This document shows positions 1 through 44,555 of a stretch of 44,555 nucleotides of DNA, one piece after another. The translations under genes and the position numbers were made by a program. How positions within the stretch are numbered: the first letter of the stretch is position 1; each line of letters opens with the position of its first letter. The notes below the pieces were generated by a model. It searched no databases and had not been told where the DNA came from. It was given only the letters and a program-made list of their open reading frames with translations. The stretch is from an uncultured Acidilobus sp. JCHS (GTDB lineage: Archaea; Thermoproteota; Thermoprotei_A; Sulfolobales; Acidilobaceae): the NCBI GenBank assembly GCA_000495735.1, contig AYMD01000012.1, positions 1-44,555 on the forward strand, in the 5' to 3' direction.

Positions 1-1750
1 GGAGGTTACAACAGCCCCCTCACGGCCTCATCGGTGCTTGCGCAGTGGAGCGGCTGGCCCGCCAAGAGGTACCGGCCTGCTCTCGTACGGCTATGGCGAC
101 GGGGGAGGGGGACCCAACGAGGACATGGAGCTAAGGTTTAACGTAATAAATGAGCTGCCAGGGCTCCCGAGGCTCGTCCACGCTACGCCCTCGGAGTACT
201 TCAAGGCGATAGACGTCAATGGCCTTGAGAGGTGGAGGGGAAGGCTCTACGTTGAGACCCACAGGGGCACGTACACGAGCCACTCGCTCATGAAGGCGCT
301 CCACTTCGAGGCCGAGAGGTGGATTAGGGAGCTCGAGGCCTGGTGGGCGCTCTCAGGCTCCTATGACAGGGGCAGGGCCCAGTCCTACTGGAAGGTCATA
401 ATGAGGGACGAGTTCCACGACGTCTTGCCAGGGTCAGCCATTAAGGAAGTCTACGACGAGGTCTACAGGGAGCTAGGCTCCCTCATCAGCGAGCTGAGGG
501 CCGAGGCCTCAAAGGTCATGTCATCCTTAGCTGGCGGAGGGGATGGCCTGGCGGTCTTCAACTCGCTGCCCTGGAGCAGGTCAGGCTACGTAATAGTTGA
601 CAGGCCCCTTAAGGGCTCACAGCGCGTTGACGAGGGCTACCTCGTTTATGTAAGCGCCCCGCCCATGGGCTTCACGCCCCTGAGGCCAGCGGACCCGGGG
701 GACAGGGCTACTGCGAGGAGGGCGGGCGACTCGATAGTCCTTGAAAGCTCAGCGCTGAGGGTGACCATAGCCCCCGACGGCTCTATAACTTCGATTGCGC
801 TCAAGGCCACTGGCGACGAGCTGGTCAGCGGCAGGGCCAACCAGCTGGCCATCTACCAGAACTCGCCTGGCTGGGCGGACGCCTGGGACATAGAGCCTGG
901 CTACGAGGCTGGCGAGGTTAAGCTCAGCGCCGACTCCGTTGAGATCAAGGACAGCGGCCCGCTTATGGCGTCAGCCCTGCTGAGGTACAGCTTCGGCAGG
1001 AGCTCCGTGACACAGGAGGTCAGGCTCTACGCCGGCCTGCCCTTTGTGGAGTTCAGGGTGCGCATAGACGCCGTTGACAGGGAGCTCATGCTGAAGGCCT
1101 GGCACTCCTTCAACGTCAACGCTGACAGCTACGCATACGGCGCTCCCCTCGGCGTGCTGGAGGAGCCGGCCCACAAGAACACCAGCTGGGAGAAGGCAAT
1201 GTTCGAGGTGCCCTTCCAGAAGTTCATCGACCTCTACGACTCGGGCAGGGGCGTCGCTCTGCTCTCGCCGAAGAAGTACGGGGCCAGCGTCATAGGCAAC
1301 AGGGTCGGGCTCACGCTGCTCAGGAGCCCCATGTTCCCCGACCCCTCAACGGACCTCGGCCCCCAGCAGTTCACTTACGCCGTGATGCCGCACCTGGGGG
1401 ACTGGAGGCATGCGAAGGTGCCGAGGATTGCCTACGAGTACGCCTTCCCGCTGACCGTCAACAACGGAAGTAGGGAGGCCTCCCTCATGGAGCTTTCGCC
1501 CGAGAACCTCGTCCTCGAGGCCGTCAAGGCGCCAGAGGACGGCGAGGGCTTGGTGGTCAGGGTCTTCGAGGCCTACAACTCGTCAGGCGTCGGAACCCTC
1601 AGGGCGCCCTTCAGGGTGGCAGAGGCCGTGAGCCTTGACATACTAGAGGAGGAAGTGGTGCCCAGGCAAATAGAGGTCAATGACAACACCGTGAGGTTCT
1701 CCTACAGGCCCAGGGAGGTAATAACGCTGCTGCTAAGGCCTTCACGCTAA
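1..1750 (+). CDS. Alpha-mannosidase, GH38 family (5' partial, one apparent frameshift)
   Basis: This is the C-terminal two thirds of a glycoside hydrolase family 38 alpha-mannosidase, which removes alpha-mannose from glycans. The family motif SYGYGDGGGGP is read in frame 2, followed by the central helical and large beta-sandwich domains to TAA at 1748-1750. The first 69 bases are in frame 1 and read GGYNSPLTASSVLAQW, the normal GH38 sequence just before that motif. The frame therefore changes near position 70, by one extra base or two missing ones. The catalytic Asp lies upstream, outside the window. A decayed copy of this 3' end exists at 6316-6427. Family assignment is secure; whether the gene is intact is not. 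Confidence 0.88.
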   Translation, partial: EVTTAPSRPHRCLRSGAAGPPRGTGLLSYGYGDGGGGPNEDMELRFNVINELPGLPRLVHATPSEYFKAIDVNGLERWRGRLYVETHRGTYTSHSLMKALHFEAERWIRELEAWWALSGSYDRGRAQSYWKVIMRDEFHDVLPGSAIKEVYDEVYRELGSLISELRAEASKVMSSLAGGGDGLAVFNSLPWSRSGYVIVDRPLKGSQRVDEGYLVYVSAPPMGFTPLRPADPGDRATARRAGDSIVLESSALRVTIAPDGSITSIALKATGDELVSGRANQLAIYQNSPGWADAWDIEPGYEAGEVKLSADSVEIKDSGPLMASALLRYSFGRSSVTQEVRLYAGLPFVEFRVRIDAVDRELMLKAWHSFNVNADSYAYGAPLGVLEEPAHKNTSWEKAMFEVPFQKFIDLYDSGRGVALLSPKKYGASVIGNRVGLTLLRSPMFPDPSTDLGPQQFTYAVMPHLGDWRHAKVPRIAYEYAFPLTVNNGSREASLMELSPENLVLEAVKAPEDGEGLVVRVFEAYNSSGVGTLRAPFRVAEAVSLDILEEEVVPRQIEVNDNTVRFSYRPREVITLLLRPSR

Positions 1751-1855
1751 GGTGCCTTAAGCTTCAGGCGATGCCTCAGCTGTAACCCTCTTGCACCTGC
1801 AGAACTCGGTGTTGCCCTTCATGGCCTCCTCAAGGTAGCCGAGGCGCACGAGCTT
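1630..1855. repeat. Left copy of direct repeat bracketing the pst operon
   Basis: This segment matches 6316-6518. It holds the end of the mannosidase gene plus the end of the wHTH regulator gene in convergent orientation. Bases 1808-1855 are identical over 48 nt to 6471-6518; the mannosidase-tail half is more diverged. Homology stops abruptly at 1855. The mannosidase end is intact here and the regulator end is a fragment; the other copy is the reverse. Confidence 0.85.
1760..1855 (-). pseudogene. Remnant of the wHTH regulator C-terminus
   Basis: Read on the minus strand this gives KLVRLGYLEEAMKGNTEFCR, almost the same as the last 25 or so residues of the intact regulator encoded at 6438-7352 (KLVRLGYLEEAMKGNTKVYR). 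It lacks the rest of the gene and the original stop codon, so it is a truncated duplicate created at the left junction of the pst block. Confidence 0.8.
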
Positions 1856-2232
1856 GCCTGAACTTCTTCCCCCAGTCGCAGCTGTGCTCGATCACTCTGA
1901 GAGCGAAGAGGCCTGCCCGTTTAAGGTAGCCTTCATGACCCCTCATCGATAACCGCAAAGGGGATACTGGTTACGAGCTCCGCGGAGCCGCATATTGTTG
2001 CGAGGGAGGCCCCAAGAAGGCTAGGTCTAATACAAGGCCGTTTCCTCAGGGAGAGCGCTCAGAGACGTAGGCAGTACGCCGAATAGACTTGGAGCTGGCT
2101 TGTTTAGAGGGAGGACGGTCTTTAACTACTATACTACTTGTAATACCATAGGGCTCTGTTGCATATGTAAACACTGTTGAAACTATATAGGAAATATAGG
2201 TTATGTACGTCTATCTAAATTGTATACGTAGA
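1856..2232. other. Gene-free stretch upstream of pstS
   Basis: I see no complete gene here. A plus-strand frame at 1934-2086 reads like decayed coding sequence (it contains SAEPHIVAREAPRRLGL) but has no start, and I do not recognise it. From about 2110 the sequence becomes AT-rich, unlike its surroundings, as expected for the control region of the following operon. Confidence 0.4.
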
Positions 2233-2233
2233 G

Positions 2234-2243
2234 CTTAAAAATC
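2234..2243 (+). promoter_or_regulatory. TATA box of the pst operon
   Basis: The sequence CTTAAAAATC lies about 35 nt before the pstS ATG at the end of an AT-rich stretch. Archaeal TATA spacing places the transcript start near 2262-2268, giving a very short leader. I could not define a phosphate-control operator, although the AT-rich region 2110-2230 would be the place for one. Confidence 0.5.
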
Positions 2244-2273
2244 CGTTCATAGCACTTAGCGCGGCTGGTATGC

Positions 2274-3536
2274 ATGGCTAAGGGTCTCTCAACAGCGGCC
2301 TACGCGATCATAGCCGTTGTCGTCATAGCCGCGATAGCGGGAGCGGCATGGTACGTGATGCGGTCCAAAGGGGGCTCAAGCGCTCCCAGTACCACGACGA
2401 CACGAACTTCCATAACTAGCTCAACTGGCAAGACAACGTCAACCTCAACGCCTGCAGGCACTCCTGCCTCCTCCATTTCTGCCTCCATAGTCGCAGGCGG
2501 CTCCACCTTCGTCATGCCGCAGATGAACTCCTGGATCCAGGACTTCGAGAAGGTCTACCCCAACATCCAGGTAACGTACAACGGGGTGGGCAGTGGGGCT
2601 GGCATCAGCAACTTCCGCCAGGGCGCTTACGACATAGGGGCCACAGACGCGCCAATACCGAGCAACCTTTACGCCAATATAAGCCAGGCCAAGGGCGGGA
2701 TCATAGAAATCCCAGACATCGTTGGGGCAGAGGGCATAATTTACAACATACCGGGGTTCAACCAGAGCAAGTACGGCCCGCTCAACCTAACCGCTGACGT
2801 CCTGGCCAAGATCTACCTGGGCCAGATACAGTACTGGGACGACCCTGCAATCCAGCAGCTGAACCCACACTTCAAGTTCCCGCACCAGCCCATAATTGTA
2901 GTTCACAGGTCTGACGCGAGCGGGACCACTTACGTGTTCACCCTGTGGCTCTACAAGTCCTCCAGCGCCTGGAGGAGCTCTGGGGTGGGCTATGGCTTCA
3001 CCGTGAACTGGCCCGTCGACCAGACGGGAAGGGGCCTGGGCGGCAAGGGCAACCCAGGGGTCACCGAGCTCGTGAAGAGCAACGCGTACTCGATAGGCTA
3101 CGTTGAGTTCCAGTACGCCATTGCAAATAACATAACCATGGCCTCCGTCCAGAACCCTTCCACAGGCCAGTTCCTTCAGCCCACGACCCAGACCGTGCTC
3201 AGTGCCGTTTCGTCAGTGAACCTGAACTCCCTGCCGAGCCCGACCTCAGACATAAGCAGCATGACGGACCTACTCCTTAACGTCAACGCCAGTGGCGCCT
3301 ATCCCATAGTGACCTTCTCATACCTGGTGATCCAGAAGAACTACAGCGACTTCAACAAGGCCGCGGCAATCTACATCTTCCTGCACTGGGTCTACACGCA
3401 GGGGATGAACCAGAGCGTGATACTAACGGGTTACCTTCCGCTGCCCAGTAACGTCAGGCAGTACGTGCTTAACGCACTGAACCAGATTACATACAACGGG
3501 CAACCAGTGTACACGCTGCTAAGTGGTGTTCAATGA
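2274..3536 (+). CDS. pstS: Phosphate ABC transporter substrate-binding protein PstS
   Basis: This 420-residue lipid- or membrane-anchored protein captures phosphate outside the cell and delivers it to PstCA. Residues 8-28 form a hydrophobic anchor, followed by a Ser/Thr-rich linker (about 33-70) typical of archaeal surface binding proteins. The mature domain starts with GGSTFVMPQMNSW and contains the phosphate-contact segments YNGVGSGAGISNF and RSDASGTTYVFTLWL, all diagnostic of PstS. The ATG at 2274 suits the TATA box and the anchor. The stop overlaps the pstC start (ATGA), so the four pst genes are one operon. No phoU follows. Confidence 0.95.
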   Translation: MAKGLSTAAYAIIAVVVIAAIAGAAWYVMRSKGGSSAPSTTTTRTSITSSTGKTTSTSTPAGTPASSISASIVAGGSTFVMPQMNSWIQDFEKVYPNIQVTYNGVGSGAGISNFRQGAYDIGATDAPIPSNLYANISQAKGGIIEIPDIVGAEGIIYNIPGFNQSKYGPLNLTADVLAKIYLGQIQYWDDPAIQQLNPHFKFPHQPIIVVHRSDASGTTYVFTLWLYKSSSAWRSSGVGYGFTVNWPVDQTGRGLGGKGNPGVTELVKSNAYSIGYVEFQYAIANNITMASVQNPSTGQFLQPTTQTVLSAVSSVNLNSLPSPTSDISSMTDLLLNVNASGAYPIVTFSYLVIQKNYSDFNKAAAIYIFLHWVYTQGMNQSVILTGYLPLPSNVRQYVLNALNQITYNGQPVYTLLSGVQ

Positions 3537-4423
3537 ACGCGAAGCGGGCTAAACTGGAAAAGTCATATCTGTTTTTCCTCCCCGGCGCCTTAGCGTTAAC
3601 TATAATAGTAATTTCACTTTTTGTTTTCCTGTTTGTCAACGCTCTTCCCGCGTTTCACTATGCAGGGAAGTATGTTCCTGAGTTCCTGCCTGCGATTTAT
3701 GGAACTGCCATTGTGACCACGGTGGCCGTGCTGCTCGCTATACCCCTCTCCATAGGCCTCGCTATCTTCATAGCGGAGCTGTCGCCGAAGGCCGTCAGGG
3801 ACGTCCTAATAAACATTAGCGACCTGATGGCAGCCTTTCCGACGGTCGTCTACGGGCTCTGGGGCCTTACAGAGCTGGGACCCTTCCTCAAGTCCACGCT
3901 CTTCGCTTTCCTCAACCGCTACCTGGGGTTCCTGCCTGTCTTCTCTGGAACACCGACAGGGGTGAGCTACCTGTTGGCCTCGATGGTTCTGGCAGTCATG
4001 ATATCCCCGTTCGCCTCGTCTCTTATAAGAGAGATTTATCTGCAGGTCCCCAGGAGCTTGGATGAAGGCATCTACGCCCTGGGCCTTGGGAGGTGGGAAG
4101 TGGTAAGGATCAGGCTGGGCTTCATCAAGAGGGGCATCGTAGGCGCCCTGGCCCTCGCGTTCGGGAGGGCCGTAGGGGAGACGGTAGCAGTCGCAATGAC
4201 CGTCGGAGGGGTTGTGGCCATCAACAAGAGCCTGCTCTCCCCTGGGATAACGATTCCCGCGTATATAGCTAACCTGTTCGGTGAGGCGTTTTCAACTGTC
4301 GATGTAGCATCGTTCTTCATGCTATCCCTCATACTGCTCGGCATCGGGACGGCCTTCTTAGCGGCGGCCAGATTGTTCATAGTCTCAGAGCAGAGGGAGG
4401 TGAGGACCTACGGCAAGGCTTAA
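3533..4423 (+). CDS. pstC: Phosphate ABC transporter permease PstC
   Basis: This 296-residue inner permease subunit forms the phosphate channel with PstA. It has about six membrane segments and the binding-protein-dependent permease EAA loop around EGIYALGLGRWEVVRIRLG, followed by GRAVGETVAVAMTVGG, the PstC version of the conserved PstC/PstA motif. The ATG overlaps the pstS stop by four bases. The gene ends in TAA at 4421-4423. Removing one base near 4418 would run this frame straight into pstA, so the junction deserves checking. Confidence 0.93.
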   Translation: MNAKRAKLEKSYLFFLPGALALTIIVISLFVFLFVNALPAFHYAGKYVPEFLPAIYGTAIVTTVAVLLAIPLSIGLAIFIAELSPKAVRDVLINISDLMAAFPTVVYGLWGLTELGPFLKSTLFAFLNRYLGFLPVFSGTPTGVSYLLASMVLAVMISPFASSLIREIYLQVPRSLDEGIYALGLGRWEVVRIRLGFIKRGIVGALALAFGRAVGETVAVAMTVGGVVAINKSLLSPGITIPAYIANLFGEAFSTVDVASFFMLSLILLGIGTAFLAAARLFIVSEQREVRTYGKA

Positions 4424-5246
4424 GGACGCGCTGCTCTGGACGGCGGCGCTGGGATCTACGCTACTTCTGTTCACGCCGTTCCTCTGGATAATCGGAGACG
4501 TAATAGTGCGAGGTGCTTCCGTAGTGATAGAGCAGGGGGCAAAGTTCTTCACTGCACCCCCTCCGACCACGGACCTCGGCCTCGGCGGGATAGGCACCGT
4601 CCTTCAGGGCTCGCTTGTCTTAGTGGCAACCGCCCTGGCCTTCGCGGCCCCGATAAGCGTCCTGGCAGGGGTCTTCATAGCATTCTACCCTAACTCTTTC
4701 ACGGCGAGGCTGGCGCGCCAGCTGGCTGAAGTCGTCGTGGAGTTCCCAACTATAGTAATAGGCCTGTCAGTCTTCGGGCTCTTCATAGTGGACCTTCACT
4801 GGGGCCTGAGCGCGCTGACGGGCGCAATAGCCCTGGCTGTTGTCATTATGCCCTACATGACCATACAGATATCCGAAGCCTTGAGGGTCCCCAGGGCGAT
4901 GTTCGAGGAAACACTTTACGCGTTGGGAATGAGCAGGCTGAGGACCATGCTGTTCGTGATGTCCGCTGGGAGAAGGGGCCTCCTCACGGGACTGCTCATA
5001 GGCATGGCTAAGGGGTTCGGCGAGACCGCCGCCTTGCTGTTCACGGTAACGACGTCCTTTAACCTGTTCTTCACATCCTTTAACAGGCCAGTGAGCGCCA
5101 TACCTGTGTTGATATATTTCTACGGCCTGGCGCCCTACGAGAACTGGAGGGAAGTGGCCTGGGGGGCGGCCTTCGTCCTAACGGTCCTGGTTCTCGCCCT
5201 TTTCTCCCTAGTAAGGGTACTGGCTAGGGGAGGGATGAGCAGATGA
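4404..5246 (+). CDS. pstA: Phosphate ABC transporter permease PstA (start unclear)
   Basis: This is the second permease subunit, with the EAA-type loop EETLYALGMSRLRTMLFVMS and the PstA motif KGFGETAALLFTV. The first canonical in-frame start is GTG 4506, but that would delete the first membrane helix. The open frame from 4404 encodes LKDALLWTAALGSTLLLFTP, a convincing first helix, yet has no ATG, GTG or TTG. Either initiation uses a rare codon, or a one-base error at the pstC-pstA junction hides the real start. The 3' end overlaps pstB by four bases. Confidence 0.9.
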   Translation, partial: GPTARLKDALLWTAALGSTLLLFTPFLWIIGDVIVRGASVVIEQGAKFFTAPPPTTDLGLGGIGTVLQGSLVLVATALAFAAPISVLAGVFIAFYPNSFTARLARQLAEVVVEFPTIVIGLSVFGLFIVDLHWGLSALTGAIALAVVIMPYMTIQISEALRVPRAMFEETLYALGMSRLRTMLFVMSAGRRGLLTGLLIGMAKGFGETAALLFTVTTSFNLFFTSFNRPVSAIPVLIYFYGLAPYENWREVAWGAAFVLTVLVLALFSLVRVLARGGMSR

Positions 5247-6007
5247 GCGGGCACTGCGCGTTCAGAATAGAGAGGCTCAACGTGTGGCTCGACTCCAAGC
5301 ACGTGCTCAAGGACGTCTCGGACGTTATCATTCCCAGGAACGTCGTGTTCTCGATAATGGGACCCTCGGGGAGCGGGAAGTCAACGCTCCTGAAGACTCT
5401 TAACAGGCTCGTGGAGACCTACCCGAACGCCAGGGTCGAGGGGAAGGTGCTGTTCATGGGGGAGGACATCTTTTCCATGGACCCCGTCAAGCTGAGGAGG
5501 AGGGTCGGCTACGTGTTCCAGCAGCCCAACCCGTTCCCACACATGAGCATCTACGACAACATAGCCTATCCCGTGAAGGCCCTGGGGCTGGCTAAGAGCA
5601 AGAGGGAGATCGACGATATAGTGAAGGACTCCCTAGTGAAGGCCAACCTCTACGATGAGGTCAAGGACCGTCTGCACGCCAAGGCTTCCGCCCTTTCAGG
5701 AGGTCAGCAGCAGAGGCTAGTGATAGCGAGGGCCCTGGCCCTTCGGCCCTCAGTTCTCCTTATGGATGAGCCGACATCGATGATAGACGTGGTCGGCGCT
5801 AGGAAGATAGAGGAGCTGATACTGCAGCTCAAGAAGGAGATGACCGTGGTTGTTGCGACCCACACGCCCCAGATGGCAAGGAGGATATCGGACTACGTTC
5901 TCTTCCTCTATGACGGCAGGGTGGTCGAGTGGGGTCCCAAGGAAGTAATGCTCGAGGCGCCAGAAAACGATCTCACCAAGATGTACGTAGCCGGACGCTT
6001 TGGGTGA
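5243..6007 (+). CDS. pstB: Phosphate ABC transporter ATP-binding protein PstB
   Basis: This 254-residue cytoplasmic ATPase powers phosphate import through PstCA. Walker A is GPSGSGKST at 40-48, the Q-loop is at 93-94, the signature LSGGQQQR at 151-158, Walker B VLLMDEP at 171-177 and the switch His at 207 (ATHTP). The segment VFQQPNPFPHMSIYDNI is the typical PstB Q-loop sequence. Its ATG overlaps the pstA stop (ATGA). It is the last gene of the operon; all expected catalytic residues are present. Confidence 0.96.
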   Translation: MSGHCAFRIERLNVWLDSKHVLKDVSDVIIPRNVVFSIMGPSGSGKSTLLKTLNRLVETYPNARVEGKVLFMGEDIFSMDPVKLRRRVGYVFQQPNPFPHMSIYDNIAYPVKALGLAKSKREIDDIVKDSLVKANLYDEVKDRLHAKASALSGGQQQRLVIARALALRPSVLLMDEPTSMIDVVGARKIEELILQLKKEMTVVVATHTPQMARRISDYVLFLYDGRVVEWGPKEVMLEAPENDLTKMYVAGRFG

Positions 6008-6315
6008 GACCACCTTCTACCCCTTTACCGTGCTGACTAGCTCTTAGGCTTTGAAACTAATCTAGGTGATCAGTCTGATCGACCTTCCTATCACAAAATC
6101 CGTGAGCCCTCCTTTTGAGGACGCTTCAGACGCTCAGCCTTAGCCCCCTAATAGTGAGGGTCCTCGCAGTCTCACGGGCTGAGGCCCTTCCTCTCCTCGT
6201 CTTAGTTCCCTGGCGGCTCTGGAGACTTTGGCTGTCACTGAGGTCCTCAGCGTCCTTAGCTATCTCGACCGACTCCTTGACTTCAGTGGCGCGGTCGTGG
6301 TGAGGGGAGGGCCAA
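6008..6315. other. Gene-free stretch after pstB
   Basis: No intact gene. From about 6138 a plus-strand frame (LSLSPLIVRVLAV) weakly resembles the mannosidase segment ELSPENLVLEAVK, so the decayed mannosidase tail that is clear from 6316 may begin here. The first 110 bases after pstB hold no recognisable signal. Confidence 0.35.
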
Positions 6316-6427
6316 GAGCCTGGACGTACTTGAGGAGAGGCGAGACATAATATAGGAATTAAATTAAAGGCAACGCTGTTAGGTCCTCTTGCAGACTGAG
6401 GAGATAGTAACGCTGCTGAGGCCCTCA
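6316..6427 (+). pseudogene. Remnant of the alpha-mannosidase 3' end
   Basis: The end of this segment reads EEIVTLLRPSR, matching REVITLLLRPSR, the last residues of the mannosidase that ends at 1750. Further upstream NAVRSSCR corresponds to NTVRFSYR but in another frame, with stops between. It is a broken duplicate lying tail to tail with the regulator gene, as expected for the arrangement before the pst genes arrived. Confidence 0.75.
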
Positions 6428-6518
6428 CGATCAGGCCTCAGCTGCACCCCCTCTTGCACCTGTAGACCTTGGTGTTGCCCTTCATGGCCTCCTCAAGGTA
6501 GCCGAGGCGCACGAGCTT
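6316..6518. repeat. Right copy of direct repeat bracketing the pst operon
   Basis: This is the partner of 1630-1855. The mannosidase part (6316-6427) is decayed and the regulator part (from 6438) is the end of the intact regulator gene. Between the two parts this copy is about 16 bases shorter than the left one. Similarity is obvious by eye throughout and reaches identity at 6471-6518. Confidence 0.85.
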
Positions 6519-7352
6519 ATCGAGCCTCCTGTATAAGGGGCTCTTGGGTATGTTGGTCTCATTCATCACCTGGGAGGCGGTGGCCTCCCCTCCGAGCCTT
6601 GATATCGCTGACAGTATGGCCCTGTCCCTGTCGTCGAGGGCCTCGGCCGGCCCCGCCCCTCCCCTCCTACGTAATACAGCCGCGGCGGCCCCTGCGACAG
6701 CTCCGACAACGACGATCGCCACCACTATAGGTATGAAGTAGGACGTTATCGGCGTGGGCTTGACGCTGGTCGTGGTGGTTGGGCTCGTGGCGGTGCTAGT
6801 AGAGGAGATAGTCGTGATAGGCGTCGTGGTGGGCGGTGAGATCATGTACTCTACCGTAAGCGGGCCCGACGGCATGACCAGGACAGGCGAGCCGTTAACG
6901 TAGAACACCTGCTGCGGTATCGGGCTCACGTAGACGGGTGTCGAGTACCTCGGCAGGGTCACGTCGCCAGCGCAGGGCATGGTGAAGTTGGCCTCCCAGA
7001 GGGCGCCCTCCTTAGATGTAGCCTGGAGGGTCAGGTAGGAGACGTTCACGAGGCCTGGCTGGTCCACGGCGACCAGTAGGTCCGTTCCGTTGTACTGGAC
7101 GGGCAGCGGCGTGGTGCCGTTCTCGACCGCGAAGTAGCTTACAGGTGACCTCGCCGCGACTACGAGGAGCGAGGGGACGCTCGTTACGTTATAGACTGCG
7201 TAGAGCGTCAGGTCGCCCGCCTCGTCTATCCTGGCGGCGGCGCGGCAGGCCAAGGGGGTCGACTGCGACCGGGCTGGGTGAGCTGTTAGCGTAAGGAAGG
7301 ACAGGGAGAGCGCGAGCAGTAGCAGGGCCGCTACGGCGTGCCTAGCGACCAC
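6438..7352 (-). CDS. Membrane-anchored winged-helix regulator with extracellular domain
   Basis: The 304-residue protein has a signal peptide (1-30), an extracellular beta-rich domain with several N-glycosylation sequons (31-170), a Thr/Ser-rich stalk (171-203), one membrane helix (205-227) and a cytoplasmic winged helix (238-304; DRDRAILSAISRLGGEATAS). Such one-component membrane regulators are known in archaea, where the outer part may sense a surface signal and the inner part binds DNA. The signal is unknown. It follows the DUF4382 gene on the same strand with a gap of about 60 bp. A copy of its last codons lies at 1760-1855. Confidence 0.75.
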   Translation of the reverse strand: MVARHAVAALLLLALSLSFLTLTAHPARSQSTPLACRAAARIDEAGDLTLYAVYNVTSVPSLLVVAARSPVSYFAVENGTTPLPVQYNGTDLLVAVDQPGLVNVSYLTLQATSKEGALWEANFTMPCAGDVTLPRYSTPVYVSPIPQQVFYVNGSPVLVMPSGPLTVEYMISPPTTTPITTISSTSTATSPTTTTSVKPTPITSYFIPIVVAIVVVGAVAGAAAAVLRRRGGAGPAEALDDRDRAILSAISRLGGEATASQVMNETNIPKSPLYRRLDKLVRLGYLEEAMKGNTKVYRCKRGCS

Positions 7353-7383
7353 TAAGGCCCCTGAGGACTCAAAGGGAGAGGTC

Positions 7384-7394
7384 AGAAAAAAGGC
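7384..7394 (-). terminator. Poly-T terminator after the DUF4382 gene
   Basis: On the minus strand a run of six T follows the DUF4382 stop by about 20 nt, the usual archaeal intrinsic terminator. It lies before the regulator gene, so the regulator may be partly uncoupled from the gene upstream. Confidence 0.4.
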
Positions 7395-7413
7395 TGTCTA
7401 TTGGCCCTAGGGC

Positions 7414-7986
7414 TCAGCTAGTGGTAGTGGTGTTGGTTGAGGTGGTGGGCGGTGAGTAGTAGGCCTCGGCCGTGATCACGGGCCTGAGTATGACCTGGCC
7501 CGTCCCGGTCGTGGTCAGGTGGGGCCCCATGTATATGACTAGGTAGGCAGTCCTCCCGCTGGTCACCTGTAGGCCTCCTTTGATTATCGGTATCTTTAGA
7601 ACGCTACTCGGCAGCGAGGCGGAGACGTTGACAGGTCCCATCTGAACGGTCACGGCAGAGACGACGAGTCTGACCTCGGTGTAGTTGCCAGGCGGCAGGG
7701 TCACGGAGGAGAGGAACGAGAGGGAAGAGCTAAGCTGAACCGTCATGGTCTTGTTCGAGACCGTTATCCAGCCCTTGCTGGTGCTGTGGATCATTATCGA
7801 GGTTATGGTTAGGTAAATGGCCGTCGGCGACGAGTTGCTTGAGGAGCTGGAGGGGTTGCCTGGGTCGGTCAGGTAGAAGTAGACGGTCCCGCTCCTCGTC
7901 ATGTAGTAGTAGGCCCCTACGGCCGCGACTACCACTACTATGACCACTACGGCCGCTATGACGCCCGCTGAGACGGACCTCCTCAT
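7414..7986 (-). CDS. DUF4382-domain surface protein
   Basis: This 190-residue protein has an N-terminal membrane anchor (about 8-30), then a beta-rich domain beginning GTVYFYLTDPG, with LTITSIMIHS and LPPGNYTEVRLVV, which are characteristic of DUF4382. The family occurs in bacteria and archaea, has a transthyretin-like beta fold and no known activity. Several NxS/T sequons and a Thr-rich tail fit an exported glycoprotein. It shares a divergent promoter region with the secreted protein gene at 8135 and lies directly upstream of the membrane-bound regulator. Confidence 0.75.
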   Translation of the reverse strand: MRRSVSAGVIAAVVVIVVVVAAVGAYYYMTRSGTVYFYLTDPGNPSSSSSNSSPTAIYLTITSIMIHSTSKGWITVSNKTMTVQLSSSLSFLSSVTLPPGNYTEVRLVVSAVTVQMGPVNVSASLPSSVLKIPIIKGGLQVTSGRTAYLVIYMGPHLTTTGTGQVILRPVITAEAYYSPPTTSTNTTTTS

Positions 7987-8018
7987 GCCCTCACTCAGCC
8001 TAACCGTAGGCTGCCCCC

Positions 8019-8031
8019 TTTATTAGGGATG
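8019..8031 (-). promoter_or_regulatory. TATA box for the DUF4382 gene
   Basis: On the minus strand CCCTAATAAAGG lies about 35-40 nt before the ATG at 7986, so the transcript has a very short leader. The core CCCTAATA recurs in the opposite promoter at 8089-8099. Confidence 0.45.
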
Positions 8032-8066
8032 ACATGAAACTGGCGCGGGAAGGCCCGGGAAAGGGC

Positions 8067-8084
8067 GCGGGAAGGGCTTCCCGC
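8067..8084. promoter_or_regulatory. Palindromic operator candidate in the divergent promoter region
   Basis: GCGGGAAG and CTTCCCGC form a perfect 8-bp inverted repeat separated by two bases. It sits between the two TATA boxes, directly upstream of the plus-strand one. A half-site-like GCGCGGGAAGG also occurs at 8043-8053. A site here could control both divergent genes; the binding protein is unknown. Confidence 0.5.
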
Positions 8085-8088
8085 CATG

Positions 8089-8099
8089 ACCCTAATAGG
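8089..8099 (+). promoter_or_regulatory. TATA box for the secreted helical protein gene
   Basis: CCCTAATAGGG lies about 40 nt before the GTG start at 8135, placing the transcript start near 8120. It shares the CCCTAATA core with the divergent promoter. Confidence 0.4.
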
Positions 8100-8134
8100 G
8101 CCCTGAGGACACCCCCTGGGCCGGGCGTGAGAGC

Positions 8135-9607
8135 GTGAGGGTCAGCCTGGCCCGCAGGGGCCTCGCTGTGTTGATGGCCCTGGCGGTCGGCCTGCTCGCG
8201 TTGTCGCCGCTAGCGGTATTTGTGACCAGGGCCCAGACCTCTACAACTACGTCAACTCAGGCCGAGCAGCAGGCGGCTGAGGTTCTTTTGAACATCACTC
8301 AGAGAGCAATAGCCGCTGCCAAGTCCCTCGGCCTCAGTGACGTTAAGGCCGAGGGCCTCTACTCCGAGGCCCTCTCCTACTACAAGCAGGGTGAGTACAG
8401 CCAGTGCATATCAGTTGCTATAGGCATAATGAGGCTGCTGGCCTCGGGGCTGAAGAGCTCTAAGCCTACGCCAGTGCCTGAGGCAGTGGGGCTTGAGGCC
8501 CAGTTCAAGGCTATAGAGGCCTTCATATCCTCCACTACGGCTCTCAACGAGACCCAGAAGGAGGAGGCCCTGTCCCTGGTCAACGAGGGCCTTAAGTACC
8601 TCTCACAGGGCAACGTGAGCGCTGCCGCCGCAGTTCTGTCCGAGCTAAAGCAGCTCCTCAGCAACTACTCCGTGAAGGTCTCTGAGTACGCCAAGCACGC
8701 CATGATAGGCAGGATAGCCAAGCACCTGGCCCACGCCAAGAAGGAGGTAGAGGGGAACTGGTCCTTCCTAGAGCAGGCCAACGTGAGCTCGTCAGAGGAG
8801 GCCGATAAGATCTTCGGAACCCTTGAGGAGCTCCTCAACAGGTCAGCCGTCAACGCGACCCCGGCCCAGCTCGTCGAGATGGCCAAGATGGCAGAGGAGC
8901 TGGAGTCAGAGGCCCCTGAGCTAGAGCCCTTCCCCAACGCGTCAGGCCGCGTGATAGCTGTCGAGGCCCAGGCCCACGTGATTAAGGGCATCAACGAGAG
9001 CGTCCAGGCCATACAGCCGCTGCTCCAGCAGCTCAGCGGCAGCGAGAACCAGACAGCCGAGAAGGCGCTCAACCTGCTTGAGGAGGCGCTCAATGACACC
9101 TATACTGCCGTGCTCCTGTTCGCTAAGGGCAACGACACGGGCTCCCTCCTGATGCTCAACCAGTCAATAAAGCTGGCTAACCAGAGCCTGAGCCTGGCGG
9201 AGAACCTGAGCTCAAGCTCCCACGGGCCAGCTAGGGCAGTAGGTAAGATGATAGCAAGGGCCGACAGGCTCGTCATAAGGCTTGACGAGAGGCTCTATGC
9301 TTTCATCAGCTCACAGAACATAGTTGGCAAGGTGCTGGAGCTTGACGTAGTCCTGCTCTACAGGGTCAACGAGACCACGTACATAGGCGTAGCGAGGATA
9401 GTAAACGGCACGACGCCTCACGTCCACGTGATCTTCGTGCTGATAGAGTTAACGAACTCCACTAAGGTCTCAGGCAACCTGACCTCGGCCCAGCTGCCGG
9501 TCAAGGCAATGGTGGTAGGGCTAGTCAAGGCCAGGGTCCAGGGCCTCTACCTGGTTGAGGCCTACACAGTTACCTTAGAGAACGCGACCCAGGGCTTGCC
9601 TTCTTAG
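8135..9607 (+). CDS. Secreted alpha-helical protein rich in N-glycosylation sequons
   Basis: I do not recognise a named family. The 490-residue protein starts with a signal peptide (about 1-33), then is almost wholly helical with Leu/Ala/Glu-rich heptad-like stretches and repeated NxS/T sequons (for example NVSSSEEA, NESVQAI, NLSSSSHG). The last 100 residues turn beta-rich (IVGKVLELDVVLLYRVNETT). No C-terminal membrane anchor is seen. It resembles archaeal secreted coiled-coil surface proteins. GTG 8135 places the signal peptide at the N-terminus. It is divergent from the DUF4382 gene with a shared control region. Confidence 0.65.
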   Translation: MRVSLARRGLAVLMALAVGLLALSPLAVFVTRAQTSTTTSTQAEQQAAEVLLNITQRAIAAAKSLGLSDVKAEGLYSEALSYYKQGEYSQCISVAIGIMRLLASGLKSSKPTPVPEAVGLEAQFKAIEAFISSTTALNETQKEEALSLVNEGLKYLSQGNVSAAAAVLSELKQLLSNYSVKVSEYAKHAMIGRIAKHLAHAKKEVEGNWSFLEQANVSSSEEADKIFGTLEELLNRSAVNATPAQLVEMAKMAEELESEAPELEPFPNASGRVIAVEAQAHVIKGINESVQAIQPLLQQLSGSENQTAEKALNLLEEALNDTYTAVLLFAKGNDTGSLLMLNQSIKLANQSLSLAENLSSSSHGPARAVGKMIARADRLVIRLDERLYAFISSQNIVGKVLELDVVLLYRVNETTYIGVARIVNGTTPHVHVIFVLIELTNSTKVSGNLTSAQLPVKAMVVGLVKARVQGLYLVEAYTVTLENATQGLPS

Positions 9608-9609
9608 CC

Positions 9610-9633
9610 TTTTAATTTATTCTTACTTTTTTT
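9610..9633 (+). terminator. Poly-T terminator
   Basis: Three T-rich runs, the last with seven T, follow the stop at 9607 immediately, a typical archaeal termination signal. Confidence 0.55.
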
Positions 9634-9665
9634 ACTAGCCCAACTCACGTTCTTCAGGGCTCAGC

Positions 9666-10352
9666 TTGAGGGCGCCGGTTAGAGTTGTTGACCTGACGTG
9701 CGACCTCTTCGACGGGATGCCTACGTACCCTGGCGACCCGCCCTTCAGGCACCAGTTCGTCATAAGGGGCTCACGCGATGGCGAGGTCACCCTCTCTAGA
9801 GTTGAGTCAGGGCTTCATTCGGGCACTCATGTAGACGCGCCCCTTCACTTCATTCCTGGAGGCGACAGCGTTGACAGGGTCAGCCCCACGAGGCTGGTCG
9901 TCCCGGCCGACCTAGTTGACCTGACCAGCAAGGGCCCTAGGCAGCCCATAACTAGGGACGACCTGATGGGCAGGGTGAGGCCAGGGAGGGCAGCGGTCCT
10001 GTACACTGGCTTCTCGGCCCTTCGCGGCTCCGAGGAATACCTTCACGCCTGGCCCTACCTTGACAGGGGCGCCGCAGACTACCTAGCTGACATAGGCGTC
10101 GCTGCCGTCGTGACTGAGGGCATGAGCGTGGCCGGCTGGCCTGGGGCCAAGGGGTTCCCGTGGTCTCCCCTGGTCAGCGAGGGGGACGTGGCCTACGTCC
10201 ACGTGAGGCTCCTGAGGGCAGGCGTCATAATAGTAGAGGGTGCCTGTAACATGGGCGAGCTCGTCGACTGCGAGGAGCCCCTGCTCGTCATAGCGCCGCT
10301 GAAGGTCAGGGGCGCGGAGGCAGCTATGGCAAGGGTGCTGGCCCTCTGCTGA
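9666..10352 (+). CDS. Cyclase-family metal-dependent hydrolase
   Basis: The 228-residue protein belongs to the cyclase/kynurenine-formamidase-like family. The metal-binding signature HSGTHVDAPLHF (H51, H55, D57, H61) follows the usual DLTCDLFDGMPTYPGDP N-terminus. Members hydrolyse amide or ester bonds of small molecules such as N-formylkynurenine; the substrate here cannot be told from sequence, and no tryptophan-degradation genes are adjacent. TTG 9666 is the chosen start because it gives the family's usual N-terminus. A tRNA gene lies just downstream on the other strand. Confidence 0.85.
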   Translation: MRAPVRVVDLTCDLFDGMPTYPGDPPFRHQFVIRGSRDGEVTLSRVESGLHSGTHVDAPLHFIPGGDSVDRVSPTRLVVPADLVDLTSKGPRQPITRDDLMGRVRPGRAAVLYTGFSALRGSEEYLHAWPYLDRGAADYLADIGVAAVVTEGMSVAGWPGAKGFPWSPLVSEGDVAYVHVRLLRAGVIIVEGACNMGELVDCEEPLLVIAPLKVRGAEAAMARVLALC

Positions 10353-10359
10353 GGAGCAG

Positions 10360-10443
10360 CGCCGCGGGCGGGATTTGAACCCGCGCGGGGTTTCCCCCAC
10401 CGGCTTAGCAGGCCGGCGCCCTACCGGGCTAGGCGACCGCGGC
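10360..10443 (-). tRNA. tRNA-Ser (anticodon GCT)
   Basis: On the minus strand a complete cloverleaf can be drawn: acceptor GCCGCGG/CCGCGGC, D arm GCCT/GGGC, anticodon stem CCGGC/GCCGG with loop CTGCTAA (anticodon GCT), a long variable arm GGGGGAAACCCC typical of tRNA-Ser, and T arm GCGGG-TTCAAAT-CCCGC. The discriminator base is G, as in archaeal tRNA-Ser. No intron is seen and CCA is not encoded. It reads AGC/AGT serine codons. Confidence 0.95.
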
Positions 10444-10537
10444 GCCAATAGATTAGGTTAGGCACGGAGTTTTAAGCGGTTCGCGAGCTGCCCACGACGT
10501 GGCTAGGCAAATTAGCCCCGCCGACAGCGCTTCAGCA

Positions 10538-10600
10538 GGCCTCTGTGATGTGTTACCTCCGGCACTGAGGCGGTGAGGTAAAGGCATTTGCCTGAGGGGC
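10538..10600 (+). ncRNA. C/D box sRNA candidate
   Basis: Boxes occur in the right order and spacing: C GTGATGT (10545-10551), D' CTGA (10565-10568), C' GTGAGGT (10573-10579), D CTGA (10592-10595). The two spacers are 13 and 12 nt, the archaeal norm, with 4 nt between D' and C'. Flanking CCTC and GAGG can pair to form the terminal stem. C and C' each differ from the consensus (one and two bases), and I could not confirm a rRNA or tRNA target for either guide. It lies in a 290-bp gap beside the tRNA-Ser gene. Confidence 0.5.
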
Positions 10601-10733
10601 CCTGTCGTTAAGGAAATGGGCTTCCCAGCCCTAACGCGGTCAGCCCCGCTCAAGGCTGCGATAGCCTGCGACCAGCGCTGAGGCCAGGGTAACCGATTTT
10701 CAGCTGCCCCGCCCCTTACGCTCACGGGGTCAT

Positions 10734-11267
10734 ATGGCCTGTCCAACGGTGGCCGTGAGCAGCGTTAACCCGGTCAAGCTTGACGGGGTCAGGGAGGCCT
10801 ACGAGGCCTTTTACGGCTGCGCTAAGGTTATGCCCGTCGAGGTCACGGGGCTCCCGCCTCAGCCCGTAGGCCTTGAGCTCACGAGGCAGCTGGCCATGTT
10901 AAGGGCTTCAAGGGCAGCCCAGGCAGCTGAGCACGGGGTCGGGGTGGAGTCAGGCATGTTCAGCGTGGCGGGCTACTGGTACGTCATAACTTTCTCATGT
11001 ATAGTGGCCGGCGGCCTCAGCGCCTGCGGCGCCTCCCCGGCCTTCGAGATACCTGAGGACCTAGCCAGGGACGCTATGAGCTCAGAGCTTGACAGGGCCG
11101 TTGAGGTCAGGTACGGCGTAAGGGACGTGGGCTCGGCCCAGGGAGTGATAAGCCTCATGACAGGGGGAAGGGTTGTCAGGAAGGACCTGGTCAGGTGGGC
11201 CACGCTCATGGCCCTGGCGAGCCTCAGGGGGCTGCCCAGGGCGCCTGGGCCTCAGGCTGTTCGCTGA
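10734..11267 (+). CDS. DUF84/YjjX-type inosine/xanthosine triphosphatase
   Basis: The 177-residue protein matches the DUF84 NTPase family, which hydrolyses non-canonical purine triphosphates (ITP, XTP) to keep them out of nucleic acids. The N-terminal VSSVNPVKLDGVREAYEAF and the central HGVGVESGMF are family signatures for phosphate binding. ATG 10734 gives the normal N-terminus. Upstream is the tRNA-Ser/sRNA interval; downstream is a gene remnant on the other strand. Confidence 0.8.
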   Translation: MACPTVAVSSVNPVKLDGVREAYEAFYGCAKVMPVEVTGLPPQPVGLELTRQLAMLRASRAAQAAEHGVGVESGMFSVAGYWYVITFSCIVAGGLSACGASPAFEIPEDLARDAMSSELDRAVEVRYGVRDVGSAQGVISLMTGGRVVRKDLVRWATLMALASLRGLPRAPGPQAVR

Positions 11268-11437
11268 GAGGCCATCACTTCATCAACTGCCTTAGCCATC
11301 GATGAGGCGAGCTCCTCCATCTTCTCCAGCTCCTCAGGCCTTGGTTCTCAAACCTCACCTTCCTTCTGTCATTGACGCCGACCCAGTAGACGTCATCAGT
11401 GACCCTTAGAGGCCTTGTGAAGCTCCTTAAGGTCCAT
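11268..11437 (-). pseudogene. Internally deleted remnant of a flavodiiron (FprA-like) protein gene
   Basis: On the minus strand, after ATG 11437 and one frame change, the sequence reads RVTDDVYWVGVNDRRKVRFEN, the typical N-terminus of F420H2 oxidase/rubredoxin:oxygen oxidoreductase-type flavodiiron proteins. It then jumps in a new frame to PEELEKMEELASSMAKAVDE, which fits a C-terminal helix. The 350 or so residues between, including the diiron and FMN domains, are missing. This is a dead gene that once served O2 detoxification. Confidence 0.6.
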
Positions 11438-11540
11438 CGCAATCGCTTAGGGCTGCTAAAGATAAAATACATTTTTCCTAGAAAGCTGTTTAAAAAGCCT
11501 ATAAGTCTAATATCTTGGCCGTGACGCCTACGGTGGGCTG

Positions 11541-12332
11541 ATGGGCGTGAGGGTGGTCTACGCCACCATGATCTACAGGGACCTCCTCCCCGTCGACGCC
11601 CTGAGGAGGCTTCACGACATGGGCGTGGAGGAGTACGAGCTGAGCTACGACAACTTCACCGCCCGCCGCGGCCAGGAGGACTCCCTCCTGGAGGACGTGG
11701 TCTCCGCGGTGAAGAGGTCAGGCTACAGGGTGGCCAGCGTCCACCTGCCCTACGACAGGCAGACGCTGGAGCAGCTGGCCCAGGGCAAGGAGGGCGCCTT
11801 CACTAGGGTCATAAGGTGGCTCAGGGCCTCGGCGGACATGGGTGCAAGGATAGCTGTCATCCACACCCTTCCAGCCAAGCCCCGCGAGAAGGCCTCGGCG
11901 GTCAACGAGCAGTCGCTGGCAAGGGTCGCCAAGGAGGCGGCGAACCTGGGCCTCACGCTGGCGGTTGAGAACAGGCTCGAGGCTGACCTCTTCGGCTCCA
12001 CGGTTGACGAGATACTTGAGCTCACGACGAAGGTCGAGGGCCTGAGGGCCTGCCTTGACCTGGGTCACCTGAACGTGAACTCCAAGGGCCTCTATGACGA
12101 CATTCAGAAGCTGGCTGGCGTCGCCGCTGAGGTACACGCCCACGACAACGACGGGTACTCAGACCTTCACCTGCCCCCCATGACCGGGGTCATAGACTGG
12201 TACAGGGTGGCCGGGTCGCTGCTTCACTTCGGCGGCCAGCTGACCTACGAGGTCTCGTGCTCGGGGGCCCAGGCCAGGTGCGATAACTACGTAAGGCTGA
12301 TAAAGATCGTTAACAAGAGCGTCTTTGGCTAG
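11541..12332 (+). CDS. Sugar phosphate isomerase/epimerase-like TIM barrel protein
   Basis: The 263-residue protein belongs to the xylose isomerase-like/AP endonuclease 2 TIM-barrel superfamily. Characteristic strands and metal ligands are seen in VASVHLPYD, IAVIHTLPA, LAVENRL, ACLDLGHLN and EVHAHDNDG. Members include sugar isomerases, epimerases and endonuclease IV; the substrate here is not predictable. ATG 11541 follows a short gap. It overlaps the next gene by eight bases, so the two are probably cotranscribed. Confidence 0.8.
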   Translation: MGVRVVYATMIYRDLLPVDALRRLHDMGVEEYELSYDNFTARRGQEDSLLEDVVSAVKRSGYRVASVHLPYDRQTLEQLAQGKEGAFTRVIRWLRASADMGARIAVIHTLPAKPREKASAVNEQSLARVAKEAANLGLTLAVENRLEADLFGSTVDEILELTTKVEGLRACLDLGHLNVNSKGLYDDIQKLAGVAAEVHAHDNDGYSDLHLPPMTGVIDWYRVAGSLLHFGGQLTYEVSCSGAQARCDNYVRLIKIVNKSVFG

Positions 12333-12795
12333 GCAGGTGCAGGGCTTGTCCGAGAGGGAGGGCCAGGACCTGAGGAAGGACCCCAAGGTAATCAGGCTCA
12401 TGGCCAACCTCATGGCGCAGGGCGCCGTGATGCTGGAGCAGACCTGCCCCATATGCGGCCTCCCGCTCTTCAGGCTGAAGAACGGCGACGTTGTCTGCCC
12501 CGTCCACGGCAAGGTCTATCTGGTGAGCAGCGACGAGGAGGCGAGGGAGGTGGAGATTGACGAGACCCTCAGGCAGGTCGAGTACATGGCGGCCACTAAG
12601 ATAAGGGAGTACCTGAGGCAGGGCGAGGTCGACCAGGTCAGCGACCTCCTTAACGTCATGGAGGCTGCGGAGAGGGTCATGAGGCTCAGGATGGAGAGGG
12701 CCGAGAAGGCCAGGGCCCAGAGGGCTCCCCTCCCCCAGGCTGAGGCCAAGAAGGGGGAAGAGGTTAAGGAGAAAGAGAAAGAGGAACAGGAGTAA
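12325..12795 (+). CDS. UPF0148 / Sjogren's autoantigen 1-like zinc-ribbon protein
   Basis: This 156-residue protein has an N-terminal helical part, a zinc ribbon CPICGLPLFR...VCPVHG (C41, C44, C58, H61) and a charged Lys/Glu-rich tail. It matches the archaeal UPF0148 family, related to Sjogren's syndrome/scleroderma autoantigen 1 (p27). Its function is unknown. The TTG start lies inside the end of the upstream isomerase-like gene. MFS gene control sequences begin immediately after its stop. Confidence 0.8.
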   Translation: MARQVQGLSEREGQDLRKDPKVIRLMANLMAQGAVMLEQTCPICGLPLFRLKNGDVVCPVHGKVYLVSSDEEAREVEIDETLRQVEYMAATKIREYLRQGEVDQVSDLLNVMEAAERVMRLRMERAEKARAQRAPLPQAEAKKGEEVKEKEKEEQE

Positions 12796-12800
12796 AGTTT

Positions 12801-12819
12801 TTACTACTCTGAGTAGTAA
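12801..12819. promoter_or_regulatory. Palindromic operator candidate in front of the MFS gene
   Basis: TTACTACT and AGTAGTAA form a perfect 8-bp inverted repeat with a 3-nt centre. It overlaps the downstream side of a TATA-like AAAGTTTTTA (12794-12803), between TATA box and start codon, where a bound repressor would block transcription. Confidence 0.5.
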
Positions 12820-12836
12820 CTTGGTCAGGGTTCGGC

Positions 12837-14180
12837 TTGGCTGAGATGCTGGAGCTGGTTGAGAGGGCCAAGTGGGGCAGGGCCCACTGGCTGATATTCG
12901 CCTCAACGTCCATAGGCTACTTCATATGGGGCCTCGTCACGACGCTGGGCTTCCTGGCCTACCCCCAGTTCCACAGCGTCTACTACCTGGTGGCGGTCAC
13001 ACTCATCCCCATCGTTGGGGACGTGCTGATAGCGAGGGTATCTGACCTAAGCCTGGGCAGGAAGGGGACGTTCTTCCTGACCATGACGCTCATAGGCGTG
13101 GGCGTTGCCCTGATAACTGTTGACTTATTGTACGTCAAGGCCTACCTTGAGAAGGCCGCGCTACTGCTGCTAGGCTACGCCATGGCGGACGTGGGCGTTG
13201 AGGGCGAGGTTCCGGTAGCGCTTACGCTCCTCGCCGAGCTCACCCCGGCCGCCTACAGGGAGGAGGTCCTAGTGCTCTCGCCCAACTTTGACAACATAGG
13301 GGCGACGGTGGCGGCCGCCATAGCTGCGCTGACTTACTCTCTCACCGACTCCCTGCTCCTCGAGTCCATAGCGGTCCTAACAGCGGCGGGCGTGGCCCTG
13401 GCCGCGGCCATCATAGTCAGGGAGCTGATGCCTGAGTCCATAAGGTGGCTCACGGCCAAGGGCAGGAAGGACGAGGCCGTCAAGGAGCTCGACAGGCTCT
13501 CGGCGACACCCTCAGACGTGAGGGTCAGGGACGTGGACAGGCTCGTAGGGCTCTGGCCCAAGTTCACGATGCTCGCCGTCCTCGGGGTCTCACAGTACAT
13601 AACCTATGGCCTGATGGCCTACGTGGTGGGGGCCTACTACTTCTCGAGCTCGCCCCTGACCTACAATTACGTGATAATGTACGCCAACCTGGGGGCGTCG
13701 GTGGCGGGCCTCCTGGCCGCCTGGCTTGTGAGGAGGCTTGACATAAGGTCGTTTGCGGTGCTGGCCTACGGCGGCGGCTACCTCTCGATGGTCCCAATAA
13801 TGCTTTGGCTTGCTCTGATACCTAACAGCATGGCTCTCTTCTACGCTCTGCTCTTCGTTAACATGGCGTTCAGCGAGTTCGCCTGGGCCGTGAGGACCGT
13901 CCTCGAGCCGACGCTGTTCCCAACGAACATAAGGGCCACCATGATAGGCCTCGTGAGGGTCGCCCCGATAGCCCTCTACTCAGCGCTCACCTACATCACT
14001 TCCTCGTTCAGCCTGTGGCAGTTCCTCCTGCTGAACCTCTTCATGTGGTTCATAGGCTACGCCCCGGCCGCCTGGTGGTCAGGGCACGGGTACGACCTGA
14101 GGCTCACCAGGCTTGAGTCTGCCTCAGGCGAGCTGCACCTCAGGCCTGGGAGGCCCTCAGGTCAGCCAGGGCCTGCCTGA
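12837..14180 (+). CDS. Major facilitator superfamily transporter
   Basis: This 447-residue membrane protein has about 12 hydrophobic segments in two halves with a central cytoplasmic loop (MPESIRWLTAKGRKDEAV) that resembles the sugar-porter signature PESPRWL, and a first-half loop DLSLGRKG matching the MFS A-motif D-x-x-GRR/K. It probably moves a sugar or organic acid by proton coupling. TTG 12837 is used because the first helix follows at once. The upstream palindrome suggests its own regulator. Its end overlaps the convergent gene at 14140 by 41 bases. Confidence 0.85.
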   Translation: MAEMLELVERAKWGRAHWLIFASTSIGYFIWGLVTTLGFLAYPQFHSVYYLVAVTLIPIVGDVLIARVSDLSLGRKGTFFLTMTLIGVGVALITVDLLYVKAYLEKAALLLLGYAMADVGVEGEVPVALTLLAELTPAAYREEVLVLSPNFDNIGATVAAAIAALTYSLTDSLLLESIAVLTAAGVALAAAIIVRELMPESIRWLTAKGRKDEAVKELDRLSATPSDVRVRDVDRLVGLWPKFTMLAVLGVSQYITYGLMAYVVGAYYFSSSPLTYNYVIMYANLGASVAGLLAAWLVRRLDIRSFAVLAYGGGYLSMVPIMLWLALIPNSMALFYALLFVNMAFSEFAWAVRTVLEPTLFPTNIRATMIGLVRVAPIALYSALTYITSSFSLWQFLLLNLFMWFIGYAPAAWWSGHGYDLRLTRLESASGELHLRPGRPSGQPGPA

Positions 14181-14775
14181 GGGCAGGGGACACCGTCAGG
14201 AGGTCCTTTACGGTGGCCGGGGCCCTCGGCAGGACCAGCCTCACGGCGTCAACGTTTGTCAGCCTGAGAAGGAGGTCGAGCCCCCTCTCAACGCCTCTCC
14301 CCCACAACAAGTCCCTCAGGGCGCCCAGGAGCTCCGCTGAGGTCGAGGGCCTGACCAGGTCAATCATCCTCAGGAGGTTAATGGCGTTGACCCTGATCCC
14401 AGAGCCCTCGACTCTGCCCTCGACGTATATGAAGGCCCCTAGGCCCTGAGGGGAGGTGGAGCACCTCCCGCTTAGGGCCCTGCAGTCGAAGTAGTCCACG
14501 GGAACCCAGCCGTCAACGTGCATCAGCTTCCTCCTCTCAAGGCTCAGGCGGAGCTCAAAGACGGCGTTGGGGGCCTTGTAGAGGACGTAGCGCCCCCTTG
14601 ACAGCTCGGTCATGTGGTCCCAGAACGACCTCAGCCTGTACTGGCCGAGCCCTATGTGCTGAAGGAGCCTTGAGGTGGCGAAGGGCGGGTCCCTGCAGCG
14701 TAGCCCCAGCTGGCTGCATGCTGAGAGGAGGGAGCCGGCGGCGTTTATCGCGTCTTCATAGGCCTGCTTGGGCAC
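14140..14775 (-). CDS. Hypothetical protein
   Basis: I do not recognise this 211-residue protein. It is soluble, Leu/Arg-rich and mixed alpha-beta, with no signal peptide or membrane segment and no clear motif. The central segment SRGRYVLYKAPNAVFELRLS looks like a beta hairpin. GTG 14775 is the start, divergent from the TIP49 gene with a 94-bp shared gap. The long frame, normal codon use and divergent promoter favour a real gene. Confidence 0.6.
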   Translation of the reverse strand: MPKQAYEDAINAAGSLLSACSQLGLRCRDPPFATSRLLQHIGLGQYRLRSFWDHMTELSRGRYVLYKAPNAVFELRLSLERRKLMHVDGWVPVDYFDCRALSGRCSTSPQGLGAFIYVEGRVEGSGIRVNAINLLRMIDLVRPSTSAELLGALRDLLWGRGVERGLDLLLRLTNVDAVRLVLPRAPATVKDLLTVSPALRQALADLRASQA

Positions 14776-14817
14776 GGCCAGCTGGCGTCACCGTAACGAT
14801 TTAGCCCGAGATGAGGG

Positions 14818-14837
14818 CTTTAAATCAAACCTTAAAG
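14818..14837 (+). promoter_or_regulatory. TATA region of the TIP49 gene
   Basis: CTTTAAATC (14818-14826) and CCTTAAAGC (14829-14838) are TATA-like. Either would start transcription about 10-25 nt before the ATG at 14870, which supports that start over longer upstream readings. Confidence 0.45.
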
Positions 14838-14869
14838 CCCAGGGGCGCCCATCATGTGCGGTGAAGCAC

Positions 14870-16219
14870 ATGTCTGAGATACAGGTAACTCCCATCAGGC
14901 AGCCCAAGTGGTCATCAGTCCACAGCCACATAAGGGGGCTGGGCCTTGACCCCAAGGGCAAGGCAAAGCCAGTCGCTGACGGCATGATAGGGCAAGTGGA
15001 GGCCAGGGAGGCAGCCGGCATCATAGTAGAGCTCGTCAGGCAGGGGAGGCTTGGCGGGAAGGGCGTCCTCATGGTTGGGCCCAGCGGGACCGGCAAGACC
15101 GCCATAGCGGTCGCGATGGCGAGGGAGCTGGGCGAGGACACGCCCTTCGTAGCTGTCAACGGGGCCGAGGTCCTGGCGGCCGAGAACAAGACGGCCTTCC
15201 TAATGCAGGCGTTCAGGAGGGCCGTCGGGATAAGGATCAGGGAGACCAGGGAGGTGGTCACCGGCGTTGTCACTGAGCTGAAGTACATCAAGAAGACCTC
15301 GCCCTTCTACCCATATCCAGTCCTCGGGGGCGCCAGGATATCCCTGGAGACCAAGGACGACTCGGCCGCGTTCACGGTCGGCCCCGAGGTGGCCCAGCAG
15401 CTCCAGGCGCTTGGAGTTAGGAAGGGGGACGTGATAATGATAGACGTTGAGACTGGCGACGTGAGGAGGCTCGGCCGCGTCAGGGAGAAGGCGGAGAAGG
15501 TCTTCGACATCGACGTGACCCAGGAGGTAGAGGTGCCCTCGGGGAAGGTGAGGTCCAGGAGGGACATAGTCAGGACCCTGACTTTCCATGACATAGACGC
15601 CTCGCTGGCGGCCCAGAGGGCGGCCTTCACGCTATTCGGCTTCCTGAGGGAGGAGGCCACCATAACTGACGAGGTCAGGGCCAGGACAGACGAGCTTGTC
15701 AAGAAACTGAGGGACGAAGGCAAGGCGGAGCTGGTCCCGGGTATACTGTTCATAGACGACGCCCACATGCTTGACATAGAGGCATACAGCTTCCTTACCA
15801 AGGCCATGGAGAGCGAGTTCGCCCCGATCATAGTGCTCGCCACGAACAGGGGCATGACGACCGTGAGGGGCACGGACGAAGTCGCCCCCCACGGCATGCC
15901 GAGGGACCTGCTCGACAGGCTCCTCATAATAACGACGAAGCCCTACACGGAGGACGAGATCAGGGAGATACTGAAGCTGAGGGCCTCTGAGGAGGACGTC
16001 GAGCTCTCCGAGGACGCCCTGGCCCTGCTGACCAAGATAGGGAAGGAGCACAGCCTTAGGTACGCGGTCCAGCTGCTCCAGCCCGCCAAGGTCGTGGCCG
16101 AGAGGAGGGGGTCAGGCAAGGTCGAGGTCCCTGACGTGGAGTACGTGTCAAAGATCTTCGCTGACCTCAGGACGAGCATAGATTACGTAGAGAAGTACAA
16201 GGACCTCCTGCTGAGGTGA
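14870..16219 (+). CDS. TIP49/RuvB-like AAA+ ATPase (TBP-interacting protein)
   Basis: This 449-residue protein is an archaeal homologue of eukaryotic RUVBL1/2, a hexameric AAA+ ATPase linked to chromatin remodelling and RNP assembly; the archaeal role is poorly known. Walker A is GPSGTGKT (70-77), the OB-like insertion domain spans about 121-290, Walker B is FIDDAHMLDIE (294-304), sensor 1 is LATNRG (323-328) and the arginine-finger region is GMPRDLLDR (342-350). Walker B has DDAH where eukaryotic proteins have DEVH. ATG 14870 is chosen because the TATA elements lie after the more upstream in-frame ATG. Confidence 0.92.
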   Translation: MSEIQVTPIRQPKWSSVHSHIRGLGLDPKGKAKPVADGMIGQVEAREAAGIIVELVRQGRLGGKGVLMVGPSGTGKTAIAVAMARELGEDTPFVAVNGAEVLAAENKTAFLMQAFRRAVGIRIRETREVVTGVVTELKYIKKTSPFYPYPVLGGARISLETKDDSAAFTVGPEVAQQLQALGVRKGDVIMIDVETGDVRRLGRVREKAEKVFDIDVTQEVEVPSGKVRSRRDIVRTLTFHDIDASLAAQRAAFTLFGFLREEATITDEVRARTDELVKKLRDEGKAELVPGILFIDDAHMLDIEAYSFLTKAMESEFAPIIVLATNRGMTTVRGTDEVAPHGMPRDLLDRLLIITTKPYTEDEIREILKLRASEEDVELSEDALALLTKIGKEHSLRYAVQLLQPAKVVAERRGSGKVEVPDVEYVSKIFADLRTSIDYVEKYKDLLLR

Positions 16220-16220
16220 G

Positions 16221-17132
16221 CTAGAGGACCGCCAGCTTCCTGAGGACCTCCGCCACGGTCTCCCTTGAGCCGCGCTCAAAGAAGGGCTCCAGCTTCTGGG
16301 GCAGCCTGGCCAACAGGGAGCCCCTCACGCCCTGGAGCCCTATCAGGGTCGACGTCAGGGACTTCAGCTGGCCCTCGGAGAGCCTGAGGGCGTAAACGGT
16401 GTGGGAGCTGACCTCAGGCCTCCTCATCTCCTCAAGGTCATCCCTGTCGAGGCAGTGGTCTATGGCCAGCAGCACTGCGGCCAGCTTTGTAACGGGCACC
16501 CTGTACAGGTAGCCCCTTGAGCCTATGGAGGTGACGTACTCGGCCACGGCCTTGTTGTCGGGCAGGAAGACGGACCCCCTCGTCCTTATCCCCCTCCTCC
16601 TGGCCTCCTCGATAAGCCAGCGGGCCCTCTCCCCGCTGCTCTCGCTGTTGCTCTTGCCCACTACCTCGATGGCCTGCTCGTCTACGGCCTCCTTGAGCGG
16701 CAGGTAAAGCAGTCCGTCTGACCTGACGCTGACCTGCGCCATCGCGCCCTGGTCAAGCTCTTCAACCAGCTCATCAGGTATCCTCCCGGCCAGGGAGACC
16801 CCTAGGAGGCTTGGGGCCACCATTATGACGGCCCGCCCCGTTGAGAGGGCCTCCTGGAGGAACCTGGCCAGGTGCTCAGCCCTGCTGCCGCCCGGCGCCT
16901 CGACGACCCTCTCGTACTCGTAGATCTCAGAGAAGTCGAAGGCCTCGAGTAGGGCGCCTAGGAGGGGGATCTCGTCAATGCTCGGCTCGTGGACGCTCTT
17001 GACGATAAGGGAGAGCTCCTTCTCGACCGGGGAAGCCTGGGGCTCCCCCACTATCTCCGTGCTCACCTGGTAGACCCTGGAGGCCGCGTAGAGCCTCTCC
17101 AGCTCCTCGGCGCACTCCTCTATGAGCCCCAT
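16221..17132 (-). CDS. Hypothetical protein (soluble, 303 aa)
   Basis: I do not recognise this family. The protein is acidic and soluble, with an alternating alpha-beta pattern, including VIMVAPSLLGVSLAG and WLIEEARRRGIRTRG that could be part of a nuclease- or Rossmann-like fold. A NurA-like nuclease was considered but I could not locate its catalytic acidic residues with confidence. It is tail to tail with the TIP49 gene, one base apart. ATG 17132 is the start. Confidence 0.6.
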   Translation of the reverse strand: MGLIEECAEELERLYAASRVYQVSTEIVGEPQASPVEKELSLIVKSVHEPSIDEIPLLGALLEAFDFSEIYEYERVVEAPGGSRAEHLARFLQEALSTGRAVIMVAPSLLGVSLAGRIPDELVEELDQGAMAQVSVRSDGLLYLPLKEAVDEQAIEVVGKSNSESSGERARWLIEEARRRGIRTRGSVFLPDNKAVAEYVTSIGSRGYLYRVPVTKLAAVLLAIDHCLDRDDLEEMRRPEVSSHTVYALRLSEGQLKSLTSTLIGLQGVRGSLLARLPQKLEPFFERGSRETVAEVLRKLAVL

Positions 17133-17159
17133 CTTCCCCGTTACGAGAGGGCGGCCTCA

Positions 17160-17169
17160 GGAAAAAAGC
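17160..17169 (-). terminator. Poly-T terminator on the minus strand
   Basis: Read on the minus strand this is GGCTTTTTTCC, a run of six T about 115 nt beyond the stop of the gene at 17281-17754 and just upstream of the next minus-strand gene. Confidence 0.4.
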
Positions 17170-17280
17170 CTGACTTAGCTGACATGGGGTACACGTCCAG
17201 GTAAGAGGTTAAGTTAAACTATGGGAGGGACTTCTCAAAGGCCCTGCGAAGGCTCTCCCCTGAGGCAGGGAGGACAGCCG

Positions 17281-17754
17281 CTAGCCCTTGGCCAGCGACT
17301 CGTCATAGGTGAAGGGGACCTTCCTGAGCTCACCCATGACCTTCTCCCTGAAGGCCTCGACCCTCCCCCTGGGCACCTGTTCGCTTGCCCTCTTGAGGAC
17401 TATCTCCTCCACTACCGAGTACTTCTTATAGGTCTCGTTGAGCCTCCTCCAGTCAATCCCCTTGAGGGCGACCTCAACCTGTTCGTCCCTGGGCAGCGCG
17501 CCGGCGAGCATGAGCACAGATATTATCGGGTAGCCCACGTAGCCCCTCAGCCTGGTCCCGTTGTCGTCGCTGTAGACCCTGTACCCTCCTCCCTCCTTAA
17601 CTACGATGACCCTGTACCTCCTGTCCCCCTCGCTGCTTACGACGGTAGCGTCAAGCCTGTCGGGCGTGAGGCCCTTGACGAGGTGGACCCTGCCGTCTGC
17701 TATGGCGCCGGCCGCCTCAAGGACCTTTATCCTTGGCGGCTCACGGAGCCTCAA
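17281..17754 (-). CDS. Hypothetical protein (157 aa)
   Basis: Not recognised. The first half is beta-rich (RVHLVKGLTPDRLDATVVSS, RYRVIVVKEGGGYRVYSDDN) and the second half helical (EEIVLKRASEQVPRGRVEAF). No signal peptide or membrane helix. TTG 17754 is the most upstream start; the creatininase promoter begins 10 bp away. Codon use fits the neighbours. Confidence 0.55.
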   Translation of the reverse strand: MRLREPPRIKVLEAAGAIADGRVHLVKGLTPDRLDATVVSSEGDRRYRVIVVKEGGGYRVYSDDNGTRLRGYVGYPIISVLMLAGALPRDEQVEVALKGIDWRRLNETYKKYSVVEEIVLKRASEQVPRGRVEAFREKVMGELRKVPFTYDESLAKG

Positions 17755-17763
17755 GGCCCTGCA

Positions 17764-17772
17764 CCTTTATTT
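17764..17772 (+). promoter_or_regulatory. TATA box of the creatininase-family gene
   Basis: CTTTATTTT lies 28-36 nt before GTG 17800, the spacing of a leaderless archaeal transcript. This decides the start, since the open frame extends much further upstream. Confidence 0.5.
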
Positions 17773-17799
17773 TCAGGCCGCCCAGCGGTAATAACGCGG

Positions 17800-18594
17800 G
17801 TGCCGGCCTTGGCGAAGGAGGTCTGGGAGCTCCCCGGCTCCCACTATGACAGGGAAAGTAAGTTCATAGCGGTCCTCCCAATAGGGTCCCTGGAGAGGCA
17901 CGGCGACCACCTGCCCCTGGGCACCGACGCAATTGAGGCCATCTGGGTGGCCCAGCGGGTCGCCGAGAGGCTGGGCGCTCACCTCTTCCCCCCTATATGG
18001 TATGGGGTCTCGCCCGGCCTCGCCAGGTTCCCCGGCACGGTGAACGTCGAGATAGAGGCCTTCATAGCGTACGTCAGGAGCGTGCTGAAGGAGATCGTGA
18101 GGAACGGGTACAAGCTGATAGTGATAATAAACGGCCACGGCGGGAACTCAACGGCCATAAGGGTCGCGATGAAGGACGCAGCCTACGGGACCGGGGCTAC
18201 CATAGTCATGTTCGACTGGTGGAGGGACGCTGGCAGGGAGGCCCTGAGGAGGCTCTTCGCGGCCCCTGGCCACGCGGGGGAGGACGAGACCAGCGCCATG
18301 CTTTACATAGACGGGGCCCACGTGGACATGAGCTCAGCTAGGCCTAACGTAACCGGCTGGTCGCCCTCAGGTGAGGAAAAGGCGGAGGGCCTCAAGGGGC
18401 TCAGGAACGCCCTCATCTACGTACAGGGGCTCTCGGTGGAGTCCCCGGTCATTGATGAAGCGCTCTACCCGGCCGCCGTCCTCGGCGACCCAACTAAGGC
18501 CTCAGCCGACAAGGGCAGGGAGTGGCTCGAGGAGGTGGTCAACGAGATAGCCAAGAGGGTGAGCGACCTGGCGGGACTGCTATCGAACCGATGA
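17800..18594 (+). CDS. Creatininase-family amidohydrolase
   Basis: The 264-residue protein has the creatininase metal-binding pattern: IGSLERHGDHLPLGTDAI (E32, H34, D43), then INGHGGNS around residue 110 and GHAGEDETS. Members are Zn/Mn amidohydrolases such as creatininase and the MftE peptidase, and archaeal FAPy deformylase (ArfB) of F420/riboflavin synthesis is a relative. The true substrate is open. The open frame starts at 17221, but upstream of 17800 it is the shadow of the opposite gene. Confidence 0.82.
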   Translation: MPALAKEVWELPGSHYDRESKFIAVLPIGSLERHGDHLPLGTDAIEAIWVAQRVAERLGAHLFPPIWYGVSPGLARFPGTVNVEIEAFIAYVRSVLKEIVRNGYKLIVIINGHGGNSTAIRVAMKDAAYGTGATIVMFDWWRDAGREALRRLFAAPGHAGEDETSAMLYIDGAHVDMSSARPNVTGWSPSGEEKAEGLKGLRNALIYVQGLSVESPVIDEALYPAAVLGDPTKASADKGREWLEEVVNEIAKRVSDLAGLLSNR

Positions 18595-18816
18595 CAGGTT
18601 AATTTCTGGTAACGCAGCGCGACCTAGGTTCCTAGGCCTACTGTGCGACAGGGTCTCCTAACGGTTCACCCCTCAGGTGGGGGCTCTGCGACGCTGGGCT
18701 CGACCCAGCCCATGACGTACTGGTGGGCCGGCGGCACCGCAGGTTATAACAGGACGCTGTTAGCGGGGAAGGCCCCTTGGCATGGACTGCTAACGTCAGG
18801 CCGCGGGTACATCAGG
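18595..18816. other. Non-coding interval with hairpins
   Basis: No gene is seen. It contains the near-repeat CCTAGGTTCCTAGG (18623-18636), a G/C hairpin CACCCC...GTGGGGG followed by CTCTGCG (18667-18690) resembling the IS605-like hairpin at 25324-25351, and a second hairpin GCTGGG-CTCGA-CCCAGC (18693-18709). It may hold an unrecognised RNA or a transposon footprint. Confidence 0.3.
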
Positions 18817-19239
18817 TCACTTCTCCGCGTACTTCGTTATTATGATATAGGAGCCGGACACAGCCAGGAAGGAGACGGAGAGCGCAAGCATAGTAACGTA
18901 GTTAAAGCCCTCAAGCGACGTCGCCACCATCTCCCTAACGATCACTAACAGGGCTATCTCAACTATGCTCCTGGCCGGCATCCTGCCCTCCCTCACGCTC
19001 ACCACTATGGTCCTCAGAAGGTCAGCCGCGAGCAGCATTATGATCACGAGGTCCACTATGCTCAGCACAGAGTCGTGCACAACGCTTATGCTACGCGAGG
19101 TGACAGCTGAGGAAATCTCCAGGGCCGTGGCGTATACCGCGAGCGCTATCACGACGACTATGACGGCCGCTATTATGGCCTCAACTACTGTGAGGCTGAC
19201 CTCAAAGGCTCCCTTAGGCAACCCCTTGGCCTGCCCCAT
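18817..19239 (-). CDS. PsiE-like four-helix membrane protein
   Basis: This 140-residue protein has four predicted membrane helices (about 18-42, 58-80, 95-112, 115-135). The segment VREGRMPARSIVEIALLVIVREMV is bounded by charged residues in the way of the PsiE family, named for phosphate starvation induction in E. coli; its biochemical role is unknown. It lies 10 bp after the gene at 19250, so the two form one transcript. It is far from the pst genes. Confidence 0.65.
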   Translation of the reverse strand: MGQAKGLPKGAFEVSLTVVEAIIAAVIVVVIALAVYATALEISSAVTSRSISVVHDSVLSIVDLVIIMLLAADLLRTIVVSVREGRMPARSIVEIALLVIVREMVATSLEGFNYVTMLALSVSFLAVSGSYIIITKYAEK

Positions 19240-19249
19240 TGGCCGGCCC

Positions 19250-19576
19250 TCAGGGGTCCTTGAGGATCTCCTGGACCTTCCTCCTGGCCTCGGCCAGGGC
19301 CATCTCGTCGCTCGGCTTCGTAGTGGCTGGGTCGAAGGGGTACTGGCTCATGACTAGCTTGACGCTGCCGTCCTCCATCTCCAGGAAGAGCTGGGGGAGC
19401 CAGGCCATGCCGAAGTCGTCCTTGTCACCGTAGGATATGGCGTAAACGTAGTCCTCCTGCCTGACCTCGAGGTCCACGTTAAGCTCCTTGGCTATGGTCT
19501 GGGCCAGGTTGACCCAGTTCCTGTGAAGCGGGTGGAACTCCGCCGTGTCCAGCACGACCTTCTTTACCTTCCCCAT
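19250..19576 (-). CDS. Hypothetical small soluble protein
   Basis: This 108-residue protein begins MGKVKKVVLDTAEFHPLHRN and continues with an alternating beta-alpha pattern ending in a helix (ALAEARRKVQEILKD). It has a thioredoxin-like layout but no CxxC. It is not a family I can name. It is first in a two-gene operon with the PsiE-like gene. A minus-strand TATA-like CTTTAAAAC lies about 30 nt before the ATG. Confidence 0.6.
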   Translation of the reverse strand: MGKVKKVVLDTAEFHPLHRNWVNLAQTIAKELNVDLEVRQEDYVYAISYGDKDDFGMAWLPQLFLEMEDGSVKLVMSQYPFDPATTKPSDEMALAEARRKVQEILKDP

Positions 19577-19672
19577 TGAGGTTCACCCGAGGGCCTAGCG
19601 TTTAGAGGGTTTTAAAGTCATGCTATCTTTATATGAGCTTTTTAACTTTTAACTCGTAAGCTTAACCAGATA

Positions 19673-19682
19673 AAGGAGGGGG
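19673..19682 (+). promoter_or_regulatory. Strong Shine-Dalgarno site for the UPF0147 gene
   Basis: AAAGGAGGGGG ends about 7 nt before the ATG at 19690. Many genes here appear leaderless, so a full-strength site marks this transcript as having a leader, consistent with the TATA box at 19625-19633 (CTTTATATG). Confidence 0.6.
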
Positions 19683-19689
19683 ATGAAAT

Positions 19690-19962
19690 ATGGCGTCTGC
19701 CAAGGTAAGCGCGGAGGACAAGATAAAGTTCGCCATGACCATCCTTACCACGATAGTGAACGACGCCGCCGTGCCGAGGAACATAAGGAGGGCGGCCGCC
19801 ATGGCCCTGACTTACCTCCGTGACACGCGCCTCTCGCCCGGCGTCAGGGCGGCTAATGCCATAGGGGCCCTTGACGAGGTCAGCCAGGACCCCAACATGC
19901 CTCTGCACGCGAGGACCAAGATATGGCAGGTCCTAAGCATGCTTGAGACCATTAAGGACTAA
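19690..19962 (+). CDS. UPF0147 family protein
   Basis: This 90-residue, all-helical protein matches the archaeal UPF0147 family, with the conserved [20 protein letters not shown] and the repeated helical hairpin pattern. The function is unknown; the family is widespread in archaea. It has a clear TATA box and a strong ribosome site, suggesting high expression. Its end overlaps the convergent gene at 19959 by four bases. Confidence 0.85.
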
Positions 19963-20606
19963 CACCCCCTGCCCTGGAGCCCCCTCAGCTCCTCCTCAGC
20001 CTCCTCAAGGGCCTGCCTCGGGTCAACGCCAGGGCCCAGCCTCACCACTACGGCCCTCCCGCGCACAGGGGGTGGCCTGAAGCCCTCAAGCTCCGCCATA
20101 AGGACCGGCGCCCTTGGGGCCCAGAAGGGGGGAACCATCTCGGCTGAGAGGGGCGACGTGTAGCCCCTGACGAGCATTACCAGGAACGGCGAGAGCCTCA
20201 GCGTCAGGTCCGCCAGGGCCCCCTCAACGTCAACCCCCATGGGCGTGATGGGGTCGGCCAGGGCCCAGGTGCCTGGCAGGGGGAGCTGGGGCTCAAGACT
20301 GAGGTCGTCCTTTACCACTGCCTCCCCCACGGCCTCAAGGTCGTCGCCCCTCCTGACGATGACCCTGAAGGGGGGCCTCAGGGACTGCAGGTGCTCGGGG
20401 GACCGCATCACCCTCAGCCTAGCCCCAAGCCTGAAGACAGTGAGCATGGGCCAGTCCTCAACGACGGCCAGGCAGAGCGGGCTGCCGCCGCGCCTGACGA
20501 GCACCTCGTGGGGTCCCGCCGTCCCGACCTCAGCATAGCCGGAAGCCGCCAGGCGCCTCTTCAACACGGGCCTCAGCCCTCTGGTCGGCCAGCGATTTAA
20601 GGACAT
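19959..20606 (-). CDS. Hypothetical protein (215 aa)
   Basis: Not recognised. It is an Arg/Leu/Pro-rich soluble protein with repeated beta strands ([39 protein letters not shown]) and a C-terminal helix rich in Glu. No membrane or signal segment. ATG 20606 is the start, divergent from the acyl-CoA synthetase promoter region. Confidence 0.55.
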
Positions 20607-20643
20607 AAAGTGCTTCCGTAAGGCTGTGCCGCTTAGTGACGCC

Positions 20644-20656
20644 CGGATAAATATTA
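20644..20656 (+). promoter_or_regulatory. TATA box of the acyl-CoA synthetase gene
   Basis: GATAAATATTAAT lies about 28-40 nt before GTG 20684, consistent with a leaderless or near-leaderless transcript starting there. Confidence 0.5.
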
Positions 20657-20683
20657 ATTCACTCCCATTTAGAACAGAAAGAG

Positions 20684-22381
20684 GTGTACGAAGCTGTGTC
20701 TCTTCCAGAGGAGGTCCCTGAAAGGCCTGGCTCCGAGCTGACCATCCACAGGATCTATGAGAGGGCCAGGGACCTGTTCTACGACCAGGTGATAGCCTAT
20801 AGGACGAAGAAGGGCGTCTTCAGGTACACCTACTCCGAGTTCGCCGACAGGGTCGAGAGGCTGGCCGCCGCCCTCTCGACGCTGGGCATCTCGGGCCTCG
20901 ACAGGGTCGCCACGATGGAGTGGAACACGCACTGGCACCTCGAGCTCTACTACGCTGTCCCCATGATGGGCCACGTGCTCCACCCTCTCAACGTGAGGCT
21001 CTCGCCGCAGGAGCTCGTCTACATCATGAACCAGGCCCAGGACAAGGTCCTCGCGCTGAACTCCGACTTCATACCCCTGGCCGAGGCCATACTTCCGAAG
21101 GCGCCCTCGGTTAAGCAGGTGATAGTCACTGACACCGACTCTGTCCCCCAGAAGGTTGGAGGGGTCCCTGCGGTCCACTACGAGGACCTCCTGAAGGAGA
21201 GGGGAGGTCGCTACCAGTGGCCGACCGTCAGCGAGAGGAGGCCTGCCTTCATGTTCTATACCAGCGGCACCACTGGGCTGCCGAAGGGGGTCTACCACAG
21301 CCACAGGCAGGTGGTCCTTCACGCCTTCTCCGTGCTCGCCATGGTGGGGGGCTTCGGGGCCGGGCCCAGGGGGCTTCAGATCACGAGCCGCGACGTGAGC
21401 ATGATAGTCGTCCCCATGTACCACGTCTACGCCTGGGGCTTCCCGTTCTCGTCACTCATGTCAGGGCAGAAGACGGTTCTGCCCAACAGGTTTGACACGA
21501 AGGCCTACCTCGAGCTGATCAAGCAGGAGGGGGTCACCTACTTCGCCGGCGTGCCGACGATACTCTACATGCTCCTGACGGACCCGGAGAGCGAGAAGTA
21601 CGACCTGAGGGGGGTGACCTTCATCAACGGCGGCGCCTCAATACCCGAGGGCCTGGCGATCTTAGCTGAGAAGCGTGGCATGAGGGTCTTCGTCGGCTAC
21701 GGGCTCACCGAGACGGCGCCTGTGCTGACCCTGGCCATCCCGCACTCGAGGCTACAGGACAGGATGTCCGACGAGGAGTTCTTCAAGGTGAAGCTGAGGA
21801 CCGGCTACCCGATACCCTTCGTTGACCTCATGGTCGTGGACGAGAACGGCAAGCCCGTGCCCAAGGACGGGAAGACGGTCGGCGAGATAGTCGTCAGGGC
21901 GCCCTGGGTCATGTACGAGTACTTCCAGGACCCAGAGAAGACGAAGGCCGCGTGGCGCGGCGACTGGTTCCACACCGGGGACCTGGCAGTCTGGTTCCCG
22001 GACGGAAGCGTGCTAATAATGGACAGGGAGAAGGACGTCATAAAGAGCGGCGGCGAGTGGATAAGCTCCCTGAGGCTCGAGGACGTCATAAGCCAGCACC
22101 CGGGCGTCGCCATGGTGGCCGTGATAGGCGCCAAGCACCCCAAGTGGGGCGAGAGGCCCGTGGCCCTCGTCGTCCCCAGGCCCGGGTGGCAGGGCAAGCT
22201 GACAACTGAAGAAATAAACAGGTTCCTGACGGAGAACTTCGTCAACAGGGGTGTCATACCTAGGTGGTGGCTGCCTGACAAGGTGATGGAGGTCCAGGGC
22301 ATCCCCCTGACCAGCACGGGCAAGGCTGACAAGAAGGTGCTGAGGCAGCAGTTCTCGGGCGTCCTTGAGTCCAGCGGCTGA
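20684..22381 (+). CDS. Fatty-acid acyl-CoA synthetase (AMP-forming)
   Basis: This 565-residue enzyme activates a medium- or long-chain carboxylic acid with ATP and joins it to CoA. The AMP-binding P-loop FYTSGTTGLPKG is at 191-202, the adenylate motif GYGLTETAPV follows, then WFHTGDLAVWFPDGS, the hinge DREKDVIKSGGEW and the C-terminal catalytic Lys region PLTSTGKADKKVL. Length and motifs fit fatty-acyl rather than acetyl-CoA synthetase; the chain length is not predictable. GTG 20684 fits the TATA box. It stands alone, with a poly-T stretch downstream. Confidence 0.92.
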   Translation: MYEAVSLPEEVPERPGSELTIHRIYERARDLFYDQVIAYRTKKGVFRYTYSEFADRVERLAAALSTLGISGLDRVATMEWNTHWHLELYYAVPMMGHVLHPLNVRLSPQELVYIMNQAQDKVLALNSDFIPLAEAILPKAPSVKQVIVTDTDSVPQKVGGVPAVHYEDLLKERGGRYQWPTVSERRPAFMFYTSGTTGLPKGVYHSHRQVVLHAFSVLAMVGGFGAGPRGLQITSRDVSMIVVPMYHVYAWGFPFSSLMSGQKTVLPNRFDTKAYLELIKQEGVTYFAGVPTILYMLLTDPESEKYDLRGVTFINGGASIPEGLAILAEKRGMRVFVGYGLTETAPVLTLAIPHSRLQDRMSDEEFFKVKLRTGYPIPFVDLMVVDENGKPVPKDGKTVGEIVVRAPWVMYEYFQDPEKTKAAWRGDWFHTGDLAVWFPDGSVLIMDREKDVIKSGGEWISSLRLEDVISQHPGVAMVAVIGAKHPKWGERPVALVVPRPGWQGKLTTEEINRFLTENFVNRGVIPRWWLPDKVMEVQGIPLTSTGKADKKVLRQQFSGVLESSG

Positions 22382-22423
22382 GGCCTAAAATTAAACCTAA
22401 AATTAAAAAGAATGGGATAAAGT

Positions 22424-22436
22424 TGGCTTTTTTAAA
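22424..22436 (+). terminator. Poly-T terminator after acyl-CoA synthetase
   Basis: Six T (22428-22433) follow a GGC about 50 nt after the stop. The same AT-rich stretch also supplies the promoter region of the malic enzyme. Confidence 0.35.
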
Positions 22437-22491
22437 GGAATCACTCCTCTATTTTAGACCCTGTTAACCTTCTCTAGCTGGGGCGCCCCGC

Positions 22492-23846
22492 TTGTCTGAG
22501 GAGGAAGCGGCGACAGAGGAGTGGTATAAGCTCAGCATGGATTTGCACCGCTTCTACGGGGGCAAGATAGAGGTCATCCCCAAGGTCCCCGTCAGGAGGC
22601 TCAAGGACTTCGCCATATGGTACACGCCTGGCGTGGCCGAGCCCAGCAGGGCGATAAGCAGGACCCTGACCTCTCGTTTGAGCTGACCTCGAGGTGGAAC
22701 ACTATCGCCGTGGTCAGCGACGGCACGAGGGTACTGGGCCTTGGCAAGGTGGGCCCTGAGGCCGCCTACCCAGTCATGGAGGGCAAGGCGCTCCTGTTCA
22801 AGTACCTGGGAGGGGTTGACGCGGTACCGCTGGTTCACAGGGCCTCAGACCCCAACAAGTTCATAGAGCTGTTGCAGCTGGTCGAGCCCTCGTTCGGCGG
22901 CATAAACCTTGAGGACATAGAGAAGCCCAAGTGCTTCTACATACTTGACGAGGCGAGGAGGAGGCTGAGCATACCGGTCTGGCACGACGACCAGCAGGGC
23001 ACCGCAACCGTTACGCTGGCCGGCCTCATGAACGCTCTGAAGGTAGTGGGCAAGAGGCTTAATGACGTAAGGATAGTGATATTTGGGGCCGGCGCGAGCA
23101 ACGTGGCCTTCTACAGGCTCCTCAAGGTCATGGGCATGAACCTCCACAACGTGGTGGCCATAACGACGAAGGGGATCCTCCACCCGGAGATGAAGGACAT
23201 AGACAAGCTGATGGTCTCAGACCCCTACCAGTACCAGATAGCCATTGAAACGAACGGCGGCGACCTGCCCCCCAACTCACCCATAGAGAGGGCCTTCGAG
23301 GGGGCCGACGTCCTGGTTGCAGCCTCGGCCCCAGGGCCCGGCATCATAAAGCCCGAGTGGGTGTCAAGGATGAGCAAAGACGCTATAGTGTTCGCCCTGG
23401 CAAACCCTGTGCCAGAGATATGGCCCTGGGAGGCCAAGAAGGCTGGGGCGAGGATAGTAGCTACAGGCAGGAGCGACTTCCCAAACCAGGTCAACAACAG
23501 CCTCGCGTTCCCAGCCGTCTTCAGGGGGGTGCTTGACGTCAGGGCTAAGACCATAACCGACACTATGGCGGTCGCCGCGGCAGTTGAGCTGGCAAAGTAC
23601 GCTGAGGAGAACGGGGGAATTAATGAGAACAGGATACTTCCGACCATGGAGGAGTGGGAGGTCTACCCAAGGGTCGCCGCAGCCATAGCGGTCAGGGCAG
23701 TGGAGGAGGGGGTCGCGAGGAGGACGACAACGTATAAGGAGGAGCTCGAGAGGGCCAGGGAGATAATCGGCACCGTGAGGCAGAAGTTCCAGTCCATCTG
23801 GTCAAGTGGCCTCATACCTAAGCCCCCCGTTGACTACGAGGGATGA
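22492..23846 (+). CDS. Malic enzyme, oxaloacetate-decarboxylating (apparent frameshift)
   Basis: The product converts malate to pyruvate and CO2 with reduction of NAD(P). The N-terminus from TTG 22492 gives IWYTPGVAEPSRAIS, the malic enzyme start motif; then the frame changes near 22660-22663, and the next frame continues DPDLSFELTSRWNTIAVVSD and LGKVGPEAAYPVMEGKALL. The Rossmann motif IVIFGAGASNVAF and the catalytic WHDDQQGTATV are intact. One missing G in AGCAGGAC would restore a normal protein of about 450 residues, so a sequencing error is likely. Confidence 0.88.
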
Positions 23847-23850
23847 GCCC

Positions 23851-24330
23851 ATGTACGCTGAGCCCGCCATTACCGTGAGGAGGGCGACGGACTCCGACGT
23901 GGCTGGGCTAGCTGAGCTCATGTACAGGTTCTACGCCTTCAACGAGGAGTTCGACCCCTCATGGGCTGCTGTGCGCAACCTGAGGGAGGCGGTCAAGGAG
24001 CACGCGGCCGAGGCGCTGAGGGACCCGAGCTCAATAGTCCTGGTGGCGGCCAGCGGCAATAGCGTCATAGGCTACCTCCGGGCGGTGCTCGAGGAGAGCA
24101 GGCTCCTGGCGAGCTCGAGGACGCTGGTGATAAAGGAGCTCTACGTGAAGCCTGAGCACAGGAGGGCAGGGGTGGCCACGCTCCTCGTTAACAAGGCCAT
24201 AGACGAGGCCAGGAAGCTGAGGGCGGGCCTCGTGGCCGTGGAGTTCCCCTCGGCCAACAAGATAGCCGAGGACCTCTACCTCAAGATAGGATTTAGACCT
24301 TACCTTGTCAGGTACGTTAAGGAGGCGTGA
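23851..24330 (+). CDS. GNAT family N-acetyltransferase
   Basis: This 159-residue protein has the GNAT fold: strand 1 ITVRRATDSDVAGLAEL, acetyl-CoA loop VKPEHRRAGVATLLV, and C-terminal EDLYLKIGFRPYLVRYVK. The substrate is unknown. ATG 23851, four bases after the malic enzyme stop, gives the family's normal start; longer readings overlap malic enzyme. It is the first of two tandem paralogues and appears to be in one operon with malic enzyme. Confidence 0.82.
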   Translation: MYAEPAITVRRATDSDVAGLAELMYRFYAFNEEFDPSWAAVRNLREAVKEHAAEALRDPSSIVLVAASGNSVIGYLRAVLEESRLLASSRTLVIKELYVKPEHRRAGVATLLVNKAIDEARKLRAGLVAVEFPSANKIAEDLYLKIGFRPYLVRYVKEA

Positions 24331-24824
24331 GGCGCTTGTCCCTCGAGAGCATTGTAGTGCGGAGGATGAGCGAGGGGGACCTGGAGGCCGTAGCTGAGCT
24401 CATAGCCAGGCTCAAGAGCCTTAACGAGGAGCTGGACCCCAACTTCAAGGTGGTGGAGGACCTGGACAAGGTGGTCAGGGAGTACCTGGAGAGGTCGCTA
24501 AAGAGCGACCGCGTGGTTGTCCTCGTGGCTGAGGACGAGGGGAACAGGCTGATAGCTGGCGTGGTCAGGTTCGAGCTGGTCGACAGGCTCTTCTATGAGC
24601 CGAGGCTTCAGGCCGTCATAACGGACCTCTACGTGAGGCCTCAGTACAGGAGGAAGAGGCTCGGGAGGCTGCTCGTTGAGAAGGCCCTAGACGAGGCCAG
24701 GAGGATGGGGGCCGGCATAGTGACTGTGGTGTACCCCGCTGGGAACAGGATAGCCGACTCCTTCTACACCAAGATGGGCTTCGTAGAGCTCAACAAGGAG
24801 CTCTACAGGCCCTGCAAGGCGTGA
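24327..24824 (+). CDS. GNAT family N-acetyltransferase, tandem paralogue
   Basis: This 165-residue protein resembles its upstream neighbour throughout: both have a FNEEFDP/LNEELDP motif near residue 30, the loop VRPQYRRKRLGRLLVEKALDEAR, and FYTKMGF near the end. The shared unusual N-terminal region shows they arose by tandem duplication. The GTG start overlaps the preceding stop (GTGA), so translation is probably coupled. The two could form a heterodimer; that is inference. Confidence 0.82.
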   Translation: MRRLSLESIVVRRMSEGDLEAVAELIARLKSLNEELDPNFKVVEDLDKVVREYLERSLKSDRVVVLVAEDEGNRLIAGVVRFELVDRLFYEPRLQAVITDLYVRPQYRRKRLGRLLVEKALDEARRMGAGIVTVVYPAGNRIADSFYTKMGFVELNKELYRPCKA

Positions 24825-24941
24825 CCGGGGCTGGCCCAGGCTAGGCCAAGGCCGCCTCAACGCTATCGAAGCCGTGGGCAGGAGGAGGGCCTCACCTATC
24901 GCCCTTTTAGCCCCTCAAGTCCATTGACAAGGTGAGGAGGC

Positions 24942-25334
24942 TTGGAGGGGGAGATCTCACCAAGCCTGCAGGAGTACCTCACGGCCATCTACAAGAGGGA
25001 GGGGGCCGTCAAGTGGGTCAGGACCACTGACGTGGCCTCCGACCTAAGGGTCTCGCCCGCCAGCGCCACGGAGGCCTTCAAGAGGCTGGCCGAGGAGGGC
25101 TACATCGAGTACCTGCCCTACAGGGGGGTCAGGCTGACTGACAAGGGCCTCGCCGCCGCTGAGGCCATAGCGGGCAAGGAGAGGGCGCTCAGGGAGGCCC
25201 TCAAGCTCATGGGGGTCCCCGAGGCGGAGGCCGAAAACATAGCCTGCCTCCTGGAGCACAGCGTCTCGGACCAGGCCGTGAGGGCGATGACGGAGTTCGT
25301 GAGGAGGTGCATAGCTGACGGCTCCCCGCCCTAA
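24942..25334 (+). CDS. DtxR/MntR-like metal-dependent regulator
   Basis: The 130-residue protein has the N-terminal winged helix of the DtxR/MntR family (SLQEYLTAIYKREGAVKWVR, then DLRVSPASATEAFKRLAEEG and YLPYRGVRLTDKG) followed by the helical dimerisation part with possible metal ligands E and H (ACLLEHSVSDQAVRAMTEFV). It probably represses Fe or Mn uptake genes. It lacks the SH3-like domain, as MntR does. Its last codons (SPP-stop) lie inside an IS605-like hairpin, so the C-terminus may have been replaced by an insertion. TTG 24942 is the chosen start. Confidence 0.8.
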   Translation: MEGEISPSLQEYLTAIYKREGAVKWVRTTDVASDLRVSPASATEAFKRLAEEGYIEYLPYRGVRLTDKGLAAAEAIAGKERALREALKLMGVPEAEAENIACLLEHSVSDQAVRAMTEFVRRCIADGSPP

Positions 25335-25543
25335 AGGACGGGGGCTCTGCGCCCACTGGGGCCTCCCCCTCACCTTTCAGGCGCCCCTCACGGGCGCGGC
25401 ATCATTGCTCAGGCCCCGCCGTCAGCCCCGGGGAGGCGCGGGCTCACGGCCTGCTAAGCTCGCCCGCGCCCAACTCCACGGCAAGGTTGAGGCAAAGAGC
25501 CTATAAACGCTCATATCCTCTCCGCCCTAAAGGGCGAGGCCTC
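25324..25543. mobile_element. IS200/IS605-like non-coding segment bounded by two similar hairpins
   Basis: The 12-mer CCGCCCTAAAGG occurs at both ends (25326-25337 and 25522-25533) in the same orientation. In each case it forms a hairpin with loop TAAA (CCGCCC-TAAA-GGACGG and CGCCC-TAAA-GGGCG). Such G/C hairpins with a TAAA-like loop are typical of IS200/IS605 ends and their guide-RNA region. No transposase or TnpB frame is present, so this would be a remnant or a non-autonomous element. It separates two metal-regulator genes. A TATA-like CTATAAACG (25501-25509) inside may drive the next gene. Confidence 0.45.
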
Positions 25544-25551
25544 CTCCTTGG

Positions 25552-25983
25552 GTGAGGGCGGTGGGCAAGGTTAGGTTCGGCATAAGCATACCTGAGGATC
25601 TCAGCAGGGAGCTTGACGAGCTTGCGGAGAAGACCAACGTGAGCAGGAGCGAGCTAGTTGAGCAGGCCATAAGGAACATGCTGAACGACTACATACACTA
25701 CCTTGTGCCCCACGAGTGCGAGGGCGTCATGGTGGCGGTCTGCCCAAGCGACAGGGGCAGCGAGGCCGTGATCGAGGGCTTCAGCGACATAACCACGACT
25801 TACGTTCACTCCCACAGGGGAGGCATGTGCGTTGAGGTTCTCTTCCTGGAAGGGCCGTCGAAGAGGATAAGCGAGCTGCACGGCAGGCTTACGTCGCTCG
25901 GCTGCGGAGTGAGGTTCCTCCCCGGCAGGGCCCTGGAGTCATATGCGGAGGCCAGGCTGGGAGGCAACAGGTCAAAGGGCTGA
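25552..25983 (+). CDS. NikR-like nickel-responsive regulator
   Basis: The 143-residue protein has an N-terminal ribbon-helix-helix domain (VRFGISIPEDLSRELDELAE, SRSELVEQAIRNML) and the NikR ACT-like metal-sensing domain. Canonical NikR has H76, then HxHx5C. Here the HSH pair is at 86-88 and Cys at 93, one residue closer, and Glu (E75) stands where H76 is expected. The usual YDH segment is also replaced (CPSDRG). It may therefore sense a different metal or have altered geometry. GTG 25552 and GTG 25561 are both possible starts. Confidence 0.82.
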   Translation: MRAVGKVRFGISIPEDLSRELDELAEKTNVSRSELVEQAIRNMLNDYIHYLVPHECEGVMVAVCPSDRGSEAVIEGFSDITTTYVHSHRGGMCVEVLFLEGPSKRISELHGRLTSLGCGVRFLPGRALESYAEARLGGNRSKG

Positions 25984-25985
25984 GC

Positions 25986-27113
25986 TCAGTACTTAGGGAC
26001 CTCGACGATGGACCAGGCCTTGTCCTTGTAGTGCTCGAGGGACCTCTGGTGGGCCTCGAGGAACTTGGCCAGCCTCTCGGAGCCGAACCTCTTGCACTCG
26101 CCGCACAGCAGCGTCCCTGACCTGCACCTGGCCTCAACGGAGGCCAGCTCCGAGTCGTCGGGCAACAGGTAGTAGAGGTACTGGTCGAAGACTGGGCACT
26201 TGTCGGGCTCGCCGCCCAGCCTCCTCTGCTCCTCAGCCGTGTTGCGCCCTCCCGTCAGGGAGGCCCTGAACTTCCTCACGGCCTCCTCAACCGGGTCGGT
26301 CAGGAATATCGTGAACTCGGGCTTGCTGCTGCTCATCTTGCCCCCGTCGAGGCCCCTTATGAACTTCTGGTACGTCGCGGCGGGCGGCCTTATGTGCTCT
26401 ATCTCCAGGTTCATCCTCTGGGCTATGTCCCTCGTGAGCCTTATGTGGGGGTCCTGGTCGGCCCCGACGGGCACAAGGACCCACCTGTAGCCGCCGTACT
26501 CGGGCAGCATGGGGTGAAGTATGTCGGCGACCTGGGTGAGGGCGCTGACCACCTTGCCGGGCGTGAGCTCGCCGTATATGGCCTCCATCTCGTTGTAGCT
26601 CACCTTGGAGCTGAAGAGCTGTATGAGCTCGTGGTAGGGCCCCTTCCTTGAGGTCTGGAAGTAGAACTCCGTCTTGGAGGGGTCGAGGCCGAGGGCCAGG
26701 AAGTTGGCTATGTACTCCTCCACCCCTACCCTTATGGCCTCGCGCCTCGGAACCCTCCTGACGGCGTAGGCCTCTGCGTCAGCTATGCACAGGAAGACCT
26801 TGAAGCCGAGCCTCTGGTAATACGCGAGCTGGAGGCCCAGGGTCATGTGGCCCAGGTGGAACTTGCCGCTGGGCATGAAGCCGGTGACCACGGCGACCGG
26901 CTCCCCGGCCCTCCAGGCCTCTAGGACCTTGTCGAGGTCCCTGTGGCCGAATACTATCCCCCTCCTCATGAACGCGCTGGGCTCAACCCCCATCTCCTTG
27001 AGCCTCGGGAGGAGCTCATGGAGCGGCCTTATGCCGAAGAGCTCGTAGAGCCTCGAGTAGTCCTTGATCTCGGGCCTTCCCCAGGGGTCAAGCCTGATCT
27101 CTGAGCCTGCCAA
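25986..27113 (-). CDS. trpS: Tryptophanyl-tRNA synthetase
   Basis: This 375-residue class I synthetase charges tRNA-Trp. The HIGH motif is HLGH (86-89, in GFMPSGKFHLGHM) and the KMSKS motif KMSSS (259-263). The segment LTGGRNTAEEQRRLGGEPDK and the later CRSGTLLCGECK with Cys306, 330, 337 and 340 are typical of archaeal/eukaryal TrpRS and separate it from TyrRS. ATG 27113 gives a normal length. It is convergent with the nikR-like gene. Confidence 0.92.
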   Translation of the reverse strand: MAGSEIRLDPWGRPEIKDYSRLYELFGIRPLHELLPRLKEMGVEPSAFMRRGIVFGHRDLDKVLEAWRAGEPVAVVTGFMPSGKFHLGHMTLGLQLAYYQRLGFKVFLCIADAEAYAVRRVPRREAIRVGVEEYIANFLALGLDPSKTEFYFQTSRKGPYHELIQLFSSKVSYNEMEAIYGELTPGKVVSALTQVADILHPMLPEYGGYRWVLVPVGADQDPHIRLTRDIAQRMNLEIEHIRPPAATYQKFIRGLDGGKMSSSKPEFTIFLTDPVEEAVRKFRASLTGGRNTAEEQRRLGGEPDKCPVFDQYLYYLLPDDSELASVEARCRSGTLLCGECKRFGSERLAKFLEAHQRSLEHYKDKAWSIVEVPKY

Positions 27114-27210
27114 ATAGGCGGTCCCGCCTACCTGGCAAAGAGGCCTGCTTTAAGCTTTCGCCCAAGGTCGCTTAAAATACTTGGAGTACAGCTGTTCTCC
27201 TGGGAGGGCC

Positions 27211-28155
27211 TTGATAGACGAGGCCGACGCCGACATACTGAGGCTGGTAGCTGACAAGGGGCCGCTGACGCTCTCTGAGCTCGCCAGGGAGCTGGGCTGG
27301 AGCAAGAGCATGATACACAGGAGGCTCAGGAGGCTCGCCTCCCTCGGCCTCGTGTCTCTGAGGGAGGTCGGGGGCGTCGTGATAGTCTCGACGGGGCAGC
27401 AGAGGGCCTCCTCAATCGCGTTCGTGGGGATACTTAGGGCGAGCGAGTACCCCTACGTGATACCGTTCCTCAGGAGGCTCAGGGACAGGTTCGGCCACGT
27501 TGAGGTGAGGGTATACGACGACGCCTTCAGGGAGGCCCTTGACCTGGCGGCCGGCAGGATCCAGCTTGCCTTCGCTCCAGCGGTGAGCCTACTGCTCATG
27601 AACAGGGTGACGAGGGGAGGCGTCTACATCATAGGCGGGGGGAGCAGGGGAGGGGCGGCCATAATTGAGGGGAGGCAGGGGGAGGGGCACGTGACCACTA
27701 GGATGTCATCAATGGAGCTCTGCGCCGAGGAGGCCCACCTCGAGCCCCCAAGGGTCTACGCCTCGAGCGGTGACGAGATACTTGGCTCTGTGCTTAAGGG
27801 GAGGGCCGCCAAGGGGGTCGTCTGGGAGCCCTACGCCTCCATGGCCAGGAGGGCCGGCCTGAGGGTGGAGCCCTGCGAGCTCGAGGCCTGCTGCCTCCTT
27901 GGCGTCAACGCCCAGGCCGAGGGGCTCTTTGACGTGATCAGGCGGGCCGCGGCGGACTCGATAGCTGAGGCAGGCAGGGTCGACCTGCAGGCCTACGCGT
28001 CCCTCGTTAACATGCCCTATGAGCTTGTCAGGGACTCCGTGAGGAGCTACGAGTTCCTCGAGTCCCCTGACAGGGCGGTGCTGAGGAGGCTAATAGGCGG
28101 CGTCAGGAACGTCGTAATGCCGGACAGCGTCGTGGACGAGGCCGTCAGGGACTAG
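27211..28155 (+). CDS. Winged-helix regulator with periplasmic-binding-protein-like domain
   Basis: Residues 1-60 form a winged helix (LTLSELARELGWSKSMIHRR). The remaining 250 residues resemble a type 2 binding-protein fold as in LysR effector domains and NMT1/TauA proteins: EVRVYDDAFREALDLAAGRI, LAFAPAVSLLLMN, GVVWEPYASMARRAG. The layout suggests a small-molecule-sensing transcription factor, but the order and HTH type differ from LysR. TTG 27211 has a GGAGGGCC site before it and suits the TATA-like CTTAAAATAC at 27171-27180; an earlier TTG at 27181 would lie upstream of the expected transcript start. Confidence 0.65.
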   Translation: MIDEADADILRLVADKGPLTLSELARELGWSKSMIHRRLRRLASLGLVSLREVGGVVIVSTGQQRASSIAFVGILRASEYPYVIPFLRRLRDRFGHVEVRVYDDAFREALDLAAGRIQLAFAPAVSLLLMNRVTRGGVYIIGGGSRGGAAIIEGRQGEGHVTTRMSSMELCAEEAHLEPPRVYASSGDEILGSVLKGRAAKGVVWEPYASMARRAGLRVEPCELEACCLLGVNAQAEGLFDVIRRAAADSIAEAGRVDLQAYASLVNMPYELVRDSVRSYEFLESPDRAVLRRLIGGVRNVVMPDSVVDEAVRD

Positions 28156-29492
28156 CCCAGGCCCTTCAGAAGCTCAAGGAGCTCGACCATGAACGGGGGC
28201 ATGGCAGCTATGAAGGGGGCGACCCTTGGGCCCAGGAGCTCCCTCCTGACCTCGTTCCATAGGCCCCCGACCCCCTTCACGTAGCCCCTCACGGACTCCG
28301 CCACAAGGTCGCGCGGGGCGCCGAAGAACCTGGAGTAATAGTAGTAGACCGCCAGGTCCCAGGCGCCCTTGACTGGCGTGAACCTCCCGGCCTGCTCGGC
28401 GTCTATCAGGTACTCCTCGCCCCCTGAGATGACTATGTTGCCGGGGTTCGGGTCCCCTAGGGCGAACCCTCCCCTGTGGACCCTGGCCAGCACCTCGCCC
28501 CCGGCCTCCCAGGCCCCCGGGTCCTTCGAGTTCATCACCACCTCACCCTCCACGTACTCCCTGGCCATGGAGGCGTTGAGGGGGGAGACGCAGAGGCCCA
28601 GCACCCTCGGCGTCCTCACGACCCTCCTCAGAGCTATGAAGTGGGCGTACTCGTTCGACGCCCTGCCCGAGGGCGTCTGCCTGAAGGGGTAGGCGCCCAG
28701 CGAGAGGAGGCCTGCTATCAGCCACTTGGGCACAGCGTAGGCGTAGCCCTTTATCACGACCTTCTCGTCGCCGCCCTCGCATATGCGGGCCGAGAAGAGC
28801 AGGGACGACCTCCTGCACTCGCCGCTGTTCCCAAGCACCTCGCTCAGGTGCTCAACGAGCTCGCACCTGCCGCTTATGAGCCCCTCCTCGGGCATGATAA
28901 CGGCAAGCGGGTTGAGGAGCAGGGGGCTGGGCCCGCAGGCCCTCGGCGAGAGCCAGAAGTAGAGGCCGGCTGACCCGACCCCGGTGAGGACAGTCTTGAG
29001 GAGGGAGGCGAAAACGGAGGAGAGGGAGACCCTGACCCTGCTGGGGCTTATGGTCACGTAGCCGTCCCTGGCGTCGCCCACCTCGGGCAGGTAGGCCTCA
29101 TAGGCCTGGCTCAGGGCTTCGAGGAGCCGGGGGGTGAGGCTGAAGTAGCAGGCGTGGGTCGCGGCGTGCCTTGACATCCTTGCCAGGGGGAAGTAGAGGG
29201 CCGGAACCCTGACGTGCCTTAAGGCCGGCCCCAGCCTCTGGCCCAGCTCCGCGGCCTCCTCTATGACGACCCTCCTCCTGTAGGACTCAACCAGCCCCCT
29301 GAGCTCCTCGTCGAACTCGAGGGCCGGGAGGAGGAGGGATGCCAGGGACTCGCCGACAACGCCGGCCTCAGCGTCAAGCCTGAGGAGGTCAAGCCCTACC
29401 TCGATCTCCCCCGGGGAGGGCTGCCTGGGAGGGGATGAGCCCTCGACGAGCCTCAGCGTGTACCCTGGGCCCACTGCCTTAAGCTCCGCCAA
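28152..29492 (-). CDS. Atypical RIO/Bud32-like protein kinase
   Basis: The 446-residue protein has a novel N-terminal 230 residues and a C-terminal kinase-like lobe. I read ATP-site Lys in VVIKGY (K248), hinge MAREYVEGEVV (309-319), the catalytic loop GDPNPGN (D347, N352) preceded by H339, and the metal Asp in YLIDAEQAG (D364), where DFG is replaced by DAE. That pattern resembles RIO, Bud32 and lipopolysaccharide kinases. Targets are unknown. It overlaps the DUF504 gene by 14 bases. Its end overlaps the convergent regulator gene by four bases. Confidence 0.65.
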   Translation of the reverse strand: MAELKAVGPGYTLRLVEGSSPPRQPSPGEIEVGLDLLRLDAEAGVVGESLASLLLPALEFDEELRGLVESYRRRVVIEEAAELGQRLGPALRHVRVPALYFPLARMSRHAATHACYFSLTPRLLEALSQAYEAYLPEVGDARDGYVTISPSRVRVSLSSVFASLLKTVLTGVGSAGLYFWLSPRACGPSPLLLNPLAVIMPEEGLISGRCELVEHLSEVLGNSGECRRSSLLFSARICEGGDEKVVIKGYAYAVPKWLIAGLLSLGAYPFRQTPSGRASNEYAHFIALRRVVRTPRVLGLCVSPLNASMAREYVEGEVVMNSKDPGAWEAGGEVLARVHRGGFALGDPNPGNIVISGGEEYLIDAEQAGRFTPVKGAWDLAVYYYYSRFFGAPRDLVAESVRGYVKGVGGLWNEVRRELLGPRVAPFIAAMPPFMVELLELLKGLG

Positions 29493-29745
29493 GGCCCTTC
29501 CTCCTCCACCTGAAGGAGCCGTCCAGGGACCTGACCTCCACGACCCTGTGGAGGGGGATCACCGTCTCCCCGTCCCTGAGCGTCATGGCCCAGTGGCTCA
29601 CCGCCTCCACCTCTGAGGCCCTGAGCTCGACAAGCCTCGAGGAGCCGTCGGGGGCCCTCTCGAAGTACACTATGACGTAGCTCTCGGGGCTGCCGCCGTT
29701 GACGGCCCTCCTCACGGCCTCCTCTGCCTCGCCCCTCCTCCTCAA
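29479..29745 (-). CDS. DUF504/UPF0248 protein
   Basis: This 88-residue protein matches the DUF504 (UPF0248, MJ1316-like) family: an N-terminal helix, SYVIVYFERAPDGSSRLVEL, then TVIPLHRVVEVRSLDGSFRW. The domain is proposed to recognise RNA ends, for example 2',3'-cyclic phosphates. The open frame reads upstream into antisense of the HIT gene, so TTG 29745 is the sensible start. It is the first gene of an operon with the kinase-like gene. Confidence 0.7.
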   Translation of the reverse strand: MRRRGEAEEAVRRAVNGGSPESYVIVYFERAPDGSSRLVELRASEVEAVSHWAMTLRDGETVIPLHRVVEVRSLDGSFRWRRKGLGGA

Positions 29746-29802
29746 GTCGCTCGCTAAGCATAAGAAGGGGCCGAGGTAATTTGCGTGAGAGCGTGAAGGG
29801 CC

Positions 29803-30243
29803 TTGAGGGGTGACGACCCCTTCTGCAGGATAGCCAGGGGCGAGGGGAAGGCCTACGTGGCCTATGAGGACGAGGAGTTCATGGTGATCCTTGACAAGGC
29901 CCCTGTCAGCTTCGGCCACGCCCTCGTGATAACTAGGGAGCACTACGAGGCCGTCCAGGACGTGCCGCCCCCGACCCTCGCCAGGGCCTGGCTGATAGCG
30001 AGCGCCGTGGCCAGGCACCTCAGGGTCAACAGGAAGGCGCTGGGCGTCAATGTGTTGACCAACAGCGGCTCCGCCGCGGGCCAGGCGGTCTTCCACTTCC
30101 ACATCCACGTCATACCCAGGTGGGAGGAAGTGTTCAGGCGCGGCGTACGGCACGACCTAACTGAGGACGAGGCCCGGAGGGCGCTCGAGCTCTACTCAGG
30201 CGTCGACGGCGTGATCAAGGAGTACCTCTCAGTGCTCAGGTAG
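29803..30243 (+). CDS. HIT-family nucleotide hydrolase
   Basis: The 146-residue protein has the HIT motif HFHIHVIPRW (H98, H100, H102), with the N-terminal DDPFCRIARGEG and GHALVITREHYE of the HINT/Ap4A-hydrolase branch. It probably cleaves AMP-lysine-type or dinucleotide substrates. TTG 29803 begins at the first conserved residues. It is divergent from the DUF504 gene, about 57 bp apart. Confidence 0.88.
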   Translation: MRGDDPFCRIARGEGKAYVAYEDEEFMVILDKAPVSFGHALVITREHYEAVQDVPPPTLARAWLIASAVARHLRVNRKALGVNVLTNSGSAAGQAVFHFHIHVIPRWEEVFRRGVRHDLTEDEARRALELYSGVDGVIKEYLSVLR

Positions 30244-30332
30244 CGCTCAGCACTCAAGACCCTCCTCATCGCCTAGCTCGGCTACGCCGAGGTCCTCACC
30301 GCGCCAGGGATAAAGTCGGCGCAGGGAGTAAT

Positions 30333-31070
30333 ATGTTGGTGGGCCAGCTGACCTGCTTGGCAGAGCTCCACTCCCACAGCAGGGCCAGCGACGGCAAGCC
30401 TACGCCTGAGGAGATAGTGGTGACCGCCGCCAGGCTGGGCCTCAGAGCCATAGCCGTCTCTGACCACAACACCTTCAGGGGCTCCGCCCTGGCCCTCAGG
30501 GCGGCCAGGGACCTGGAGCTTGACATATACCCGATACCGGCCAACGAGGTAAGGACCTCGAGGGGCGACGTGCTGGTCCTCTGCCCCTCGCTGCCCGACG
30601 AGGACCCGCAGGGGGGCATAGAGCCGCGCGAGCTGAGGAAGTGGTCTGACGAGAGGGGGTGCATAATGATAGCCGCCCACCCCTTCCACCTGGGCAGGAA
30701 GTCAGTTGGCCTCTACATGCTGAGGGACCACGAGGTCTTCGACGCTGTTGAGGTCTGGAACCCGAGGGGCATACCGCTGCTCAACTACCCGGCGGAGAGG
30801 TTCGCAAGGTCGAAGGGCATGCCCATGACGAGCGGGAGTGACGCCCACGTCCTCTCCGAGCTGGGCGAGGCGCCTACTGTAATCAACGCGGCCACGTGCC
30901 GCCCTGAGGACGTGATAGAGGCGATAAGGAGGGGCCGCTGCTCCCCGACCAGGGGCCTCATGAGGCTGAGCGCCCTGAGGGAGGCCATAGCCTGGAGCGT
31001 TGAGAGGAGGCTCAGGCCCTCAGGGCCGTGGCTGGCCGCGCCCCTTGGCGACCTGAAGAGGGGGCTGTAG
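30333..31070 (+). CDS. PHP-domain phosphoesterase
   Basis: This 245-residue protein has the four PHP metal motifs: ELHSHSRASDG (H13, H15), AVSDHNT (D44, H45), AAHPFH (H116) and SGSDAH near residue 195. PHP proteins hydrolyse phosphoesters using two or three metal ions; stand-alone members act on histidinol phosphate, nucleoside phosphates or nucleic acids. The substrate is unknown. ATG 30333 follows GGAGTAAT, a usable ribosome site. Confidence 0.88.
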   Translation: MLVGQLTCLAELHSHSRASDGKPTPEEIVVTAARLGLRAIAVSDHNTFRGSALALRAARDLELDIYPIPANEVRTSRGDVLVLCPSLPDEDPQGGIEPRELRKWSDERGCIMIAAHPFHLGRKSVGLYMLRDHEVFDAVEVWNPRGIPLLNYPAERFARSKGMPMTSGSDAHVLSELGEAPTVINAATCRPEDVIEAIRRGRCSPTRGLMRLSALREAIAWSVERRLRPSGPWLAAPLGDLKRGL

Positions 31071-31075
31071 CTAGC

Positions 31076-32593
31076 TCAGTAGGCCTCCTTCCTTATGTAC
31101 TTCCTCTCCAGGTAGTCCACGAGGTCCTCGGCGGAGTACTCGCGGCCGAAGGCCCTCCTCAGGAGATCCTTGGGGGCGAAGGCGCTGCCCCACCTGTGGA
31201 CCCTGTCCCTGAGGTAGTCCTTGATTGCGCTGAAGTTCCTGGCCTCCACGAGCTCGCTCAGCCTCAGGCCCTGGGAGTTCATGTCCTTCAGCATCATCGA
31301 GGCCACTATGTTGCCAAGGGTGTAGGTTGGGAAGTAGCCAAGGGTGCCGTGGGCCCAGTGCACGTCCTGCAGCACGCCCTCCGCGTCGCTCCTGGGCCTA
31401 ACCCCGAGGAGGGACTCCGTCCTCTCGTTCCACATCTCAGGCAGCTCCTGCACCTTGACCTCCCTGTTCAGCATCTGGACCTCCAGCTCGTACCTCAGGA
31501 GTATGTGGAAGTTGTACGTCACCTCGTCGGCCTCCGTCCTTATCAGGCTGGGCCTTACGTGGGCGAAGTACCTGTAGAGGTCCTCGTCGCTGTAGGCCTT
31601 GGTGAAGCCGAGCTCCCCGTCCAGTACTGGCCTTATCACCTTTACGAAGGAGAGCGTCCTGCCAACAACGTTCTCCCAGAACCTGCTCTGGCCCTCGTGG
31701 ACCCCAAGCGAGGCGCCCGTGCCGATCGGAGTCATGTCGAGCTCCGGGTCAACCTGGAGCTCGTAGGTCGCGTGGCCGAACTCGTGGACGACGCTGAAGA
31801 GGCTCCTCTTGAAGTCGAAGCCCTCGTACCTAGTAGTTATCCTTACGTCGTTAACCCCCATGTTTATGGTGAACGGGTGGGGGGAGACGTCCAGCCTTGC
31901 CCTGTCGGTCGGGTAGCCTAGGAGGGAGAGGACTGCCTCGTTGACCCTCCTCATGGCCGCCTCCTCGTACTTAGTCTCCTCAAGGGGGCTCGGCGAGGAG
32001 AAGTAGCCCTCTGAGGTGACCCTGTCGAGAACCCTCTTCATGGCCGGCTCGAGGACTGAGAAGACGCTCCTGACGTCCCTTGTCCTCAGCCCCTCCTCGT
32101 GCAGGTCTAGGAGCGCGTCGTAGGGGTTCTCCTCGTAGCCCAGCTTCTCCGCCATCTGCCTGTTGAGTTCAACTATCTTTTCAAGGTAAGGCCTGAACAT
32201 CTGGAAGTCAGACTTCGCCTTGGCCTCCCTCCAGGCTATGAAGGCCTCCTGGGACGTCTTAGTTAGCTCGTAGTTGAGGCTCGGCGGTATCTTCTTGAGG
32301 ATGGTTATCTCACGGTTCAGGACCCTCACAACCCCCCTCTCGTACTCGTTCAGGCCCTCCTGCTTTGAGGCCCTCTCGACGAGGGAGACGAACTGGTCGC
32401 CTGTGATCAGCTCCTGGTAGAGGGTCCTGAGCTCAGCCATGGCCGTGGCCCTCTCCACTACGCCCTGGGAGGGCATGTAGGTCTCCTCGTCCCAGCCCAT
32501 GAGGCTCATGGCGTGCGCCAGGGACCAGATCCTCCTGTACCTCTCGAGGAGCTCCTTAATTACAGGGTTCTTGAACTTGGCCACGGAGGCCAC
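31076..32593 (-). CDS. Thermostable carboxypeptidase Taq (M32 family)
   Basis: This 505-residue zinc metallocarboxypeptidase removes C-terminal residues from peptides. HEFGH is at 270-274, followed by the third ligand region HEGQSRFWEN (E299), the M32 signature. Earlier SPHPFTINMGVNDVRITTRY and later DEVTYNFHILLRYELE also match the family. Length is normal. A minus-strand TATA box (GGTTTTATTT, 32614-32623) lies about 20-30 nt before the ATG. Confidence 0.93.
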   Translation of the reverse strand: MASVAKFKNPVIKELLERYRRIWSLAHAMSLMGWDEETYMPSQGVVERATAMAELRTLYQELITGDQFVSLVERASKQEGLNEYERGVVRVLNREITILKKIPPSLNYELTKTSQEAFIAWREAKAKSDFQMFRPYLEKIVELNRQMAEKLGYEENPYDALLDLHEEGLRTRDVRSVFSVLEPAMKRVLDRVTSEGYFSSPSPLEETKYEEAAMRRVNEAVLSLLGYPTDRARLDVSPHPFTINMGVNDVRITTRYEGFDFKRSLFSVVHEFGHATYELQVDPELDMTPIGTGASLGVHEGQSRFWENVVGRTLSFVKVIRPVLDGELGFTKAYSDEDLYRYFAHVRPSLIRTEADEVTYNFHILLRYELEVQMLNREVKVQELPEMWNERTESLLGVRPRSDAEGVLQDVHWAHGTLGYFPTYTLGNIVASMMLKDMNSQGLRLSELVEARNFSAIKDYLRDRVHRWGSAFAPKDLLRRAFGREYSAEDLVDYLERKYIRKEAY

Positions 32594-32691
32594 CTGCCAG
32601 GAGGAGGGCCCTGTGAAATAAAACCGCTCGCCCAGCGGGGGATCAGGTTAACCGTTTTACGTGGCCTGGAGGGGGTCTGGCGGGGGAGGCG

Positions 32692-33870
32692 GTGTTCGAG
32701 GCCGAGTTCCCTCAGCTCAGGTCCATGACGTACCTTGACTGGGCAGCCGTTGGGGTGCCGCCCCTCAGGTCAATAGGGGCCGTAAGGGCTTACCTTGACG
32801 TGCTCGAGAGGGACCCCGTCTCCGCCGCCTCGGGGGCCGCACAGGCGGCGGCCAAGCAGGAGGCGAGGGCAGCCCTGGCGCCAATACTGGGCTGCAGCCC
32901 GGACAGGATTGTTTTCACGGGGACCAGCACGACCTCAGCTGTTCAGGTGGCGGTTGACGCAGTCTCCCCCTCCAAGGGGGACAACGTGGTCATAGCTGAC
33001 ATGGACTTCCCGCTCTTCTACGTCGAGGCCAAGAGGCTGAGCTCGAGGGGGGTCGAGGTCAGGGTGGCCCAGAACGCTGACGGGGACTACGAGATTGACC
33101 AGTTCTACGAGCTGATAGACAGGAGGACCAGGGCGGTCATGGTGAGCTCAGTGATGTGGGTCAACGGGCTGAGGCTCGACGTGGCTGAGCTGGCGAAGGT
33201 GGCACACGAGGCCGGGGCCTACATAATAGTTGACGCTATACAGCAGGCCGGGGCCCTGAGGGTCGAGGCGGACAGGCTGGGCCTGGACTTCGTGGCCGTC
33301 GGCTCCCAGAAGTGGCTCATGGCGCCCTACGGCGTTGGGGCCCTGTGCGTGGGCAGGAGGGCGGTGGAGGAGCTCAGCCCCCCGAGGCCCGGCTACCTGA
33401 GCCTAGCCGTTAAGGACTGGGACGCCTTCTGGGCGGACCCCTCAAAGACCCCTGCAGGGTGGACTCAGGTCGAGGAGGGGGCGTTAAAGTTCGAGTACGG
33501 CGGAACCTTCCCTCCCCTTTCCCTGAAGGGGCTGGCGGCCAGCGCCTCGCTGATAAACGAGGTTGGGGTTGAGAGGGCCGAGGAGATAGTTCTGAGGCTG
33601 AGGAAGGCGCTGGTCGAGGAGCTGGAGGACCTACGCCTTGAGGTCCTCTCGCCGCCGGAGGCCAGGAAGGCGAGCGGCATAGTCCTCTTCAGGGTACCCA
33701 GGGGCCTGAGGGAGAACTACATGGCGGCTATGAGGCTGAGGTCAAGGGGGGTCATGGTCTCGGCTAGGGGGGCTGCTGGCGTCTGGGGGGTAAGGGCCTC
33801 TGTCCACTTCCCTAACAAGGAGGAGGACGTTGAGGCGCTAAGGGAGGCGCTAAGGGAGCTGGGGGCCTAG
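32692..33870 (+). CDS. Class V aminotransferase (cysteine desulfurase-like, PLP enzyme)
   Basis: The 392-residue protein belongs to the fold-type I class V family with SufS/NifS and isopenicillin epimerases. The PLP lysine is K207 (AVGSQKWLMAPYG), with D181 and Q184 (IVDAIQQAG) binding the cofactor ring and FTGTSTTSAVQ near the phosphate. No catalytic Cys loop typical of desulfurases is evident, so a different aminotransferase or lyase activity is possible. GTG 32692 is used. Confidence 0.85.
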   Translation: MFEAEFPQLRSMTYLDWAAVGVPPLRSIGAVRAYLDVLERDPVSAASGAAQAAAKQEARAALAPILGCSPDRIVFTGTSTTSAVQVAVDAVSPSKGDNVVIADMDFPLFYVEAKRLSSRGVEVRVAQNADGDYEIDQFYELIDRRTRAVMVSSVMWVNGLRLDVAELAKVAHEAGAYIIVDAIQQAGALRVEADRLGLDFVAVGSQKWLMAPYGVGALCVGRRAVEELSPPRPGYLSLAVKDWDAFWADPSKTPAGWTQVEEGALKFEYGGTFPPLSLKGLAASASLINEVGVERAEEIVLRLRKALVEELEDLRLEVLSPPEARKASGIVLFRVPRGLRENYMAAMRLRSRGVMVSARGAAGVWGVRASVHFPNKEEDVEALREALRELGA

Positions 33871-33933
33871 GCAGGCCTTGTGTTACATAAGTAGTAGTCA
33901 TGTAAAGGCCCTCTTATGGGCTTCAAGCTTTAG

Positions 33934-34044
33934 ATGAGCTATAACGAAGACCTGAGAGGCATATTGAGGCTGGGCTACGCCATATTGTTTGTAGCGGCTT
34001 GGCTCGGCATTATTGCTGCACAGATCTTCAAAACGTTCCTTTAG
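33934..34044 (+). CDS. Small single-helix membrane protein
   Basis: A 36-residue frame encodes a short charged head (MSYNEDLRG) and one clean hydrophobic helix (YAILFVAAWLGIIAAQIF). ATG 33934 to TAG 34044. It overlaps the 3' end of the broken FkbM gene on the other strand by 17 bases. No family is recognised. The clean helix suggests a real gene, but chance cannot be excluded. Confidence 0.4.
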   Translation: MSYNEDLRGILRLGYAILFVAAWLGIIAAQIFKTFL

Positions 34045-35100
34045 GCTGCCTTGGCTTAGAGTTCTCACAGTGATAGATGTTGACGCATAGCTTTGGTTCA
34101 AGCGTGATGTGAAGCTTGCACTCAAACCCCAGCTCTTTAAGTAAGGCAAGTAACTTCTTGTTGCTGACGCCAGTAATGTGGGGATGTGTCTCAAGTATTA
34201 TGTGCTCGAAAGCTCTAAGCCTCTCCCTCTCGGGGCCAAGTATTACTTGCGCCTCGCAGCCCTCGCAGTCCATCTTGAGCAGGTATGGGTCATCAACCAT
34301 GTTGAGGAGGTCGCCTAAAGTGACACTTGGCACCCTGCAGGGGCCGCTGCCCTTAAGCGTAGAGAAAGCACTAGACGAGAACACGTCATAGTTGCATGGA
34401 ACGTTCACAGGCCCGCTGCTGAGGGCTGCGTTTATCACCCTTACCTTGTCGGTAGCGCCGCTCAGCCTCACGTTCTCCTCAGCACACCTGGCCACGTTGG
34501 GCAGGGGCTCCACGGCAATAACCTTCCTCGCCCCGTTGAGGATAAAGTAGAGGGCCGTGTCACCCGTGTTAGCCCCTACGTCAACTACTTCCCTGCCCCT
34601 GAGGCCGAAGAGCACCTCAGGGACCTCATATTCGCCCTCTGCGAAGGTCTCGATAAGGGAGCTAAAGTTTGCACAACTAGGGGGTTGAAGGCCACAGAGA
34701 TGCCGTTAACCTCTAGGCCTACTCTTTCCGGGCTCACGTCGATCGAGACCTTGTTGCCTGAGGCCTGAAGCCTGCACGCGTAGGAGGCCAGAGAGAGGGC
34801 TGTCACCAGCCAAAGGAGGTCCTCCTGAGGCTTAGGGAAGCGACCGGCGGTCCTAGCTAACTCATCAGGTAGCTTTGGCCAGCACTTGGAGGCATACTTG
34901 ATGGCATAATACGTAGATCTTGCTAAGGCCTCAAAGGTTGTCCTTCGTAACCTTACATCACCTATATACTTTAGCCTGACGCTCAGCTCCTCCCTTTTAA
35001 TTAAGTAATTAAAAAGGGCTGTCAGCCAGCCCCTCTCTATAACTCTTCTCAAGGACAGCGCCATTAAGGCCTTCTCCTTAGCCTTAGTTAGGCTCGGCAA
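34028..35100 (-). pseudogene. FkbM-family methyltransferase, frameshifted copy
   Basis: This is the inverted paralogue of the gene at 42148-43188. The N-terminal part from TTG 35100 runs in one frame to about 34685 and the SAM-binding part (REVVDVGANTGDTALYFIL, LLKMDCEGCEAQVI) continues in another frame. The shift falls in a run of five G (34680-34684 on the plus strand); one extra base there would restore a protein aligning with the paralogue over its full length. FkbM enzymes O-methylate sugars. It is either a recent pseudogene or a homopolymer error. Confidence 0.82.
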
Positions 35101-35123
35101 CCCAGCTCAACATAGATAAAGCC

Positions 35124-35136
35124 AACTTAAATAAAA
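35124..35136 (-). promoter_or_regulatory. TATA box of the frameshifted FkbM gene
   Basis: Minus-strand TTTTTATTTAAG lies about 25-35 nt before TTG 35100. The same element and about 55 nt of flanking sequence precede the other FkbM copy, so promoter and gene were duplicated together. Confidence 0.55.
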
Positions 35137-35300
35137 ACAATTATGTCTGCGGGCCCTTTCTGCAGGCCCTTAAGCTGATGCATATAACGCACTCTAAGCA
35201 ATGCTCGTTTACCTTGAGGCCGCTTAAGCGTTGATAAGCCTGGTGCTAGTAGTTAAGGTCTTTTACTTAAGCGCAGCAAAGAAGTCCAATACGCGTCGCC

Positions 35301-36848
35301 TTACTTTCGCTCCCCAGGGTCAGGCGTTGGGAAGCCCAAGAGGGACCAGGTCCTTGCCACTAACCCCTTCAGGCTCACTGGCGTCACCTCCATCAGGGTC
35401 ACGTAGTCGTCAGCCCTAAGGACCCTGAGAGCCCTCACAGAGACCACCAGGGCCACGCCGCCAATTACTATATAGAGGGGCAGGAGGACTAAGCTGAAGC
35501 CCGTGGCCACTTCAACAACAAGCGTGACCACAAGAGTTGTGATAGCCGCCGAGACGGTTTTAGTGTACTCCTTAAGGTCAATCTTCAGGAGACCCAGCGA
35601 CTTGGCCTTTGGGGCGGCCACGCCAAGGAAGCCAACAAGCCTCGCCAGGACGTACGCGACAGCGGCACCTGTAGCAAGCCATTGCGCAATTAACGGCGGG
35701 CTCAGCGCAGCTATGACGGCCGCAGACGCTATGGCCTGGGCGCCAAGCGCCTTCGTGGCCTTCCTGGCCTGGAGGGCCTGGGTTATAGGCAGGTCGTAGT
35801 TCATGGCCGCGTAGCCCACCGTGAGGACGGCGAAGGCCTCCCAGTCGTGGACGAAGGCTGGGCCGAGGAGGAGCTGTATCAGGGGCCTGCCGAGGGCAGC
35901 CACGAGGAAGAAGGGGGGCACCGTGAGCACCGTGACATACCTTATAGCTGCCGCGACCGTCTCCCCGCTCAGCGTGCCGCCTTCCTCGAACTTGACGAAG
36001 AAGGGGTAAATAGCGCCTGACAGGGAGTTGTAAATAATGTTCTGAGGCATGACGGAGACCAACATTATAACTGTGTAGGAGCCCATCTCAGCTAGGCCTA
36101 TGTACCTCAGAACAAAGAGCTTGTCAATATTCTGAAACAGTGTCGTCATGAAGTAGCCTATGGATATAGGGGCAGCAATAGAGAGGGCCGGAATCAGGGG
36201 GGCCTTGCTCCTGCTACCTACTACAAAGTCCAAAGACCAATACGTTCCTAAGGCTGCTGAGGTAGCATCGCCAGCTACCCAGCCTGCTATCAGGCCTGCG
36301 GGGCCAAAGCCTGCAAAGAGGAGGGCAAGGCCTACGCCGTATCTAACGAAGGCCCAGACGACCTGTGTAAGGCCCCACTTGCCGAACCTTGTGGAGGCCT
36401 GAAAGGCCACGTAGTAGACATAGTTGTAGTAAGCATATACTACTAGGTCAAGGGCCGTGAGCCTTAGCAGCCAGGCGTAGCGGGTCGTGCCATAATATAG
36501 CTCTGAGAAAGGTGATGCAAGGGCCCAGATGGCTACGGCTATGGCGACGCTAGAGGCGAGCACCATCGCAAGGCCCCTAATATACAGCCCCCTGGCCTCC
36601 TCAAGCCTCCCCGTCTGGTAGTAGCCTATGACGTACCTGCCTATGCCAAATATGGGCCATACAAGGAGCGGCAGGAGCAGCGCGAAGAGGGTGCCAGCGG
36701 CTGCGTAGGCCCCAAGGCCATTGAGGCTCAGGACCCTCGCTATGATCAGGTAGAAGGCAGCCTGCAGGGCCAGGGCTACCGCGTAGCCGCTGAACAGCTT
36801 CGTGGCGCCGGCGAAGACCCTGGCCCTGTATGACGTATGGCTACTCCC
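35301..36848 (-). CDS. Polysaccharide flippase (Wzx/MATE-like), start codon missing
   Basis: This multi-helix membrane protein resembles Wzx/RfbX oligosaccharide flippases, which move lipid-linked glycans across the membrane. The only canonical start is ATG 36566 (421 residues), but the frame continues upstream and encodes obvious protein (SYRARVFAGATKLFSGYAVA, RVLSLNGLGAYAAAGTLFAL), the normal first helices. No ATG, GTG or TTG occurs in that extension. A minus-strand TATA box at 36870-36876 would start transcription near 36846, where the codon is GGG. A mutated or misread start there is the simplest explanation. Confidence 0.75.
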   Translation of the reverse strand, partial: GSSHTSYRARVFAGATKLFSGYAVALALQAAFYLIIARVLSLNGLGAYAAAGTLFALLLPLLVWPIFGIGRYVIGYYQTGRLEEARGLYIRGLAMVLASSVAIAVAIWALASPFSELYYGTTRYAWLLRLTALDLVVYAYYNYVYYVAFQASTRFGKWGLTQVVWAFVRYGVGLALLFAGFGPAGLIAGWVAGDATSAALGTYWSLDFVVGSRSKAPLIPALSIAAPISIGYFMTTLFQNIDKLFVLRYIGLAEMGSYTVIMLVSVMPQNIIYNSLSGAIYPFFVKFEEGGTLSGETVAAAIRYVTVLTVPPFFLVAALGRPLIQLLLGPAFVHDWEAFAVLTVGYAAMNYDLPITQALQARKATKALGAQAIASAAVIAALSPPLIAQWLATGAAVAYVLARLVGFLGVAAPKAKSLGLLKIDLKEYTKTVSAAITTLVVTLVVEVATGFSLVLLPLYIVIGGVALVVSVRALRVLRADDYVTLMEVTPVSLKGLVARTWSLLGFPTPDPGERK

Positions 36849-36960
36849 AGGCGATAGGCTATAGCGAGGATAAAAAGACTTGAGGATTAGACCAGGTCGA
36901 AGGCTTTACTTTGTTTTAGGTGCTGCTACCTCTTAGTTTACGGTTAGGACTGCAAGACTT

Positions 36961-38103
36961 CTAGCTTTTAGCTTTAGATCCTGCCAGCTCCTTAATTACC
37001 TCGCTAAGCCTTGCCTTAAAGTTCTCATAGCTAAAGCCCTTTGCCACCTCCCTAGCCCTCGCTGACAAGACCTTAAGCCTCTCAGGGTCGTTAAGTAACG
37101 ACTTGATTGTCGAGGCCGCCTCCTCAACGCTCGTGTACCCAAGGCCCTGATCAATTCTTGAAACTATGTCAGTCCACCCTCCCCCGTCCCTGTAGACCAC
37201 TGGAATCAGGCCAGCAGCTGCCGCCTCGGCAATGGCGAATCCAAAGTGCTCGGCGAAGGGGGGATGAAGGTAGACGGAGGCCTGGGACATCAGCTCAAGT
37301 ATCCTCTTCCTGGGCACATCAGTCTCAAGGTGAAAGTTGCTCAGGCCTCTAGAGGCCTCCTCTATGGCTCTAAGAGCAGGCCCTGAGGAAGGGCCTGTCG
37401 CCCCCACCAAGTAAAACTCGGCCTCAGGCACTAGCCTAGCAATCTTCGGGATCTCCGTGACCTTCTTACCTAAATCTATTCTGCTTATGGTCAGCACGAT
37501 TTTGCCCCTCTCATAGCTTAGCATAGGCAGCTCCTCTACGTTAACCGGGGGGTGAACAACGTAGACCCTATCGTTACCGTACGTTCTCTTAATGTACTCT
37601 GCTGTCCAGGAGCTGTTGGTCATCACGGGCCTAGCCCTATCTGCAAGGGCCCCCGCGACCCTGACCACCAACGCGTTGTAGACCCTCTCATATAGCCGTA
37701 GCCTGTACTGGTTTTTATCATAGAAGTTCAGGAGGTCCACTAATGGAAAGTGCACGTAGGATGCGTCAGCCCATCCAACTGGCACGTTGCTCTGAGTCTC
37801 AATAACCAGGTCGTAGCGGGACCTGAGCCTTCCGACGGCCTCCTTTAAGTGCGATGCCGCTAGGAGCGACCTGAGGGTCATAGCGTTACGGAGGAGCTTA
37901 CTTATCGGCGGCTCCCCAAGGACCCTCGGCCTTGGTATGTTACCCATGCCACTGGTCAATATCTGCCAGGCCCTCTCGTCTACATAGGCCGCGTACAGGT
38001 CGACGTCATGGCCCAGGTCTTCTAAAGCCCTATACGCTTCAATTGCTAGCCTCTCGGCCCCTCCGGCTACGAACAGCAGTGTATGAACTAACGCTATCCT
38101 CAC
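36961..38103 (-). CDS. Glycosyltransferase family 4
   Basis: The 380-residue protein has the GT-B fold of family 4 retaining enzymes: N-terminal MRIALVHTLLFVAGGAERLA, acceptor domain, and donor-site motifs YLHPPFAEHFGFAIAEAAAA (the EX7E region) and YRDGGGWTDI. It transfers a sugar from a nucleotide or lipid donor, probably in synthesis of the glycan exported by the neighbouring flippase. GTG 38103 follows a TATA-like TTTTAATGG and a small hairpin TCTCCA-GAGG-TGGAGA at 38109-38124. Confidence 0.88.
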   Translation of the reverse strand: MRIALVHTLLFVAGGAERLAIEAYRALEDLGHDVDLYAAYVDERAWQILTSGMGNIPRPRVLGEPPISKLLRNAMTLRSLLAASHLKEAVGRLRSRYDLVIETQSNVPVGWADASYVHFPLVDLLNFYDKNQYRLRLYERVYNALVVRVAGALADRARPVMTNSSWTAEYIKRTYGNDRVYVVHPPVNVEELPMLSYERGKIVLTISRIDLGKKVTEIPKIARLVPEAEFYLVGATGPSSGPALRAIEEASRGLSNFHLETDVPRKRILELMSQASVYLHPPFAEHFGFAIAEAAAAGLIPVVYRDGGGWTDIVSRIDQGLGYTSVEEAASTIKSLLNDPERLKVLSARAREVAKGFSYENFKARLSEVIKELAGSKAKS

Positions 38104-38325
38104 GCATTTCTCCAGAGGTGGAGAGCCCTCAAACCATTAAAACCTTAAAGTGCTGACTATTGACTTTAAGTTCTTAATGTTTAGGAACCTTTATCTACAC
38201 CTCAGGCCAGGCTGCAGTCCTCCTTACCTTTATTCAGCCTCCGAAGCCTAAGCTCCTAAAGTATTGACAAGCTCTTTGTCACTAAGCCTGTTAAGCAGGA
38301 CCTTTCATGAGCTAAGTCATCACTG

Positions 38326-39270
38326 TTAGGGTGGCGGGCATGAACTTATGTCAGGCTGCGTGTAAATTACTCTCGCGTAGGCATGCTCTATGACCTCAGG
38401 CCCGTAGGGCCTCAGCCTCCGTAGGAACTCCTCAAATATGCTGCGCCAGTCCCTCACGAAGTATATGTCCTGGATTATGTACTTGCCCTCAGGGCTTACG
38501 TCCTCTATTTTGCCCATGTTCCTCAGCTCCTGCAGGTAAACGAGCTCCATGTTCGAGAAGCCCCTTGAGATCCTGTCCCCGATCAGGCTCGAGAGGGGGC
38601 CTAAGAGGAAGAGGCCGCCTATCATCAGGGGGTCGCCTCCCCTTACCACTTGCGCTACCTCTGAGGGAAACAGGGCCAGCGCCCTCAGCCTGTGGACCTC
38701 GTTCTTGAGCTGCCTAAAGATGAAGTGAAGGAAGCCCTTCGTGTAGCGGCGCTCGCCTCGGTACCCCCTCACCGCGTAAAGCCTCGGCGCGTTGCAAGCG
38801 ACCCTGATTGGGTAGTAGAGGGACCTGCAGAAAGTGAAGGCCCGAGCCCAGAAGTGGAAGTCCTCACCGAAGTTGAGGTCTGGGAAGCCGCCCGTGAGGC
38901 TATAGCACCTCCTGGAGACCATGTGGACGCCCGTGTGGGCCAGTGAGAATCCGACCCCCTTCTTAATGGTCGTCGACAGGAAGTTGTAGAGAGGCTCCTC
39001 ATTAGCATAGGCGTCAGCGTCGTAGAAAAGGAGGTAGTCGCCCCTGCTCATTGAGGCGGCCACGTGCCTGCCGAGGCCCCTCGTGCACTTCATAACCTTT
39101 ACCCTGGCGCCGAACTCGTTAAGAACCTCTACCGTGCTGTCGCTTGACTCGTTGTCTGTGGCAACGATCTCATAGTCGACCCTAAGCTCATTAAGGACTG
39201 ACGTTAAGCCCTCTAAGGCCTTCCTTATAGTCTTCTCAGCGTTGTATGTCGTCATGATGACTGATATCAC
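38326..39270 (-). CDS. Glycosyltransferase family 2
   Basis: This GT-A enzyme starts with VISVIMTTYNAEKTIRKALE, carries the DxD-type motif FYDADAY, and ends with an acceptor region. It adds a sugar during surface glycan assembly. The open frame reaches ATG 39342, but the TATA box (minus strand ATTATAAATA, about 39319-39329) lies inside that extension, so GTG 39270, just before the first beta strand, is the likely start (314 residues). Confidence 0.85.
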   Translation of the reverse strand: MISVIMTTYNAEKTIRKALEGLTSVLNELRVDYEIVATDNESSDSTVEVLNEFGARVKVMKCTRGLGRHVAASMSRGDYLLFYDADAYANEEPLYNFLSTTIKKGVGFSLAHTGVHMVSRRCYSLTGGFPDLNFGEDFHFWARAFTFCRSLYYPIRVACNAPRLYAVRGYRGERRYTKGFLHFIFRQLKNEVHRLRALALFPSEVAQVVRGGDPLMIGGLFLLGPLSSLIGDRISRGFSNMELVYLQELRNMGKIEDVSPEGKYIIQDIYFVRDWRSIFEEFLRRLRPYGPEVIEHAYARVIYTQPDISSCPPP

Positions 39271-39667
39271 TGCTGCGGTCCCACCTACATCATTGGTTAG
39301 GAAAACGCCTAGCCGGTATTTATAATGTCTGTCTGTTAGCACTGTGAGCTCTAAGCCATGGTAGAATCTTGGCTTAACTCCAGGAATTTAGAAGGTTTAC
39401 ATTGGATGCGGTCTTTCCATAAGTCACCGCCTAGGCCGCTCACGCAACTTTAACTGAAAACGGACTGGGGCTTACGCCTTACTGGCAGAGGCCAAAAACT
39501 CTAGAGTAGCCTAACCTCAGGTCATGGCTACAGGTTAGAGCTTTACACGGACTATAGTGAAAGCTACTTACGGCCTAGTAGGCCATTTATTCAATTTCGA
39601 AACGAAATTTAACGCTGCTCGTGGTTCGGCCTCAGTCGGCCTCAGGGCTGACCGCGGCTGACAGGCT
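39271..39667. other. Gene-free interval before the mobile remnants
   Basis: Apart from the GT2 promoter at 39319-39329 I see no gene. There is a perfect inverted repeat AATTTCG-AAA-CGAAATT at 39593-39609 in a locally AT-rich patch and GGCC-TAGTA-GGCC just upstream. These may mark the boundary of the decayed element that follows. Confidence 0.35.
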
Positions 39668-40063
39668 CAGAGCTCGGTGCGCACGAGGGCCTCTACCAGA
39701 AGATCTTCGTCGAAGCCCTCCTTTTCCTTCAACACATTGGCGATCTCTATGAAAAAGCCTCCGCGCCTTGGGGATCACGTAGGCCATGAGGTAGTCCCTT
39801 GCCTCCTTGGGCAGAGCTGGCGAGCCCTTCTCATAGACCTTGGCCAGCTGCCAAAGTTCCAGGATGAGCTTCAGGGACTTGAGCAGCAGGGGCCTGTAGG
39901 CGTTAGAGCACTTACTAAGCTCCTCAAGGTACTGTCGCTCCTTTTCCTTGAGCAGCCCCTCGCAGCCACTTGCCCTCACCCCTCTCGGACCTCTGCGCCT
40001 CGTAGAGCTCGGTTGCCACGACTTCAAGGTCCCTTGAGACCCTCTCTAAGGTAACGGCAGGGG
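39668..40063 (-). pseudogene. Frameshifted gene of unknown function
   Basis: Three segments in different minus-strand frames make a sensible protein: VSRDLEVVATELYEAQRSER, then LLKEKERQYLEELSKCSNAY through SLKLILELWQLAKVYEKGSP, then FFIEIANVLKEKEGFDEDLL ending VRTEL-stop near 39668. Two frame changes (near 39970 and 39755) break it. The product would be a helical protein of about 130 residues; I do not recognise it. It lies beside an integrase fragment, so it may be a dead mobile-element gene. Confidence 0.5.
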
Positions 40064-40142
40064 GTTATGGGCTACGCACTAAAAAGGGCTGGGACGCAGG
40101 CCTAGACTTCCTGGAGACGTACCAGAGGGCGCTCGCACACTC

Positions 40143-40439
40143 ATGAAGACCATGGTGCCCCCTGAGGGGCTGAGGGAGGGGAGGCGGCTACTTCAGGCCG
40201 CCTGCGCCAGGCTCTCAGCCCTCAGGAGCCCAAAGCGGGCAGTCAAGACGTACTGTAGGAGGACGTATGAGTTCAACACCCACAGCCTCAGGTACGCCTT
40301 CATCACGCACCTGCTGAGGCTCAGCCACTCGCCCTCAATCGTTGCCAAGATTATGGGCCACAGCTCCCTTGACCACATCCTTCGCTACACTGAGGTGGAG
40401 GTAGCTGAGGAGGTCCTCGCTGGCCTCAGGAGGACCTGA
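40143..40439 (+). pseudogene. C-terminal fragment of a tyrosine recombinase (integrase)
   Basis: The frame ends with the tyrosine recombinase active-site motifs: HSLRYAFITHLL (H-x-x-R), IMGHSSLDHILRYTEV (the GHS histidine and the nucleophile Tyr). The N-terminal half, with the first catalytic Arg, is absent; upstream frames contain stops. Integrases of crenarchaeal viruses and plasmids split on integration, so this could be the C-terminal half of a split gene or just a remnant. No tRNA gene lies nearby. Confidence 0.65.
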
Positions 40440-40446
40440 AGCGGTA

Positions 40447-40490
40447 GAGCACTTAACCACTTTTCTCCAAAAGCTTCTGGGGAAAGGTGA
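40447..40490. repeat. Hairpin repeat R1, left of the zinc-ribbon gene
   Basis: TAACCACTTTTCTCCA and TTCTGGGGAAAGGTG form an imperfect stem-loop. It matches the reverse complement of repeat R2b at 41223-41266, so these act as inverted terminal-type repeats around the gene at 40506-41162. Confidence 0.6.
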
Positions 40491-40505
40491 TCAGGCTCAA
40501 GCGCC

Positions 40506-41162
40506 TTAACGTGAGGCCTGGGCCCTCTTGAACTCCCTCACCGCCTCCAGGAGCTCCCTTATCTGCCTCTTAACCTCCTCAGGCGTCAGCCACACGAGCA
40601 CTGAGGCGGCCCTGTATGCCTCCCCCTCGCCCTGCCTGGCCTCCGTGGCCTGGGGCTGCGAGGTCATGGGAGGCGCCTCGAGGGGCTGGGACTTAGCGAC
40701 CGTCTCGTTAACGGCCTCCTTGGCCGCCTCCTTATGGGCCGCCTCCCCTGCGGCGTACTCAATCAGCTCCCTAGCGAGCTCCTTGAGCTCCTCACTGAAG
40801 CGGGAGAACACTGCGGCGAGCTCCCTAGCCTCCCCTGCCGTCAGCCTGCCGCCCCTGATCCTGTCCCTCACGGACCTCACGAGCGCCTCCATGTAGTCCC
40901 TCTCCCTCCCCTCCTCCATGAGGCCCTTGAGCGTGAGGCCCAGGTCGCTGTGTAGCTTGCTGACCTCTATGTACTCGGCAGGCCCCAGGTAGCACTTCCT
41001 GACCTTCTTGTGTACCCTGCCGTCAGGCCTCCTCTCGTAGCCCTCGTAGTGGACGGCAAGGTAGTAGACCTGGCTGCCGCGCCTCTGTCTCTCCACGTAG
41101 CTTATGGGCTGCCCGCACCTCGGGCAAACCATGACCCTGGGCTGGCCCTCCAAGCCCCTCAC
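40506..41162 (-). CDS. Zinc-ribbon mobile-element protein of unknown function
   Basis: This 218-residue protein begins with a zinc-knuckle CPRCGQPISYVERQRRGS, then YYLAVHYEGY and VRKCYLGPAEYIEVSKLH, a pattern I associate with uncharacterised proteins of crenarchaeal plasmids, viruses and repeats, followed by long charged helices. It might bind nucleic acid; no catalytic motif is seen. The open frame extends to 41240 through a hairpin repeat; GTG 41162 (or ATG 41132) is the better start. Hairpin repeats lie on both sides, and an integrase fragment is next door. Confidence 0.6.
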   Translation of the reverse strand: MRGLEGQPRVMVCPRCGQPISYVERQRRGSQVYYLAVHYEGYERRPDGRVHKKVRKCYLGPAEYIEVSKLHSDLGLTLKGLMEEGRERDYMEALVRSVRDRIRGGRLTAGEARELAAVFSRFSEELKELARELIEYAAGEAAHKEAAKEAVNETVAKSQPLEAPPMTSQPQATEARQGEGEAYRAASVLVWLTPEEVKRQIRELLEAVREFKRAQASR

Positions 41163-41183
41163 GCGCCCTGGGGGGCTGCCAGG

Positions 41184-41266
41184 GGTTAAGCACCTTTCCC
41201 CAGAACCTTCTGGGGAAAAGAGGTCAAGCACTTTTCCCAAAACCTTCTGGAGAAAAGTGGTTAGGG
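41184..41266. repeat. Hairpin repeats R2a and R2b, right of the zinc-ribbon gene
   Basis: R2a (41184-41220) contains the perfect 10-bp inverted repeat TTCCCCAGAA-CC-TTCTGGGGAA. R2b (41223-41266) is a diverged tandem copy with AAGCACTTTTCCC and GAGAAAAGTGG arms. R2b in reverse complement matches R1 at 40447-40490. Confidence 0.65.
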
Positions 41267-41377
41267 ACCGTACTGCCTGAGGAGAAGCTGCTGACGCTAG
41301 CCCCTAGGCCCTCGATGAACTTTCAGGTTTTGTGTTTTTATCCCATAATTCTTTTCCTATTTTTCTATGTGTCCCTT

Positions 41378-41440
41378 AGGACCTGTGCGTGTGTGTCCTA
41401 ATATTTAATTAGATATACGGACCTATGCTTGTGTGTCTCA
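41378..41440. repeat. Two direct repeats 40 bp apart
   Basis: GGACCTGTGCGTGTGTGTCC (41379-41398) and GGACCTATGCTTGTGTGTCT (41419-41438) are nearly identical and separated by an AT-rich ATATTTAATTAGATATAC. This iteron-like arrangement around an AT-rich core is what a replication initiator or regulator site could look like. Confidence 0.5.
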
Positions 41441-41463
41441 AGGGCCAAATGGGCGCATTGGAG

Positions 41464-41560
41464 GCGCGTTCCCCAGGTTTGTCCCAGGGACAACGGCGCG
41501 CCCTGAGCACCTGGCCCAGGTTGGGCGCCTCCCCAAGATGCGTCCCAGGGACGCAGGCGT
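41464..41560. repeat. Tandem copies of a palindrome-centred unit, about 60 bp period
   Basis: Two units share GGCGC, CCCCA, then a palindrome with core GTCCCAGGGAC, then GGCG. Palindromes are TTGTCCC-A-GGGACAA (41479-41493) and TGCGTCCC-A-GGGACGCA (41539-41555). Arms differ between copies but stay complementary, so pairing appears conserved. Confidence 0.6.
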
Positions 41561-42038
41561 CAGGCCCCTGTACGCTGGGTGAGGCTGCAAGCTGGGCCAC
41601 ACTATGACGTAGGGCCCAGCCGCGCTCGGCCTGGCCAGGCACAGGGGACAGCCTCCCGTAAGTGCCAGCCCTCAGCGTTTTCCACACAAGGTTACGTGGA
41701 AAAGGGCAGCAGTGGGAGGAGGCCTCATGACCGCTCAGGACCATACCCTGGCCCGGTCTCCAGGCCACCGCTTGCCCCTCAGGCCGTAAGGGCCTGGCAG
41801 TCCTTGTGACCTGCCCTTCCTGTAAGGCTATGTAGCTACCAAGAGCGCCTGCGGACACTTGACTAGACGCTTAGGCCTCTCGAGACACCGTCATCGGCGT
41901 CTGCAGGGCGCTCAGCGGCACTGGCTCAATCGGAGTAGATGTTACAGCGGACACCAACATGTCCGCTGGACTGCCTAGGCCTGCTCCTCCTGTCCCACGT
42001 GCTCCTCTGGCCTCTCCGCTAACCTGAGAGCTCATCAT

Positions 42039-42100
42039 GACCCTGCTAGGCCGACAACATGAGTCAAGGTTGCAAGACGTGGGGCTCTGAAGGGCCTACA
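42039..42100. repeat. 62-nt direct repeat, copy 1
   Basis: This segment, just upstream of the intact FkbM promoter, matches 43349-43410 at roughly 80% identity with no gaps (shared GACCCTGCT, GGCCGACA, GGTTGCAAGA, AGGGCCT blocks). The two copies bracket the FkbM gene. Confidence 0.7.
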
Positions 42101-42108
42101 GACATTAC

Positions 42109-42121
42109 TGTTTTTATTTAA
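42109..42121 (+). promoter_or_regulatory. TATA box of the intact FkbM gene
   Basis: GTTTTTATTTAAG lies 27-39 nt before TTG 42148, giving a leaderless or short-leader transcript. It is conserved with the promoter of the inverted copy at 35124-35136. Confidence 0.55.
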
Positions 42122-42147
42122 GCTAACTACATCTATGTTGAGCTGGG

Positions 42148-43188
42148 TTGCCGAGCCTAACTAAGGCTAAGGATGAGGTCTTAATTGCGCTGTCCATGAG
42201 GAAGCTCGTAGAGAGGGGCTGGCTGACAGCGCTTCTAGGCTACTTAGCTAAAAGGGATGAGCTGAGCGTCAGGCTGAAGTATATAGGTGATGTAAGGTTA
42301 CGAAGGACGACCTTTGGGGCCTTAGCAATAACTACATACTATGCCTCCAAGTGCTGGCCAAAGCTACCTGAGGACCTTGCTAAGACCGGCCGCCTCCTTA
42401 AGCCTCAGGAGGCCCCCCTTTGGCTGGTGACAGCCCTCTCTTTGACCTCCTACGCGTGCAGGCTTCAGGCCTCAGGCAACAGGGTCTCGATCGAAGTGAG
42501 CCCAGAGAGGGTAGGCCTAGAGGTCAACGGCGTCTCCGCTGTCTTCAATACCCACTGCGCGAATGCCTATGATATAGCCGAAGTCTTTGCAGTGGGCCTC
42601 TACGATGTCCCTGAGGCGCTCTCCGGCCTCAAGGACAGGGACGTTATCGACGTTGGAGCTAATGTGGGTGACACGGCCCTCTACTTTATCCTCAACGGGG
42701 CAAGGAAGGTGATAGCCGTTGAGCCCCTGCCTAAAGTGGCCAGATGCGCAGAGGAGAACGTGAGGCTGAGCAGCGCCACCGACAAGGTGAAGGTGATAAA
42801 TGCAGCCCTTAGCGATGAGCCGGTGAGCGTACCGTGCGACTATGACGTGCTATTATCTCGTTATTTCTCTACGCTTAAGGGCAGCGGCCCATGTAAGGTG
42901 CCTGGCGTCACCTTAGGCGACCTCCTCAACATGGTTGATGATCCATACCTGCTCAAGATGGACTGCGAGGGCTGCGAGGCGCAGGTGATACTTGGCCCCG
43001 AGAGGGAGAGGCTGAGGGCCTTTGAGCACATAATATTTGAGACGCACCCTTACATTACTGGCGTCAGCGACGAGGAGCTACTCACATCTCTGAAGGAGCT
43101 GGGTTTTGAGTGCGGGCCACCCCTAGTATATGATTCAAGGCTGCACGCCGGCACTTATCACTGTAAGAGAACACCGCGTCTAAGGTAA
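42148..43188 (+). CDS. FkbM-family SAM-dependent methyltransferase
   Basis: This 346-residue enzyme has a helical N-terminal half of unknown role and an FkbM methyltransferase half: SAM-binding DVIDVGANVGDTALYFIL, acidic loop VIAVEPLP, and LLKMDCEGCEAQVI near the active site. FkbM proteins commonly O-methylate sugars or polyketides, so a role in capping or decorating the surface glycan made by neighbouring transferases is likely. TTG 42148 is conserved with the inverted copy. The N-terminal half has no counterpart I recognise. Confidence 0.85.
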   Translation: MPSLTKAKDEVLIALSMRKLVERGWLTALLGYLAKRDELSVRLKYIGDVRLRRTTFGALAITTYYASKCWPKLPEDLAKTGRLLKPQEAPLWLVTALSLTSYACRLQASGNRVSIEVSPERVGLEVNGVSAVFNTHCANAYDIAEVFAVGLYDVPEALSGLKDRDVIDVGANVGDTALYFILNGARKVIAVEPLPKVARCAEENVRLSSATDKVKVINAALSDEPVSVPCDYDVLLSRYFSTLKGSGPCKVPGVTLGDLLNMVDDPYLLKMDCEGCEAQVILGPERERLRAFEHIIFETHPYITGVSDEELLTSLKELGFECGPPLVYDSRLHAGTYHCKRTPRLR

Positions 43189-43314
43189 CTTAACGACGTT
43201 TAGAAGAAGACGTAGTCACGGACCCTAAGCCTTGGTAAAGCCTTTCAGCTCTAAAAGGAAAGCCGAAGGCCATACACTTGGCTCACTATCTGGCTCGGAC
43301 AGGGACCTTTAAGC

Positions 43315-43336
43315 CTTTCTGCAAATTTGCAGAAAG
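43315..43336. repeat. 22-bp perfect palindrome
   Basis: CTTTCTGCAAA is followed directly by its own reverse complement. It lies 126 bp after the FkbM stop and 13 bp before the 62-nt repeat. It could be an operator for a dimeric protein or form a cruciform. Confidence 0.7.
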
Positions 43337-43348
43337 AAATGCCTAGCC

Positions 43349-43410
43349 GACCCTGCTGGGCCGACAGCATGGGCCAGGGTTGCAAGAAGCGGGGCATAGG
43401 AGGGCCTGCA
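43349..43410. repeat. 62-nt direct repeat, copy 2
   Basis: This is the partner of 42039-42100, same length and orientation, about 1.3 kb away, located upstream of the DUF2079 gene as copy 1 is upstream of FkbM. Confidence 0.7.
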
Positions 43411-43544
43411 GGCTTAGATGGCAGCTGTTAGTGCCCTTCAGGGTCGCAGGTCATGAGGCCAGGGCCCTTTCAGGGCTCGACGAGCTCTTGGAACCCTGAC
43501 GATTAAGTGCAATAATAGGTTAAATCTCTCAGGCCGCAAGTGAG

Positions 43545-44555
43545 ATGGGGCCACAGCCGGTCATGAAGATTAAGGAAAAGCAGCTGAGGCTTATAGGGGC
43601 CGCGCTGTTCGCCCAGTTCTACGTTGTCTGGGCCCTCGGCTTCACCAACTATGTGCCACAGCTCTACAACCTCGATGTACTGCGGGCGTCAGCGATACTG
43701 TTAGTGATAGGCCTGCTCATGATGCTCAGCGGCTACATAAAGGACGTGGCAAGGCAAGTAGTTGCGGACAAGTACTTCAAGGCCCTCATGATAATTTACG
43801 CTGCAGCTGTGTACTACATAACTTACAGAGCCATGACGACTTACTACCAGCTGAACATCTGGTCAAGCCTTGACACTGCGACCTTCATGCAGTCCTTTGC
43901 CTCCGCGACGCTGTATCATGAGCTCTTCTATAGCTTTGCCGTGTCGCCGTTCTTCTACAGCCACGCTTCGCCTATACTCTTCCTGCTGTACCCCCTTTAC
44001 CTCATATACCCAGGGATACCTGCACTTATGACGATACAGGCGGCGCTGGCGACATTGCCAACTATACCCCTGTACAAGCTTGGGCTGAGGCTCTTTGGCG
44101 ACAGGAGGTACGCCCTGCTCACGGCGTTGACCTACCTCCTGTTCCCGTGGATCACAACATACCTGGGTGGGGCCTTCGAGGTGGTGATACTCACGGCGCC
44201 CTTCTTCGCGCTAGCCCTCTACAACCTCTACATGGGGAACAGGCTCGGCTACTGGCTTTCCCTGACCCTTATGATGACGACCATAGAGTTCTCGCCTATA
44301 CTGGGGTTCTTCATAGGGCTTTACATATTGGTCACAAAGCTTGACTGGCTTAAGGCCAAGGGGAGGGTCGCCCTGGGCCTTAAGACCCTTGCCTACTCGC
44401 TCGCCTGGCTCTTCGGGGACTTCCTGATGGTCTACTACTTCAGCCACGGAACCATAAACATCTTCGGGAACGTCTGGGGCTCGTCGCTCGCGGGCCCGCT
44501 GATATCGATAACTGACTCCATAGGCAACGCCATCTTCCACTCACTACTCACACAA
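43545..44555 (+). CDS. DUF2079 membrane protein (3' partial)
   Basis: At least 337 residues of a multi-helix membrane protein run off the window end. The pattern of long hydrophobic helices with LDTATFMQSFASATLYHELF, SPFFYSHASPILFLLYPLYL and TYLLFPWITTYLGGAFE matches DUF2079, a GT-C-like family thought to use lipid-linked sugar donors. It probably belongs to the surface glycan locus. ATG 43545 is preceded by a TATA box at 43518-43526 and is probably leaderless. Confidence 0.78.
   Translation, partial: MGPQPVMKIKEKQLRLIGAALFAQFYVVWALGFTNYVPQLYNLDVLRASAILLVIGLLMMLSGYIKDVARQVVADKYFKALMIIYAAAVYYITYRAMTTYYQLNIWSSLDTATFMQSFASATLYHELFYSFAVSPFFYSHASPILFLLYPLYLIYPGIPALMTIQAALATLPTIPLYKLGLRLFGDRRYALLTALTYLLFPWITTYLGGAFEVVILTAPFFALALYNLYMGNRLGYWLSLTLMMTTIEFSPILGFFIGLYILVTKLDWLKAKGRVALGLKTLAYSLAWLFGDFLMVYYFSHGTINIFGNVWGSSLAGPLISITDSIGNAIFHSLLTQ

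Follow-up and report, generated by a model that had tools for sequence, protein, structure and literature searches.

We found that the locus is probably the Acidilobus version of a gene pair distributed across the Thermoproteota, in which a single-pass membrane regulator controls, and perhaps senses, a secreted helical partner. The conserved unit is the regulator together with the secreted helical protein, not the trio. In the window (the whole 44,555-nucleotide stretch that was analysed), the three open reading frames listed in a preliminary description were confirmed at 6438-7352 (-), 7414-7986 (-) and 8135-9607 (+). The domain layout, the pair, a half-site array at the helical promoter, its phasing and its position were all computed. 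Of the three-gene surface-sensing module proposed earlier, the regulator/helical pair (43/60 loci) and a conserved cis-element at the helical promoter held up, and the trio as a unit did not.

The transmembrane regulator (6438..7352, - strand, 304 aa) was characterized by Pfam, an AlphaFold2 model (mean pLDDT 85.9) and fold matches. The results showed a winged helix at its C-terminus, matching HTH_IclR at E 9e-7 and HTH_24 at E 2e-6, each exceeding the cut-off, and a model layout of an N-terminal hydrophobic helix (residues 2-23), a beta domain (35-171), a transmembrane helix (206-229) and the winged helix (235-299). A Thr/Ser-rich linker lies between the ectodomain and the membrane helix, and the winged helix is predicted to be cytoplasmic. 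An extracellular glycosylated domain and an intracellular winged helix had been described; the ectodomain and the winged helix after the membrane helix are supported by the model and by Pfam, respectively, and six N-X-S/T sequons in the ectodomain are candidate glycosylation sites. The ectodomain fold resembles Ost1/ribophorin I (6ezn_A; VIA Z 12.5, rmsd 2.8, 146 aligned) and the M1 aminopeptidase N-domain (1z1w; Z 11.2, rmsd 3.6, 133 aligned), but identity is only about 10-12% and the locus has no enzyme or oligosaccharyltransferase context. The family was detected in 226/299 Thermoproteota genomes at E <= 1e-10. COG2512 is named for membrane-associated wHTH proteins, and DUF7343 is a haloarchaeal relative, which matched one homologue below cut-off (E 0.0065).

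The secreted helical protein (8135..9607, + strand, 490 aa) was described from alignment and an AlphaFold2 model (mean pLDDT 66), and comprises a signal-like N-terminus, helical hairpins and a C-terminal five-stranded OB-like beta domain. Pfam gave no family above cut-off, and a Foldseek comparison of the model with the PDB gave nothing at E <= 0.001, the best of its weak matches having E 0.04. Profile comparison joined the helical subfamilies at 95.3 to 100% probability. NCBIfam returned no above-cut-off match for the regulator, the helical protein or the third, DUF4382 protein, nor for 10 homologues and neighbours.

Across the phylum, we assessed 60 regulator loci chosen from the 226-genome family list, mostly one per genus, of which three (G300, G139 and G437) were already known to carry the pair. 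A secreted helical gene adjoined the regulator in 43/60 by composition and HMM matches combined, and 17/60 had no adjacent helical gene. Composition alone, at a helix threshold of 0.5 chosen in knowledge of the window protein's value (0.54), gave a helical neighbour in 37/60 loci, and 3/144 other ORFs there also passed. From the helical side, 8/13 weak relatives outside the family adjoin a regulator. In the window and in G054, gene-order comparison showed the helical gene and the regulator's operon to be transcribed divergently; convergent genes or a single operon were seen at other loci, so that divergence is not general. No description of the pair or the array was found in literature coverage lying mostly outside subscription journals.

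An ectodomain-only gene directly follows the helical gene in 5/5 g5 genomes, and helical hairpins occur inside four regulator ectodomains. These fused hairpins and ectodomain-only partners hint indirectly at contact between the regulator ectodomain and the helical protein, and they argue against a simple output, in which the helical gene is controlled through the array by a regulator that senses something unrelated (pH, membrane state or a nutrient), with no feedback. Such a reading accommodates the same pair and operator evidence, the helical protein then being a surface structure or chaperone, and most sampled ectodomains lack helical hairpins, only L212 and L242 among the 60 loci matching helical profiles. 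We consider a simple output somewhat unlikely.

At the Acidilobaceae helical promoter, we identified a helix-phased array (8047..8082, no strand assigned) of half-sites 10-12 bp apart, with GGGA at 8047, 8057 and 8069 and TCCC at 8079, set against the helical gene's TATA box. This TATA-like element, CCCTAATAGG (8090..8099, + strand), was read from the sequence and is identical in G054; that of the DUF4382-regulator operon, CCTAATAAAGG (8018..8028, - strand), was read likewise and has a similar counterpart there. The last two array units form the inverted repeat GCGGGAAG-GG-CTTCCCGC (8067..8084), previously called a perfect palindrome: its 8-bp arms are perfect, and its 2-nt GG centre is non-palindromic. 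With arms >=8 and loop <=4, the window holds 12 inverted repeats at least as strong, this one included and two of them intergenic; therefore the repeat alone is not beyond chance, and its strength was rejected as a signal. The conservation of the repeat, and the larger array that contains it, are beyond chance. Matching inverted repeats with changes on both arms occur in G054 and G037, and the array is conserved in G054, G037, G046, G066 and G068, being retained at the helical promoter in six Acidilobaceae genomes of two genera, also at sites to which the helical gene has moved and across a shift from 60% to 31% GC. Genome-wide, the pattern is almost confined to these promoters (48 matches, 44 classified and the other four overlapping classified ones). 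The reversed pattern was far commoner in Acidilobus (46-67 vs 3-9 per strand for the pattern itself) and is thus an unfair control there.

The full regulator and the array were both present in 6/8 and both absent in 2/8 Acidilobaceae genomes with a helical gene. The co-absence falls in Hestiella genomes, 75% and 92% complete, and may be a single event. The regulator gene of G037 is distant from the helical gene and that of G046 (Caldisphaera) is separated from a helical-ectodomain operon, yet the array is still there in both. A pilin-like gene in Caldisphaera had no Pfam support of its own. This persistence would suit occupation of the array by some other DNA-binding protein, such as a soluble winged-helix factor, with the regulator linked otherwise or regulating other genes; a small HTH_45/Sso10a-like winged-helix gene does open the f15 operon. 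We judge another binder improbable, since that small gene was seen in f15 loci only and the full regulator and array are co-present 6/6 and co-absent 2/2. The array is quite likely bound by this regulator.

The DUF4382 surface protein (7414..7986, - strand, 190 aa) is encoded on the regulator's strand, 61 bp upstream, and its assignment was confirmed (PF14321, E 7e-14; 52.6 bits vs cut-off 25, covering profile positions 1-136 of 136). It is a local, lineage-specific addition to the pair. The earlier proposal of a three-gene surface-sensing module, with DUF4382 integral and perhaps the sensed ligand, draws on the identical gene order of the trio in G000 and G054 and on the separated DUF4382 promoter of G037, which keeps its own TCCC array. 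We nevertheless regard it as very improbable, because DUF4382 stands alongside the pair in no genomes other than G000 and G054, is apart from it in G037 and G046, has relatives in just 12/59 genomes of the order, and has no array at its Caldisphaera (G046) promoter. In G037, also an Acidilobus, the regulator, DUF4382 and helical genes are all separate. The trio as a conserved unit was rejected because its genes lie apart in G037 and G046: it is adjacent in 2/3 Acidilobus genomes with a helical gene and scattered in the third. The neighbourhood is thus partly conserved, and the inverted repeat is present in the relatives G054 and G037. The pstSCAB genes adjoin the locus in the window; a phosphate link was rejected because they are absent from the corresponding junction in G054.

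Phylum-wide, TGAAAC/GTTTCA lies upstream of 20/27 helical genes vs 7/111 controls (Fisher 8.6e-13; 1367 six-mers seen in the test). Helix-phased chains of >=3 TTTC/GAAA-type half-sites, whose form and spacing were picked after reading the promoters, were found in 21/27 helical promoters vs 5/111 controls, and also in 7/8 f15 operon promoters. TCCC/GGGA pairs were tried and rejected as the phylum-wide form (1 found vs 0.58 expected upstream of helical genes at 37 loci), TTTC/GAAA occurring instead. Among 10 held-out loci, mostly from genera already seen, seven had a helical neighbour and six of these had >=115 bp upstream; CGTTTCA was present in 6/6 of these promoters and a chain of >=3 in 5/6. 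The exact GAAACG palindrome was at no promoter in 14 further genomes, mostly ones without an adjacent helical gene called, its three sites all lying within ORFs. Other palindrome sites were scarce (4 in 10 genomes vs 6 for a reversed-pattern control); eight of these 10 were picked for a palindrome at the helical gene, and only the scarcity elsewhere is informative. At the regulator's own promoters, half-sites were rare (GAAACN{0,6}GTTTC 2/60; GAAA-N5-9-TTTC 3/60), and autoregulation is therefore not general. A reading of the phased repeats as a constitutive feature of a strong promoter or of chromatin, rather than as an operator, is hardly credible: they adjoin and in part overlap the BRE/TATA region, but phased chains occur at just 5/111 other promoters of the same loci, and in the genomes searched the repeats are almost exclusive to these genes.

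In the regulator/helical reading, several regulators held in the membrane would bind, through their winged helices, the phased half-sites that lie on one DNA face against the TATA box, and would set helical-gene output. Activation seems more likely than repression, and we think the regulator probably activates the helical gene. The ectodomain would read cell-surface conditions, plausibly via the secreted helical protein itself, which could close the loop on the regulator as CpxP does with CpxA; such feedback is possible but rather doubtful. CpxP and Spy are helical proteins. The Acidilobus array is flanked by the helical gene on one side and the divergent DUF4382-regulator operon on the other, which would bring the regulator's own operon under the same control. 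Pair and array look like an unstudied means of monitoring and adjusting the cell's own surface. More speculatively, and with no great likelihood, they may be an envelope-homeostasis circuit ancestral to Thermoproteota, with a ribophorin/M1-type ectodomain regulator on phased half-sites, a nearly one-gene regulon and the secreted helical product as the sensed molecule, a kinase-free counterpart of Cpx-CpxP. Extracytoplasmic signalling in Thermoproteota has been little explored, and a regulator family in 226/299 genomes of the phylum now has a defined partner and a defined candidate operator; experiments can therefore address directly what these regulators perceive and what they govern, for instance in a member of the phylum that retains the pair and is amenable to genetics.

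Among known systems, CpxP/Spy with CpxA-CpxR in Gram-negative bacteria offers a secreted protein with a divergent, strongly induced gene that inhibits the sensing system (PMC6737893). Divergence of a secreted-protein gene recurs in the window and G054, though not generally, and Cpx is a two-component kinase system with a large regulon; we claim no sequence relation. ArnR/ArnR1 of Sulfolobus acidocaldarius are, in the accessible text, membrane-bound one-component winged-helix regulators of surface-structure genes that require two boxes (TCGAC-N5-GTCGA) for binding, and no secreted helical partner is described there, unlike the pair here (PMC6396743, PMC4858521). Their layout (arCOG05969) is an N-terminal HTH, a HAMP-like and sensing domain and two C-terminal TM helices (PMC6396743), whereas our regulator has the ectodomain first, one TM and a C-terminal winged helix, has no ArnR match in NCBIfam, and faces GGGA/TCCC units at the helical promoter instead of those boxes. 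Transmembrane transcription regulators (TTRs) are defined by a predicted DNA-binding domain and >=1 predicted TM region in one protein, and the accessible portion of the census reports the single-pass layout as commonest and Thermoproteota among the TTR-rich clades (Demey et al. 2023, PMC10269533). That portion describes no partner gene, operator array or such an ectodomain (PMC10269533). Like the TTRs defined there, the regulator joins both elements in one polypeptide, with a Pfam winged helix above cut-off and a TM at 206-229 in the model, and by this layout counts among them.

The three ORFs of the preliminary description, with their domains, were confirmed: the regulator (6438-7352, minus strand, 304 aa), the DUF4382 gene (7414-7986, minus strand) and the divergent helical gene (8135-9607, plus strand). 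The AlphaFold2 model of the regulator was confident (mean pLDDT 85.9) and predicted an external beta domain (ectodomain) and a single TM helix, with the winged helix at the C-terminus. The solved folds closest to the ectodomain were Ost1/ribophorin I and the M1-aminopeptidase N-domain. Residues 29-185 had eukaryotic Ost1/ribophorin I as top structural match, including the stretch preceding the TM helix; this resemblance may reflect ancestry or a common fold.

The description had also proposed a three-gene surface-sensing module. The gene order is kept in G054, a genome of the same genus (GH38 alpha-mannosidase, regulator, DUF4382, divergent helical gene, cyclase), but in G037, also of that genus, the three genes are dispersed, at about 723, 523 and 583 kb. 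The helical gene was found in 8 of 48 family genomes, three from genus g1, which we take to be Acidilobus, and five from g5 (Caldisphaera and Candidatus Hestiella). In all five g5 genomes, one of them (G067) with this gene truncated at a contig end, an ectodomain-TM gene without winged helix lies directly 3' of the helical gene. In 3/3 Acidilobus genomes, an ectodomain-only gene and a helical-like gene form a second pair, a more distant one (loci L075 933-8150, L149 and L150); in the genome studied here (L075) it follows a pro-kumamolisin/subtilase-type protease gene.

The GH38-regulator junction of the window (1773-6518) contains pstSCAB (2274-6007). Because positions 1773-1855 are a 93% copy of the regulator 3' end (6435-6518) and the junction is unbroken in G054, the pstSCAB operon seems to have been inserted there with an accompanying partial duplication. 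On contig C8 of the same genome (L076 1-4576), positions 1-722 repeat window 1519-2240 with 99.7% identity, and some 2 kb of other genes break up the GH38 mannosidase gene there; the stretch shared by C8 and window 1-2240 may be an assembly overlap, a strain mixture or a duplication.

The repeat at 8067-8084, reported as a perfect palindrome, has perfect 8-bp arms but a GG centre, and is thus an inverted repeat, one of 12 of such strength in the window. A stronger intergenic perfect palindrome (11-bp arms, no loop) lies at 43315-43336. The repeat comprises the last two units of a half-site array before the helical gene, with GGGA at 8047, 8057 and 8069 and TCCC at 8079. Spacing is exactly 10 bp in G054 and G037, and the low-GC Caldisphaera array has four TTCCC at 11, 10 and 10, the final one extending into TTCCCTAATA. 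A genome-wide search for TCCCN{5,8}TCCCN{5,8}TCCC gave 48 matches across 8 genomes, and the majority of the 44 classified by location were within ORFs. Among the intergenic matches, those with a gene within 300 bp fell at helical promoters in six genomes, in front of the separately located DUF4382 gene of G037 and beside a single unrelated gene of G065; for two further matches in the window's genome, no gene was called nearby. Across the array from the helical gene lies DUF4382 in this genome and G054. In the Caldisphaera genomes G046 and G068 (L072 12672-13115; L065 902-1354), a short gene diverges from the helical gene there; its product was judged type IV pilin-like by eye, and a Pfam search gave no support for a type IV pilin.

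The full regulator (E <= 1e-73) was present in 6/6 Acidilobaceae genomes carrying the array and was not found in either Hestiella genome (completeness 75% and 92%); both have the helical gene and an ectodomain-only gene and lack the array. This distribution agrees with the regulator as the putative array binder; the co-absence in Hestiella may be a single evolutionary event. The recognition helix also varies among clades with differing half-sites (PKTPLYRR vs PRTSMWR), a difference that is no more than suggestive.

Across the phylum, the regulator profile (E <= 1e-10) matched 226/299 genomes and 94/125 genera. In 37 of 60 sampled regulator loci, an adjacent gene encodes a protein of helical composition with a single hydrophobic segment at its N-terminus; 3/144 other ORFs of those loci fit this composition criterion, and helical-family HMM matches raised the count to 43/60. 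Beyond the family, 13 genomes gave weak matches to the helical profile: eight adjoin a regulator gene, one lies inside a regulator itself and four have no regulator gene adjacent. Profile comparison linked both the Acidilobaceae helical family and the f14 type to the type of families f16, f18, f21, f23, f40 and f42 and to f15, presumably ammonia-oxidising archaea. At most f15 loci, a small wHTH gene, the regulator gene and the helical gene form an apparent operon in which the latter two overlap by a few bases. The leading HTH_45/Sso10a-like winged-helix gene (L243, L248-L253, L257) has its own phased array upstream.

Operators were counted upstream of 27 helical genes outside any shared operon with the regulator and at 111 control promoters of the sampled loci. 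TGAAAC/GTTTCA preceded 20/27 helical genes vs 7/111 controls, TGAAACG/CGTTTCA 15/27 vs 1/111, and TCCCTTA 10/27 vs 0/111. Chains of at least three TTYC/GRAA half-sites at 9-13 bp occurred at 21/27 helical genes, 7/8 f15 operon promoters and 5/111 controls, with spacing peaks at 10-11 and 20-22 bp. Such chains were present at four of six Acidilobaceae promoters, and chains of TCCC/GGGA half-sites at all six. The exact palindrome GAAACGN{0,3}CGTTTC gave 12 sites in 10 genomes, eight at helical promoters. It was not found at promoters of 14 further genomes, whose three sites are all in ORFs, so the exact form is restricted to some clades. One of the other sites, in G193 (C11, L282 1501-2603), is a second intact copy of the operator; it stands ahead of a short gene (103 aa) and a gene for an ABC-transporter ATPase, which may be a further target.

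The evidence for the regulator-helical pair and the array is strong; array binding, direction of control and feedback by the helical protein are proposed from sequence. The placement of the half-sites on one helix face beside the TATA box would suit several membrane-held dimers that bind cooperatively. In archaea, sites adjoining BRE/TATA on the upstream side are more often activating. Four regulator ectodomains (L092, L103, L212, L242) contain hairpins like those of the helical protein, and these hairpins, together with the ectodomain alone as operon partner of the helical gene, point to contact between the two. We therefore propose a possible CpxA-CpxP-like circuit, in which the secreted helical protein would contact the regulator ectodomain; according to PMC6737893, the cpxP gene is divergent and CpxP inhibits CpxA. 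Compared with ArnR (PMC6396743), the window regulator differs in layout and boxes and is not ArnR-like. It fits the definition of transmembrane transcription regulators (TTRs) in PMC10269533; the locus is out of the ordinary, yet the TTR is an already known kind.
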